From contig CANQEJ010000004.1 in NCBI GenBank assembly GCA_947594925.1, positions 1 through 50,083 on the forward strand: a stretch of DNA of 50,083 nucleotides. Direction: 5' to 3'. The translations under genes were made by a program, and so were the position numbers. This stretch comes from an uncultured Bacilli bacterium. GTDB taxonomy: Bacteria; Bacillota_I; Bacilli_A; RF39; UBA660. Every line of letters starts with the position of its first letter. Positions within the stretch are counted from its first letter, which is position 1. The notes under the pieces are model-generated. The model saw nothing but the letters and a program-made list of their open reading frames with translations, had not been told where the DNA came from and ran no database searches. Below are positions 1 to 50,083 of the stretch, piece by piece.

Positions 1-99
1 CTTATTATCACATCATCGGTTCCTAATATTTTGATGGCAAATTGGAATAACTGTCATACTTCTATTTTAATTGCACAGCGTCCTCTAGTCTTTTTATAA
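1..99 (+). CDS. 3' end of an unidentified gene (partial)
   Basis: A frame open from the first base ends at TAA (97-99), giving 32 residues with a hydrophobic end (QRPLVFL). The other two forward frames stop within about 35 bases. It could be the tail of the gene upstream of rny, but the stretch is short and I do not recognise the sequence, so it may be chance. Confidence 0.3.
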   Translation, partial: LIITSSVPNILMANWNNCHTSILIAQRPLVFL

Positions 100-106
100 A
101 TATAAC

Positions 107-135
107 TTGTTAAATAGTTAAAATTATTTTATAAT
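107..135 (+). promoter_or_regulatory. SigA-type promoter of rny
   Basis: TTGTTA (107-112), a 17-bp AT-only-like spacer and TATAAT (130-135) lie 57 bp before the rny start. The placement and exact 17-bp spacing fit a vegetative promoter that starts the rny-priA unit. Confidence 0.6.
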
Positions 136-192
136 TAAGTTATAGATGTTTATTAACAAATGAATATTTATAAATAGAAATAAGGAGGAAAT

Positions 193-1746
193 ATGGGACT
201 ATTTACATCACCCATTGTAACTCTTTTAATTGGAATTTTATCCGGTTCTGGGCTTGTTACGCTTACTGTGTTTATTAGAAATAGTCACGCAGAAAGTAAA
301 GCTAATAAATATTTACAAGATGCTAAAAAAGAAGCAGAAAAACATAAACGCGATAGTATCTTAGAATTAAAAGAAGAATCTTATCGATTAAAACAAGAAA
401 CTGAAAAAGAAATTAAAGAGAAAAAGCATGAGTTGTCTTTAAATGAAGATAAATTAATGCAAAGAGAAGCTAATCTTGATAAAAGAGAAGAAATGCTTCA
501 AAATCGTGATGCTTTGCTTGATCAAAAAGATAATAATTTATTAGCTAAACAAAAAGAATTGCAAGAAAAAGAAGTTAAAATGGAAGAACTTTTAAAAGCA
601 GAAATGCAAGAATTAGAAAAGATTTCGAAATTTTCTAAGGAAAAGGCTCATGATTTAATCATGAAAAGAGTCGAAGATACAATGGCTAAAGAAATAGCTA
701 ATTATATCAAAGAAGAAGAAGCTAAAGCAAAATTGGAAGCGCATGAAAAAGCTAAGCAATTAATAGTTGGAAGTATGCAAAGATATGCTAATGATGTTAC
801 CAATGAACAAACTGTTAGTACTATTGAGCTTCCTAATGATGAAATGAAAGGACGCTTAATTGGACGAGAAGGACGTAATATTCGTTCAATTGAAGCTGTA
901 ACGGGAGTTGATTTAATAATTGATGATACTCCAGAAGCGATTGTTATTTCATCATTTGACCCTTTAAGAAGAGAAATGGCAAAAATTACAATTGAGACCT
1001 TAATTAAAGATGGTCGTATTCATCCAACTAGAATTGAAGAAGTGTATGAAAAAGTAACAAATGATATGAATACGAAAATTACCGAAATTGGTAATGAAGC
1101 GGTTTATGAATTAGGACTTACGAAAGTAGACCCTGATTTAGTTAATTTGATTGGTAAATTACATTTCCGTACTAGTTATGGGCAGAATGCTTTACAGCAT
1201 TCTAAAGAAGTTGCTCATTTAACTGGCTTAATGGCTAGTGAATTAGGTGAAAATGTGGCTTTAGCTAAAAGAGCAGGATTATTACATGATATTGGGAAAG
1301 CAATTGACTTTGAAGTTGAAGGAAGTCATGTTGAAATTGGGGAAACTATTGCGAAAAAATATCATGAAGATAAAGTTGTTATTAATGCTATAACATCTCA
1401 TCATGGCGACGTCGAACCAACATCAGTTATTGCGATTTTAGTCCAAGTTGCTGATACTTTGTCTGCAGCTCGTCCTGGTGCTCGTAATGATTCATTAGAA
1501 AATTATATTAAACGTCTTGAGCAATTAGAAGAAATTGGTAATTCTTTTGAAGGCGTAGAAAAAACTTATGCTATGCAAGCGGGACGTGAACTTCGTGTTA
1601 TTGTTAAACCAGATGAGGTTGATGATAAAGAAAGTTACAAAATTGCTCGTGATATTAAAGAAAAAATTGAAGAAGAAATGCAGTACCCTGGCACTATTAA
1701 AATTAATGTTATAAGAGAAACAAGAGTTCAGGAAGAAGCAAAATAA
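193..1746 (+). CDS. rny: Ribonuclease Y
   Basis: RNase Y is the membrane-anchored endoribonuclease that starts mRNA decay in many Firmicutes. The 517-residue product has the family's full architecture and length: an N-terminal membrane helix (about residues 6-28), a long charged coiled coil to about 190, a KH RNA-binding domain from about 214 ([15 protein letters not shown]), and an HD hydrolase domain with the metal-binding pair H365-D366 in [10 protein letters not shown] and a downstream SHHGD. A clear AAGGAGGAAAT site precedes the ATG. It is followed 31 bp later by priA, probably on the same transcript. Rny near recA/pgsA is usual in Bacilli, but here recA is not in view. Confidence 0.97.
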
Positions 1747-1756
1747 TTCTTCTTTT
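1732..1756 (+). terminator. Weak hairpin with T run after rny
   Basis: GAAGAA (1732-1737) can pair with TTCTTC (1747-1752), followed by TTTTTT. The 6-bp AU-rich stem overlaps the rny stop codon and is probably at most a leaky terminator, since priA has no obvious promoter of its own. Confidence 0.35.
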
Positions 1757-1777
1757 TTCATAGAAAGAAGGTGGATA

Positions 1778-3964
1778 ATGTACGCTAATATTTTAGTAGA
1801 ATATAATGTTAAAACTCTAGATAAGACTTTTACGTATAAAGTAGCACCTAAAATTAAAGATAAATTAAAAGTAGGTATGAAAGTAAAGGTCCCTTTTGGT
1901 CATACTTATATTAATGGTTTTGTAATTGGTCTAGAAAATAAAACAGAAGAAGATTTAAATAATTTAAAAGAAGTTACGGAGATAGTAGATGAAAATTTAG
2001 TTTTAAATCAAGAATTATTAGAATTAGGTAAATATTTAAAAGAAAAAACATTATGTTCTTTAATTAGTGCTTATCAAACTATGCTTCCACCTTCTTTAAA
2101 AATAAAAAATCAGAAAAATAATTATGAGTTAACGGCAACATATATCATTTTAAATGAGGAAGTAGATATTGAAAAATATATTAGGGAAAATAAAAGAAGT
2201 GTTAAACAAATAGAAATATTAAGAAATTTACAAAAACATTTAAAAATTTTAAAAAAAGATATTAATTCTAGTAGTTTAAAAACTTTAATAAATAAAAATG
2301 TAGTTAAAGAAGTTAAAGAAAAAAAATATCGTATTAATATTAATCTTCAATTAAAACAAGATAATCCTCTTACTAAAGAACAAGAAGAAGTATTTAAGGC
2401 AATTAAAGATAATTTAGAAAAAGAGAAAACTTTTTTATTGTATGGTGTAACGGGAAGTGGTAAAACAGAAGTATATATTCATTTAATAAAAGAAGTTATC
2501 AAAAAGCAAAAACAAGCCTTACTTTTAGTGCCCGAGATAACTTTAAGTACGCAACTTGTTAAAAGATTTTATGAGAGATTTGGTAGTAAAGTAGCTATAT
2601 TTCATAGTGCTTTATCCGAAGGGGAAAAGTATGACGAGTATCAAAAAATAGCGAAAGGGGAAGTTGATGTTGTAGTTGGAACCCGTAGTGCTATTTTTAC
2701 GCCTATTAAAAATTTGGGTATAATTATTATTGATGAAGAACACTCCGAAAATTATAAACAAGAAAAAATGCCTCGTTATACAACAATTGATATGGCTTTA
2801 TTTCGTTCTAAGTATAATCAAATCCCCTTAGTTTTAGGAAGTGCTACACCTAGTTTAGAAACAATGGCTCGCGCAAAAAAAGGGGTGTATACCTTACTTA
2901 CTTTAAATAATCGAGTTAATAATGCTACTTTACCGAAAATAACTATTGTAGATATGAAACAAGAAATGAAAAAAAGAAATCCCTTATTTAGTGATTTATT
3001 ACTTGCTAAAATTAATAATTGTTTAGAGAAAAAAGAACAAGTGATTATTTTGTTAAATCGGCGAGGGCACTCCACTATTATTACTTGTCAAAATTGTGGC
3101 CATACTTTTAAATGCCCGCATTGTGATATTTCTTTAACTTATCATAAATCTGCTAATAATTTAAGATGCCATTATTGCGGCTACACGATTTTTAAACCTG
3201 AAGAATGTAGTGAGTGTCATGAAAAAGCTTTAAATTATCTAGGAACGGGAACCGAAAAGTTAGAATTAGAGTTACAAAATAATTTTCCAAAAGCTAATAT
3301 TGTGCGGATGGATGTTGATACAACGATAAGAAAGGGTTCGCATGAGAAAATTATTAGTTCTTTTCAAAACGGGGAATATGATATTTTACTTGGAACGCAA
3401 ATGATTTCTAAAGGCCTAGATTTTGCTAATGTTACTTTAGTAGGAGTTATTAATGCAGATTTATCTTTAAATATGCCTGATTTTAAAGCCCGAGAAAGAA
3501 CTTTTAGTCTTCTTACCCAAACGGCTGGACGTTCCGGAAGAAGTAATAAAAAAGGAGAAGTTGTTATCCAAACTTTTGACCCTAATAATGAAATATATAA
3601 ATTTATTTTAGAAAATGATTATAATTCTTTTTATAACTATGAAATGGCTTTTAGACATGAATTAGACTATCCGCCTTATTATTATTTAGCTAGTATTAAA
3701 ATAACGAGTAAAGATTATAATCTAGCAAGTAAAGAAGCTAATAAAGTTGGTAATTATCTTCTTAAAAATCTCGAAAAAACAACTATAGTTTTAGGCCCAA
3801 CCACGGCTAGTTTATTTCGTCTTAATGGAATTTTTCGCTTTCAAATAATTATTAAATATAAAGTAGATAATAAACTAAATGATGTTTTAAGAAAATTAGA
3901 TGATATGTATATTATTAACAAGCAAGTTAATCTAGAAATTGATACTTCTCCAATGACAATCTGA
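1778..3964 (+). CDS. priA: Primosomal protein N' (replication restart helicase PriA)
   Basis: PriA is a 3'-to-5' superfamily 2 helicase that recognises stalled forks and reloads the replisome. The 728-residue product has the N-terminal DNA-binding region, Walker A GVTGSGKTEVY at about residue 221, a DEEH Walker B box at D319, and a zinc-binding insertion with eight cysteines in CxxC pairs (about 437-477: CQNCG, CPHC, CHYCG, CSEC). The helicase C-terminal half carries GTQMISKGLDF and QTAGRSGR. Length fits the family. It ends in TGA, one of the proofs that TGA is a stop here. Its likely partners DnaB, DnaD and DnaI are encoded further along this window, completing a Bacillus-type restart primosome apart from DnaC/DnaG. 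Confidence 0.97.
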   Translation: MYANILVEYNVKTLDKTFTYKVAPKIKDKLKVGMKVKVPFGHTYINGFVIGLENKTEEDLNNLKEVTEIVDENLVLNQELLELGKYLKEKTLCSLISAYQTMLPPSLKIKNQKNNYELTATYIILNEEVDIEKYIRENKRSVKQIEILRNLQKHLKILKKDINSSSLKTLINKNVVKEVKEKKYRININLQLKQDNPLTKEQEEVFKAIKDNLEKEKTFLLYGVTGSGKTEVYIHLIKEVIKKQKQALLLVPEITLSTQLVKRFYERFGSKVAIFHSALSEGEKYDEYQKIAKGEVDVVVGTRSAIFTPIKNLGIIIIDEEHSENYKQEKMPRYTTIDMALFRSKYNQIPLVLGSATPSLETMARAKKGVYTLLTLNNRVNNATLPKITIVDMKQEMKKRNPLFSDLLLAKINNCLEKKEQVIILLNRRGHSTIITCQNCGHTFKCPHCDISLTYHKSANNLRCHYCGYTIFKPEECSECHEKALNYLGTGTEKLELELQNNFPKANIVRMDVDTTIRKGSHEKIISSFQNGEYDILLGTQMISKGLDFANVTLVGVINADLSLNMPDFKARERTFSLLTQTAGRSGRSNKKGEVVIQTFDPNNEIYKFILENDYNSFYNYEMAFRHELDYPPYYYLASIKITSKDYNLASKEANKVGNYLLKNLEKTTIVLGPTTASLFRLNGIFRFQIIIKYKVDNKLNDVLRKLDDMYIINKQVNLEIDTSPMTI

Positions 3965-3968
3965 TAAA

Positions 3969-3997
3969 TTGACAAATTAGTGTAAATATGATATGAT
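3969..3997 (+). promoter_or_regulatory. Strong SigA-type promoter of the first cysteine-rich secreted protein
   Basis: A perfect TTGACA (3969-3974), a 17-bp spacer and TATGAT (3992-3997) immediately follow priA. Transcription should begin near 4004, giving a leader of about 70 nt. Confidence 0.75.
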
Positions 3998-4031
3998 TAA
4001 AGTATCAATGGGGATAGGTTGGTTTAATGAT

Positions 4032-4056
4032 AATCCTACATTGTTAGGATTTTTTT
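4032..4056 (+). terminator. Terminator-like hairpin inside the leader (possible attenuator)
   Basis: AATCCTA (4032-4038) pairs with TAGGATT (4045-4051) and is followed directly by a run of seven T. The structure lies between the promoter and the ribosome-binding site GAAGGAG of the downstream gene. It may attenuate transcription; alternatively it may be too weak to terminate. Confidence 0.5.
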
Positions 4057-4073
4057 ATGAAGGAGAAAGAGAT

Positions 4074-4949
4074 ATGAAAAAAAGTTTATTATTAATAACA
4101 ATGCTTTTAGTTTTGACATTAGGAGTAAATAATGTTAAAGCTTCTTCTGATAAAAAGAAAGTACAAACTAATTTTCAATATAAATTAGTGTGTGGTTACT
4201 ATAATGGTAGTGATGAACTTACTTGGGGTTCACAAGAATATAATAATGATTTTAAAAATTATGATGGAACTGAAAGTAACAGTAATAGAGCTTGTGGAAC
4301 AACAAGTGTTACTAAGAATTATCCATTAGGAGACCCAGAAGCTAATAATTTACCACGTGATGTTGAAATGATTTATGATAATTGTATGGGTAGTACAGGA
4401 AAACAAGCTGGTAAAGTTGGTCAAAGTTGTTCAAATGAAGGAGCTGTTCGTACCTGTACAGTAAAATGGACTGGCTATTGTTATAAAGACCCAAATGCTT
4501 CTAAAAAAACAAATAGTAAGAAAAAAAGAGAATCTAAGAATTTCTCATTAACTAATACTTCTATTTATACAGGAGAAACAACGGAGATTTCTCAAAATGG
4601 TGCTTGCTATGAATATAAAGTAGTAGATGATGACATTTTAGCTTATGATGAAAACGACGATAGTTTTAAAGGCTTAAAAGCAGGACGTACATATATTAAA
4701 TGTTATGACCAAGATGGTAAATATTTATCACGTAAAGCAGTAAAAGTAAAACAAAAAACGGAATATCGTTATGTTACAGAAAAAACAGCTATGTATAAAG
4801 ATTCTAAAGGGCAATCTGAAGAAAAGGTCATAAAAAAGGGAAGTAAAGTAAAATATTTAACTGTTAAAGTAAATGGTTATTGTAAGATTAAAAAGGGTTT
4901 TGAAACTGGTTATGTAGAGTGTGAAGATTTAACAGTTGAGAAAGTTTAA
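4074..4949 (+). CDS. Secreted cysteine-rich protein with Ig-like and SH3-like regions
   Basis: The 291-residue product has a signal peptide (MKKSLLLITMLLVLTLGV, cleavage probably near VKAS). The start at 4074 was chosen over an upstream ATG because of its GGAGAAAGA site and the signal sequence. The first half has paired cysteines in conserved settings (RACGTT, GKVGQSCS, WTGYCYKD); the middle resembles a bacterial Ig-like (BIG2-type) fold (GLKAGRTYIKCYD); the end resembles an SH3-like wall-binding domain (NGYCKIKKGFETGYV). It is a clear paralogue of the protein at 38745-39656, with the same order of regions. An extracytoplasmic, disulfide-bonded, wall-associated role is inferred; I know of no named function. 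Confidence 0.85.
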   Translation: MKKSLLLITMLLVLTLGVNNVKASSDKKKVQTNFQYKLVCGYYNGSDELTWGSQEYNNDFKNYDGTESNSNRACGTTSVTKNYPLGDPEANNLPRDVEMIYDNCMGSTGKQAGKVGQSCSNEGAVRTCTVKWTGYCYKDPNASKKTNSKKKRESKNFSLTNTSIYTGETTEISQNGACYEYKVVDDDILAYDENDDSFKGLKAGRTYIKCYDQDGKYLSRKAVKVKQKTEYRYVTEKTAMYKDSKGQSEEKVIKKGSKVKYLTVKVNGYCKIKKGFETGYVECEDLTVEKV

Positions 4950-4960
4950 GATGTCTATGG

Positions 4961-4990
4961 AAATGTAAACAAAATTGTTTACATTTTTAT
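4961..4990 (+). terminator. Rho-independent terminator
   Basis: AAATGTAAACA and TGTTTACATTT form an 11-bp inverted repeat followed by T-rich sequence, just after the cysteine-rich protein gene. Its right arm overlaps the likely parC -35 box. Confidence 0.75.
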
Positions 4991-5003
4991 TTTGTGTTAA
5001 AAT
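4975..5003 (+). promoter_or_regulatory. Probable parC promoter
   Basis: TTGTTT (4975-4980), a 17-bp spacer and TAAAAT (4998-5003) sit just ahead of the parC ribosome-binding site. The -35 is degenerate and lies inside the terminator stem of the preceding gene. Confidence 0.5.
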
Positions 5004-5018
5004 AAAAAAGGTGAGAAT

Positions 5019-7520
5019 ATGAAACACGTTTTAGAGCGAATCAGTGATTATACAATGGAAGATTTAATGGGGGATAGATTTGCTAAGTATGCTAAATATA
5101 TTATTCAAGATAGAGCCATACCTGATGTTCGGGATGGTTTAAAACCGGTGCAAAGACGTATTTTGTATGCAATGTATAAAAACAAAAATGTTTATGAACA
5201 TGGTTTTGTTAAAAGTGCCCAAACAGTTGGAGAAGTTATAGGTAAATATCATCCCCACGGCGATACATCAGTTTATGATGCGATGGTTCGTATGAGCCAA
5301 GATTGGAAACAAACAAATATCTATATTGAATTCCAAGGTAACAATGGTTCTATTGATGGTGACCCACCTGCTGCTTATCGTTATACAGAAGCTAAATTAG
5401 CTAAAATTAGTAATGAAATGTTAAGGGATATCGAAAAAGATACGGTTGAAATGGCCAAAACATTTGATGATTCTCGAGAAGAACCAACAGTTATGCCTTG
5501 TCGTTTTCCTAATCTTTTGTTAAACGGAGCCACAGGTATTTCCGCTGGTTATGCAACGAATATTCCTCCTCATAATTTAGGAGAATTAATTGATGCTACG
5601 ATAAAATTAATTGAAAAACCAGATACTAAGCTTAATGAAATTATGAAAATAGTTAAAGGACCAGACTTTCCTACTGGAGGTATTATATATGGGGAAAATG
5701 GTCTTTTAAGTGCCTATACTGATGGAAAAGGAAAAATAATTGTTCGAAGTCGTTATACTTATGAAAAAGAAAAAGGAAAAACCCAAATTGTTATTACGGA
5801 AATTCCTTTTGAAGTTAATAAAGCTTTATTAGTTCGTAAAATAAATGAAATAAGAATTGAAAAGAAAATAGATGGTATTGCCGAAGTACGTGATGAATCA
5901 GATAAAGAAGGTTTAAGAATTGTTATTGATTTAAAAACTGGAGCAGATAAGGAGATGATAACTAATTATCTTCTTAAAAATACTGATTTACAAGTATCTT
6001 ATTCTTTTAATATGGTAGCAATTGTTGATAAAAGGCCTCGTCAATTAGGTATTATTCCCATTTTAAAAGCTTATATCGCTCATCAGGAAGAAGTTGTTAT
6101 TAGAAGAACGAAATTCGATTATGACTTTGCTTCTCGAAAACTACATATAACAGAGGGTTTAGTAAAAGCTTTAGCAATTTTAGATGAAGTTATTAGAGTA
6201 ATTAGAGCTAGTAAAAATAAAGCCGATGCTAAAGATAATTTAATTAAAGAATTTGCTTTTACGGAAAAGCAAGCTTCCGCTATTCTAGATTTACAATTAT
6301 ATCGTTTAACTAATTTAGATGTTTTAGAATTAGAAAAAGAACTAGCTAATTTACAAAAAGTTATTGCTTTTTTACAAAGTATTTTAGATAGTGATGAAAT
6401 GCTTCATAAAGTAATAAAAGAAGAATTAAAGAAAATTAAAAAGGAATATAGTAAACCTCGTAAAACCGATATAGTTGCCGAAATTGAAGAAATTAAATTA
6501 GATATGAAAACAATGATACCAGAATATAATGTGGTTGTTGTAGTAACTAATGAAGGTTATGTTAAAAAAGTTAATCTTAAGTCTTATTCTTCTTCTAATG
6601 GAGAAAGTACTACTTTAAAACCAGGAGACTTTATTACTGGTCTATATGAAGTAACTACTTTAAATACAATAATGCTCTTTACTAATCTAGGAAGATATTT
6701 ATATGTACCTGTTCATGCTATTCCTGATGCTAAATGGAAAGAATTAGGAAAACATATTAATAATGTTATTCCTATGGAACAAGAGGAAAAAATTATTGGT
6801 TCATGGGTAGTAAGTGACCCAAATAAAGAGATTGTTTTATTTACGAAAAATGGGCAAATTAAAAAGACTAAAGTTCAAGACTTTGAAGTAACCAGATATT
6901 CAAAACCTTTAACAGCAATTAAACTTAAAGATGATGATGAACTAATTAGTATCGCCCAAGCTTTAGATAATATTTTAATTGTTACAAAAAATGGTTATTA
7001 TGTTAATTTTAATAGTCAAGAGGTTGCTCCAATTGGTGTTAAAGCTAGTGGAGTACGTGGCATTAATTTAAAAGATGATGAAGTTATTTGGGGTGGTTCT
7101 TTTGATGAAAATACCCAATATATTAATATCTTTACTAATAATAAGACAGCCAAGCGAATTAAAGTTAGTGATTTAAATGTTTCTGGACGAGCTAAAAGAG
7201 GTAGCACGTTGTTAAAAAAACCAAAGACAGTTAATTATGAAGTTGCTTACGTTCTGGCAACTAGTTCTAAAGATGATATTGGTATTAAATCTGATAGTGA
7301 AATAAGAGAGTTAAAAAATAGTGATATACCTATTATGGATTTAAATTCAACTGGTTCTGCTATTAGTAAATATCAATTAGATGCAGCCTTTAAAATTGTT
7401 AAGTTAACTTCTATTTTAAAAAATCCTAAACTAACCGAAGAGGAAGAAGAAAAACCTTCCCAAAGTACCGAAGTGGAAGAGTTAACAATTGATGACTTTA
7501 TAGATGACTTTAAATTATAA
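5019..7520 (+). CDS. parC: DNA topoisomerase IV subunit A
   Basis: ParC forms the DNA-cleaving subunit of topoisomerase IV, which decatenates daughter chromosomes. The 833-residue product carries IPDVRDGLKPVQRRILYAM, the HPHGD signature, and the catalytic tyrosine Y122 in YRYTEA. The wording of these motifs (VQRR, QGNNGSIDGD) matches ParC rather than GyrA. Beta-pinwheel repeats follow in the C-terminal third and the protein ends with an acidic tail. At the fluoroquinolone-contact positions it has T83 and D87, where many Firmicutes have Ser and Glu. The usual partner parE is not adjacent; a single gene with its own promoter and terminator is somewhat unusual. Confidence 0.93.
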   Translation: MKHVLERISDYTMEDLMGDRFAKYAKYIIQDRAIPDVRDGLKPVQRRILYAMYKNKNVYEHGFVKSAQTVGEVIGKYHPHGDTSVYDAMVRMSQDWKQTNIYIEFQGNNGSIDGDPPAAYRYTEAKLAKISNEMLRDIEKDTVEMAKTFDDSREEPTVMPCRFPNLLLNGATGISAGYATNIPPHNLGELIDATIKLIEKPDTKLNEIMKIVKGPDFPTGGIIYGENGLLSAYTDGKGKIIVRSRYTYEKEKGKTQIVITEIPFEVNKALLVRKINEIRIEKKIDGIAEVRDESDKEGLRIVIDLKTGADKEMITNYLLKNTDLQVSYSFNMVAIVDKRPRQLGIIPILKAYIAHQEEVVIRRTKFDYDFASRKLHITEGLVKALAILDEVIRVIRASKNKADAKDNLIKEFAFTEKQASAILDLQLYRLTNLDVLELEKELANLQKVIAFLQSILDSDEMLHKVIKEELKKIKKEYSKPRKTDIVAEIEEIKLDMKTMIPEYNVVVVVTNEGYVKKVNLKSYSSSNGESTTLKPGDFITGLYEVTTLNTIMLFTNLGRYLYVPVHAIPDAKWKELGKHINNVIPMEQEEKIIGSWVVSDPNKEIVLFTKNGQIKKTKVQDFEVTRYSKPLTAIKLKDDDELISIAQALDNILIVTKNGYYVNFNSQEVAPIGVKASGVRGINLKDDEVIWGGSFDENTQYINIFTNNKTAKRIKVSDLNVSGRAKRGSTLLKKPKTVNYEVAYVLATSSKDDIGIKSDSEIRELKNSDIPIMDLNSTGSAISKYQLDAAFKIVKLTSILKNPKLTEEEEEKPSQSTEVEELTIDDFIDDFKL

Positions 7521-7546
7521 AAATTGATGCAAAACATCAATTTTTT
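7520..7546 (+). terminator. Rho-independent terminator of parC
   Basis: AAATTGATG (7521-7529) and CATCAATTT (7535-7543) form a 9-bp stem with a small loop and a six-T tail directly after parC. Confidence 0.8.
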
Positions 7547-7593
7547 CTATATAGTTTAAATAATTCATGATATGATTTTAGTGGTGAAGTACT

Positions 7594-8460
7594 ATGAAAT
7601 TAGTTGATGATTTTAAGGAATATCAAATTCTTTCTATGAATAAGGGGATGAAAACGGAAAATTGGAACGGTGTAATTTTAAAAAGGCCAGACCCTCAGAT
7701 TGTTTGGGAAGACCAAGAAAGTAATAGGAAAATAGATGCTATTTATCATCGTAGTAATAAGGGTGGTGGAGCCTGGGAGATTTTTAATAATTCTTTAAAA
7801 TCTTCTTGGCAAATTCATTATCAAGATTTAACTTTTAATTTAAAATTAATGGGTTTTAAACATACTGGTTTATTTCCAGAGCAAGCTTATAATTGGAATT
7901 TAATAATGACAAAAATCAAAGAAGCTAAAAGGCCGATTAAAGTATTAAATTTATTTGCTTATACAGGAGCAGCTAGTGTAGCGGCTTTAAAAGCCGGAGC
8001 TACAGTTGTTCATGTAGATTCTTCTAGAGGTATGATAGATTGGGCTAAAGAAAATGTTAAATCCTCTGGTTTAGAAGATAAACCAATTCATTTTCTTGCC
8101 GATGATGTAGTAAAGTTTGTCAAAAGAGAAATAAGAAGAGGACACCAATACGATATTATTTTAATGGACCCACCTTCTTTTGGCAGAGGTGCTAATAAAG
8201 AAGTATGGGATATTGAAAAAGATTTAGATAATTTAGTTTCTTTATGTTCGCAAATATTTAGTCAAGAGGGAATAATGTTTTTAATTAATTCTTATACTAC
8301 AGGATTATCCAAAACAGTTTTAGAAAATATTTTAATTAAAAGAATTAAACAAAAGGGATTTATTTCTAGTGATGAATTAGGAATAAAAATGCAAAATAGT
8401 CAGTTAATTCTTCCTTGTGGAATTTATGCTAGATGGGAAAAAGAAAAAACAATAGAGTAG
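7594..8460 (+). CDS. Class I SAM-dependent RNA methyltransferase (RlmI/RlmK-like)
   Basis: The 288-residue product has the S-adenosylmethionine-binding loop VLNLFAYTGAASVAA, an acidic strand end (VHVDSS) and the catalytic-type DPPSFGRG motif, all typical of the COG1092-like rRNA cytosine methyltransferases. It lacks the N-terminal PUA domain seen in RlmI and starts directly with a short beta-rich region, so target RNA and position are uncertain. A GGTGAAG site precedes the ATG. It stands alone between terminators. Confidence 0.85.
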   Translation: MKLVDDFKEYQILSMNKGMKTENWNGVILKRPDPQIVWEDQESNRKIDAIYHRSNKGGGAWEIFNNSLKSSWQIHYQDLTFNLKLMGFKHTGLFPEQAYNWNLIMTKIKEAKRPIKVLNLFAYTGAASVAALKAGATVVHVDSSRGMIDWAKENVKSSGLEDKPIHFLADDVVKFVKREIRRGHQYDIILMDPPSFGRGANKEVWDIEKDLDNLVSLCSQIFSQEGIMFLINSYTTGLSKTVLENILIKRIKQKGFISSDELGIKMQNSQLILPCGIYARWEKEKTIE

Positions 8461-8477
8461 TTCTTTTTTCTTTTTTT
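8437..8477 (+). terminator. Terminator-like hairpin after the methyltransferase gene
   Basis: GAAAAAGAAAAAAC at the end of the gene can pair, with a bulge, with GTTCTTTTTTCTTTTTTT after it. The stem is almost purely A-U and so of moderate reliability. Confidence 0.45.
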
Positions 8478-8516
8478 ATTACATATAGTTAAATGTAAAT
8501 TAAAAAGGAGGAAATT

Positions 8517-8777
8517 ATGGAAATATTAAAAGTATCTACTAAATCAAATCCTAGCAAGGTAGCAGGAGCGATAGCTAATATTTTTCGAGAAAAAGGTACG
8601 GTAGAAATTCAAACAATTGGAGCTGGTTCTTTAAATCAAGCGATAAAAGCAGTATGTATAGCAAGAGGATTTCTAGCACCTGGTGGTGATGATATAGTTA
8701 TTATTCCATCATTTAATGATATCGAAATTGACGGAGAGCAAAAAACGGCCATGAAAATTATTATTGAAAAAAAATAG
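8517..8777 (+). CDS. spoVS: Stage V sporulation protein S family (SpoVS)
   Basis: The 86-residue product matches SpoVS over its whole length: MEILKVSTKSNPSKVAGAIA, GAGSLNQAIKAVCIARGFL and the ending EIDGEQKTAMKI. SpoVS is an Alba-like small protein; in Bacillus subtilis it affects septation and coat assembly in sporulation, but it is also kept in non-sporulating Firmicutes. No other sporulation gene is visible here, so a general nucleic-acid or division role is likelier. It has a strong AAGGAGG site and its own terminator. In Bacillus it lies near rny, as here. Confidence 0.95.
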   Translation: MEILKVSTKSNPSKVAGAIANIFREKGTVEIQTIGAGSLNQAIKAVCIARGFLAPGGDDIVIIPSFNDIEIDGEQKTAMKIIIEKK

Positions 8778-8795
8778 ACACAAAGTGTCTTTTTA
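8768..8795. terminator. Bidirectional terminator between spoVS and the minus-strand pair
   Basis: AGACAC (8776-8781) and GTGTCT (8785-8790) form a stem flanked by an A run on the left and a T run on the right, so it can end spoVS on the plus strand and the converging small genes on the minus strand. Confidence 0.7.
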
Positions 8796-9185
8796 TAATG
8801 CAGAAATAAACATATAAGCAATGGCTAAACCAAAGGAAACTGTAGAGCCAATAATGAAAGCTGCTGTAATAAAACCATTTGGTTTATATACTAAAGGAGT
8901 ACCACCATCTTCTTCTATAGTAGAAGCATAAATAGGATTAATTATTGAAGATAAATTTTTGTCATAGTTATCAATAACTTTAGCTTGCGCAGAATTTAAT
9001 TTATCAGCTGGTAAAGATTTTAACATTTTACAATATATTTGATATTCTTGAAATGTTTTAAAATTTTTATCATTTAAATAATGTTGTTTTTCATTAGCTT
9101 CGTTCATTAAAGTAATAAATTCTGTAACATCTAAGGAAAATTCATTATTATCAATTTTATGAGTAAATTCTTGAAAAGAAATCAT
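8793..9185 (-). CDS. Unknown small protein with a C-terminal membrane anchor
   Basis: The 130-residue product is a soluble, mainly helical N-terminal part followed by one hydrophobic segment near the end (FITAAFIIGSTVSFGLAIAY), so it is probably a tail-anchored membrane protein. I do not recognise a family. Its ATG follows the TAA of the gene at 9186-9437 with no gap (TAAATG), so translation of the two is probably coupled. The pair is transcribed away from the phase-variable surface gene and towards spoVS. Confidence 0.7.
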   Translation of the reverse strand: MISFQEFTHKIDNNEFSLDVTEFITLMNEANEKQHYLNDKNFKTFQEYQIYCKMLKSLPADKLNSAQAKVIDNYDKNLSSIINPIYASTIEEDGGTPLVYKPNGFITAAFIIGSTVSFGLAIAYMFISAL

Positions 9186-9437
9186 TTAAACACCTTCTTC
9201 ATTACTATTGTAAATAAGAGCATTTAATTTTATAACATCAAATAAATCTTTGGCGCTCATATTACTAATATCCAATTTTAATTGATAACTTTCAAAAATA
9301 GTTTCTAAATTAAAATTGCCTAAGTTTATTTTATTATTATCTAATTCTAAAATATTATTATTAATAGATATTTTTTTAAATTCGGAGTTATTTTGTTGGA
9401 TAACTTTTAAAACGACTTCATTAATACGACCAATCAT
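9186..9437 (-). CDS. Unknown small protein
   Basis: The 83-residue soluble product is rich in Asn, Ile and Leu and has no recognisable motif. The start is supported by TAGGAGT about eight bases ahead of the ATG and by a 17-bp-spaced promoter further upstream. It is the first gene of a two-gene unit with the tail-anchored protein at 8793-9185. Function unknown; the arrangement suggests a soluble partner of the anchored protein. Confidence 0.65.
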   Translation of the reverse strand: MIGRINEVVLKVIQQNNSEFKKISINNNILELDNNKINLGNFNLETIFESYQLKLDISNMSAKDLFDVIKLNALIYNSNEEGV

Positions 9438-9463
9438 AATATCAAACTCCTATTCTAATAATT

Positions 9464-9492
9464 ATTTTACTAAATTATCATCTTTTTGTCTA
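9464..9492 (-). promoter_or_regulatory. Promoter of the minus-strand two-gene unit
   Basis: Read on the minus strand, TAGACA (9492-9487), a 17-bp spacer and TAAAAT (9469-9464) precede the AGGAG site of the 83-residue gene. It is back to back with the poly-G promoter some 55 bp away. Confidence 0.55.
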
Positions 9493-9524
9493 TTGGGTTT
9501 TCTTTTTTTCTTTTTCGTGCAAAA

Positions 9525-9567
9525 ATGTCAACCAAAAACTTTCTGCTTTACAACAAACCGGGGGGGG
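9525..9567 (+). repeat. 43-bp direct repeat, copy 1 (phase-variable promoter cassette)
   Basis: These 43 bases, from ATGTCAACC through the -35 box to the eighth G of the poly-G run, are identical to 50041-50083 at the right edge of the window. The base just before the repeat differs (A here, C there), so the visible left limit is sharp. About 21 bp upstream of the -35 is conserved too, more than a bare promoter needs. Confidence 0.95.
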
Positions 9568-9574
9568 GTATAAT
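9547..9574 (+). promoter_or_regulatory. Promoter with a G9 slippage tract in its spacer
   Basis: TTTACA (9547-9552) and a perfect TATAAT (9569-9574) are separated by 16 bp that end in nine consecutive G (9560-9568). Single-base changes in the run would alter the spacer to 15, 17 or more, and so change promoter strength. Long G runs slip during replication, which is the known basis of phase variation for several bacterial surface genes. Transcription would start near 9581 and lead to the surface protein at 9610. Confidence 0.85.
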
Positions 9575-9609
9575 AGACTTAGATGTAAAGATAGGAAGGA
9601 ATAAATGTA

Positions 9610-11319
9610 ATGAAGGAAAGAAAACGTAAAATAACAACAATAACTATAATAGGAATAATGTTGATACTTGCAATAACAACATTTACTTATGCTATATGGA
9701 GTAGGACACATATTCAAACAGGAATAAATAAAAATACATATGCTTGTTTTGATATTAGTTATGAAGAAACAAATGGACAGGGAATAACTATGGAAAATGG
9801 TTTTCCTCAAAAAGATGAACAAGGTATGCAAAATGACCCATATGAAGTACAAATAGAAAATACATGTGATACAGTAACTTCATATAATGTAATACTAAAT
9901 AAAGAGCATAGTTCTGATTTAGCTGATGAACATTTAAAAATAGCTGTAGATAACGATTATAAATTATTATCTGCAGCAACTCAAACTGCTAAGAGAACAA
10001 TCCAAGATTTCACTAATGAAGCATCATACATAATAGGGACAGGAGTAGTAGGACCAAAACAAACAAAGACTGTCCAAATAAGAAGTTGGATGGATGAAAA
10101 GACATCTGAACAAGATGGAGAAAATAAAAGTTTTACTTTTAAGATTACTATTGAAAATGTTGTAGGAATAAACGGTGAAATACCTTTAAAAGATATGATA
10201 TTAGCTGCTCAGCCTATTAATGATGAAATAACAGATTTTTCTTTTGTTTTAAGTGATTGGAAAGAGAAAGAAGTTAATATTGATGCATCTAAAGGAATAT
10301 GTGTTGTGCAAGATTATAATGACATAGAGTGGAATGAAATAGATTATTTTACTTTTTATAATAAAGGTGTTTGTAATGTTAAAGATGTAGAAAATTATGT
10401 AAATTGGTATACATTTGGTAATGATATGCAAAATAGTAGTTCGGGAATTTATAGAATAAAGGAAGTAAATGAGACTACTATTACTAAAGTAGATTATCAA
10501 ACATATGTGCCAAAAGAAAAAGATGGACTGGTTAAAGCCCAAGATGACGATGGAACAAGTTATATTTATCGAGGAGTAATAAACAATAACTATATATCTT
10601 TTGCCAATAAATTATGGAGAATTGTTCGTATCAATGGTGATGGTAGTATCAGAATTATTGCTGATGAACAAATAGGAAAAAGTAAATTTAATAATGAATA
10701 TCAGGGGCAGAAATATGTTGGTTACACCTATGATAATAGTGAACATTGCACAAATGATAATCCATGTAAAAGTGAATATAATGGTTCAGCCACTTTTAAA
10801 AAATCTAATGACTGGGTTGATAGTGTTGTTAAAACATACTTAGAAAATTGGTATTATGAAAATTTAAAAGAAAATGATGATGAAATTGTTTTAACCACTT
10901 TCTGCAATGATACTACAATTGGTAATACGTATAGTTGGGGTATAACATATGGGGCGGGAGAAAGAATTGAGAAAAATAATACAGCAATGTTAAAATGTCC
11001 CGATACTGATAAAGACTATGGAGGAGTATATAAATTAAAAATTGGTTTGATTACAGCCGATGAACTATTATATGCAGCTATTCCTTATCGTCCTATTGAC
11101 GCAATTAAAGGTAATTATCTGCTTCATAATTATCAATGGTGGACAATGACCCCAGCGGCAATATCAAATAATGAAACTTATATTTATTATGGTTACGGTA
11201 CTTCAAGTGAAGATGATTATGCTACAGATTTATTTGAAATATATCCAGTTATCAACCTAAAATCAGACGTAACCGTAACGGGTGCCGGAACACAAGATAA
11301 TCCATATGTTGTACAATAA
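9610..11319 (+). CDS. Predicted phase-variable surface protein (SipW-type signal, TasA/camelysin-like N-terminus)
   Basis: The 569-residue product begins with a basic stretch and a membrane segment ending in TFTYAIWSRTHIQTG, resembling SipW-dependent signal sequences of TasA/camelysin-like proteins. Residues about 40-180 look like the matching beta-sandwich (FDISYEETNG, DPYEVQIENTCDT). The second half has wording common in surface proteins of gut Firmicutes: ANKLWRIVRINGDGSIRI, WWTMTP and the ending YPVINLKSDVTVTG...NPYVVQ, similar to DUF6273-type domains. There is no LPxTG sorting signal. The ATG at 9610 has GGAAGGA upstream. Expression is probably controlled by the poly-G promoter. The exact role (adhesin, fibre subunit or decoy antigen) is not known. 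Confidence 0.85.
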   Translation: MKERKRKITTITIIGIMLILAITTFTYAIWSRTHIQTGINKNTYACFDISYEETNGQGITMENGFPQKDEQGMQNDPYEVQIENTCDTVTSYNVILNKEHSSDLADEHLKIAVDNDYKLLSAATQTAKRTIQDFTNEASYIIGTGVVGPKQTKTVQIRSWMDEKTSEQDGENKSFTFKITIENVVGINGEIPLKDMILAAQPINDEITDFSFVLSDWKEKEVNIDASKGICVVQDYNDIEWNEIDYFTFYNKGVCNVKDVENYVNWYTFGNDMQNSSSGIYRIKEVNETTITKVDYQTYVPKEKDGLVKAQDDDGTSYIYRGVINNNYISFANKLWRIVRINGDGSIRIIADEQIGKSKFNNEYQGQKYVGYTYDNSEHCTNDNPCKSEYNGSATFKKSNDWVDSVVKTYLENWYYENLKENDDEIVLTTFCNDTTIGNTYSWGITYGAGERIEKNNTAMLKCPDTDKDYGGVYKLKIGLITADELLYAAIPYRPIDAIKGNYLLHNYQWWTMTPAAISNNETYIYYGYGTSSEDDYATDLFEIYPVINLKSDVTVTGAGTQDNPYVVQ

Positions 11320-11324
11320 TAAGT

Positions 11325-11442
11325 TATAAACGCGGAAGCGTTTATATAAATAGAAAGAGAAACTTTACCTTCGTTATGTAAGTATTCCTATTGTTTCTTT
11401 TTCTAATTAAGGAAGATAATTGTTTATATTATCTTCTTTTTA
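11325..11442 (+). terminator. Three successive hairpins, the last two terminator-like
   Basis: Right after the surface gene come: a 9-bp stem TATAAACGC/GCGTTTATA (11325-11346) with a GGAA tetraloop but no T run; a long-looped inverted repeat AGAAAGAGAAAC/GTTTCTTTTTCT (11352-11404); and GAAGATAAT/ATTATCTTC (11412-11436) with a T tail. Together they should isolate the switched gene from the T4SS operon. The remaining bases to 11595 hold no gene; TATACT at 11556-11561 is the best, but weak, candidate for the operon's -10 box. Confidence 0.65.
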
Positions 11443-11595
11443 ACTATATAGGAAAAAATGAAAGTTTTAAATGATAATTTTAATTAGAAAAGTAGCACTC
11501 ATAAAATCCCAAGTCAAATTATGAATATTTAATGTTCAAATCTTGAAATTTATGTTATACTTTTATAGTAGGTTAATAGTAAGTTAGGTGATATC

Positions 11596-12558
11596 GTGAA
11601 AAAAATGATAATATCTGTTCTTTTAATTAGTATAGTTTTTTTAAGCTTTACACCATCAGTATCTGCTGATACCACTTGTTTCTATAATAGTAGTGAAAGA
11701 AGTGGGGGATATTATGAATACGGTGAACTTACTATTAAAGACCCTTCTAATTCAAATGCTAAAGCTTCTTTTCAAAATTTGATGGGGCCAAAACTTGATT
11801 GCAGTGGTTGGGCAGATGCGGGAGTTTACGGAGCATGTGTTTTAACTTTCTTTATTGGTTGTGGCATTGCAGCAAATTTGTGGGCTGATAATATGTGTAG
11901 TTTTAGGGCTAATGATTTAAAAACGAACGATTTAAAAGATTATTCTTCAGCCGCTAGTAAAAATCTTAATACTAAATTATCATATATTGATGCTCAAGGA
12001 AAAAAACAAAGTGTAAATCTTCCTAATACTAATTTAGGCTCTGAGTGTCCTGAATATTTAGGTGTTGTTATTAGCGACTCTAGTGATGCATCTAATGTTC
12101 AAGTTTTTGCAGGAGATAGCAGTACAAAGAATTTTATTGATAATTATATAAATAGTAATCCTGATTATAATTATGTTATTTGGGGTTCAGAATTTGAAAG
12201 AACTGGCCATGATAGTTCAGATGGCAGTGGTGGGGGGTCTTCTCAAGATGACAGTAATTTAAATACATGTGTAGGTGTTTTAGGGAATAAAGTTAATGGA
12301 GAATATGAAAGTGGAAGTGTAGGGGCTTTATTACAACAGATTTTTGATTATATGAAAATGGCTGCTGTAATTTTAGTTTTTGTTTTTTCAGTAATCGATT
12401 ATGCTAAAGCAATTGCTGCCCAAAATGCTGATGCTTTTAAAAAAGCTAATGTTAATTTATTAAAAAGAATTATATTTGGTATTGTATTCTTCTTGATACC
12501 AACTTTAGTAAATCTTATTTTAAGTGTTATAGATTCTTCTACTTGTGGTATACAATAG
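11596..12558 (+). CDS. Signal-peptide protein with a VirB2/TrbC-like C-terminal pair of membrane helices
   Basis: The 320-residue product starts at GTG (11596) with AGGTGAT in front. It has a signal peptide (MIISVLLISIVFLSF, cut near VSA), an ectodomain with many cysteines and a Gly/Ser-rich linker (about residues 205-220), then two hydrophobic segments around a short basic loop (MAAVILVFVFSVIDYAKA and IIFGIVFFLIPTLVNLILS). That helix pair is the shape of VirB2/TrbC pilins, but the protein is about three times the usual pilin length because of the ectodomain. It opens the T4SS operon and lies 15 bp before the VirB6-like gene. The pilin assignment rests on position and topology. Confidence 0.7.
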   Translation: MKKMIISVLLISIVFLSFTPSVSADTTCFYNSSERSGGYYEYGELTIKDPSNSNAKASFQNLMGPKLDCSGWADAGVYGACVLTFFIGCGIAANLWADNMCSFRANDLKTNDLKDYSSAASKNLNTKLSYIDAQGKKQSVNLPNTNLGSECPEYLGVVISDSSDASNVQVFAGDSSTKNFIDNYINSNPDYNYVIWGSEFERTGHDSSDGSGGGSSQDDSNLNTCVGVLGNKVNGEYESGSVGALLQQIFDYMKMAAVILVFVFSVIDYAKAIAAQNADAFKKANVNLLKRIIFGIVFFLIPTLVNLILSVIDSSTCGIQ

Positions 12559-12573
12559 TTTGTAGGTGAGATA

Positions 12574-15147
12574 ATGAATTTAATTGATGTCGGTCAAGTT
12601 TGGGATGTTATTAATGGTTTATTTGTAACTATTGATTCCGTAATTTATAAATTTGTTGGCTGGTTATATGAATTATATATATTAATTAGTAGTGCCAGAA
12701 TATTCCAAACAGAAACTTTTGAATTATTTATAAATCGTATATATGTTATTTTAGGGGTTATTATGCTATTTTTCTTGGCATATACGATTTTAAAAAATAT
12801 TGCCGACCCAGATTCATTTGCTAAAGGTGAAAGCTCAATGGGAAAAATTATTTCCAACACCGTTATTTCTTTAGTTCTTATTGCTATCTTACCAACAATT
12901 TTTACTTTTTTATATCATGCTCAAGAAATTTTATTAAAAGAAAATATAATTGGAAGATTAATTTTAGGAAATTATTCGACTGCTTCAGAGACTTTACAAT
13001 TAACTTTTGAAGAAGATGTTTGTAATAATTTGAATACTTTAAAAGGCGATGGAAAATATACAGTTACTAATGGGACTTGTACAATTAGCTGGGAAGGTAA
13101 AAATACATCTAGTACAGTTGATTTAGCCGGAAATGCTATTGCTGTTGATATATTTACGGCCTTTTACTATCCGTATTTAACTGAGGGTGAAAATAGTGAG
13201 TATGAAGCAATGGAAGATGCTGCTAGAGCTCAAGCTGAAGCTTTAGGTGAGGACCCAGAATCATTTGTTAATAGTAATCAATTTTATAATGCGGATTTTC
13301 ATTATGACGAGTGGGAAGATGACCATCATAGTATGAACGCTAAAGAAGATTTTTTATATTCCAAAATAGCTAGTTATGACGCTTGTCATAATATGGCGGA
13401 TGGATATGTTTATGGTCCAACTGCTTCAGCTTGCGCTGCGGAAATGCTTGTTAATAATAAATTAAATAATCTTAGTAATGATATGCTACCTTTAAACTTT
13501 AAATCTGTAATGCAGTATGCTAAAACTACAGGGGATTTTAGTGGATTTAAATTACTTTCTAATTTTGTTTATGAAGACCGTATTCAATATTCTCTTATTA
13601 TATCTACGGCAGCTGGTTTGTTTGTTTGCTATATTTTTATTTCATATTGTATTGATATGGGTCTTAGAGCAGCAAAATTAGGTTTTGCCCAATTAGTTGC
13701 ACCGGTGCCAATACTTGCTCGTATTGTGCCATCTCAAAAGAAGATGTTTGATAGCTGGACTAAATTTACTTTGAGGTCTTATTTTGAAGTATTTGTCCGA
13801 ATTGCTATTATATTTTTAGGAATATTTATGATAACCCATTTGCCTAATGTTCAGGATATGTGGGCAGATTCAATCTTTGCTAATATTACCTTTATGTCTA
13901 TTAAAGGACCACTTATAATGGATATTAGTTCTGCTTCTTGGGGAACTAAATCTATTGCTCGTGTTGCTGTTATTATTGGTATTTTAATGTTTGTTAAACA
14001 AGCACCGAAATTAATTTCCGATGCTCTAGGCATTAGTATTAATACCGGTTCATTAAATATTCGCAACAAGTTAAAAGATATGGTAGGTGGCGAACACGTA
14101 GTCAGAGGTTTAAATGCGGTTGGAGCTCTTCCTGGCCGAGGTATTGGAGCTATTAAAGGTGGCCTTGGTAGTATGTGGGCAGCCAATGTTCATGGTAACG
14201 GTAAAGTACCTTTGAAAACAGCCTTTGCGCATGGTATGAAACAAGGCTGGAAAAATCCGAAGAAGAGCTTTAATAAGAACTTTAGAGAAACTTATGGTGA
14301 TATCACCGGAGATGTTAAGTCTAAACCTTCATTAATTAACGAAGGACCAACACTTGCAAGTCGAGTAACTAATAAAATTGATAAAGATTACAAAAAGGCG
14401 GTTGGAAAAGGATATACTGCTGAACTTGAAAAAGATGTTGCTAATTTTGAAGCAACTGACCCAAGATTTACAAGAGCTATTGAAGCTAAACGTAGTGAAT
14501 ATCGCGAAAAAATTAGAGAAGTTCAAAACAGTGAACAATTTAAAAATATTAAACAATCTGAACGTACTCGTCTAGAAAGAGAATTCCAAGACAATGAAGG
14601 TTCGCGTATTGCTAAACGTATGAAAGATTATGAGGATAGTCAGGAATATCGTTATGCTAGAACAATGGCTTATCGTAGAGCTGAAACGGAAGTTCGGGAG
14701 GAAGCAGCTAGAAATGGTGAAACTTTAAATGCTATGGAAATTCAAGAAAGAGCAAGACGCAAGGAAACCGATTATTTAATTGATAGTTTGAAACAAATGA
14801 ATTCCGAAAATGCTCGTCAATATATGAAAGATAAAGACCGTCGTGATAATATTGCTCAAGAACTTGACCGTAAAGCTAATGAAAATGCTATTAACTCTAT
14901 GAGACAATCTAATGTTGAATATAGAAAAGCTTTAGAAAATGTTAATAATACTACTGCTATTAGAGCAGAAGTTACAGAAAATGTTAGAAGAGAAATTACA
15001 GCTAATCCAACATCAGCAGCCGATTCTCGTTATGTTCGTAACTTAGATGAACTTGAAAATAAAGGTAAGATTACTCGTAAGAAAGAATTTGAAGATAACT
15101 GGACAGATTTATGGAACAAAACTTACAATGAAAAGAATAAGAAGTAG
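12574..15147 (+). CDS. VirB6/TrbL-like polytopic channel protein of the T4SS
   Basis: VirB6/TrbL proteins form the inner-membrane channel core of type IV secretion machines. This 857-residue product has several membrane helices in its first 490 residues (for example YVILGVIMLFFLAYTILKNI and IAIIFLGIFMITHL), with an extracytoplasmic region between the second and third clusters. A short Gly-rich stretch follows, then about 350 charged residues rich in Arg, Glu, Lys and Asn that should form a cytoplasmic coiled coil. This large tail is not part of the minimal family and may contact the ATPases or substrates. It sits between the pilin candidate and PrgI, the standard order in Gram-positive systems. 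Confidence 0.8.
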   Translation: MNLIDVGQVWDVINGLFVTIDSVIYKFVGWLYELYILISSARIFQTETFELFINRIYVILGVIMLFFLAYTILKNIADPDSFAKGESSMGKIISNTVISLVLIAILPTIFTFLYHAQEILLKENIIGRLILGNYSTASETLQLTFEEDVCNNLNTLKGDGKYTVTNGTCTISWEGKNTSSTVDLAGNAIAVDIFTAFYYPYLTEGENSEYEAMEDAARAQAEALGEDPESFVNSNQFYNADFHYDEWEDDHHSMNAKEDFLYSKIASYDACHNMADGYVYGPTASACAAEMLVNNKLNNLSNDMLPLNFKSVMQYAKTTGDFSGFKLLSNFVYEDRIQYSLIISTAAGLFVCYIFISYCIDMGLRAAKLGFAQLVAPVPILARIVPSQKKMFDSWTKFTLRSYFEVFVRIAIIFLGIFMITHLPNVQDMWADSIFANITFMSIKGPLIMDISSASWGTKSIARVAVIIGILMFVKQAPKLISDALGISINTGSLNIRNKLKDMVGGEHVVRGLNAVGALPGRGIGAIKGGLGSMWAANVHGNGKVPLKTAFAHGMKQGWKNPKKSFNKNFRETYGDITGDVKSKPSLINEGPTLASRVTNKIDKDYKKAVGKGYTAELEKDVANFEATDPRFTRAIEAKRSEYREKIREVQNSEQFKNIKQSERTRLEREFQDNEGSRIAKRMKDYEDSQEYRYARTMAYRRAETEVREEAARNGETLNAMEIQERARRKETDYLIDSLKQMNSENARQYMKDKDRRDNIAQELDRKANENAINSMRQSNVEYRKALENVNNTTAIRAEVTENVRREITANPTSAADSRYVRNLDELENKGKITRKKEFEDNWTDLWNKTYNEKNKK

Positions 15148-15158
15148 GAGGTTAGTAT

Positions 15159-15470
15159 ATGAATAATTATTTGATACCGGCAAACTCGAAAAAGTCGCAA
15201 CTTATTTTAGGGTTCTTTAATAAGATTGATTTATTTGGAATATTTCTACCTGGTATAGGTTTGACGGTCTTTTTGCTTTTTGCTTTTAAATCTAATAATG
15301 TGATTATTACAGTTTTGGATTTACTACCGGCGCTAATTGCTGCTTTCCTTGTTATGCCGGTGCCAAATTATCATAATATGTTTACGCTTTTAAGTAATGT
15401 TCATACTTATTTTAGCCGTAGAAGAAAGTATTATTGGAGAGGATGGTGTGCAAATGGCAAAGACCACTAG
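15159..15470 (+). CDS. PrgI family (VirB3-like) T4SS protein
   Basis: The 103-residue product has the features of the PrgI family that precedes VirB4 in Gram-positive conjugation systems: an IPANSKKS start, two short membrane helices, the conserved MPVPNYHN motif, and the ending RRRKYYWRGW. PrgI is thought to play the part of VirB3, recruiting VirB4 to the membrane. A TAGGAGG site precedes the ATG. Its 3' end overlaps the start of the next gene by about 17 bases. Confidence 0.88.
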   Translation: MNNYLIPANSKKSQLILGFFNKIDLFGIFLPGIGLTVFLLFAFKSNNVIITVLDLLPALIAAFLVMPVPNYHNMFTLLSNVHTYFSRRRKYYWRGWCANGKDH

Positions 15471-16011
15471 TATTTCAAAGTATTCAGAAGATTGGGTACC
15501 TGTAAAAAGTATTATGAACGGTATGATAGAACTAGAAAATGGAAGCTATGTTGCCGGAGTTAAAATTGAATCTAAAGATATCTTTATTATGGATGCCCAA
15601 GCTCAGAATAATGTTATATTCGGGATGAGAAATTTCTATAATGCTATTGATTATGAATTTTGGTTAGTAATTGCGGATAGACCAGTAGATATTAATATTT
15701 ATCTTTCGCAGTTACAAGTATTATATTCGCATGCAGTTAATCCAGAAGTTCGGAAATTAATTGACCAAGATATTAATAAAGCTAACCTTTTTATGAGTAA
15801 TGAAATGAACGTAGTGGATACTGAATATTACATTTTATTTAAAGAGAAAAAACAAGAAATTATTCAAAAGAGAATTCATAATTTAATAACTAATTTAGCT
15901 AATGCTGGAGTTAATTCCGCACAGGCATCAAATTCCGATTTGAGAATGCTTTTAGATAATTTCTTAAATGGGGGAGCCACGACAAGTTTTGGGACGGTGA
16001 TGAGTTCATGA
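15454..16011 (+). CDS. VirB4 N-terminal half (separate gene)
   Basis: This product of about 185 residues corresponds to the N-terminal, membrane-proximal part of VirB4/TrsE-type ATPases (VPVKSIMNGMIELENGSYVAG, then a helical segment ending SNSDLRMLLDNFL). It contains no ATPase motif. The ATG at 15454 and an in-frame GTG at 15448 are both possible: GGAGAGG (15436-15442) lies 5 bases from the GTG and 11 from the ATG. It ends at TGA inside the sequence ATGA, which also starts the second half. Most VirB4 homologues are one chain of about 800 residues, and the two halves here add up to that. Confidence 0.75.
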   Translation: MAKTTSISKYSEDWVPVKSIMNGMIELENGSYVAGVKIESKDIFIMDAQAQNNVIFGMRNFYNAIDYEFWLVIADRPVDINIYLSQLQVLYSHAVNPEVRKLIDQDINKANLFMSNEMNVVDTEYYILFKEKKQEIIQKRIHNLITNLANAGVNSAQASNSDLRMLLDNFLNGGATTSFGTVMSS

Positions 16012-17792
16012 GTTTAAAAAGTGAAATAGCTCCAAAAGGTTTAATTTTTAAACCAACTGAGTTTATAATAAGTGATAAATATGCCACTATATTAACTATA
16101 GTTAGTTATCCTAAATATATTGCGCATGGTTATTTAGCTAATTTAACAAGCATTTCGGGAGTTAAGGTTGTAATTAAACATATTCCTATAGAGTTTTCAA
16201 CTATTTCAAAAATGTTAAATAAAGAAATAGCCGATTTAAAAATGCGTTATCAACATGAAAACGACCGTACAATTCAGGAAAGAATTCGTCAAGATTATGA
16301 ATCTATTGAACAATTTGTTTCTATGTTAGCTTCGACACAGTCTCGAATTTTTGATTTTCAAATGCACATTATGATAACTGCTAATAATAAAGAAGAATTA
16401 GAACTTAAAAAAATTCAAGTTCGTTCCTTTTTGGATGCCTTGGGTATGCGTGGTATTCCCTTAATGTTTGAACAAGAAAAGGTATTAAAATCAATGATAC
16501 CTATTTTCCCTAAACAAGATATTGAAGACCGTGTGGGAACACCAATTCCAGCGCCAACTATAGCAGCAATGTATCCTTTTGTTTTTGATAGTATTAAAGA
16601 CCCTGGTTATTCTACACTTTTAGGTGTTGATTTCTCTGGAGGAGTTGTCTTATTTAATCAATTCTTATATCAAATCAAAAAAGAACATAATCGAAATAAT
16701 GCCAATGTTATTATTTTAGGTACATCTGGTTCTGGTAAATCAACAGCAGCAAAACTTCTATTACGTAATCATATTCGTAATAGTTATAAGATTGTAGCCA
16801 TTGACCCAGAAGGTGAATTGGAAGAAATGACCCGTAACTTAGGAGGAGACTTTATTGACCTAGGTAAGGGTGGCGAATTTGGGATGATTAACCCTTTAGA
16901 GATTGTTATGGATGCGGATGAAGAAGAAATAGCTCAAGGTTTAGGTTATACAATTTTAACTAGAACTTTACAATCTTTAAAAGCTTTTATGAAATATTAT
17001 AGTCCATCTATTGAAGATGATGTTTTAACTATGTTTAGTGAAGTTGTTCAAGATACTTATAAACGTTATAAGATTGATTTTGATTCTGATTTTACCCATT
17101 TAACTTCCGAAGATTATCCAACTTTTGATGATGTTTATGCAACGATTAAAGGACGTATTTTATCAATGCCTGAAAAAACCCAAGAACGGGATATTATGGA
17201 ACGTTTAGAGTTACGGGTTCGTCCTTTAGTTAAAGAGTTGAGATATTATTTTACGGGACATACAACTATTCAAATTAATAGTAATCATATTGTCTTTAAT
17301 ATTCGTGAACTTATGAATAGTGATGAAAATATTCGTAATGCCTTATTTTTCAATATTTTGAAATATGCTTGGGGTTTATGTTTGGATAAATCATTGAATA
17401 CAGTTATGATGGTTGATGAAGCGCACGTGCTATTATCAGGACGTAATGAGTTAGGAGCAGAATTCTTAGCGCAAATTCAACGTCGTAGTCGTAAGTATAA
17501 TACGGGAACTATTATCATTACACAACAACCAACTGACTTTGCTGCTCCAAATATTATAGTCCATGGTAAGGCAATATTTGATAATGCTTCTTATTATTTA
17601 ATTATGGGATTACGTAAACAAGCAGTTGATGATTTGGCTCAATTAGTTGATTTAAATGATAATGAAAAAGAAAGAATTAAATACTTTAATCAGGGAGAAG
17701 CCTTATTTGTTTGTGGAAGCAGACGTATGCAAATTAACGTAATTCTGACCCAAGAAGAACTTGATTCCTTTGGTAGTGGAGGCGGATTATAG
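16008..17792 (+). CDS. VirB4 ATPase domain (separate gene)
   Basis: VirB4 ATPases power assembly and transport in all type IV systems. The 594-residue product has Walker A GTSGSGKSTAAK (about residues 238-249), Walker B MMVDEAHVLL with D470, and the later QRRSRKYNTGTIIITQQ motif. It starts at an ATG overlapping the stop of the N-terminal half by four bases (ATGA), with no good ribosome-binding site of its own, so coupled translation is likely. The frame is open upstream to 15960, so a recent frameshift between 15960 and 16008 in an ancestral fused gene cannot be excluded. Confidence 0.9.
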   Translation: MSLKSEIAPKGLIFKPTEFIISDKYATILTIVSYPKYIAHGYLANLTSISGVKVVIKHIPIEFSTISKMLNKEIADLKMRYQHENDRTIQERIRQDYESIEQFVSMLASTQSRIFDFQMHIMITANNKEELELKKIQVRSFLDALGMRGIPLMFEQEKVLKSMIPIFPKQDIEDRVGTPIPAPTIAAMYPFVFDSIKDPGYSTLLGVDFSGGVVLFNQFLYQIKKEHNRNNANVIILGTSGSGKSTAAKLLLRNHIRNSYKIVAIDPEGELEEMTRNLGGDFIDLGKGGEFGMINPLEIVMDADEEEIAQGLGYTILTRTLQSLKAFMKYYSPSIEDDVLTMFSEVVQDTYKRYKIDFDSDFTHLTSEDYPTFDDVYATIKGRILSMPEKTQERDIMERLELRVRPLVKELRYYFTGHTTIQINSNHIVFNIRELMNSDENIRNALFFNILKYAWGLCLDKSLNTVMMVDEAHVLLSGRNELGAEFLAQIQRRSRKYNTGTIIITQQPTDFAAPNIIVHGKAIFDNASYYLIMGLRKQAVDDLAQLVDLNDNEKERIKYFNQGEALFVCGSRRMQINVILTQEELDSFGSGGGL

Positions 17793-17810
17793 GATAAAAG
17801 GCGGTGAGGT

Positions 17811-19730
17811 ATGGACAATAACGATGAAAGAGAACAAAAACGTCTTGAGCAACAACGTAATGAACAAAATAATATAAAAAATGCTAGAGCTGCGGTGGAT
17901 ATCGCAGCTAATTCTGGTGTTCCAGGTGTAAGTACAGTTGGCCATGCTGCTAAAATCGCTGATACTCTCACTGGTGGCAAAGCTACAGAAGTTATGGGCA
18001 AGAATTTGACTAAATCAGTTACTGGTAATTTTCCAACTAGTAAGAAAGTGCAAGGTCAAATTCAAGATGTATCTAATGCCTTAGCAGAAAGTGGAGCTAC
18101 TGATGCCATTGCTGGGGCAATGGGAGCCAAAAAAGCTTTAGGTGGTAATAAAACAAGTGTTGCTAGTCCTAAAAGAGCCAATAGTATGGTGCCTAATAAT
18201 ATGCAAGGGATGCCTAAACCAGAAGAGCCTTCTTTAAGTGAGGCACAAAAAAAAGAAAGTGATTTAGATAGTGATATTGATAAAGTTTCGGAAGAATTAG
18301 CCAATGAAGAAGCAACAAATGAAGAAAATAAACCACAAGTGGAAAATTCGAAATTACATGGAGAAGCTAGTAAAAGTTTAGCTAAGTTTTTAATGAAAAA
18401 TCCCCAAATTTTAGGGGTAGCTTTGATGGCTATTGGGGGATTTATGATGATTGTTTTTGTTTTAGTTATTTTATCTTGCTTTATGGGCTCTGGTGATAGC
18501 GCTAGTGCTAGTTCTTCAGGGTCTTCCCATTTTGGTTCAACTGCCTCGGCTTCTGTTACTGATTCTTGCCAGCAGATATCAGAACCATTAGATACCTTTT
18601 TGAAAAGTAAAGGTACTTCTTTAGAAGATTATAATAATTATATTATTAGTGAAGTTTATAAAGCCGGGCTAGGGACAAGAAATGGCGTTGTGGCTGCTGC
18701 TGTTTCTTTAGTCGGAGGTTTATGTCAAAATTACCAAGCTCGTTTACCTTATACAATGGGTGGTGCACATCCTCCAGATTTTTATGGTGCTAAAGAGATA
18801 TGGGGTAGTGTTATAAATAATGGCGCTGGGGAAATGCGTTTTGGTTATGGACCTTACTATTATGAAGGACCAGATTGTAGTGGTTTTGTAAACTGGGCAA
18901 TTCATAATGGCGGATATAAAGTATCCGATATGACGGCTGATAGTTTTGGTAGTTATGGAGCTACGCATTCGATGAGTAGTTTTACTGGTCAAGCCGGAGA
19001 TGTTTTATTTAATAATCACCATGTTGTTTTAATTATTGGTGTTGAAGGTGATAATTATTTAATTGCGGAGGCTTCTTCAGGTGAAAATGGCACTCGTATT
19101 ACCAGAGAACCAATTAAAAGTGGTAATTATCAAATTGTAGATATGACATCTTTTTATAGTGATGCTTCTAATAAAGTAAGTGACTATCCGGAAAATAAAA
19201 CTTCTAATTTTCAAACAACACCTGATGGCTCAGCAAGTGGTAAACCTATTATCTTTGTTGGAGATAGTCGAACAGTTATGATGTGTGAAACATATAATTT
19301 ATGTGAAAGTAATAAACATGTTGCTAAGGTAAGTATGGGTTATAACTGGTTAGTAAGTGATGCTATAAATGAAGTAAATTCTCTTCTTAGTGGTAGTAGT
19401 GAAAGTTATAATATTATTGTTACTTTAGGAGCTAACGATTATGATTATCAGGCCTCTAATTATGTTAGTAAAGTAAATGAATTAGCCAATGGTTCATGGT
19501 CTAGTCATAATGTCTATTTTGCTAGTGTGGGACCTTTTGAAGGTAGTAGTGAAAATAGTGGAGTAGAAAAGTTTAACAGTGATATAAAATCTGGCTTAAA
19601 TAGTAAAGTAAAATATTGTGATATTTATTCGAAAATGGTAAATGGTGGTTATAAAACAACCGATGGAACGCATTATGATCAAGAAACTTCTCAAAAAATG
19701 TATAATTATTTAAAAGAGTGTCTAGGGTGA
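17811..19730 (+). CDS. T4SS cell-wall hydrolase: NlpC/P60 peptidase fused to an SGNH hydrolase
   Basis: The 639-residue product has a charged, Ala/Asn-rich cytoplasmic part (1-195), one membrane helix (about 198-222), then two enzyme domains outside the cell. The first is NlpC/P60-like: C356 in PDCSGFVNW and H403/H404 in NNHHVVLIIG. The second is SGNH/GDSL-like: S486 in VGDSRTV, GAND at about 540, and D618/H621 in TDGTHYD. NlpC/P60 enzymes cut wall peptides, and SGNH enzymes often remove acetyl groups from glycans. VirB1-like hydrolases in Gram-positive T4SS open the wall for the channel; fusion to an SGNH domain is unusual. Position next to virB4 supports the role. Confidence 0.88.
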   Translation: MDNNDEREQKRLEQQRNEQNNIKNARAAVDIAANSGVPGVSTVGHAAKIADTLTGGKATEVMGKNLTKSVTGNFPTSKKVQGQIQDVSNALAESGATDAIAGAMGAKKALGGNKTSVASPKRANSMVPNNMQGMPKPEEPSLSEAQKKESDLDSDIDKVSEELANEEATNEENKPQVENSKLHGEASKSLAKFLMKNPQILGVALMAIGGFMMIVFVLVILSCFMGSGDSASASSSGSSHFGSTASASVTDSCQQISEPLDTFLKSKGTSLEDYNNYIISEVYKAGLGTRNGVVAAAVSLVGGLCQNYQARLPYTMGGAHPPDFYGAKEIWGSVINNGAGEMRFGYGPYYYEGPDCSGFVNWAIHNGGYKVSDMTADSFGSYGATHSMSSFTGQAGDVLFNNHHVVLIIGVEGDNYLIAEASSGENGTRITREPIKSGNYQIVDMTSFYSDASNKVSDYPENKTSNFQTTPDGSASGKPIIFVGDSRTVMMCETYNLCESNKHVAKVSMGYNWLVSDAINEVNSLLSGSSESYNIIVTLGANDYDYQASNYVSKVNELANGSWSSHNVYFASVGPFEGSSENSGVEKFNSDIKSGLNSKVKYCDIYSKMVNGGYKTTDGTHYDQETSQKMYNYLKECLG

Positions 19731-19734
19731 TGAT

Positions 19735-20421
19735 ATGAAAAAATTATTAGTAATAATTGGAGGTTTATTCTTATTAACAGGATGTACAGCTGAATATAAT
19801 TTAACTATTGATAATTTAGATGATTTTAAAGAAAAATTAACATTAGAAACAACGGAAGATAATATTGATTATGAAAATGTTAAAAACTATTATTGGCCGC
19901 ATCCTATTGATTATGAAGTAACAGGTTATAGTGAAGTTCCTGAGGAGATGGATGGAATAAATTATTATCACTTTAACAATGGAACAGATTTAAATAAAGC
20001 TTGGTTTAGTTATGATTATGATTTGAATAAAAGTGAATTTTTAAAATCTGGGATTATACATAATTGTTATAATAAAGTAAATTTAACTACAACTGATGAA
20101 GGTATTACTTTAAGAACTTCAGAAAATTTTGGATGTTTTTCAAAATATCCACCTTTAGAAATGGTTACAGTAAATATTATGACACCTCTTAAAGTAATTT
20201 CCCATAATGCTGATAGTGTTAATAATAATATCTATACTTTTAATATTACGAAAGCTGACCAGAATAATCGAAGTATTGAAATGGTTTTTGAAAATACAGA
20301 AGTTAAAAATGCGCAAAGAGAAAGTGATAAATTAAAATTTATTATTGCTTGTTTAGTTATTGGGGGCTTTTTAGCTTTGACATTTGGTTTGATTATTTAT
20401 AAAAATCATAAATATAAATAG
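19735..20421 (+). CDS. Lipoprotein with an additional C-terminal membrane helix
   Basis: The 228-residue product has a lipobox (LLTGC, C17) and a C-terminal hydrophobic segment followed by a basic tail (LALTFGLIIYKNHKYK). The ectodomain is acidic and rich in Tyr and Asn, with two cysteines (HNCYN, NFGCFS) that could form a disulfide. I recognise no family. Lying four bases after the wall-hydrolase gene and before virD4, it is probably a structural part of the T4SS; VirB8 is the one core component not otherwise found here, but no sequence similarity to VirB8 can be claimed. Confidence 0.75.
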   Translation: MKKLLVIIGGLFLLTGCTAEYNLTIDNLDDFKEKLTLETTEDNIDYENVKNYYWPHPIDYEVTGYSEVPEEMDGINYYHFNNGTDLNKAWFSYDYDLNKSEFLKSGIIHNCYNKVNLTTTDEGITLRTSENFGCFSKYPPLEMVTVNIMTPLKVISHNADSVNNNIYTFNITKADQNNRSIEMVFENTEVKNAQRESDKLKFIIACLVIGGFLALTFGLIIYKNHKYK

Positions 20422-20474
20422 TAATTAATTAGAAAATATTGTATAATTAGAAAGAAGAGCATGGAGGAATTATT

Positions 20475-22790
20475 ATGAAATTTAGGATATCACCAAAAGA
20501 TTTAATAATTTTTATCATTTTTTGTATATTCTTATTTTACCTTTGTGCTATTGCAGTTTTAAATTTTTCTTCTTTTGGTTTAACAGGAACTTTTTATGGA
20601 TTAAATCCTCTTGAAGCTTTTACAACTAAGTATTTGCCTGTAACCTTAGTAATGTTTGCTATTGTGTTAATTATTATTTTTGCTAGTGTTTCTTCTTATA
20701 TTTTCGATAAGGAAAAAGGTAGTGGTATTGGTCTTTCTGTTAAGAAAAAAGAGGAAAATGAATATTCACGTTTTGCTAGTGAAAAAGAAATGAAAAATGC
20801 CTTTGGCGTTAAGAAGATTTTTATTAATGATGAAAAAACAGATGCTGCTGGTGTCGTTTTAATGATGAATAAAAAAGAGTGGTATGTTGATAATAGTGAA
20901 AACCATACCTTAGTTGTTGGAGCTACGGCTTCTGGTAAGACAACAAGTGTTGTAGACCCTTTAGTTATGTCTTTAGCTAAAAAGGGTGAAAGTATGGTTT
21001 TAACTGACCCTAAAGGTGAAATTTATAAAAATCATGCCGCGATGTTAAAAGAAAAAGGTTATAATGTTATTGTTTTAAATTTCCGTGACCCAGTAAAGGG
21101 AAGTTCTTGGAACCCTTTAACTTTACCATATCAATTATATAAAGATGGTAATGTTGATAAAGCTACTGAACTTTTGGAAGACGTAGCTAATAATATCTTA
21201 AAGGAAAAAAATAGTAATGCTGACCCATTCTGGCAAAACTCAGCAGCCGATTATTTTTCTGGATGTGTTTTAGGTTTATTTGAAGATGGTAAAGAAGAAG
21301 AAATTAATATTAACTCTATTTATACGATGACTACCCAAGGGGAAGAAAGATTTGCTACTTCTACTTATATTAAAGAATACTTTAATTTAAAAGGGGAAAA
21401 TTCATCTCCATATATTTTCGCTGCTAATGTTATTAATGCCCCTAAGGAAACCCAAGGTGGCCAACTTTCTACATTTAGACAAAAAATTCGTATCTTTGCC
21501 GCGCAGAAAAATTTAAGTGAAATGTTATCATTTACAGATTTTGACATGCGAAATATCGGAAGAGAAAAATCAGCTGTCTTTATTGTTATCCATGATGAAA
21601 AAACTACTTATCATGCTTTGGCTACTATCTTTATTAAACAATTATATGAAACATTAATTGATGAAGCGTATAAACAAGCTAATGGCCGTTTAAAATATCG
21701 TACTAATTTTATTCTAGATGAGTTTGCTAATATGCCTCCTTTAAAAGACGTTACGAGTATGGTTACAGCTGCCCGTAGTAGGGATATAAGATTTACTTTT
21801 ATTATCCAGAACTTTGCCCAATTAAATGATGTGTATGGGGAAAATGATGCTCAGACCATTAGGTCTAACTGTGGTAATTTAATTTATTTATTAACAACTG
21901 AATTAAAAGCTTTGGAAGAAATAAGTAAATTATGTGGCGTAAAAAAACCTAAAGATAAAGATAAAGCTTTAGCAGAAAAACCTTTAGTAACAGTTACTGA
22001 TTTACAAAAGATGAAGATGAACGAGGTAATAATTCTAAAAGCGCGTATGAACCCATTTAAAACTAAATTAGTACCTTCATATAATCAAGAAGGTATGAAA
22101 AAATACGATAAATCAGAATTTTATACCCGTCCTCTTAAAACAGTTAAAATTTTTGATATTAAAGAATTTGTTAAAGAAGAAAAACGTAAAAAAATGTCAG
22201 AAGATATGGAAAAAAGAGGAGCATCAGGAAGTAATCCAATGTTAGGTAACGGTATGTTTGGGATGCCAAATTCAGGATTTGGCGGACCAATGGGTATGCC
22301 AAGTTTTAATAGTCCAATGGGTGGCATGAATAATATGGGTATGCCAAATATGGGAGGATTAGCTGGTAAAACTCCAATGGATATTGATGCAATGATTAAA
22401 GATATCGATGCCCAAATTGCTAAAATTGAAAAAGAGGAAGAAGAAAAACGTAAAGAAGTAGAAAAATTACAAAGTATTCCAGCCCCAGACTTGCCTAAAT
22501 TAGAAAGTAATATCAAAGAAAAACCAAAAGTAGAGGTTGAAAAGCAACCAGTAGAATTACCAAAAATGGAAATGCCTTCTTTTGATTTAAAAGATTTTGA
22601 AAAAGAAATAAATATACCAAAAGAAGTGCCAAAAGAAGAAAAAATTATATTACAACCAGAGGTTAAACCAGAAGTAAAAGTAGAAAATCATCCAAAACCA
22701 AAAATTAATATTGATAATGATAGTGTTATTGTTGATGAACATGTCGTTTCTGATGATGAATTCTTTGATGATTTCTTTGGTGATGAATAA
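20475..22790 (+). CDS. VirD4/TraG-type coupling ATPase with Met/Gly-rich tail
   Basis: VirD4 proteins bring substrates to the T4SS channel. The 771-residue product has two N-terminal membrane helices (about 9-33 and 52-74), Walker A VVGATASGKTTSVV (about 146-159), the TDPKGEIY motif, and Walker B NFILDEFANMP near residue 413. After about residue 570 comes a non-standard tail: a stretch dense in Met, Gly, Pro and Asn (NPMLGNGMFGMPNSGFGG and similar), a short coiled coil (IAKIEKEEEEKRKEVEKLQ) and an acidic end (DDEFFDDFFGDE). The tail may bind cargo or adapters. AGGAGGAATT precedes the ATG, and TATAAT at about 20440 may add a weak internal promoter. Confidence 0.93.
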   Translation: MKFRISPKDLIIFIIFCIFLFYLCAIAVLNFSSFGLTGTFYGLNPLEAFTTKYLPVTLVMFAIVLIIIFASVSSYIFDKEKGSGIGLSVKKKEENEYSRFASEKEMKNAFGVKKIFINDEKTDAAGVVLMMNKKEWYVDNSENHTLVVGATASGKTTSVVDPLVMSLAKKGESMVLTDPKGEIYKNHAAMLKEKGYNVIVLNFRDPVKGSSWNPLTLPYQLYKDGNVDKATELLEDVANNILKEKNSNADPFWQNSAADYFSGCVLGLFEDGKEEEININSIYTMTTQGEERFATSTYIKEYFNLKGENSSPYIFAANVINAPKETQGGQLSTFRQKIRIFAAQKNLSEMLSFTDFDMRNIGREKSAVFIVIHDEKTTYHALATIFIKQLYETLIDEAYKQANGRLKYRTNFILDEFANMPPLKDVTSMVTAARSRDIRFTFIIQNFAQLNDVYGENDAQTIRSNCGNLIYLLTTELKALEEISKLCGVKKPKDKDKALAEKPLVTVTDLQKMKMNEVIILKARMNPFKTKLVPSYNQEGMKKYDKSEFYTRPLKTVKIFDIKEFVKEEKRKKMSEDMEKRGASGSNPMLGNGMFGMPNSGFGGPMGMPSFNSPMGGMNNMGMPNMGGLAGKTPMDIDAMIKDIDAQIAKIEKEEEEKRKEVEKLQSIPAPDLPKLESNIKEKPKVEVEKQPVELPKMEMPSFDLKDFEKEINIPKEVPKEEKIILQPEVKPEVKVENHPKPKINIDNDSVIVDEHVVSDDEFFDDFFGDE

Positions 22791-22815
22791 AAGTTTCCTT
22801 GAAGGAAGCTTTTTA
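22791..22815 (+). terminator. Terminator of the T4SS operon
   Basis: AAGTTTCCT (22791-22799) pairs with AGGAAGCTT (22803-22811), followed by TTTT, just after virD4. One T-G pair lies in the stem. Confidence 0.7.
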
Positions 22816-22870
22816 TATGTTTGACCTATAAATAATTTTAAAGAACGCATATCTTATAGTGGTGATTTAA

Positions 22871-23104
22871 ATGGCTTATTTAAAGGATGGGCAAATAATT
22901 GATTTAGAAGATGGGATAACATATCAAGAAAGTCATCTACCAAATAGTATAAATATTCCTTATGATAAGTTAATGTTTAACTATAAAGAATATCTTGATA
23001 AAAATAAAAAATATTATCTTTACTGTTTAAAGGGAAGAAAAAGTAAGAAAGCCCAAGAAATATTAAAATACTATGGCTATGATGTCGAACAAATAACAAA
23101 ATAA
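22871..23104 (+). CDS. Small rhodanese-like protein
   Basis: The 77-residue product is a short rhodanese domain: IIDLE near the start, HLPNSINIPYDKL, and the active-site loop YCLKGRKSKKA with the sulfur-carrying cysteine. Single-domain rhodaneses carry persulfide sulfur between enzymes. It is shorter than the usual 100 or so residues, mainly at the N-terminus. It follows the T4SS operon but has its own terminator and is probably unrelated to it. Confidence 0.8.
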   Translation: MAYLKDGQIIDLEDGITYQESHLPNSINIPYDKLMFNYKEYLDKNKKYYLYCLKGRKSKKAQEILKYYGYDVEQITK

Positions 23105-23126
23105 CATCGATTTTATCGATGTTTTC
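23103..23126 (+). terminator. Rho-independent terminator
   Basis: ACATCGAT (23104-23111) and ATCGATGT (23115-23122) form an 8-bp stem with a T tail immediately after the rhodanese gene. Confidence 0.75.
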
Positions 23127-23185
23127 TTTTGAAAGAGAGTATGATTAAGTAAATTAAGGGAAAAATATAGTTGAAGAGGTGTCTT

Positions 23186-24430
23186 ATGGAATATAAAACT
23201 TATCCTTTTAATTCATTTAATCTATATACTATTAAAACCGATAAATTTAAAAATTGTCATTTAGAAGTAGTATTCAGACGTAAAGTCCAAAAAGAAAATA
23301 TTGTTTTAAGAAAATTTTTAATGGAAATATTAAGTTATTCAACCAGTGATTATCCTAATCAAATAGAATTAAATAAACATTTAGAAGATTTATATAATAC
23401 TTCTTTTTATGGTCTTTTATCAAGAGTTGGTAATTGTTTATTAACTAGTTTTTGTTATGATTTTCTAAATCCTAAATATTGTGAAAATAATTTCCTAACT
23501 GAACTTTTAAATTTTGTTATTGCTGTTATTTTTAAACCAAATATTTTTGATGAAAATAATTTTAAACTTATTAAAAATAATCTTTTAAATGAGGTAAGAA
23601 TAAAAGATGAAAATCCTAAAGTTTTAGCTTATCGTCATTTATTTAAAAATATCGATGAGAATATGCCTTTATCTTATGATATGGTAGGAACTAATGAAGA
23701 AGTAGAAAATGTAACAATTAGTGATTTAAAAGAAGAGTATAGTAAGTTATTAGAAGAAGATTACTGTGATATTTATTTAGTAGGTAATTTAGATATGGAT
23801 AAGATTGCTGATTTTTTTGAAAATAAATTTGCTAATAGAATTGTTAAAAATTATGATTTAGATATTATAAGTTCTCCTAAAATCCGTAATACTCCTAAAG
23901 TAAAAAAGGAAACTGCTTCTATTAATCAAGCTAATTTATTAATTGGTTGTAATTTAGTTAATCCTACTTTAGAACAAAGAGATATAATTGCTTATTTATA
24001 TAATTATATGTTAGGAGGCGGCTCTTTAAATAATAAATTAGCAAAGTATTTAAGATGTGATAATTCTTTATGCTATACTACTAACAGTATTTATCAAAAG
24101 TATGATAGTATCATCATTTTATATGCGGGAATTGCTAAAAAAAATTATAATAAAGCTTTAAGTTTAATGAAGAAAGCTTTAAAAGAAATGGTTAATAAGA
24201 TAACTACCGAAGAGCTAGAAGATGCTAAGAAAGGGTTAATTACTTCTTTAAATATGATAGAAGATAATGAATCTTCTTTAATTAATAATTATTTATTTTG
24301 TAATATTGCCCATTTAGAACCAGTAGAAAAAAGAATAGCAGCAATAAGAAAAGTAACTAAAGAAGATATTAAAAAGTTCGCTAAAAAGGTGAAAATAAAT
24401 ACAATTTATATGTTAAGTGGGGTGAAATAG
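23186..24430 (+). CDS. M16 peptidase family, catalytically inactive partner (YmfF-like)
   Basis: The 414-residue product has the M16 fold layout but lacks the zinc-binding HxxEH motif where the active partner has it, as is typical for the YmfF member of the Bacillus YmfF/YmfH pair. The later region LGGGSLNNKLAKYLR matches the family's C-terminal half. The start at 23186 is preferred because GAAGAGGTG lies at the right distance. It overlaps the following gene by one base (TAGTG). The two probably form a cytoplasmic heterodimeric peptidase; substrates are unknown. Confidence 0.85.
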   Translation: MEYKTYPFNSFNLYTIKTDKFKNCHLEVVFRRKVQKENIVLRKFLMEILSYSTSDYPNQIELNKHLEDLYNTSFYGLLSRVGNCLLTSFCYDFLNPKYCENNFLTELLNFVIAVIFKPNIFDENNFKLIKNNLLNEVRIKDENPKVLAYRHLFKNIDENMPLSYDMVGTNEEVENVTISDLKEEYSKLLEEDYCDIYLVGNLDMDKIADFFENKFANRIVKNYDLDIISSPKIRNTPKVKKETASINQANLLIGCNLVNPTLEQRDIIAYLYNYMLGGGSLNNKLAKYLRCDNSLCYTTNSIYQKYDSIIILYAGIAKKNYNKALSLMKKALKEMVNKITTEELEDAKKGLITSLNMIEDNESSLINNYLFCNIAHLEPVEKRIAAIRKVTKEDIKKFAKKVKINTIYMLSGVK

Positions 24431-25707
24431 TGAAGAAGATTAATATTGAAGGAATAGATGAAGTTCTTTTTTATGATAAAACAGATAATGGGATGCCAAT
24501 TATTATGTGGGTTAATGAAAAGGTTAAAAATTATTATTTAACTCTAAATGTTAAATATGGTAGTATTCATACGGAATTTAAATTAAAAAATAATAAGAAT
24601 TTTTTTAAAGTCCCTAATGGTACGGCCCATTTTTTAGAACATATGATGTTTTATATGCCAAATGAAACTGCTCATGAACATTTTATGAAATTAGGAGCAG
24701 CAATTAATGCTTGTACGACTAATGATTTTACTTTTTATGAAGTATATGCTTCTTCTAATTTTAAAGAAAATCTAAATTATTTATTAGATTATGTCAATAC
24801 CCCTTATTTTACTAAAGAAGATTTAAAAAAAGAAAGAGATATTATAACTGAAGAAATAAAAATGTATGAAGATGAACCAAATGCCCAGTTAATTTTTAAA
24901 ACTAATGAATATTTATGGCATAAAAATAAAAGAAAATATTTAATTAGTGGAACTGTTGATAATATTAAGAAAATTACAATTGAACATTTAAAATTAATCT
25001 ATGATAATTTCTATCATCCTGCGAATATGTTTATGGTTATGACAGGTAATTTTAATCCTAAAGAAGCAGTGGCAATAATTAAAGAAAATGAAAGACAAAA
25101 AGATTTTGGTAACTATGAAAGACCACAATTTAAAAATGAAAAAGAACCAAATAAAGTAGTTATTAAATATTATGAAGAAAAGAAAAATATTCAAATTCCT
25201 AAATTAAAAATGACTGTTAAAATTCCTTTAACTAATTTTAAAGAATATCGGAAAGATGAGTTAAAGATGTATTTATCTTTAATTTTAAAAAATACTTTTG
25301 GTTTAACAAGTAAGGCTCATGAAAATTTATTTAATAATAAATTAATTACAAAACCTTTAACTTTTGCGGCGAATATTTGGGAAAATCATTTTACTTTAAC
25401 AGTAACAGCAGAAACTAATTATCCTGAAGAAGTCATTAATAAATTAAATGATTATTTTGACCAAATTGAAGTAACAAGTGAAGAATTAAATCGTTATAAA
25501 AAAGTATTAATAGCATCTTTTGTGGTAACCTATGATGATATTGAAGAAGTTAATACTTTAATTCAAGATAATATTGTTAATAATAACTATTTAATTAATG
25601 ATACTTATAAAGTTATAAATAGTTTAAATATGGAAACTTTAAAAAGGATTATTAAAAAATTATCAGGAACTTCTAAAACAGTTATTGTTTTTAAACCGGA
25701 AAATTAA
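24430..25707 (+). CDS. M16 zinc peptidase, active subunit (YmfH-like)
   Basis: The 425-residue product has the inverted zinc motif HFLEH in GTAHFLEHMMFYMP and the third-ligand region ERDIITEEIKMYEDEPN, so it is the catalytic member of the M16 pair. It begins at GTG (24430), sharing one base with the upstream stop, with GGGGTGA as ribosome-binding site. In Bacillus the homologous pair lies close to rodZ-pgsA; here it is about 24 kb away, so the ancestral cluster is rearranged. Confidence 0.9.
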   Translation: MKKINIEGIDEVLFYDKTDNGMPIIMWVNEKVKNYYLTLNVKYGSIHTEFKLKNNKNFFKVPNGTAHFLEHMMFYMPNETAHEHFMKLGAAINACTTNDFTFYEVYASSNFKENLNYLLDYVNTPYFTKEDLKKERDIITEEIKMYEDEPNAQLIFKTNEYLWHKNKRKYLISGTVDNIKKITIEHLKLIYDNFYHPANMFMVMTGNFNPKEAVAIIKENERQKDFGNYERPQFKNEKEPNKVVIKYYEEKKNIQIPKLKMTVKIPLTNFKEYRKDELKMYLSLILKNTFGLTSKAHENLFNNKLITKPLTFAANIWENHFTLTVTAETNYPEEVINKLNDYFDQIEVTSEELNRYKKVLIASFVVTYDDIEEVNTLIQDNIVNNNYLINDTYKVINSLNMETLKRIIKKLSGTSKTVIVFKPEN

Positions 25708-25760
25708 AAAAACTTCATTTTTTAAATATTATCTTTTATAATGAAGATAGAGGTGAAGAT

Positions 25761-26663
25761 ATGCAAGATATGACACTTGTTATAATGGCGGCGGGAATGG
25801 GGAGCCGTTTTGGAGGTTTAAAACAAATTGAACCATTTGGTCCTAGTGGGGAATTTTTAATTGATTATTCTATTTATGATGCGATTAAAGCAGGATTTAA
25901 TAAAATAATTTTTATTATCAAACCGGAAAATTTAGAAGTATTTAAAGAAACTATTGGGAAAAGAATAGAAGATAAAATAACAGTTTTATATGCTTTTCAA
26001 GATTTAGAGAAGATGAAAGAAATATATGATATTCCTAAAGACCGTGTTAAACCTTTAGGAACAACACAGGCAATATTAAGTGCTAAAGATTTAATTAATG
26101 AACCATTTGTGGTTATTAATGCTGATGATTTTTATGGAAGAGAAGCCTTTTTAGATGCTGTTCAGTTTTTTAAGGAAACTAATTATCAAAAAAATGGCAT
26201 TATATTATATAAGATTACTAATACTTTAACGGAAAATGGTAAAGTTAAAAGAGGAATATGTAAAGTTGTTAACGATAAATTAATGGAAGCTATTGAGTGT
26301 AGTGTAGGTATGGAAGATGGAAAGATTATGGCTGAACCTTTAAGTGGTAAAGAGGCTTTTGAACTTCCTGAAGATAATCCTGTTTCAATGAATATGTTTG
26401 CTCTTTTACCAGATGTTTTACCAAAATTACAAAAAGTTTTTGATAGTTTTATGCAAGAAAATACGGCTAATTTAGATAAATGTGAAGCATTAATTATTGA
26501 AGATTTATTTAAGTTAGTTAATGAAAAACAAATAGAATTAGAAATTAAATTAACATCTTCTTCCTGGTTTGGTGTTACTTATAAAGAAGATAAAGAAGCA
26601 GTTTCTAAGAAGCTGCATGAATATATCAAAAAGGGCTTATATCCGAAAGATTTATGGCAATGA
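25761..26663 (+). CDS. NTP:sugar nucleotidyltransferase family protein
   Basis: The 300-residue product has the nucleotide-binding start MAAGMGSRFGGLKQIEPFGP and the metal-binding NADDFYG, as in GlmU/RmlA/GalU-type enzymes that activate sugars with NTPs. The LGTTQAILSAKDLI stretch is also typical. Substrate cannot be told from sequence, and there are no sugar-pathway neighbours. It has its own ribosome-binding site (AGAGGTGAAG) and a terminator. Confidence 0.85.
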   Translation: MQDMTLVIMAAGMGSRFGGLKQIEPFGPSGEFLIDYSIYDAIKAGFNKIIFIIKPENLEVFKETIGKRIEDKITVLYAFQDLEKMKEIYDIPKDRVKPLGTTQAILSAKDLINEPFVVINADDFYGREAFLDAVQFFKETNYQKNGIILYKITNTLTENGKVKRGICKVVNDKLMEAIECSVGMEDGKIMAEPLSGKEAFELPEDNPVSMNMFALLPDVLPKLQKVFDSFMQENTANLDKCEALIIEDLFKLVNEKQIELEIKLTSSSWFGVTYKEDKEAVSKKLHEYIKKGLYPKDLWQ

Positions 26664-26691
26664 CATTATCTATAAAAGATAATGTTTTTTT
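26663..26691 (+). terminator. Rho-independent terminator
   Basis: ACATTATCT (26663-26671) and AGATAATGT (26677-26685) form a 9-bp stem followed by a T run, overlapping the stop of the nucleotidyltransferase gene. Confidence 0.8.
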
Positions 26692-26758
26692 ACTTTTAAC
26701 ATAGACATTAAATGAGAGAGTGAGTATAATAATACCGGAAGAAAAAGGATGTGAGAAA

Positions 26759-27976
26759 ATGGAAAATAAGAAAACAAATGATTATGAAAAGCTTAATGTT
26801 AAAACAACTAAAGAAAGTTTAGATGAGGCTTCAGGAAGTCTTTATAAAGGTGTATTGCCGAAAGCTTTTTGTCAGATAATGCCTCTACCTAATAATGTCG
26901 AAGATGATTTACAAAAGAAATATTTTCAAATTATTCACTCTTCTGGGGTTGGAACGAAAAGCAATGTTGCTTATATAGCGATGCAAGAAGGTTTAGGAAC
27001 TCAATATTTAAAAAGAATTCCCCAAGATGCAATTGTTATGAATACTGATGATATGGCTTGTGTAGGAGTAACCGATAATTTTTATCTTACTAATCATATT
27101 GCCCGTAATGCCGGAAGAATTAATGATTTAGTAATAGCAGATATTATAAAAGGTTATGATGAATATTATCAAAAGATGCAGAGTTTAGGAATTAATTTAT
27201 ATAATGCTGGAAAAGATGTTATGGATGTTGGAAGTTATACGACAACTTTAGGAATAGATGCGACAGCGAGTGCTATTTTAGAAAAAGAAAAGATTATTAA
27301 TTGTGCGGGTATTAGGGAAAATGAATTTATTGTTGGTCTTGCTTCTTATGGTCAAAGTACCTATGAAGATTATGAGAATTCTGGTATGCGTAGTAATGGT
27401 CTTACTTTAGCTATTAATTCTTTATTAAGTCCTTATTATAGGGAATATGAAGAGTGTTTAGATAAGACAGTTTTAGAAAGTAAATTATTTACGGGACCTT
27501 ATCGTCTTAAAGATAAACTAAAGGGTAGTGATATGACCATAGTTGATGCTTTACTTTCGCCAACTAGAACTTATTTACCTATTTTAAAACAAGTGTTAAG
27601 TAGTGATATTAAGGTGAGTGGAATTATTCATTGCACAAATGGAGGTTTAACTAAATCTTTAAATTATGGAGAAAATATTTCTTATATTAAAAGAGATTTA
27701 AATAAATTAATAGTTCCACCCATTTTTAAAGAAATCCAAGCTTGCCGGGGTATAAGTGATTATAATATGTATCAAACATTTAATATGGGAGTAGGGATGG
27801 AAATAATTGTTCCAACTTTAGAAGATGCTCAAAAGATTATAGCTATTTCTCAAAGTTTTAATGTTGATGCTCAAGTTATTGGTGTAACGATGTATAATAA
27901 AAATGGTAATGCTGTCGAGATTAATGGGAATTCTAATTTAGTTTATAGACAATATAAACTTAAGAAAAATAACTAA
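26759..27976 (+). CDS. PurM-like (AIR synthase family) enzyme, divergent
   Basis: The 405-residue product aligns by eye with PurM, phosphoribosylaminoimidazole synthetase: HSSGVGTKSN (GVGTK), NTDDMACVGV, GLASYG, LLSPTRTYLPIL and TFNMGVGM. It is longer than the usual 340-350 residues and has extra residues in the loop after GLASYGQ (about 15 residues before RSNGLTLA). The start at 26759 has an AAAGGATGTGAG site; an ATG further upstream would add 13 residues with no site. No other purine gene is nearby, so it may be the true PurM in a scattered pathway or a paralogue on another substrate. Confidence 0.75.
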   Translation: MENKKTNDYEKLNVKTTKESLDEASGSLYKGVLPKAFCQIMPLPNNVEDDLQKKYFQIIHSSGVGTKSNVAYIAMQEGLGTQYLKRIPQDAIVMNTDDMACVGVTDNFYLTNHIARNAGRINDLVIADIIKGYDEYYQKMQSLGINLYNAGKDVMDVGSYTTTLGIDATASAILEKEKIINCAGIRENEFIVGLASYGQSTYEDYENSGMRSNGLTLAINSLLSPYYREYEECLDKTVLESKLFTGPYRLKDKLKGSDMTIVDALLSPTRTYLPILKQVLSSDIKVSGIIHCTNGGLTKSLNYGENISYIKRDLNKLIVPPIFKEIQACRGISDYNMYQTFNMGVGMEIIVPTLEDAQKIIAISQSFNVDAQVIGVTMYNKNGNAVEINGNSNLVYRQYKLKKNN

Positions 27977-28007
27977 AAAAAAATCACAAAATTTTGTGAT
28001 TTTTTAG
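27973..28007. terminator. Bidirectional terminator between the PurM-like gene and rpsD
   Basis: AAAAAATCACAAAA and TTTTGTGATTTTTT form a long inverted repeat with A and T runs on either side, serving converging genes. Confidence 0.85.
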
Positions 28008-28009
28008 TT

Positions 28010-28612
28010 TTATCTATTGTAGAATTCAACGATAAGTGATTCATTAATATCTTGATTAAGTTCACTTCTATCAGGTAAACGTAATAATTTACCAGAAAGT
28101 TTATTAGCATCAAATTCAACAAAGGCTGGACGATTTAAAGTAGCTTCAACAGCTTCTTTAATAGCTTTATGGTCTAAAGATGTTTCTTTTACAGCGATAA
28201 CATCACCAACTTTAACTTGATAAGAAGGGATATCAACCTTTTTACCATTAACAGTTATATGACCATGATTAACAACTTGTCTAGCGCCACGTCTTGTTTT
28301 AGCAAGACCTAAACGATAAACAACATTATCTAAACGACTTTCTAGAAGTTTTAAGAAGTTTTCACCAGCAACACCTTGCATTTTTTGAGCACGTTCAAAT
28401 AATTTATGGAATTGTTTTTCATTTAAACCATACATGAAACGAACTTTTTGTTTTTCTTGCATTTGGATACCGTACTCACTAATCTTTTTACGACGAGCGT
28501 TACCATGAATACCTGGAGCGTAAGGACGACGAGCAAGTTCTTTACCATTTTCTAAAGTCGAAAAACCAAGACGACGAGATTTTTTATATACTGGACCAGT
28601 ATATCTTGCCAT
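28010..28612 (-). CDS. rpsD: Ribosomal protein S4
   Basis: The 200-residue product is a full-length S4: N-terminal [18 protein letters not shown], the S4 RNA-binding domain ([20 protein letters not shown], then [17 protein letters not shown]) and the usual ending [11 protein letters not shown]4 is a primary 16S rRNA binder that starts small-subunit assembly. It lacks the N-terminal zinc cysteines found in some S4 proteins. As in Bacillus it is a single gene away from the large ribosomal clusters, with its own promoter and a structured leader. Confidence 0.98.
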
Positions 28613-28639
28613 ATTATTATCTCCTTTCTTTTATATTTT

Positions 28640-28770
28640 TGCATGAAAGGAATTGTTATTTAAGAAAGCAGGGGAGTTTGTTTTTTATTTTCTCTAAAGG
28701 CAGTCTTAGATACTAATAAACCATTTTCGGCAACAAACACATCAACTTTTTAAATAACGCTGCCATTACA
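28640..28770 (-). promoter_or_regulatory. Structured rpsD leader, candidate S4 autoregulatory RNA
   Basis: Between the promoter and the rpsD start lie about 160 nt with nested complementarity: TTAAATAAC (28750-28758) with GTTATTTAA (28655-28663), and inside it AACAAAC (28732-28738) with GTTTGTT (28676-28682). In Bacillus subtilis S4 is known to repress its own gene through a leader RNA. No terminator is evident within the leader, so control of translation is more likely. Confidence 0.55.
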
Positions 28771-28781
28771 TCGCAACAATG

Positions 28782-28810
28782 ATTATACTTTACTTTAATA
28801 GTAATGTCAA
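28782..28810 (-). promoter_or_regulatory. Strong rpsD promoter
   Basis: On the minus strand, perfect TTGACA (28810-28805) and TATAAT (28787-28782) boxes are separated by 17 bp, as expected for a ribosomal protein gene. Confidence 0.85.
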
Positions 28811-28898
28811 ATCAATTATATGAAAAACCTCATAAAAAATTCATATACAAAATGTCGGAATATGTGTTAAAATGTTTATATGATAAGGAAGTGGTTAT

Positions 28899-30617
28899 GT
28901 GAGTAGTACAACCTTTACTATTTTAGCCGTAAGTTATTATATACTTGCTGTAGCCATTGTTATAGTCGTTTTAAATTTAATTGGTAGAAAAGAAAAGAAT
29001 TCTTATAAAAATGAAATAAATTCATTAGAAAGAGATAAGAACTTAATTATCTCAGCATCTATTTTAACAGAACTAAATAAAGTAGAATCACTTTTAAATA
29101 ATGAAAAGATGGAAGAAACTTTTGGAGAGTGGCAAAAAAGATTTAAAAAGATTAAAGATGAAGAAGTTCCAAAAATATCGGATGAATTATTGGAAGTAGA
29201 AGAATTATTTCAAGATAAAAACTATAAAGATTTAAAACAAAAAATTGCTCAAATTGAATTACAAATATTTTATGTTAAAACTAGAGCTAATTTCTTACTA
29301 GAAGAAATTAGAGAAATAACTCTAAGTGAAGAAAAAAATCGTGAAACTATTACTAAACTTAAAACAATGTATCGAGAGATATTTAATAAATATAATAAAG
29401 AAAAAGAAGATTATAAGTTAATATCTAGTCCTATTGAATTACAATTTGAAAATGTTGATAAGTTATTTAGTGCATTTGAAATAGCAATGGACGATGGTTC
29501 ATTTTCTGAAGTAGGAAAAATTGTAAAGGCCATTGATGATACAATTGGTAATTTAAAATTAGTTATCGAAGAGGCACCTTCTATTATAATGATTGGAAAA
29601 ACTATTATTCCGAAAAAGATTGCAGATATTAAAACTATTTCTGAGAAGATGCGTAAAGATGGTTATAATATTGATTATTTAAATATTGAATATAATATTA
29701 CCGAAACAGAAAAGAAGATATCTGATATCTTTGCTCGCCTAAATGTTTTAAATATTGAAGATTCTATTTTTGAACTTAAAACTTTAGTAGATTATTATGA
29801 TAGTTTATATAATGATTTTGATAAAGAAAGAATTTCCAAAAAGATTTTTGAAGATTATTCACGCACTATTTTAGTTAAAGTAACGAAGTTAATGAAAATA
29901 AATAATGACCTTTTAAAGAAATTAGGAGCTATTAAATATAGTTATGATTTAACTGATGAAGATGTTAAAGTAGTAGGAGATATTAAAAAAGAATTTTTAG
30001 ATATTAAAAAAGAATATGACCAAGTTATTGCTGCGCATCGTTCGAAAGCTTTTGCTTATTCGCGTTTAGGCAAAGATATGGAAGTTTTAAATGTGCGTTT
30101 GACTAAAGCTGAGGAAAGATTAGAACTAGCTTTAAGAACTTTAGGAAGTTTAAAAGAAGATGAACTACGAGCTAGGGAACAATTAGATGAAATTAAAGAT
30201 ATTTTAAAGAAATCGAAATATAAAATTAAAAGCTTTAAATTACCAGTAGTTCCTAAAAAATATTATGTGGAATTAGCGGAGGCTACGGAAGCTATTCAAG
30301 AGATGGTTAGAGAGTTAGATAAAAAACCAATTTCTATTAAAGTTTTAAATACTAGGGTAGATACAGCCCGCGATTTAGTCTTGAAATTATTTAATACGAC
30401 TAATGAATTAGTGAAAACTGCCTGGATGGCAGAGATGGCTATTGTATATGGAAATCGTTATCGTCCTACTAATAAGGAGATTGATTTAGGTCTTTCTAAA
30501 GCCGAAGGTTTATTTAATAGGGGAAATTTTAAAGGGGCTTTAGAAAATGCTATTAATACAATTAATATTATTGAACCAGGAATTCATAAAAGGTTATTAG
30601 ATGCTTATCAAAATTAG
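28899..30617 (+). CDS. ezrA: Septation ring regulator EzrA
   Basis: EzrA is a membrane-anchored, spectrin-like protein that restrains FtsZ rings and links division to wall synthesis in Firmicutes. The 572-residue product has one N-terminal membrane helix (about 7-27) and then long helical repeats. The family's typical C-terminal signature is present: AEMAIVYGNRYRP followed by GNFKGALENAINTI and EPG. It starts at GTG with AAGGAAGTG upstream. Length is normal (about 560-575). GpsB and the class A PBP, known partners of EzrA in Bacillus, are encoded later in this window. Confidence 0.93.
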   Translation: MSSTTFTILAVSYYILAVAIVIVVLNLIGRKEKNSYKNEINSLERDKNLIISASILTELNKVESLLNNEKMEETFGEWQKRFKKIKDEEVPKISDELLEVEELFQDKNYKDLKQKIAQIELQIFYVKTRANFLLEEIREITLSEEKNRETITKLKTMYREIFNKYNKEKEDYKLISSPIELQFENVDKLFSAFEIAMDDGSFSEVGKIVKAIDDTIGNLKLVIEEAPSIIMIGKTIIPKKIADIKTISEKMRKDGYNIDYLNIEYNITETEKKISDIFARLNVLNIEDSIFELKTLVDYYDSLYNDFDKERISKKIFEDYSRTILVKVTKLMKINNDLLKKLGAIKYSYDLTDEDVKVVGDIKKEFLDIKKEYDQVIAAHRSKAFAYSRLGKDMEVLNVRLTKAEERLELALRTLGSLKEDELRAREQLDEIKDILKKSKYKIKSFKLPVVPKKYYVELAEATEAIQEMVRELDKKPISIKVLNTRVDTARDLVLKLFNTTNELVKTAWMAEMAIVYGNRYRPTNKEIDLGLSKAEGLFNRGNFKGALENAINTINIIEPGIHKRLLDAYQN

Positions 30618-30630
30618 AAAGAGGTCGTAA

Positions 30631-31350
30631 ATGAAAAAAACAATTATAATTATAATTGTAGTAATTGCTTTAGCAACTACGGCAATTATTTGCAATATTG
30701 ATTTTAAAAAAGAAGATAAAAAGGAAACAAAAGTTAGTGATGCTACTAAATTTAAAGAAGAATATGAAAAATTAAATGATGAGATAAATCCTAATAATCA
30801 AAAAAAATATCCTAAAATGAATATTCCTAGTGATAATGTTATTAAGTATGTTGATGTAAATGAGGTTTTAGATATTTTAGATAGTAAAACGGCAGTTATT
30901 TATTTTGGCTATCCCGAGTGTCCTTGGTGTCGTAATGCTGTTCCAGTTTTATTAAATGCCGCTGTAGGTATGGGGTTAAGTAGAATTTACTATTATAATG
31001 CTAATCAAATTAAAAATGTTAAAGAAGTCGATAAAGATGGTAATATTATTGAAACCCAAAAAGCTAAAGATGGTTACCGAGAACTTTTAGAGGCTTTAGA
31101 TAGTATTTTAGAAGAGTATACGTTAACAGATGCTAATGGAAAAACTGTGCATACTGGCGAGAAAAGAATATATGTTCCTTTAGTTGTGTTTGTTAAAGAT
31201 GGGGAAATTGTGGCTTATCATGAAGCGACTGTAGATTCCCAAGAAGACCCATATATCTTACTAGATGATAAACAAACGGAAGAATTATACAATATTTATG
31301 TAGATAATATCGGAAAAATTACAAATAGTACATGTGATGATAAGTGTTAA
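30631..31350 (+). CDS. Membrane-anchored thioredoxin-fold protein
   Basis: The 239-residue product has an N-terminal membrane helix (about 3-22) and an extracytoplasmic thioredoxin-like domain with the redox motif CPWC in YFGYPECPWCRNAVPVLL. A middle insertion carries alternating charged residues, and the cis-Pro region appears as KRIYVPLVVFVKDGEIV. It could reduce, form or repair disulfides outside the cell; the two cysteine-rich secreted proteins in this window are possible clients (inference). It ends with two more cysteines (TCDDKC). It follows ezrA by 13 bp, so the two may be co-transcribed. Confidence 0.85.
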   Translation: MKKTIIIIIVVIALATTAIICNIDFKKEDKKETKVSDATKFKEEYEKLNDEINPNNQKKYPKMNIPSDNVIKYVDVNEVLDILDSKTAVIYFGYPECPWCRNAVPVLLNAAVGMGLSRIYYYNANQIKNVKEVDKDGNIIETQKAKDGYRELLEALDSILEEYTLTDANGKTVHTGEKRIYVPLVVFVKDGEIVAYHEATVDSQEDPYILLDDKQTEELYNIYVDNIGKITNSTCDDKC

Positions 31351-31351
31351 G

Positions 31352-31378
31352 AATTTGCTAAATTTAGCAAATTTTTTT
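31352..31378 (+). terminator. Rho-independent terminator
   Basis: A near-perfect palindrome (AATTTGCTAA ... TTAGCAAATT) is followed by a run of seven T after the thioredoxin-fold gene. Confidence 0.8.
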
Positions 31379-31407
31379 GTCAAACTTGTAAAAAATGCCG
31401 AAAATTG

Positions 31408-31436
31408 TTGAAATGTGACGAATGTTAATATATAAT
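31408..31436 (+). promoter_or_regulatory. Promoter of the YGTG-repeat protein gene
   Basis: TTGAAA (31408-31413), a 17-bp spacer and a perfect TATAAT (31431-31436). Transcription from about 31443 gives a 125-nt leader. Confidence 0.75.
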
Positions 31437-31442
31437 TTACTT

Positions 31443-31567
31443 AGAGTGCCAAAGCAAGTATATGGGCATTTAGTTCAGGGGATTACTCATAAATTAGTCC
31501 TATGAATAAAGTGGGATTTTTTTGTGAAGTTATTCTAAAAAATATAGTAGTAAAAACGGGAGGGAAT
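31443..31567 (+). promoter_or_regulatory. Structured leader, possible attenuator or riboswitch
   Basis: AGTGCC can pair with GGCATT (about 31446-31472), and TTCA..GGATTA with TAGTCC..TGAA (about 31475-31504). TAGTCC could instead pair with GGGATT just before a run of seven T (31513-31522), giving two exclusive folds, as in attenuators. I could not match it to a known riboswitch class. Confidence 0.45.
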
Positions 31568-32650
31568 ATGGAAAAGAAAAATGAACTTGCAAAAGAAGAA
31601 AGAACAATATTTATTGTTCTAGCTATTATTGTTTTAGTAGCTATAGGGGTTTTAGTAACTTGGTATTTTACTAAAGATAAAGATTTAGAAGAAAAAGACA
31701 AAGTTACAAAGGATAAGACAGTGGAAACTAAGAAGAAAGATACTAGCGATTTAGATGAAGATTCTGATTATACTTATACACCAACTGATAAAGTAGTAGT
31801 AAGCGATAATGTTGTGGAAGAAGAAGTAGAAGTTGTCAATGTTGCCGAAGTTGCTCAAGCAGAAACTGGTAGTATTGTAAATGATGAATCATATGATTAT
31901 AGAATACCTTTTTATCTAGTAAGTGATACAGTAGCATTTGATAATGCTGTTACAATGGATGAAACAGGAGAAATTGTTAATATTAATGAAGGTAAAATTA
32001 TTAAAGTAAAAGGTTATAAAGATTATACGGAAGATATGATTACTCCAGAAGAAATTGATGTAACTGGTAATTATATTATTAATGAAGATAATACAATAAC
32101 ATTTACTGCTAATGGTGTATACGGAATTGTTATTCAAAATAGTGATGGAAAAGAACATGAAGTATATGTCAGAGTATACGATAATCAACAATTTAATATT
32201 ATGTCTAATTCATTTGTTGATTTAATTTTAGAAGACTTACAACCTATTAATTCATATGATGCTAATAAATATACTGAATTTATGAACGCTTTATATGATT
32301 ATAAAAATTTTGTAGGTAGTGATAATGATAAGAGAGTAGCTTTTGGTAATTTAATGAGTTTATTCGGTGAATTATTAGAAACTTATAATCCTAATGTTAC
32401 ATATGGTACTGGTAAAGCCGAAGAAGATAAAGAAAATGAAGTTACTTATGGAACCGGAGGAGCAAGTGAAGGAACTGTTCAAACTGTTGTAACATATGGT
32501 ACAGGTGGTAGTGAAGCTACACTAAATGAAGTTACATATGGTACTGGTAAAGCCGAAGAAGAAATAGTTAATTCAGTTATTTATGGTACTGGAAAAGGAC
32601 CTGATGAAGGTAGCAATAATATAACATATGGTACGGGAATTCCGGCCTAA
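31568..32650 (+). CDS. Membrane-anchored protein with six YGTG repeats
   Basis: The 360-residue product has an N-terminal membrane helix (about 14-35: IFIVLAIIVLVAIGVLVTWYF), an acidic linker, a central extracellular region and a tail with six copies of a short repeat centred on YGTG (for example VTYGTGKAEED, VTYGTGGASEG, VIYGTGKGPDEG). The same TYGTGGAS sequence occurs once near the C-terminus of the class A PBP at 44335-47322. Start at 31568 is set by GGGAGGG. I recognise no family for the central part (FTANGVYGIVIQNSDGKEHE looks beta-rich). Probably a wall-associated protein; the function of the repeat is unknown. Confidence 0.8.
   Translation: MEKKNELAKEERTIFIVLAIIVLVAIGVLVTWYFTKDKDLEEKDKVTKDKTVETKKKDTSDLDEDSDYTYTPTDKVVVSDNVVEEEVEVVNVAEVAQAETGSIVNDESYDYRIPFYLVSDTVAFDNAVTMDETGEIVNINEGKIIKVKGYKDYTEDMITPEEIDVTGNYIINEDNTITFTANGVYGIVIQNSDGKEHEVYVRVYDNQQFNIMSNSFVDLILEDLQPINSYDANKYTEFMNALYDYKNFVGSDNDKRVAFGNLMSLFGELLETYNPNVTYGTGKAEEDKENEVTYGTGGASEGTVQTVVTYGTGGSEATLNEVTYGTGKAEEEIVNSVIYGTGKGPDEGSNNITYGTGIPA
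32396..32562 (+). repeat. Direct repeats encoding the YGTG units
   Basis: 32396-32427 and 32531-32562 are identical over 32 bp (starting GTTACATATGGTACTGG), 135 bp apart and in frame; four more diverged YGTG units surround them. Recombination between them would remove or add 45 codons without a frameshift. Confidence 0.85.
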
Positions 32651-32652
32651 AT

Positions 32653-32690
32653 AAAAAAGAACGACTAGAGTAATAGTTGTTTCTTTTTTT
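32653..32690 (+). terminator. Rho-independent terminator
   Basis: AAAAAAGAACGACTA and TAGTTGTTTCTTTTTTT form a long stem with one bulge and a T tail. Confidence 0.75.
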
Positions 32691-32731
32691 GGGAAAATAA
32701 TTTATAATAAAAGAAGAAAGGGTGGTCATTT

Positions 32732-34015
32732 ATGAAAACAATTTCTTTACTCCCTGCTGATGTGTACACAGTTGTAAATAGAACCATCCTAACGGAAGTA
32801 GATAAAAAGAATTTAATTACTTTATATGAACCTATTATTGGTTCTTTAGCAGTAAGTTTATATTTAACTTTATGGCGTGATTTAGATAAGTTAGAAATAG
32901 TTAGTATTGATTATACTCATCATCATTTAATGAGTATTTTAAAGATGGATTTAGATACAATTAGAATAGCAAGAGAAGCTTTAGAAAGTGTAGGGTTAGT
33001 CAAAACATTTTATAAAGAAGGTCAAATAAATAGTTATGTTTATGAGTTATATTCGCCAATGGCTGCTAGTGAGTTTTTTGCCCATCCCATTTTAAATGTT
33101 ATATTATATAATAATTTAGGAAAAAAAGAATATGATTTAATCAAAAAAGAATATGAACAAAGACATATGGATTTAACTGGTTATACCGATATTTCGAAAA
33201 TGTTAAATATGACTTTTAAATCTATTAGTTCTAACATTGAACATTTTGAAGTGCAAGAACATCAAAATAATCCTATTAAATTAGAAGAACAAATTGATTT
33301 TGATTTAATAACATCATCTATTCCAAAAGGGATTTTAAATGAGAAAGCTTTTAATAAAAAAACTAAAGAACTTATTAATGAGCTAGCATTTTTATATAAT
33401 TTAGATTCTCTTAAAATGGCTGAGATTTTAAGAACTGTAATTAATGAAAAAGGTTTTATTGATAAAGAAAATCTTCGAAAAAGTATTCGTAAGTATTATC
33501 AATTTAATAATAATGGCAGTCTGCCAACTTTAATATATCGTAAGCAACCAGAGTATTTAAGAAGTCCAAGTGGAGATACATCTAAGCGTGGAAGAATAAT
33601 TCATGTCTTTGAAACAACTAGTCCTTATGACTTTTTAAAAAGTAAATATAAAGGAGTAAGACCAACCAGTCGCGATTTAAAATTATTAGAATATTTAGTC
33701 GTTGATTTAGAATTAAAACCTGCAGTAGTAAATGTTTTAATTGATTATGTTTTAAGAAGAAATAATAATAAATTAAATCAAGCTTTTATTGAAGCTATAG
33801 CAGGACAATGGAAAAGACTTAATATTAAAACTGCTTCAGAAGCTATGAGTGTTGCGGAAAAAGAACATCAAAAATATACGAAAAAAGCAACGAAAGTTAC
33901 AACAACTAAGATTAGTGAAAAACAGCCAGTATGGTTTAATCAAAATATAACTAAAGAAGAAATAAGCCCAGAAGAAAAAGAAGAATTAGAAGACTTATTA
34001 AAAGAATTTAAGTAG
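32732..34015 (+). CDS. dnaB: Replication initiation/membrane attachment protein DnaB (Bacillus type)
   Basis: The 427-residue product matches the Bacillus DnaB helicase-loading family (unlike E. coli DnaB, not a helicase). The N-terminal winged-helix region starts SLLPADVYTVVNR and the C-terminal DnaD-like domain contains YDFLKSKYKGVRPTSRDLKLLEYLV, followed by VLIDYVLRRNNNKLN. It lies directly upstream of dnaI, the standard Firmicutes order. With PriA and DnaD it prepares DNA for the replicative helicase. It has a GAAAGGGTGGT site. Confidence 0.88.
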   Translation: MKTISLLPADVYTVVNRTILTEVDKKNLITLYEPIIGSLAVSLYLTLWRDLDKLEIVSIDYTHHHLMSILKMDLDTIRIAREALESVGLVKTFYKEGQINSYVYELYSPMAASEFFAHPILNVILYNNLGKKEYDLIKKEYEQRHMDLTGYTDISKMLNMTFKSISSNIEHFEVQEHQNNPIKLEEQIDFDLITSSIPKGILNEKAFNKKTKELINELAFLYNLDSLKMAEILRTVINEKGFIDKENLRKSIRKYYQFNNNGSLPTLIYRKQPEYLRSPSGDTSKRGRIIHVFETTSPYDFLKSKYKGVRPTSRDLKLLEYLVVDLELKPAVVNVLIDYVLRRNNNKLNQAFIEAIAGQWKRLNIKTASEAMSVAEKEHQKYTKKATKVTTTKISEKQPVWFNQNITKEEISPEEKEELEDLLKEFK

Positions 34016-34023
34016 GTGAAATT

Positions 34024-34908
34024 ATGCTTGAAGTAAATAATAAATTAACAAGTAAGAAAGATTTAAATAGCACTTTAAAAAAGGATTTAACGATTGCTTT
34101 AACAAATCCACAAGTAAAGGCAATTGTAACTAATTTAAATATTCCTTTAGAAGTAGCAATGAAATATACTTCGAAATTAGAAGATGCAGCCGTAGAGTTA
34201 AATAATTGTGAAAATTGTTCTTCTTTATTTGCTTGCAAAAATAAAATAGAAGGATATGCTTACTGTCCTAAAGTAGATGATGATAAATTAATATTTTCTT
34301 ATTTTGCATGTAAATATAAAGAAAAAGAATTACAAAAGGAAAAACAAAATGCTAGTAAAAAAGAAAAAGTACGGATGAAAGATATTGATATTAATGATAA
34401 AAATAGGGTCAAAGTTATTAAGTGGTTAAAATCTTATTATGATAATTATGAAAAAAACCCTAATCAAAAGGGTCTTTATTTACATGGTAATTTTGGTTGT
34501 GGTAAAACTTTTTTAATCTCGGCTTTATTAAATGAGTTAAGTGAGAAAAGAGTGAAAACGGAAATTGTTTATTTTCCAGAAATGCTTCGAGATTTAAAAG
34601 ATGATTGGGATACTTTTGCCGAGAAAATGGATTATTATGAAAATGTTGATATTTTATTAATTGATGATATTGGAGCAGAGAAAGTAACAACATGGGGTCG
34701 TGATGAAATATTAGGAACAATTTTACAACATCGGATGGATAATCATTTATCAACTTTTTTTACTTCTAATTTAACTATTGCTGAATTAGAACATCATTTA
34801 GCTTTATCAAATTATAGTGAAGATGGCGTAAAAGCGCGTCGAATTATTGAAAGAATAAAACAATTAACTGTGGATATGGAAATGATTAGTGAAAATAAAC
34901 GGGATTAA
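34024..34908 (+). CDS. dnaI: Primosomal helicase loader DnaI
   Basis: DnaI is the AAA+ ATPase that loads the replicative helicase. The 294-residue product has an N-terminal zinc-binding region with cysteines in ENCSSLFACKNK, YCPK and YFACKY, then the ATPase: Walker A HGNFGCGKTFLI, Walker B ILLIDDIGAE, sensor 1 FFTSNLT and arginine finger region VKARRIIERI. Length fits the family (about 310). It follows dnaB by eight bases with a TAGGTGAAATT site. Confidence 0.93.
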   Translation: MLEVNNKLTSKKDLNSTLKKDLTIALTNPQVKAIVTNLNIPLEVAMKYTSKLEDAAVELNNCENCSSLFACKNKIEGYAYCPKVDDDKLIFSYFACKYKEKELQKEKQNASKKEKVRMKDIDINDKNRVKVIKWLKSYYDNYEKNPNQKGLYLHGNFGCGKTFLISALLNELSEKRVKTEIVYFPEMLRDLKDDWDTFAEKMDYYENVDILLIDDIGAEKVTTWGRDEILGTILQHRMDNHLSTFFTSNLTIAELEHHLALSNYSEDGVKARRIIERIKQLTVDMEMISENKRD

Positions 34909-34919
34909 GAGGACCAGTT

Positions 34920-35462
34920 ATGAAGAAGTATTATAAAATTATTCCTATTGGAGCTTTAATTATTTTAGTTTTATTACTTTTTATTAATTATTTATATATT
35001 AATGATTATACTAATTCTATTTATGTTATGACCCAAAAAGATGAAAGTGGTAAAATAGCGTATTATGAAATTAATGACCGAAAAAATTATCGAGAAGTAG
35101 AAAAGTTTAAACCAGCGAAGAGTAAAGTATTAACCTTAAATAATTGTTATAATATGAAAAAAGTTAAGGAAGAAAGTGAGACTTCTTTAGAAGAGTTATG
35201 TACTTTACGAGATAGTCAAAATGATGCTGTGTATTTAACCCAAGATTTAAGAAATATTGTTTCTTTAATTGGAAAGAAAGTGCATCATGAAATATTAGTA
35301 GGGAAAGTAATAATATTGGACGATGATTATTATGTGGTAATTAGAACCAATGTTAATTGGTATTCTCCTTGTGATTTATATAAATATAATAAAGAAAAAA
35401 AGGAATTAGAAATTATATATAATTTTAATAAAGAAGAAGTAGTAGGTATCAAATTAAAGTGA
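34920..35462 (+). CDS. Unknown protein with N-terminal membrane helix
   Basis: The 180-residue product has one membrane helix near the start (about 8-26: IIPIGALIILVLLLFINYL) and a mixed extracellular domain with cysteines at three places (NNCYN, EELCTL, SPCDLY). No family is recognised. It lies 11 bases after dnaI with GAGGACC as a weak site and may be the last gene of the dnaBI unit. Its stop codon lies in the left arm of the inverted repeat described at 35461-35564. Confidence 0.65.
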   Translation: MKKYYKIIPIGALIILVLLLFINYLYINDYTNSIYVMTQKDESGKIAYYEINDRKNYREVEKFKPAKSKVLTLNNCYNMKKVKEESETSLEELCTLRDSQNDAVYLTQDLRNIVSLIGKKVHHEILVGKVIILDDDYYVVIRTNVNWYSPCDLYKYNKEKKELEIIYNFNKEEVVGIKLK

Positions 35463-35564
35463 TACATCGAAAGTTCGTGTTTTTAAAGGTTATAGGATAG
35501 TAAAATAGATTTAGGAATATATATTATAGAGTCTGGGGGTTTAACATATAATTTTCGATGTATC
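35461..35564. repeat. 12-bp inverted repeat pair enclosing about 80 bp
   Basis: GATACATCGAAA (35461-35472) is exactly complementary to TTTCGATGTATC (35553-35564). A 13-bp direct repeat ATAGTAAAATAGA occurs at 35497-35509 and 35582-35594, so half of it lies inside and half outside. The region to 35649 holds no convincing gene. It could be a structured RNA, a regulatory site, or a small non-coding mobile relic. Confidence 0.7.
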
Positions 35565-35649
35565 GGCAGGTAGAATAACATATAGTAAAATAGAAATTTG
35601 TCACAATTTGCTAAAAATAAAAAATATTTTGATAAAAGGAAGTGTTTAG

Positions 35650-36003
35650 ATGTCTCAGTATGCTCATAAGGCAATGACTAAAGATTTAATTAAGTTTTGT
35701 GATTATATGTATGGACGCAAAACGCCTAAAACTAAAAGAGATATAGAAAACTTTGAAGCTAATTATTTTGCTATGTGTCTTCTGCTTCCCGAAAATCTAT
35801 TAATGGAAACGACCTTAGTATTATGTGGGAGTTTAAAAGTTTTATTAGAAAATAGGGATTATTTTAATTGTATTGCTACTTTATTTAATGTTGAGCCTTG
35901 GCTTCTTAAAGTAAGAATAGATGAAATTTTAGCTAAAGAAGATTATGAAATATTAGAACAAGAAAGTAAAAATACCTTAATTAGAAAATTTACTAATAAT
36001 TAG
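35650..36003 (+). CDS. ImmA/IrrE-like C-terminal fragment or remnant
   Basis: The 117-residue product contains FEANYFAMCLLLPENLL and a later FNVEPWLLKVRI, which resemble the part of ImmA/IrrE (DUF955) metallopeptidases just after the HExxH motif and their C-terminal end. The zinc motif itself is absent: the sequence before FEANYF is short and basic and has no HExxH. It may be a decayed anti-repressor from a lost mobile element or a repurposed small protein. Start has an AAGGAAGTG site. Assignment is by eye and modest. Confidence 0.5.
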   Translation: MSQYAHKAMTKDLIKFCDYMYGRKTPKTKRDIENFEANYFAMCLLLPENLLMETTLVLCGSLKVLLENRDYFNCIATLFNVEPWLLKVRIDEILAKEDYEILEQESKNTLIRKFTNN

Positions 36004-36027
36004 TTATTAAAATATTAAGGAATTGAT

Positions 36028-36056
36028 TTGCTATCTTGGTTAAAAAGTTATATAAT
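36028..36056 (+). promoter_or_regulatory. Promoter of the T-box/thrS unit
   Basis: TTGCTA (36028-36033), a 17-bp spacer and a perfect TATAAT (36051-36056) precede the T-box leader. Confidence 0.6.
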
Positions 36057-36084
36057 ATATTCGTAAATTGATTATGAAAGACAT

Positions 36085-36260
36085 GATTTTTAAGAACTTT
36101 TTAAAAAGAGACTTAGTGGTTGGTGGAAACTAAGAGAAGACTTAAAAGTTACTCCTTTCTAGAGAGTTTAATAAACTCCGGTTAGAAGCCGTTATCTTAA
36201 ATTAAGCAAACAAAGGATGGTACCGTCATTAAATTGGCTCCTTGGTATTATCCTTTTTTA
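36085..36260 (+). promoter_or_regulatory. T-box leader, probably threonine-specific
   Basis: The T-box sequence AAAGGATGGTACCGTC (36212-36227) carries the TGG that pairs with uncharged tRNA ends. The same region starts a terminator: AAAGGATGGTACC with GGTATTATCCTTT (36244-36256) plus T run. Stem I is closed by AACTTTT (36095-36101) and AAAAGTT (36144-36150); ACT, a threonine codon, lies on the 3' side of its internal loop (36140-36142), matching thrS downstream. Stem I spans only about 56 nt, shorter than the classical 100. Uncharged tRNA-Thr should promote read-through. Confidence 0.85.
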
Positions 36261-36278
36261 TTTTAAAGGAGGAATATG

Positions 36279-36896
36279 ATGAATATAGAGGTATTTACCC
36301 AATCAGCAATTAAACTTACAGGTAAGAATATTATTTATTTTGACCCATATAAAATTGCTACGGCGTTTCATGATGCTGATTATATATTTATTACCCATGA
36401 CCATTATGACCATTTTGATTTAGCATCACTTAAAAATGTTATGAAAGATGATACTAAATTAATAATTCCTAAAATAATGGAAAAAGAAGGAAGAAAAGTT
36501 ACAAATAATATTATGTTAGTGGAACCTAATCAAAATTATGAATTAGATAGTTTAGTTTTTCGGACATCTGCTTCTTATAATTTAGATAAACCTTATCACC
36601 CTCAAGAAAAAGGTTATGTTGGTTATAATATTAAGATAGATGAGACTTGGTATTATATTATGGGAGATACTGATGTTACAGAGGATATTAAAGATATTAA
36701 AACGGATATATGTTTTGTTCCGATTGGAGGAACTTATACGATGAACGTTCAAGAAGCTGCTTCTTATATTAATGAAATAAAACCGAAAAAGGTAATTCCA
36801 ATTCATTATGGAAGTATTGTTGGTGATATTAGTTTAAAAGATGATTTTCAAAATTTAATTAATAAAGATATTATAGTAGATATTTATATAAAATAG
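36279..36896 (+). CDS. Metallo-beta-lactamase-fold hydrolase (UPF0173/COG2220-like)
   Basis: The 205-residue product has the metal-binding motif THDHYDHFD, the later GDTD, and a final IPIHYG, in the order of the MBL fold. It resembles the small stand-alone COG2220 hydrolases of unknown substrate. Two adjacent ATG codons exist; 36279 has better spacing (6 bases) from AAGGAGG. It is the first gene after the T-box, 13 bases before thrS, so its expression should respond to threonyl-tRNA charging, which is an unusual regulon member. Confidence 0.85.
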   Translation: MNIEVFTQSAIKLTGKNIIYFDPYKIATAFHDADYIFITHDHYDHFDLASLKNVMKDDTKLIIPKIMEKEGRKVTNNIMLVEPNQNYELDSLVFRTSASYNLDKPYHPQEKGYVGYNIKIDETWYYIMGDTDVTEDIKDIKTDICFVPIGGTYTMNVQEAASYINEIKPKKVIPIHYGSIVGDISLKDDFQNLINKDIIVDIYIK

Positions 36897-36909
36897 GAGG
36901 AATTTAATA

Positions 36910-38664
36910 ATGATAAATATTAAAGAAAATGAAAATTTAAATACGTTAAATCATAGCTGCGCACATGTATTGGCTCAAGCTATTAAACATTTATATCCAG
37001 ATGCGAAATTTTGGGTAGGACCTGTAGTCGATAGTGGCTTTTATTACGATATTGATTTAGGCGATATTGTAATTAAAGAAGAAGATTTTCCTAAAATTGA
37101 AAAGGAAATGAAAAAAATTATTAAAGATGGAAAAAGAATAGTTCGTAAGGAACTTTCGAAAGATGAAGCTTTAGAGATGTTTAAAGATGACCCTTATAAG
37201 ATTGATTTAATTTCCAGGATGGATGAAGAAAATACCGTTATTTCTTGTTATACGCAAGGCGATTTTACAGACCTTTGTCGGGGACCACATATGGAAACAG
37301 TTAAAGCTTGTAAGAATTTTAAATTATTAAAAGTTTCCGGAGCTTACTGGAAGGGAGACAAAAATAATAAGGTTTTACAAAGAATTTATGGTGTTTGCTT
37401 TCCCACTGAAGAAGAGTTAACTGCTTATTTAGAAGAATTAGAAGAAGCTAAAAATCGTGACCATCGTAAAATAGGTAAAGATTTAGATATTTTCTTTATG
37501 AACGATTTAGTTGGTAAAGGGTTACCTATGTATTTACCAAATGGTTATATAATTTGGGAAGAGTTAGAAAATTATATTAAGGATAAAGAGAAAAAGTTAG
37601 GATATCAACATGTTTTAACACCACCTTTAGGAAATGTTGAGTTATATAAAACTTCTGGTCACTGGGAACATTACAAAGATAATATGTTTCCTAAAATGGA
37701 AGTGGAAGGCGAAGAATTTGTTTTACGTCCAATGAATTGTCCTCATCATATGATGATTTATGCTAATGCTATACACTCATATCGCGATTTACCAATTAGA
37801 ATAGGGGAAATTGCTCGTGACTGTCGCTTTGAAGCTAGTGGAGCTTTAAAAGGAATTGAAAGAACTCGTTCTTTTTGTCAAAATGATGCGCATCTTTTCG
37901 TAACGCCAGAACAAATTGAAAGTGAATTTACCAGTGTCGTTAATTTAATTTTAGAAGCTTATAAAGATTTAAATATTACTAATTATACATTTGAACTTTC
38001 TTTAAGAGACCCAGATGATAAAGTTAAATATCATAATGACGATGCTATGTGGGATATGGCTGAAGATACTTTAAGAAAAGTTTTAAATAATATTGGAATT
38101 GTTTATACGGAAAAAATAGGGGAAGCAGCTTTTTATGGACCAAAACTTGATGTTCAAGTTAAACCAGCGGTAGGAAATGAGATAACAATTTCTACTTGTC
38201 AATTAGATTTCTGTCTGCCAGCAAAATTCAATTTAACATATGTCGATAAAGATGGTTCGAAAAAAACACCAGTTGTTTTACACCGGGCTGTATTTGGTTC
38301 TATTGACCGTTTTATTGCTTACTATTTAGAAGAAACAAAAGGGGCTCTTCCTTTATGGTTATCACCAGTGCAAATCAATGTTATTCCTGTTAATAATGCT
38401 TATCATTTAAAATATGCAGAAGAGATATATGAAACATTAAAAGAGCAAGGTTTTAGAGTAGAACTTGATGACCGAGATGAAAAATTAGGCTATAAAATGC
38501 GTGAAAGTCAAACTAGAAAAATTCCTTATAATCTTATTTTAGGTCAAAAGGAAGTAGATGACAAAACTATTAGTTATCGTAAATATAGTCAGACTGAAAC
38601 TGTTACTTTAAATACGAAAGAATTTATTAAACAAATTCAAAATGAAAAGAATAATTATCAATAA
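36910..38664 (+). CDS. thrS: Threonyl-tRNA synthetase without the TGS domain
   Basis: ThrRS charges tRNA-Thr. The 584-residue product starts directly at the editing domain, with the HxxxH site at H15/H19 (HSCAHVLAQA) and the later LCRGPHM. The class II catalytic core has the zinc ligands in MNCPHHM, DAHLFV and LHRAVFGS, and motif 2 FRFEASG-like RDCRFEASGALKGIERTRSF. The anticodon-binding domain closes it. Typical bacterial enzymes are about 640 residues with an N-terminal TGS domain, missing here. AGGAGGAATT precedes the ATG at a normal distance, and the in-frame upstream sequence is the neighbouring gene's end, so a longer start is not supported. Confidence 0.95.
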   Translation: MINIKENENLNTLNHSCAHVLAQAIKHLYPDAKFWVGPVVDSGFYYDIDLGDIVIKEEDFPKIEKEMKKIIKDGKRIVRKELSKDEALEMFKDDPYKIDLISRMDEENTVISCYTQGDFTDLCRGPHMETVKACKNFKLLKVSGAYWKGDKNNKVLQRIYGVCFPTEEELTAYLEELEEAKNRDHRKIGKDLDIFFMNDLVGKGLPMYLPNGYIIWEELENYIKDKEKKLGYQHVLTPPLGNVELYKTSGHWEHYKDNMFPKMEVEGEEFVLRPMNCPHHMMIYANAIHSYRDLPIRIGEIARDCRFEASGALKGIERTRSFCQNDAHLFVTPEQIESEFTSVVNLILEAYKDLNITNYTFELSLRDPDDKVKYHNDDAMWDMAEDTLRKVLNNIGIVYTEKIGEAAFYGPKLDVQVKPAVGNEITISTCQLDFCLPAKFNLTYVDKDGSKKTPVVLHRAVFGSIDRFIAYYLEETKGALPLWLSPVQINVIPVNNAYHLKYAEEIYETLKEQGFRVELDDRDEKLGYKMRESQTRKIPYNLILGQKEVDDKTISYRKYSQTETVTLNTKEFIKQIQNEKNNYQ

Positions 38665-38688
38665 AAGCTTCTTATAAGCATTTTGCTA

Positions 38689-38717
38689 TTGACAAAATAC
38701 AAAAAAAGTGGTATCAT
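38689..38717 (+). promoter_or_regulatory. Strong promoter of the second cysteine-rich secreted protein
   Basis: Perfect TTGACA (38689-38694), a 17-bp spacer and TATCAT (38712-38717), closely like the promoter of the paralogue at 4 kb. The leader is only about 20 nt. AATCCC (38719-38724) can pair with GGGATT (38735-38740), which includes the ribosome-binding site, so translation may be restrained. Confidence 0.7.
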
Positions 38718-38744
38718 CAATCCCGTTGAAATGGGGGATTTGAA

Positions 38745-39656
38745 ATGAAAAGAAAGAATTTAGTGAAAAAGGTTATTTTAGCTTTAGGAGCTTTAGCTTT
38801 ATTAGTATCATATACTGATGTTGCTAGTGCTTCTCAAACAAAAGTAAAAGTAAGTACTAATAATCAATTTAAATTAACTTGTGATTATTGGGATGAATCT
38901 GGTGAATTAACTTGGGGAAATCAAGAATTCATTGGAAACTTTGCTGATGCGGAAGGTTATGAAAGTAATAACTCTAGAGCTTGTGGAACAACAGCAAAAA
39001 CTAAAAAATATCCTTATGGTGATGAAAATTATGATAATTTACCTTTAGGTTCATCAGTTGTTTATGATAGTTGTACAGGCTCAACTGGAAAACAAAAAGC
39101 CGTAGTTGGTCAAAGTTGTAGTAAAAAGGGGAAAGCAAAATTATGTGCTGTTAAATGGGCTGGTTATTGTTATAAAGATGAAGAGTCAGCTAGTTTGTAT
39201 AATGCCGATGCCGAAGCTGCTAAATTTAGTATTGCTAAATCAAGTATAACTGTTAATAATACAACAAAATTTAAAAATGTTGATGCTTGTGCTTATATCG
39301 ACATTGCTAATGAAGATATTATTAGTTATGATGCCGAAGATAATGTGGTTACTGCTTTAAAAAGTGGTTCAACCAAAGTTCGTTGTTATAATAACAATGA
39401 TGATGTAATTCGTACGATTAATGTTACAGTTAATGATAAAAGTAATTCTAAATATCGTTATGTAAATGTTAGTACTGGTATGTTTGCTAAAAAAGATGGT
39501 ACTGGATTATTTACACCATTAAGTACATGTACAAAAGTAACATATTTAAATAAAAAAATAGATGGTTATTGCAAAATTAAATATAATGGTAAAACTGGTT
39601 ATATTTTCTGTCCAGAATTAAGTGTTAGTGAACCTACTGAGTGTTCTATGAATTAA
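38745..39656 (+). CDS. Secreted cysteine-rich protein with Ig-like and SH3-like regions (paralogue)
   Basis: The 303-residue product has a signal peptide (VILALGALALLVSY, cut near VASA) and shares with the protein at 4074-4949 the motifs ELTWGNQEF, RACGTT, CTGSTGKQ, VVGQSCSKKGKA, WAGYCYKD, an Ig-like part (ALKSGSTKVRCYNN) and an SH3-like end (DGYCKIKYNGKTGYIFC). Cysteine positions are largely kept, implying the same disulfides. Two copies about 35 kb apart, each with a strong promoter of its own, suggest abundant, partly redundant wall or extracellular proteins. Exact function unknown. Confidence 0.87.
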   Translation: MKRKNLVKKVILALGALALLVSYTDVASASQTKVKVSTNNQFKLTCDYWDESGELTWGNQEFIGNFADAEGYESNNSRACGTTAKTKKYPYGDENYDNLPLGSSVVYDSCTGSTGKQKAVVGQSCSKKGKAKLCAVKWAGYCYKDEESASLYNADAEAAKFSIAKSSITVNNTTKFKNVDACAYIDIANEDIISYDAEDNVVTALKSGSTKVRCYNNNDDVIRTINVTVNDKSNSKYRYVNVSTGMFAKKDGTGLFTPLSTCTKVTYLNKKIDGYCKIKYNGKTGYIFCPELSVSEPTECSMN

Positions 39657-39681
39657 GCATTGAATTTCAATGCTTTTTTTA
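39655..39681 (+). terminator. Rho-independent terminator
   Basis: AGCATTGAA (39656-39664) and TTCAATGCT (39666-39674) followed by T run. Confidence 0.8.
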
Positions 39682-39691
39682 GTGCCCTTTC

Positions 39692-39720
39692 TTGACACAG
39701 CTAAACGCATTAGCTAAAAT
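39692..39720 (+). promoter_or_regulatory. Promoter of the ABC transporter unit
   Basis: Perfect TTGACA (39692-39697), a 17-bp spacer and TAAAAT (39715-39720). Confidence 0.75.
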
Positions 39721-39770
39721 TAAAGCAGGAGGAATTGGCCTCAAGAAAGCAAAATAGAAAGGATTACAAA

Positions 39771-40661
39771 ATGAGTTTAGTATTAGAAAATGTCAGTAAA
39801 AAATTTGGTAATAAAATAGCGGTTAAAAATCTATCTTTAACTTTAGATAAACCTGGTGTTTATGGTTTACTAGGAACTAATGGAGCCGGTAAAACAACAA
39901 CAATTAGAATGCTTTTAGGAATTCTCAAAAAAGATGAAGGAAGTATTACTTGGAATAATAAAGAGGTAGAAAGAAAGGCGGTTAATTTTGGTTATTTGCC
40001 AGAAGAAAGAGGCGTCTATCCGAAAACAGTAATTAGAAGACAACTTTTATATTTTGCTATTTTAAAAGGTATGAAAAAGAAAGCTGCGGAAAAGGCTATT
40101 ATTCATTGGGCCAAAATATTAAAAGTGTCCGAATATTTAGATATGCCCGCCGAGAAGCTATCGAAAGGCAATCAACAAAAAATTCAATTTATGAGTGCAA
40201 TTATTCATGACCCACAATTAATAGTTTTAGATGAGCCATTTAGTGGGTTAGACCCAGTAAATACAGAAATTATTAAAAATGTAATTATTGATTTAGTTAA
40301 AAAAGGTAAATATATTATTATGTCTGCTCATCAAATGGTAACTATTGAAGAATTTTGCAGTGATATATTAATATTAAATAAAGGAAAAACAGTTTTACAA
40401 GGTAATTTAAAAGAAATAAAAAATACTTATAAAGCCAATAGAGTAGAAATAGATGTCAATCAAGATATTAAGAAAATTATTAAAGAATTAAATTTAGAAA
40501 TAGAAATAGAAAAAAATAATCAATATAAAATTAAAATTGATGATGAGAAAAAAGCTTATAAATTATTAGAACGGGTAGTAAAAGAAAATATTGCTGTAAC
40601 CAAGTTTGAAATTGAAAAACCAACTTTAAATGATATATTCATTGAAAAGGTAGGTGAGTAA
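39771..40661 (+). CDS. ABC transporter ATPase (NatA-like)
   Basis: The 296-residue product has Walker A GTNGAGKTTTIR, signature LSKGNQQKIQF, Walker B LIVLDEPFSGLDP and the H-loop SAHQM. The wording matches ATPases of ABC-2 exporters such as NatA. The ATG at 39771 is chosen for its AAAGGA site 7 bases away; an in-frame TTG at 39735 has AGGAGG only 2 bases ahead and would add 12 basic residues. The permease follows after one base. Substrate (Na+, drug or peptide) cannot be told. Confidence 0.9.
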   Translation: MSLVLENVSKKFGNKIAVKNLSLTLDKPGVYGLLGTNGAGKTTTIRMLLGILKKDEGSITWNNKEVERKAVNFGYLPEERGVYPKTVIRRQLLYFAILKGMKKKAAEKAIIHWAKILKVSEYLDMPAEKLSKGNQQKIQFMSAIIHDPQLIVLDEPFSGLDPVNTEIIKNVIIDLVKKGKYIIMSAHQMVTIEEFCSDILILNKGKTVLQGNLKEIKNTYKANRVEIDVNQDIKKIIKELNLEIEIEKNNQYKIKIDDEKKAYKLLERVVKENIAVTKFEIEKPTLNDIFIEKVGE

Positions 40662-40662
40662 A

Positions 40663-41880
40663 ATGAAAGATATTGGAATTGTTTCTAAATTTACTTTTAT
40701 GGAAATGATTAGAAGAAAATCTTTTATTGTTTCGACTATTATCATTATGCTTTTAATTATTATTGGTTTTAATGTTCCAAATATTATTAATATGGTTTCA
40801 AAGGAAAGTAATATTAGTGAGAGTAGTAAAATCTTAATATCTGACCAAGAAAATGTTTTTGAAGGGAAATTAGATGCTTTAGATACTAAAGAATTAGGGT
40901 ATAGTTTAAAAATTAAAGATAGTTCCTTTGCCCAAATTAAAAAGGAAATAGAAAGTTCAAAGATTGCCGCTGGTATTATTATTGAAAAAGAAGATAATGA
41001 AATAACTTTTCGTTATGTTGTCAATGACACAATGGCTATGATGCCACAGGATTTAGAAAAAGAATTAGAAAGTTTATATACTAATTTACAAATAGAAAAG
41101 TTAGAACTTAACTCTGATGAAATTAAGATGCTTACTCCAACATTTAATACCAAAGTAGAACAAACAGCCACTATTAAAGGAAATATTTTAGTTATTACTT
41201 TATTATCAATAGTCTTATTTTATGCTATTTATTTCTGTGCTTATCAAGTTTCTAGTTCAATAACCACGGAAAAAACTTCGAAAATTATGGAAACTTTAGT
41301 AACTTCAACTAGTCCCAGAAATATTGTTTTAGGAAAAACTATTGGGATTGGCTTAGGAGGTTTAATGCAGATGTTAATTCTAGTCTTAACTGCTATTTTA
41401 AGTGCAAAATTATTCTTAAATAGTGAAATGTTAAAGATGGTATTAACATCAACGCAAGTAAGTCCTTTAAATATTTTCTTAATTATTGTCTTCTTTATAT
41501 TAGGTTATTATCTTTTTGCCTTAATATATGCGTTATGTGGCTCTACGGTAAGTAAACCAGAAGATATCCAAGCCGCCAATATGCCAGTAGCTATAATTAC
41601 TATAGCGGGATTTTATTTATCAGAATTAATTATTTCGACCCCAGTTGGACCTTTAACAACCTTTGCTACTTTATGTCCTTTTTCATCACCATTTGCAATG
41701 CCATCGAGAATAATGATGGGATTGGCTACGGGAAAAGAAGTATTAATTTCGTTAATAATATTAATTGTAGCTATTTTCTTAGTTGCTCATATTGCGATTA
41801 AAATTTATTCTAATGCCATTTTAAATTATGGCTCTAGAATGACTATTAAAGATTTAATTAAAATGTATAAAGCTAAATAG
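40663..41880 (+). CDS. ABC-2 type permease (NatB-like)
   Basis: The 405-residue product has one N-terminal membrane helix, a long extracellular region (about 45-180) and a C-terminal block of five or so helices including ITTEKTSKIMETLVTS, the conserved cytoplasmic loop of NatB/CcmB-type ABC-2 permeases. ATG at 40663 has GGTGAG upstream. Together with the ATPase it forms an exporter. Neighbouring secreted-protein and tRNA genes give no clue to cargo. Confidence 0.88.
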   Translation: MKDIGIVSKFTFMEMIRRKSFIVSTIIIMLLIIIGFNVPNIINMVSKESNISESSKILISDQENVFEGKLDALDTKELGYSLKIKDSSFAQIKKEIESSKIAAGIIIEKEDNEITFRYVVNDTMAMMPQDLEKELESLYTNLQIEKLELNSDEIKMLTPTFNTKVEQTATIKGNILVITLLSIVLFYAIYFCAYQVSSSITTEKTSKIMETLVTSTSPRNIVLGKTIGIGLGGLMQMLILVLTAILSAKLFLNSEMLKMVLTSTQVSPLNIFLIIVFFILGYYLFALIYALCGSTVSKPEDIQAANMPVAIITIAGFYLSELIISTPVGPLTTFATLCPFSSPFAMPSRIMMGLATGKEVLISLIILIVAIFLVAHIAIKIYSNAILNYGSRMTIKDLIKMYKAK

Positions 41881-41910
41881 AAATCAGAAATTTACTCTGA
41901 TTTTTATTTT
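41880..41910 (+). terminator. Rho-independent terminator
   Basis: AAATCAGA (41881-41888) and TCTGATTT (41896-41903) with a T-rich tail. Confidence 0.75.
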
Positions 41911-41966
41911 GGGAAGCTTAACTTTTTTTCTTTTCTAAAATATGCTAAAATGGTGTTGGTGAAATA

Positions 41967-43061
41967 ATGATAACAGAACTTGAAGATGTTTTACAAACAA
42001 TTATTGAGGCGGGCTTTGAAGCTTATGTTGTAGGAGGCTATGTCCGTGATTATATTTTAGGGAAACAAACTAATGATGTTGATATATGTACAAATGCACT
42101 ACCTAGAGACTTAACTACAATATTTGCTCAAGAAAATATTAAAGTATCTACTTATGGCTCTCTTAAGCTTTTAAAGAATAAATTTAATATCGATATTACA
42201 ACTTATCGTAAAGAACTTAAATACGTTAATGGTAAACTTGCCGAAATTGAATATATTAGCGATTTAGAAACTGATATTAAAAGAAGAGATTTCACTATTA
42301 ATGCTTTATATATGGATATGCAAGGTAATATTATCGATAAAGTAGGAGGACTTAAGGATTTAAGAACAAAAACAATTAGAGTTGTTGGTAATATTGAAGA
42401 TAAGTTTAAAGAAGACCCTTTACGTATCCTAAGAGCTTTAAGATTTAAAATAACTTTAGATTTTAATTTAGATGATGATATTATTGAATATATTCATAAT
42501 CATAAGGAAGAATTAGCTTTAATTTCTAATACGCGAAAAAAAGAAGAAATAACGAAGATGCTGATATCTAAAAATGTTGTTTCGGGATTTCAATATTTAA
42601 AAGACCTACAAATTTTAGATATTCTGGGAATAAGTTATCATAATTTAAAATATCTTGATGATATAAATGGGATGTACGCGCAATTAGAATTACCTGAGGA
42701 TTATCCTTTAACTAAAGAAGAAAAAGATAATATTAAGAAGATTAAAGAAATAGTAAGTTATAAAACAGTTGATTTAGGTATTCTTTTTAATTATGGTTTA
42801 TATCTATCTGGTGTAGCAGGGGAAATATTAGGAATAGATAAAAAGGAAATAAATGAAAGATTTAAAAATTTACCGATTAAGAGTGAAAGTGAACTTTCTA
42901 TTGATGGCGATGAAATTCAAAAGATATTAGAAATAGAACCATCTAAAGTAATTCAAGAAGTGCAAAATGGTTTAATTATGTTAATATTAAATGGAAAATT
43001 AGAAAATAAAAAAGAAAGCTTAATAGAATTTTTAAAAGAAAATAAAAGGATGTGGGTTTAA
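41967..43061 (+). CDS. cca: CCA tRNA nucleotidyltransferase
   Basis: The enzyme adds or repairs the 3' CCA of tRNAs. The 364-residue product has the class II nucleotidyltransferase core: GGYVRDYILGKQTNDVDICT with the DxD metal pair, RRDFTINALYMD, and the RILRALRFK template motif. The C-terminal half is helical and less conserved. Length fits the family (about 400). Directly followed by dnaD with no gap, so the two are co-transcribed. Confidence 0.93.
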   Translation: MITELEDVLQTIIEAGFEAYVVGGYVRDYILGKQTNDVDICTNALPRDLTTIFAQENIKVSTYGSLKLLKNKFNIDITTYRKELKYVNGKLAEIEYISDLETDIKRRDFTINALYMDMQGNIIDKVGGLKDLRTKTIRVVGNIEDKFKEDPLRILRALRFKITLDFNLDDDIIEYIHNHKEELALISNTRKKEEITKMLISKNVVSGFQYLKDLQILDILGISYHNLKYLDDINGMYAQLELPEDYPLTKEEKDNIKKIKEIVSYKTVDLGILFNYGLYLSGVAGEILGIDKKEINERFKNLPIKSESELSIDGDEIQKILEIEPSKVIQEVQNGLIMLILNGKLENKKESLIEFLKENKRMWV

Positions 43062-43709
43062 ATGCTTGATTATAAAAATATTTTAAATGTAAAACATTAT
43101 GTTGTTTCCGAAGTAATTATTAAAGAACTTTTAAAATTTTCTTTAACTTTAAATGAATTTTTGTTAGTTATTTATTTTTATAATGAAGATAATAAAGTGT
43201 TTGATATAGTGGAAATAAAAAAACGTTTAGGTTTAGAAGAAAAGGATATTTTAGAAGCCTTTAATAATTTAACTGTCAAAAAGTTAATTAATATTGTCGT
43301 TTCTAAAGATGAAGGAGGAAAAATTACTGAAACAATATCTTTAGATGGTTTATTTGCTAATTTAACTAATACGCTTAAAGAGGATAATAAGGACCAACAA
43401 AAGAGTAATGTTTTTGATATTTTTGAACAAGAATTTAATCGTTCTCTAACCCCAATAGAATATGAAATAGTTAATGCTTGGCTAGATAATAATACGAGTG
43501 AAGATTTAATAATGGGGGCTTTAAAAGAAGCAACATATAATGGTGTTAAGAGTTTTAGATATATTGATAAAATAATTTATGAGTGGCAAAAGAAAGGCTT
43601 TAAGACGATGGAAGATGTTAAGGCTCATATTAATAATCAATATAAAGAAGAAAAAGGCAAAAAAGAAGAGTTATTTGATTATGATTGGTTAGATGATGAT
43701 GAAGTATAA
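43062..43709 (+). CDS. dnaD: DNA replication protein DnaD
   Basis: The 215-residue product has the N-terminal winged-helix domain and the C-terminal DnaD domain with FEQEFNRSLTPIEYEIVNAW and YIDKIIYEWQKKGFK, the latter being the YxxxILxxW-type ssDNA-binding motif. DnaD works with PriA, DnaB and DnaI. The ATG abuts the cca stop. The dnaD-nth-ponA-recU order is the same as in Bacillus subtilis, where the PBP and RecU genes also come next. Confidence 0.92.
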   Translation: MLDYKNILNVKHYVVSEVIIKELLKFSLTLNEFLLVIYFYNEDNKVFDIVEIKKRLGLEEKDILEAFNNLTVKKLINIVVSKDEGGKITETISLDGLFANLTNTLKEDNKDQQKSNVFDIFEQEFNRSLTPIEYEIVNAWLDNNTSEDLIMGALKEATYNGVKSFRYIDKIIYEWQKKGFKTMEDVKAHINNQYKEEKGKKEELFDYDWLDDDEV

Positions 43710-44322
43710 TATTTTAGAAAAGTTAGATATAATGATACCTAATCCCCATTGTGAATTAGAATATAATTGCGACTACGAACTTTTAATTGCGACAGTGTTA
43801 TCGGCGCAATGTACTGATGCACGGGTTAATATGGTAACTAAAGAATTATTTAGTAAGTATGATATATTTTCTTTAAGTAAAGCTTCTTTAAAAGATATTG
43901 AAAATATTATAAGACCGGTAGGAACTTATACGAAAAAAAGTGAATATATTTTAAAAATAGCGCAGGCTTTAGTAAATGATTATGAGGGAAAGGTTCCTAA
44001 TAATCGAAAGTATTTAGAAACTTTGCCGGGTGTAGGGCGTAAGACTTGTAATGTAGTCTTATCTAATATTTATAATGTTCCTGCTATTGCTGTTGATACC
44101 CATGTAGAAAGAGTAGCTAAAAGACTTTCTTTAGCTAAGGATAGTGATGATGTTTTAAAAGTTGAACAAAAATTAATGCGCAAGGTTCCAAAAGCTAAAT
44201 GGAGTAGAACTCATCATCAATTAGTTTTATTTGGTCGTTATATTTGTAAAGCTAAAAATCCTCTTTGTGCTAATTGTTTATTACAAGAAGAGTGTAAATA
44301 TTACAAAAAAAATACTAAGTAA
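43693..44322 (+). CDS. nth: Endonuclease III (DNA glycosylase/AP lyase)
   Basis: The 209-residue product has the helix-hairpin-helix LPGVGRKTCNVVLS with catalytic Lys, the catalytic Asp in AVDTHVERVAKRL, and the iron-sulfur motif CKAKNPLCANCLLQEEC (C-x6-C-x2-C-x5-C). It removes oxidised pyrimidines. It overlaps dnaD by 17 bases; three ATG codons in a row (43693, 43696, 43699) make the exact start uncertain. Confidence 0.96.
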   Translation: MMMKYNILEKLDIMIPNPHCELEYNCDYELLIATVLSAQCTDARVNMVTKELFSKYDIFSLSKASLKDIENIIRPVGTYTKKSEYILKIAQALVNDYEGKVPNNRKYLETLPGVGRKTCNVVLSNIYNVPAIAVDTHVERVAKRLSLAKDSDDVLKVEQKLMRKVPKAKWSRTHHQLVLFGRYICKAKNPLCANCLLQEECKYYKKNTK

Positions 44323-44336
44323 ATAGTATTTTTTTT
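44309..44336. terminator. Bidirectional terminator between nth and the PBP gene
   Basis: AAAATACTA and TAGTATTTT form a stem flanked by A and T runs, between converging genes; its right end touches the PBP stop codon. Confidence 0.75.
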
Positions 44337-47322
44337 AGTTACATGTATTTGATACGGTAAAGTCAATCTTTTCGGTATAAACAGAACCACCATAACGAAT
44401 TAATACTTCAACAGTAAATGTTCCTTCCGTACCAAGAGGAATTCCCGCATTTAATTTAGAATTGTTTTTATAATAGTTAAAGCTTAAATTAGAAGCAGAA
44501 ATTGTTGTACCATTAACTTTTGCATTTACTTTACCATTAGCTGTCCATGTTACACCATTAGTAGGTTTTTTACAGAAATCAGCATCATTATATGATATTT
44601 CTACTGGACCACCATTACTATTGTTAGAAGCACCACCCGTACCATAAGTAGTATTTGATGAACCTTTAACATCAACACTTATACCATTACTCATATTAGA
44701 TTTAAAATTACTATAAGTTGATTTGATTATAAAGGTATAAGTAGGAAGACCAGTCATTGTATAGGTAAAGGTATTAGAATCGGTAAATCCTAAATCTTGT
44801 AATTCACCAGAAGCTGTTTTTAAGAAGACTTCATAACCAACAGAACCTAGAACACTTTGATTATAACTAATCATATGTTTTAAATATCTTTGATAACTAT
44901 CACCATAAGCTTTTTTCATGTAATCTTCTAAGTAAGAAGAATTTAGAGCATTAGGAGTACTTATTGGGTCCCAAGTTAAGGTAATAGAATTTCCCGATAC
45001 AGAAGCATCACCATCAGTTGGGTCATTTAATTTGGTAAATCTTGGTGAAGTTTCTTTTGGAGCACTTTCTTTATTAAAGTATTCTGTAGATATTAAACTT
45101 GATGGCGTGTAATTACTTGGTTTTTGCGCAGGGTTAGTACCTAGTTCTACTTGAGCTTCAACAACTCCATCAGGAACACTAAATTTAGAATTTTCTTTAA
45201 AGATACGATTTCCTAAAGCTGCTGATATCATAACTCTTTGATTAGCACCATCAATGGCTGTTGTATAGTATTCACTAGTAATTTCATTATAACCATACCA
45301 TAAAGATATAGAATAGTCAGGGGAATAAATTTCTACCCAGTTATCGTGGCTGACTGAATCTGGTAAGTTATGTTTTTCAATAAATTCTTTATCAATTGTT
45401 GATGTACCTGTTTTGGCAGCGACATCGGTACCATTAACATTAATACGTCCACCAACATTATTAGCACCAGCATAAGTTAACATATTATTCATCATGTAAG
45501 CAGTTTCTTCGCTCATAACTTTCTTTTTCTTGATTTCTGGTTCATAAGTACGGTCATCTTGACGATAAATTATTTTAGTAAATGAGTAAGGTTCAATGTA
45601 GTAACCACCACGACCAAATGCCGCATAGGCAGCAGACATTTCTAGAGGGGTCATACCATCAAATCCTCCGATAGCTGCAGATTCATATAATTTATCACCA
45701 TAATCAATACCTAAACTGTGAACAAAATCACTAACTTTTTGTTTATCAAGTTGTTGGAAAGCTTGAATTGCTGGAATATTACGAGAACGATACAATGCTG
45801 TTTTCATTGTCATCATACCCATATAAGAATTATCAGAGTTTTTAAGTGGGGTACCATCAGAATAAGTCATTGGTTCATCGAAGAAAATAGAACCTGTATT
45901 ACCATTATTATATTCTAGATATGGACCATAAGCAAAGAACGGTTTAGCACAAGAACCTGGTTGACGTTCCATATTTGTTGCATAGTTCCAATCGCCAATT
46001 TTACGATTACGTCCAGCCCCGACAGCAATAATAGAACCATCTTTAACAGAAGTTACAGCAATACCAGCTTGAATAACATCATTTTTCCATTTATAATATT
46101 CGCCAGCATATAGATTATTAATAACATCTTGAGGTTCTTTTTCTAGAGTTGTATAAATTAACATTGGGGTATTATAAGGGTCGTTTCCTGTTCTATTTTG
46201 AACATCTTCAACAACGGTATCAATAAAACCTTGATATGGATTAGATGAAGCTTCAACTTCACTAGTTAACATAGATTCAATACTAATAGCATTAGCAGCA
46301 TCTGCTTCGTCTTGAGAAATATAACCATGACGAACCATTAATTTTAATACAGTATTACGACGTTTAGCTGCTAAATCGGGATTTTTAAAAGGATCATAAG
46401 AAGCGGGTGCTTGGAACATACCAGCAATTAAGGAAGCTTCCGCTAGATTTAAATCACGAACAGATTTACCAAAATATAATTGACAAGCTTGTTCTACTCC
46501 ATAAGCACCACCATTACTACTTTTACCTAGCCATGGAGCATTAACATAAAATTCAATAATTTCCTCTTTAGTATAATTTTTTTCAACTTTAAAGATAGAC
46601 ATATAAATATCGGTAAACTTACGAATAATACCAGCTAAACCATGAGATTCTGTTGAAGTAAAGGTATTTTTAACAACTTGCATGGTTAGAGTTGAAGCAC
46701 CACCTGCTGAAGAGTTACCACTCAATTGACCAAAGGAAGCACGCATGAAACGAGCAAGGTCAAAACCACTATGTTGGAAGAAACGAGAATCTTCGGTAGC
46801 AACAATAGCATCAACTAAAACTTGGGGTAATTCATCATAAGTAACCAGTTCTCTTTTTTCACTACCAATTCTCGCGTATTCATCACCTTTAGCATCATAT
46901 AAAATAGTAGCTTCTTTATTATATAACTCATCTTCATCAAATTTCGGAGCTGTTATAACAATATATAACATAAATAATAATAGTAAAGATAAAATAATAA
47001 TAGCAATGGTTGTTAAAATCGTTAAAATACGATGTTTTTTAGCTTTTTCTTTTTTAGGTGGTTTAGAAACTTTAGGAGTTTTTTTCTTTTCCACTTTTTC
47101 GACTTTTGTAACTTTAGTTTCTTTTAAACTATTATTACTTGTATTGCTTGTTTTTTTCTCTTTTTTAACTTTACTTTTTTTATCATTAACAGTTTTTTTA
47201 ATACTAACTCCTCCTTTTTTTAGCTTATCACTAATTTTGCCAATCTTATCATCAATTGATTTGTTAATATCTTCAACTTTATCGTTAAGTTTATCTAACT
47301 TACGTTTTTTCTTCTCATCCAT
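44335..47322 (-). CDS. ponA: Class A penicillin-binding protein (PonA-like)
   Basis: Class A PBPs polymerise and cross-link peptidoglycan. The 995-residue product has a long basic cytoplasmic N-terminus (about 1-95), a membrane helix (about 98-122), the glycosyltransferase 51 domain (VDAIVATEDSRFFQHSGFD, GASTLTMQ), and the transpeptidase domain with S457 and K460 in SCAK, SRN at about 510, and KTGTS from K637. A fibronectin-III-like region follows (about 770-885), then a single TYGTGGAS motif shared with the YGTG-repeat protein and a final beta-rich domain. Upstream recU is 11 bases away, the same arrangement as recU-ponA in Bacillus. Confidence 0.95.
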   Translation of the reverse strand: MDEKKKRKLDKLNDKVEDINKSIDDKIGKISDKLKKGGVSIKKTVNDKKSKVKKEKKTSNTSNNSLKETKVTKVEKVEKKKTPKVSKPPKKEKAKKHRILTILTTIAIIILSLLLLFMLYIVITAPKFDEDELYNKEATILYDAKGDEYARIGSEKRELVTYDELPQVLVDAIVATEDSRFFQHSGFDLARFMRASFGQLSGNSSAGGASTLTMQVVKNTFTSTESHGLAGIIRKFTDIYMSIFKVEKNYTKEEIIEFYVNAPWLGKSSNGGAYGVEQACQLYFGKSVRDLNLAEASLIAGMFQAPASYDPFKNPDLAAKRRNTVLKLMVRHGYISQDEADAANAISIESMLTSEVEASSNPYQGFIDTVVEDVQNRTGNDPYNTPMLIYTTLEKEPQDVINNLYAGEYYKWKNDVIQAGIAVTSVKDGSIIAVGAGRNRKIGDWNYATNMERQPGSCAKPFFAYGPYLEYNNGNTGSIFFDEPMTYSDGTPLKNSDNSYMGMMTMKTALYRSRNIPAIQAFQQLDKQKVSDFVHSLGIDYGDKLYESAAIGGFDGMTPLEMSAAYAAFGRGGYYIEPYSFTKIIYRQDDRTYEPEIKKKKVMSEETAYMMNNMLTYAGANNVGGRINVNGTDVAAKTGTSTIDKEFIEKHNLPDSVSHDNWVEIYSPDYSISLWYGYNEITSEYYTTAIDGANQRVMISAALGNRIFKENSKFSVPDGVVEAQVELGTNPAQKPSNYTPSSLISTEYFNKESAPKETSPRFTKLNDPTDGDASVSGNSITLTWDPISTPNALNSSYLEDYMKKAYGDSYQRYLKHMISYNQSVLGSVGYEVFLKTASGELQDLGFTDSNTFTYTMTGLPTYTFIIKSTYSNFKSNMSNGISVDVKGSSNTTYGTGGASNNSNGGPVEISYNDADFCKKPTNGVTWTANGKVNAKVNGTTISASNLSFNYYKNNSKLNAGIPLGTEGTFTVEVLIRYGGSVYTEKIDFTVSNTCN

Positions 47323-47333
47323 AATTACACCTT

Positions 47334-47885
47334 CTAAAAATATATTTTATCAACAATTTTTAAATAATCAAGCTCTGGAGCATAGGTATATTTAATTTCG
47401 TAACCATAAGTTTTAATAAAATCATAGGGAATAGATTTTCTTTGATGAGTTTGAATATAATCTAAAAAATCTTCTCCTTTTAATAAATAAACTATTTGAT
47501 TAATAGAAATAATTAAAAAAGTTATTCCTCCATGTTTAATTATTCTTTTCATATGTTCTATTTGATGAGCATGGATATTACTTAAAGGAAAAGATGTCTT
47601 ATTTTGGGTAACTTTTGCTTCAAAATCAATATATTTTCCTTTATATATACCATTATAATCTAAGGTTGATTGTTCTTTAAAATAGCCTCTATCAATTATC
47701 TTGTGATTATCTTTATAAGATACTTTTACAACGCCAATAGGAGTAGGCTTTTTATGGATTACAGCTTTATCTAATTCTAAATAGTAATTATTAGAATTAT
47801 TTAGCATTGTTTCTAAATCCATGCCACGGTTCTTATAAATTATTTGCTTCGAAAAAGTTTGTTCTTTGTTGCTTAATTTAGCCAC
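47334..47885 (-). CDS. recU: Holliday junction resolvase RecU
   Basis: RecU cuts Holliday junctions in Firmicutes. The product (183 residues from GTG 47885) has NRGMDLETMLNNSNNYY, AVIHKKPTPIGVVKVSY, the catalytic stretch DYNGIYKGKYIDFEAKVTQ, and SFPLSNIHAHQIEHMK. The GTG at 47885 is chosen because GGTGAT lies 5 bases before it; ATG 47897 and GTG 47900 lack a site and lie within a few bases of the likely transcription start below TATAAT (47907-47902). It is co-transcribed with the PBP gene. Confidence 0.93.
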   Translation of the reverse strand: MAKLSNKEQTFSKQIIYKNRGMDLETMLNNSNNYYLELDKAVIHKKPTPIGVVKVSYKDNHKIIDRGYFKEQSTLDYNGIYKGKYIDFEAKVTQNKTSFPLSNIHAHQIEHMKRIIKHGGITFLIISINQIVYLLKGEDFLDYIQTHQRKSIPYDFIKTYGYEIKYTYAPELDYLKIVDKIYF

Positions 47886-48033
47886 AATAATCACCATCAC
47901 AATTATACTATAATCTTATGCTTTTGGCTATATTCTCAAGCTATTTTTTTATGGACTTGTCATAAATTAGGATGTTTTGACGAAAGTCTAGAAATATAAT
48001 AAGAAAACATTATAATTAAAATAAGGTGAAATT

Positions 48034-48129
48034 ATGATAAGAATAGATTATTTAATTAATCAAATTATTGAAGATGTAACTTTAGCTACAATAACTTTGG
48101 ATACTAAAGAGAAAAAATCAGATGTTTGA
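48034..48129 (+). CDS. Possible small gene, 31 residues
   Basis: ATG (48034) with AAGGTGAAATT at the right distance, opening MIRIDYLINQIIEDVTLATI and ending at TGA (48127-48129). TATAAT boxes lie at 47996 and 48010 or so. Its last codons and stop form a terminator hairpin (48112-48137). The ribosome-binding site plus terminator suggest a true transcription unit; whether the peptide or the RNA matters is unknown. Confidence 0.45.
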   Translation: MIRIDYLINQIIEDVTLATITLDTKEKKSDV

Positions 48130-48137
48130 TTTTTTTT
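48112..48137 (+). terminator. Rho-independent terminator ahead of gpsB
   Basis: AAAAAATCA (48112-48120) pairs with TGATTTTTT (48127-48135), loop GATGTT, ending in T run. Confidence 0.65.
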
Positions 48138-48155
48138 ATGCTTTTTTCCATCTAG

Positions 48156-48184
48156 TTGACAAATAATCCTAAAATTTTTATAAT
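48156..48184 (+). promoter_or_regulatory. Strong promoter of gpsB-rnpB
   Basis: Perfect TTGACA (48156-48161) and TATAAT (48179-48184) with a 17-bp spacer. Confidence 0.85.
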
Positions 48185-48209
48185 TAAAGAGTAAGAAGGG
48201 TGATTTTAA

Positions 48210-48542
48210 ATGTATAATGAAAGAATATATCTAACACCACAAGAAGTTTTAGATAAAGAATTTAAAATAGATGCACGTGGTTATCGTCCTCAAGAGGTAG
48301 ATAAATTTTTGGATATGGTTATTCATGATTATACAGAGTTTATCACAATAATAAAAAAACAAGAAAAAGAAATTAGTGTTTTAACCAACGACAATATTAA
48401 TCTAAAAAATGAGATACGTCGTTTACGTACTAATTTAGAAGCTGCGGAGGATTCTAGTGTTTCTAATAAATATGTAAATAATGTAGACCTTCTTCAAAGA
48501 CTTAGTAAATTAGAGAAAGTTGTTTTTGGGAAAAATGAATAA
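48210..48542 (+). CDS. gpsB: Cell division protein GpsB
   Basis: GpsB is a small coiled-coil adapter that links division proteins and PBPs. The 110-residue product has the N-terminal membrane-binding/PBP-binding domain LTPQEVLDKEFKIDARGYRPQEVDKFLD split here as the DivIVA-like core, a coiled coil (about 50-80), and a short C-terminal hexamer-type helix (LLQRLSKLEKVVFG). Location before rnpB and near recU-ponA matches Bacillus. Its stop codon overlaps the RNase P RNA P1 stem. Confidence 0.93.
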   Translation: MYNERIYLTPQEVLDKEFKIDARGYRPQEVDKFLDMVIHDYTEFITIIKKQEKEISVLTNDNINLKNEIRRLRTNLEAAEDSSVSNKYVNNVDLLQRLSKLEKVVFGKNE

Positions 48543-48891
48543 AATCTGGACAAATGCTGCATAAAAATTATGTAGAGGAAAGTCCATGCTCACACAATCT
48601 GCAATGATTGTAGTGTTCGCGCTAAAGGAAAAAATAACTTTAGGTAGAGAAATCTAACGGCTCTGAACTTTCCTTAAAGGGAAATAGTAAGTATAAAAGT
48701 GCCAAAGTGACGAAGAACTTGGAAACGAGGGAAGTGGAACGTGGTAAACCCCGCGAGTGAGAAACCCAAATTTTGGTAGGGGAACCTCTTTAAGGGAATA
48801 AAAAACTAAAAAGAGGACTTATACTTTAGTATAGGTAGATAAATATTTGTCGCTCTTTACGAGTACAGAACATGGCTTATAAGATTTTATT
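48538..48891 (+). ncRNA. rnpB: RNase P RNA (bacterial type B)
   Basis: RNase P RNA removes tRNA 5' leaders. The conserved 5' core GAGGAAAGTCCATGCTC (48575 or so), the central GTGGTAAACCCCGCGAGTGAG with GAAACCC, and the 3' core ACAGAACATGGCTTAT are all present. AATAAAATCT (48538-48547) pairs with AGATTTTATT (48882-48891), the closing P1 helix, which sets the ends. The 5' arm of P1 includes the gpsB stop codon, so the RNA is probably processed from a gpsB-rnpB transcript. The only stretch over 300 bases without protein genes. Confidence 0.95.
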
Positions 48892-48918
48892 TATTTTAAA
48901 TGTTAGGAGTGAAAATTC

Positions 48919-49389
48919 TTGATTGAAATTGGTCAAAGTCTAAAAGACGCTAGAGAAAAAGCTGGGGTGAGTTTGGATGAGGCTAGTAAAGATTTGAATA
49001 TTGAAACAGTTATCATTGAAAATATAGAAGATGGTAATATTGGTTGTTTTAAAGATATTTTTGTATTAAAAGAATATATTCAAAGTTATGCTAAATATTT
49101 AGGTTTAGATGATGGAAAAATAATTGATGAATTTAATGAATATTTATTTGAATATACTTCTAAAATACCTTTAGAAGATATTGAAAAAGCTATCTTAGAA
49201 AAATCAAAGGCCGAAAGTAACAATAATGAAATTGCATCACCATATACTAAACCGGTGATGAAAACCAAAAAAATATATTATGCGATAATTTATTTTATCA
49301 TTTTTATATTAGTAGTATTAGCAGTTATCTGGTCTGTTAAACAGATAACTATTAATAATGAGATAGTAAATTATGTTAGTTATTTATAG
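48919..49389 (+). CDS. RodZ-like helix-turn-helix membrane protein, short form
   Basis: The 156-residue product has the RodZ-type N-terminal helix-turn-helix (IGQSLKDAREKAGVSLDEASK, then IENIEDG) and one membrane helix (about 119-142), but almost no outer domain; Bacillus RodZ (YmfM) is about 290 residues. RodZ links MreB to the envelope. Start is TTG (48919) with TAGGAGTGA nine bases upstream. It precedes pgsA, as rodZ does in Bacillus. Confidence 0.85.
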   Translation: MIEIGQSLKDAREKAGVSLDEASKDLNIETVIIENIEDGNIGCFKDIFVLKEYIQSYAKYLGLDDGKIIDEFNEYLFEYTSKIPLEDIEKAILEKSKAESNNNEIASPYTKPVMKTKKIYYAIIYFIIFILVVLAVIWSVKQITINNEIVNYVSYL

Positions 49390-49403
49390 GAGTTGATTAG
49401 TTT

Positions 49404-49994
49404 ATGAATTTACCAAATAAAATTACTGTAAGTAGAATAATATTAGCAGTTTTAATATTAATATTATTAATATTTCCTTGGTATCAAGTAGGAATTGAAT
49501 TTCCCAAATATACTGTAGGAACCGTAATAGTAGATTTAAAATATATTATTGCTGCTGTTATGTTTATTATTGCTTCTTTAACTGATTTTTTAGATGGGCA
49601 TATTGCTCGTAAAAATAATTTAGTAACTGATTTTGGTAAAGTCATGGATGCTATCGCTGATAAAGTTTTAGTTAATGGATTACTTGTTATCCTTGCTTGT
49701 AATGGTTTTGTTTCAATTGTAGTACCTGTAGTTATTATTACCAGAGATATCTTTGTAGATTCTATTAAAATGATTGCTGGAGAGAAAAAGGGAGCTGTTG
49801 GAGCAAGTATAGCAGGAAAATTAAAGACAATTTGTATGATGGTTGGTTTAAGTTTTGTTTTAATTTATAATTTACCATTTGAATTATGGAATATTCGTTT
49901 TGCTGATATATTAATTCTAGCAGCTACAGTATTATCAGTAATATCTGGTTGTCAATATTACTTAGATAATAAAGATATATTTAAAGATAGATAA
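49404..49994 (+). CDS. pgsA: CDP-diacylglycerol--glycerol-3-phosphate 3-phosphatidyltransferase
   Basis: PgsA makes phosphatidylglycerol phosphate at the membrane. The 196-residue product has the CDP-alcohol phosphotransferase motif from DGHIAR to DAIAD (D-G-x2-A-R-x8-G-x3-D-x3-D) and several membrane helices, with the family start NLPNKITVSRI. A TAGGAGTTG site is present 14 bases after the rodZ-like gene. Confidence 0.95.
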   Translation: MNLPNKITVSRIILAVLILILLIFPWYQVGIEFPKYTVGTVIVDLKYIIAAVMFIIASLTDFLDGHIARKNNLVTDFGKVMDAIADKVLVNGLLVILACNGFVSIVVPVVIITRDIFVDSIKMIAGEKKGAVGASIAGKLKTICMMVGLSFVLIYNLPFELWNIRFADILILAATVLSVISGCQYYLDNKDIFKDR

Positions 49995-49996
49995 TG

Positions 49997-50022
49997 AACA
50001 CTAAATTAATTAGTGTTTTTTT
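49997..50022 (+). terminator. Rho-independent terminator of pgsA
   Basis: AACACTAA (49997-50004) and TTAGTGTT (50010-50017) followed by T run. Confidence 0.8.
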
Positions 50023-50040
50023 CTTGCCTTAATTTTTTTC

Positions 50041-50083
50041 ATGTCAACCAAAAACTTTCTGCTTTACAACAAACCGGGGGGGG
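50041..50083 (+). repeat. 43-bp direct repeat, copy 2, with start of another poly-G promoter
   Basis: Identical to 9525-9567. It contains TTTACA (50063-50068) and at least eight G (50076-50083), then the window ends within the G run. The -10 box and the gene it should drive lie beyond the edge. It follows the pgsA terminator, so it is again the beginning of a new transcription unit on the plus strand. Confidence 0.9.

Follow-up and report, generated by a model that had tools for sequence, protein, structure and literature searches.

A probable dispersed family of phase-variable promoters with G tracts in their spacers, ahead of surface-type protein genes in uncultured Bacilli

Described promoter switches and the site in the window

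In Mycoplasma hyorhinis, a reduced-genome relative of the Bacilli, the few vlp genes encode a surface protein family and carry poly-A tracts in their promoter spacers. The porA promoter of Neisseria meningitidis has a poly-G tract as its homopolymer, and going from 11G to 10G lowers the surface protein 2-fold, to 9G 13-fold (PMC3639595). The vlhA genes of Mycoplasma gallisepticum depend on a trinucleotide repeat instead: 12 GAA units accompany the active state and 8 GAA is the commonest number (PMC6258824).

The window analysed here is a stretch of 50,083 nucleotides. An earlier note on it had proposed a G9 slippage tract in a promoter spacer that would turn a surface protein on and off, and had read this promoter as a lone site. 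The arrangement it described, TTTACA, a 16-bp spacer ending in G9 and TATAAT, lies exactly at 9547-9574, where the pair of boxes gives the top promoter-like score (11 of 12) in the range 8800-11800. The spacer consists of ACAAACC followed by GGGGGGGGG (G9 at 9560-9568), and the start codon ATG is at 9610. The site is not single. Runs of at least eight G occur at two places only in the window, here and at its end (50076-50083), and the last 41 bases are a second copy, GTCAACCAAAAACTTTCTGCTTTACAACAAACC plus G8, with the contig stopping inside the G run. The features of the two sites are as follows.

9527-9559, plus strand: conserved upstream block of the cassette (GTCAACC...AAACC) with the -35 box inside it; conserved in the 14 complete own-genome copies with enough flank, with a sharp start at GTCAACC; 41 core copies
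9547-9552, plus strand: -35 box TTTACA; the same in all 28 complete copies because the search required it
9560-9568, plus strand: G9 tract, the proposed slippage switch; G7-G9 among complete copies, with near-identical flanks
9569-9574, plus strand: -10 box TATAAT, from the promoter scan
9575-9609, plus strand: conserved leader with ribosome-binding site AGGAAGG (9593-9599); near-invariant in all copies
9610-11319, plus strand: gene for a 569-aa mosaic surface-type protein with an N-terminal membrane helix, a beta-sandwich and a C-terminal DUF6273-like domain
11409-11439, plus strand: terminator-like hairpin followed by a T run (z -3.67), marking a single-gene unit
49996-50018, plus strand: terminator-like hairpin of the preceding gene (z -3.60), just 5' of the second cassette
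50043-50083, plus strand: second cassette copy, with TTTACA at 50063-50068 and G8 at 50076-50083, cut by the contig end

Folding analysis of the G tract with the leader gave no stable fold. Further 3' of the cassette unit, at 11596-15470, genes weakly resemble conjugative-element membrane proteins and the VirB4-like ATPase of mycoplasma integrative and conjugative elements.

How does this locus compare with the described systems? With porA it shares the position of the homopolymer, a poly-G run between the -35 and -10 boxes of a surface-protein promoter, but it belongs to another phylum and precedes an unrelated protein, it exists in about 40 dispersed copies where porA is one gene, and it is known from sequence. 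With vlhA it shares a multigene surface family in which each paralogue has its own repeat-bearing promoter, conserved flanks and shuffled sequence diversity. The vlhA repeat, however, is a GAA trinucleotide about 40 nt upstream of the start site rather than a G tract inside the spacer, and the vlhA genes are clustered and encode lipoproteins, whereas those considered here are mostly dispersed and their proteins are anchored by a membrane helix and lack a lipobox. The cassette family works like vlhA and, being without GAA repeats, is not a member of it. The difference from M. hyorhinis vlp lies in the base, poly-G instead of poly-A, and this in a genome of 26% GC. A literature search found no report of such a system in this lineage, which is weak evidence of absence. 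We propose, at a probability of roughly 0.8, that the cassettes form a dispersed family of phase-variable promoters, in which switching by spacer length as in porA is deployed at the multigene scale of vlhA.

The cassette family and its proteins in the host genome

The genome that carries the window (1.04 Mb; 58 contigs read, about 73 kb of it as N) contains 41 copies of a 22-nt cassette core, against 0 matches to a reversed control pattern. Thirteen copies end inside the tract and 28 are complete, with 3 at G7, 11 at G8 and 14 at G9 behind near-identical flanks, so that length varies where the surroundings are constant; these lengths were compared between paralogous copies rather than at one locus followed through time, and were read from a short-read-type assembly, which may put an exact length off by one. 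Conservation starts sharply at GTCAACC, about 20 bp 5' of the -35 box, spans the tract, the -10 box, the leader, the ribosome-binding site and the first ten codons, and drops beyond. The real unit is thus a dispersed promoter family and not one promoter. Runs of at least eight G or C number 45 in this genome where a first-order Markov model expects 1.3. On either strand, lengths of exactly 6 and 7 are less frequent than lengths of 8 and 9, which sets the long tracts apart as a class of their own rather than the far end of a chance distribution. The exact cassette occurs twice, with G8 and G9, in the rabbit metagenome-assembled genome (MAG) Lapin-007 bin28; in a search of 97 relatives it was confined to the host genome. 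Two other origins were considered and set aside: the genome encodes MutS, and loss of mismatch repair is therefore rejected as the cause of the long tracts, while a viral origin of the cassette was dropped for lack of any match in viral contigs. Two further tracts, G9 at C7:26320 and G8 at C22:6773, stand with promoter-like boxes before genes for two small helical proteins, neither of which has a Pfam match above the cut-off.

Every cassette with a readable gene drives one protein family. A search with the window protein returned 46 open reading frames in the genome, including fragments at contig ends and a few distant hits. The family comprises about 40 mosaic, paralogous, membrane-anchored beta-sheet proteins of surface type. 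Against the window protein, the other 25 full-length members in the alignment have 44-60% identity. How similar two members are in their N-terminal part says almost nothing about their similarity in the C-terminal part (correlation 0.09-0.15). In certain pairs, hundreds of bases are identical and adjoin diverged stretches, and the two patterns together mark the members as mosaics. In the predicted models a membrane helix at the N-terminus is followed by a beta-sandwich and a C-terminal domain. The whole protein, with its several domains, was uninformative in a fold search, but the C-terminal domain alone gave a clear result: its sole significant Foldseek match was PDB 9qa6 (E 3.6e-7, probability 1.00), the entry for the Thomasclavelia ramosa IgA protease, which contains an N-terminal DUF6273 domain (residues 31-322; PMC12402451). 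By sequence the window protein scores 16 bits against Pfam DUF6273, below the 23.5-bit cut-off, and has no match in the PDB; neither it nor any of the 26 members matches Pfam Peptidase_M73 (TasA/camelysin). Its C-terminal domain is a candidate DUF6273 domain; a peptidase domain, as in the protease, is absent. Binding of partners from the host or from other microbes by the C-terminal domain would be speculation. A family member at C13:23670 carries G10 within its coding region, with the parts on either side out of frame with each other at this tract length; this difference of frame may point to a translational switch beside the promoter switches.

Recurrence among relatives, spacer length and rival readings

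The comparison set comprised 243 genomes of the host's taxonomic family, together with a wider phylum-level sample in which the genomes used were of the same class only. G7 directly followed by TATAAT was found in 31 of the 243 genomes, up to 76 times per genome and with almost no matches to the reversed pattern; the fuller arrangement of TTGACA, G run and TATAAT was found in 36, spanning 31 genera, against one reversed-control match in all. It also occurs, more thinly and at low copy, in other families of the class (f21 and f18), often before lipoprotein-like or exported genes, which makes the promoter habit older or wider than one family. Comparison with related genomes, a check of the kind proposed in the earlier note, strongly supports the idea: the architecture recurs in dozens of genera, and in 13 genomes the same flanks stand with different G numbers. 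Flanking sequences are not the same from genus to genus, and the position of the tract varies (left, middle or right) in a spacer that measures 15-20 bp at 126 of the 142 listed sites in relatives. As the tract floats while the spacer stays within these bounds, spacer length is what is kept in range.

What stands behind these promoters in relatives is mostly exported or membrane-bound. The downstream genes encode type IV prepilin-like proteins, BspA-type leucine-rich repeat proteins, proteins with a Gp10-like tail domain, a camelysin-like protein and many unnamed exported proteins, with a few cytoplasmic products such as an ABC ATPase. An N-terminal hydrophobic segment (signal or membrane) is present in 72 of 85 distinct downstream genes against 251 of 858 host open reading frames (29%; p ~9e-24), by a simple hydropathy rule, with the 76-copy genome left out and one genome as background. 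That 76-copy relative (G205) has many of its G-tract promoters in tandem arrays about 1.0-1.1 kb apart, before an exported protein family different from the host's.

The spacer lengths depart from those of ordinary promoters. Where TTGACA/TATAAT pairs of the host genome lack a G run, 17 bp is the commonest spacer (10 of 21 pairs in the range 15-20 bp), so that the reference of about 17 bp assumed at the outset holds. Host cassettes have spacers of 13-16 bp and none of 17, and the sites in relatives are mostly at 18-20 bp with a mode of 19. At 17 bp there are only 8 of the 126 sites with spacers of 15-20 bp, against 10 of 21 ordinary pairs (p ~9e-6, a comparison of two sets from different genomes in which sites within a genome are not independent). 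The prediction that G10, with its 17-bp spacer, would be optimal is unconfirmed, given that no complete host copy is G10 and that 17 bp is under-represented in relatives. Either of two situations would lead to avoidance of 17 bp: most copies may be switched off or weak, or G-rich spacers may have a shifted optimum. The former is the natural reading, because in vlhA too the active repeat number differs from the most frequent one; the latter is the alternative, poly-G being under-wound in comparison with ordinary DNA.

A poly-C version of the spacer search gave 0 of 243 genomes against the 36 for G, and poly-C is rejected as an equal alternative. Of all the findings, this strict coding-strand rule of G and not C hints most strongly at more than the porA model, which does not predict it: slippage and spacer length alone are insufficient to explain why only G is used. 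We regard as possible, if rather unlikely, a lineage-specific promoter class in which the coding-strand G tract would act both as slippage switch and as directional element, with its optimum away from 17 bp and tens of copies per genome giving combinatorial surface variation in many genera of uncultured gut Bacilli. It is improbable that the tract marks a surface-gene regulon as a directional element, recognised by a transcription factor, contacted by a sigma factor or acting through DNA shape, with its small variation in length incidental. The strand rule, the functional class formed by the targets and the spacer mode of 19 rather than 17 favour such an element, but it should not float across the spacer and adjoin different flanks in different genera, and a fixed binding site is not expected to vary in length behind identical flanks. 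Still less credit is due to the view that promoter and leader are alike only through recent spread of the family by duplication and recombination, with the G tract hitch-hiking and without a role. Promoter, leader and first codons are indeed far more conserved than the coding region, and the members are mosaics; the view is nevertheless largely refuted by recurrence in unrelated contexts, as unrelated genes in dozens of other genera have the same arrangement with unrelated flanks and two more members of the family in the host genome itself (contigs C11 and C17) have a different G9 promoter, TTGCAA...TATAAT. Finally, that the tracts or their variation are artefacts of sequencing or assembly is hardly credible: the assembly is fragmented, and often at cassettes, but the tracts turn up again in MAGs named independently and across dozens of genera, where they sit at promoter-like positions and reversed-pattern controls are near zero, so that their presence is not in doubt.

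Proposed mechanism, its implications and the assembly evidence

Phase-variable promoters remain our preferred reading: a real system of porA type, present across the lineage and enlarged to a multigene family. It rests on the architecture, the copy number, the variable tract between constant flanks, the recurrence in many genera and the enrichment of exported and membrane proteins. RNA polymerase would contact TTTACA and TATAAT as a sigma-A-type promoter. The G tract would gain or lose G by slipped-strand mispairing, each step shifting the spacer by one base and so raising or lowering transcription of the single downstream gene; the supposed on/off response may in fact be graded, as in porA. 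Since each of about 40 mosaic paralogues carries its own tract, a population would mix cells with different combinations of presumably exposed surface proteins, with a putative benefit such as evading IgA, phages or predators. Comparison thus lends strong support to the slippage-tract architecture of the surface-protein promoter, while the switching and its effect on transcription we infer from it. The presence of MutS, the fact that C runs never replace G runs and the lack of any host copy at 17 bp count against this reading. Judged by sequence comparison, the mechanism is a probable one for uncultured reduced-genome Bacilli.

What would be the implications of such a system? Random surface switching is best known from pathogens, for example Neisseria and Mycoplasma. 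If the reading is true, uncultured minimal-genome gut bacteria spend about 40 dispersed promoters per Mb, and 76 in one relative, on it. Restriction to G and avoidance of 17 bp, moreover, offer a way into promoter mechanics, with the sequence and the length of a spacer acting together.

The assembly itself bears on tract length in the sampled population. Its contigs overlap by 77 bases, as a de Bruijn assembler leaves them, and in 13 of them a unique 5' flank leads into the tract, where the contig stops. Forks within the tract are seen at three 77-base joins: the last 77-mer of one contig, running from unique flank to G8, is the first 77-mer of another, and the base after G8 is G at two of these joins and T at one. 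Because a join normally stays open only when there is more than one continuation, G8 and longer tracts are both probable behind the same unique flank. This suggests mixed tract lengths in the sampled population; stutter during library preparation could also give forks. Of the 110 contig ends examined in the host genome, 31 fall within the cassette and 14 inside a G tract. Assemblies accordingly tend to break at the surface genes behind the cassette and to lose them, and the cassette accounts for this technical nuisance in genomes of the lineage.

Follow-up and report, generated by a model that had tools for sequence, protein, structure and literature searches.

Some 38 loci of a genome from an uncultured Bacilli bacterium carry one and the same promoter cassette, in which a poly-G tract lies between the -35 and -10 boxes. 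Very probably, and as the best explanation of the data, these cassettes are phase-variable promoters that control a family of lectin-like proteins, part of which is edited by a diversity-generating retroelement (DGR). The window, that is, the whole stretch of 50,083 nt analysed here, corresponds to one contig (C4) of a MAG of 1,040,717 bases in 58 contigs, 89% complete; the edge of the window is therefore a contig end.

A repeat search of the window recovered what had been claimed, 43 identical bases about 40 kb apart: the 43-nt repeat is exact in both copies, at 9525-9567 and 50041-50083 of the forward strand, 40,516 bp from start to start. The first copy belongs to a complete cassette (9525-9574, by direct reading and by the alignment of all copies), with a -35 box TTTACA at 9547-9552, seven further nucleotides (9553-9559), a G9 tract (9560-9568) and a -10 box TATAAT (9569-9574), the whole spacer being 16 nt long. 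In the second, 22 conserved nucleotides are followed by the -35 box TTTACA (50063-50068), the spacer sequence ACAAACC (50069-50075) and a G8 tract (50076-50083), within which the contig stops. Its -10 box and gene are thus missing from the assembly, and no orphan gene body could be assigned to it. Just upstream, on the same strand, a CDP-alcohol phosphatidyltransferase (PgsA-like) gene (49404-49994; PF01066, E 2.5e-32) is separated from the cassette by a terminator-like hairpin, ACACTAA..TTAGTGT followed by a T run (49998-50022, direct reading). The PgsA-like gene is not in the switch, and its presence shows that the edge cassette sits between unrelated genes.

The complete copy precedes, again on the forward strand, the gene of a 569-aa family member (9610-11319), which was assigned from its ORF, the family alignments, the family fold and the comparison of its variable stretch with template repeats. 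The protein has the layout of an N-terminal anchor or signal helix, a beta domain and a C-terminal C-type-lectin-like domain. A hairpin with a 9-bp stem and a GGAA loop follows its stop codon (11325-11346, forward strand); aligned 3' flanks indicate that this form is common to most members, and nearly all family genes end with a hairpin, whose loop is often of the GNRA type, followed by a terminator-like stem. Tandem family genes were observed at C39_L, C12, C13, C19 and C17, one gene ending just before the next poly-G cassette. Two other features of the window were recorded: directly after the family gene, positions 11596-16011 hold a run of membrane and secretion-type ORFs, which on inspection might be a cluster for conjugation or type IV secretion, and at 32396-32604 two 74-nt copies, 135 bp apart and 81% identical, encode a VTYGTGK-like repeat.

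The original prediction had taken the repeat for a multi-copy cassette placed ahead of a family of surface-type genes, and had proposed a genome search with its first 35 bases. With up to 3 mismatches allowed, this search gave 32 matches in the genome, compared to 0 for the reversed control, so that the repeat is not due to chance. With the 20-nt core CTTTACAAYAAACCGGGGGG, 41 placements were found; once three duplicates were subtracted (the two sides of one broken locus, at overlapping contig ends), 38 distinct loci remained, far from the mere two copies that would have spoken against a family. The assembly continues past the tract at 28 of the 41 placements and ends inside it at the other 13; every one of the 28 retains the -10 box and has the layout TTTACA-N7-G7..9-TATAAT. 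A search with the downstream half of the cassette, which runs from the -10 box up to the start codon, gave 26 matches in the genome. Mean pairwise identity between copies rose from 0.34 in the flank (31 to 60 nt above the -35 box) to 0.90 in the core and to 0.99 over the 55 nt after the tract, and the start codon ATG lies 41 nt past the tract in every copy reaching that far. Twenty complete genes were found behind the cassette (19 here and one in Lapin-007 bin28, an uncultured Bacilli MAG, from rabbit by its name, which has three cassette copies), and all belong to one family, of 498 to 587 aa.

Dispersed copies and the abrupt drop in similarity upstream are also what one would expect of a mobile-element end, or of a recombination site through which gene bodies are moved or exchanged, the promoter being incidental; that the cassette is homogenised in a single species likewise points to recombination or gene conversion. 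We consider this explanation highly improbable, since every cassette copy faces a family gene at the constant distance given above, since inverted repeats of at least 30 nt are absent from the window, and since incidental inspection revealed no recombinase linked to cassette copies. Gene conversion between copies may well operate in addition to phase variation. Two further candidates were set aside: switching by inverted repeats, as no such repeat of at least 30 nt is present within the window, and an origin as phage cargo, which is without support as the 20-nt core was absent from the viral contigs searched.

The length of the tract varies between loci: among the 28 placements with a -10 box, 14 have G9, 11 have G8 and 3 have G7, corresponding to spacers of 16 nt, 15 nt and 13 to 14 nt, respectively. 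No tract of G10 or longer was seen in the cassettes of this type (type A). Between otherwise near-identical copies, it is the tract length that differs. Assembly breaks are found at the same place, as the original prediction had thought possible: the last tract is exactly G8 at twelve contig ends, that of the window among them, and G9 at one more. An exact overlap of 77 bases, such as an assembly graph with k=77 would leave, is shared by four pairs of contig ends. In three of the four overlaps the shared 77-mer holds unique upstream flank and ends at G8, and the continuation past it is a T from C48 to C8, and a ninth G from C32 to C34 and from C49 to C15. A graph splits at a unique 77-mer only when a second path leads out of it, which implies that the sample probably contains both G8 and longer alleles of the same locus, and we infer from these branches that slippage takes place within the population. 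The G8 branches could alternatively stem from homopolymer slippage during sequencing or PCR, or from a mixture of strains. Contig breaks at the poly-G switches would explain why genomes of this kind assemble badly.

A whole-genome count of runs of at least 8 G was carried out. Out of 45 such runs, 39 belong to the cassette. Two correspond to a second promoter type, TTGCAAATTACACTAC-G9-TATAAT, placed before two further family genes (on C11 and C17), and two are promoter-like (C7:26320 and C22:6773-6780), ahead of proteins without a confident family. The latter proteins are small (255 aa and 102 aa), and by eye they resemble WXG100/LXG-type secretion substrates; for both, Pfam gave no confident family. 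One run, a G10 within the coding region of a family gene (C13:23670-23679), is out of frame as assembled, and has the look of a translational switch within this family. The last one, a G9 on C49 (2995-3003), stands shortly before the start codon of an unrelated gene, whose ORF by eye is like a 2-hydroxyacyl-CoA dehydratase component, and it may affect the translation start. It follows from this tally that long G tracts are almost confined, in this genome, to positions of potential expression control.

The cassette was then placed in the context of related genomes. The 20-nt core had no match in 59 relatives, 8 of which are of the same genus. Poly-G sites of another sequence are nevertheless present in the genus: G7-TATAAT sites were found in 6 of the 8 other species, at 1 to 21 per genome, compared to none of 31 genomes outside the genus. 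Their flanks are unlike those of the present genome, with mostly TTGACA upstream and tracts of G7 to G11, and the spacer at G9 sites is 18 to 19 nt, compared to 16 nt here. Many of these sites precede family genes, and others precede different secreted-type proteins, so that in the genus the switch extends beyond the lectin family; one of the genes concerned (among L223, L228 and L229) has a type IV pilin-like N-terminus. The design is conserved in the genus, and each species seems to have its own homogenised cassette sequence.

This comparison bears on a simpler explanation, namely that a conserved promoter, constitutive or controlled by a regulator, was copied along with the genes, that the G tract is a mere spacer, and that the G8 breaks are homopolymer errors of sequencing or PCR. 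The near identity of copies in the core and downstream of it is in its favour, as conservation of the tract could then reflect recent copying. It is the length of the tract, however, that distinguishes near-identical copies; in sister species the flanks are unrelated, yet a G7-G11 tract is likewise placed between both boxes; and, in a genome of low GC content, long G tracts hardly occur outside such promoter positions. We therefore regard this explanation as unlikely, and retain phase variation of the poly-G promoters.

The nature of the proteins was addressed next. A family profile had 39 matches in this genome, and 14 to 38 in each of 8 sister species. Neither NCBIfam nor Pfam names the family: at E <= 0.1, NCBIfam yielded just three unrelated single matches among 32 members, and Pilin_N was matched weakly by ten members (best E 1.3e-4). 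The SipW-type signal of the original prediction could not be confirmed, no such NCBIfam model having matched any of the 32 members. In the family alignment, the C-termini are variable between the motifs W-x-MSP and PVINL. A fold search with the full-length model mainly returned matches to the N-terminal beta domain, and the C-terminal domain was therefore folded separately. For the 268 C-terminal residues of the C11 protein, the fold was predicted with a pLDDT of 96 and a pTM of 0.93, and the best structural match was PDB 9qa6 (Z 14.1, 3.1 A, 182 residues, 19% identity), the N-terminal domain of the Thomasclavelia ramosa IgA peptidase, which is C-type lectin-like according to its authors (PMC12237041). 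Weaker matches of the fold search were mostly lectin-like domains as well, while a profile search of solved structures with this domain gave no match; the fold search alone succeeded. The C-terminal domain is thus predicted to be a C-type-lectin-like domain. In the predicted model the N-terminus consists of a long helix, then the beta domain, a layout consistent with membrane anchoring. Surface display and ligand binding would be the expected properties of such proteins.

A single reverse transcriptase (RT) match was found in the genome, on contig C16. It has the motifs GLPIGNLSSQ (SSQ) and YVRYMDDF, scores above the cut-off of RVT_1 and matches the phrog RT at E 2.5e-83; by motifs and matches it is a DGR-type RT with the SQ motif. 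Among solved structures, 8ub7 is by far its best relative (E 3.4e-25), and we take this to be the DGR reverse transcriptase of phage BPP-1. Directly before the RT gene lies an ORF resembling the accessory protein Avd, with matches to phrog Avd at E 1e-9 and to Pfam bAvd at E 2.6e-5, the latter not reaching the cut-off that Pfam sets; both RT and Avd are intact. One template repeat, with 16 AAC or AAT codons, is located 3' of the second family gene on C17, and two others are located 3' of family genes on C8 and C11. In these units the template sits between the stop codon and the 3' hairpin; the hairpins that follow the stop codons of family genes are candidates for the hairpin that retrohoming requires besides an IMH. 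The promoter of the template-bearing gene is the TTTACA cassette on C8, and the second poly-G type on C11 and C17.

Comparison of variable regions (VR) with their own templates revealed differences mainly at template adenines. The C11 VR differs from its own template at 14 of 37 adenines and at none of the 65 other bases (Fisher P = 1e-7). Differences were found at 19 of 38 adenines and 4 of 64 other bases for C17, and at 19 of 37 adenines and 7 of 65 other bases for C8. The VR is C-terminal, about 60 nt ahead of the stop codon, and within the predicted C-type-lectin-like fold. A gene on C40 is devoid of a template of its own; against the C17 template it differs at 19 of 36 adenines and 3 of 63 other bases, a pattern that would be as expected for retrohoming in trans. 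RT and templates are on separate contigs, a single locus being usual, not universal, for a DGR, and a template adjoining the RT was ruled out over the 13 kb scanned around it, where both strands gave chance-level matches only. Activity of DGRs in trans has been reported (PMC10907252). A draft MAG may contain misplaced contigs, although the RT does have a homologue, 77% identical, in a sister species. The variable stretch of the 569-aa gene of the window has no detectable link to any of the three template repeats, and the same was found overall for about 19 of 31 variable regions, including this one; the DGR therefore accounts for part of the family only.

Is the DGR a relic of past mutagenesis, the phase-variable promoters alone being active today? 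We hold this to be possible but doubtful. Most variable regions have drifted away from the templates, and some sister species have a broken RT homologue or none: the homologues are interrupted or split in G004 (C13), G007 (C45) and G002 (C27), and were not found in G003 and G008, which makes repeated loss of the DGR within the genus possible. On the other hand, RT and Avd are intact in this genome, the C11 VR and its template differ at adenines only, and the flanks of the three templates are 98 to 100% identical. These observations speak against a relic.

The mechanism that we propose is as follows. Replication slippage in the G7-G9 tract would alter the spacer between the -35 and -10 boxes, and hence promoter strength. 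For sigma-70-type promoters the optimal spacer is near 17 nt, which would favour G9 to G10 as the ON length here; at the sister-species sites, G9 gives a longer spacer. Each of the approximately 38 copies would precede one membrane-anchored protein with a C-terminal C-type-lectin-like domain. The single pair of Avd and RT, encoded on another contig, most likely serves the three templates in trans, and would rewrite, in the variable loops of a subset of the family, as many as 16 AAC/AAT codons. Slippage would thus set which lectins are displayed, and the DGR what some of them bind; with some 38 independent switches, many lectin combinations could arise across the population. Cassette, copy number, tract variation between loci, protein family, pairs of template and variable region, and RT with Avd are all shown by the sequence, as is, by prediction, the C-type-lectin-like fold; from these we infer switching of expression, live retrohoming, surface display and ligand binding.

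With less confidence, we lean towards a broader proposal, a repertoire in two layers: about 38 lectin-like genes, each with its own slipping switch, and a subset hypermutated by one trans-acting DGR that uses dispersed templates. A bacterium of about 1 Mb would in this way both pick and edit its binding surface, with a design kept genus-wide and a cassette specific to the species. Tract slippage and mutagenic retrohoming, the two best-known local generators of diversity, would then be joined in one family and one small genome. This makes it a candidate system, in uncultured Bacilli, for adhesion, phage avoidance or immune avoidance, and it makes testable whether genes that are silent (OFF) serve as a reserve for editing by the DGR.

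Both mechanisms are individually known; their combination in one family and one small genome was not found reported, and a literature search revealed no report combining a DGR with homopolymer phase variation, an absence that is weak evidence. Mycoplasma surface protein families, such as vlp of Mycoplasma hyorhinis, are phase-variable, each gene being placed behind a homopolymer-controlled promoter. The present case is similar in its small genome, its surface protein family and its one such promoter per gene, whereas the vlp products are lipoproteins and the tract is a poly-A; to our knowledge, no DGR is known in a vlp-type setting. In porA of Neisseria meningitidis, a poly-G tract of 9 to 11 G between the -35 and -10 boxes alters expression with its length (PMC3639595). 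The position of the tract, before a surface-type gene, is the same here; however, porA is one gene, compared to about 38 loci of one family with shorter tracts, in an unrelated bacterium.

In Thiohalocapsa PB-PSB1, the targets of trans-acting DGRs are putative conflict sensors, and, as here, variable regions are present at several loci, some of them matched by a remote template at all non-adenine sites (PMC10907252); the paper does not use the terms phase variation or promoter. Unlike the Thomasclavelia ramosa IgA peptidase, a secreted metallopeptidase, the present family has no peptidase domain (PMC12237041). The C-type lectin fold is the usual fold of DGR targets, and as in cellular targets the variable region lies at the C-terminus of a membrane-type protein, within its C-type-lectin-like domain (PMC8144416). 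In contrast to those, the targets described here are part of a large paralogous family, with a slipping promoter for each gene.
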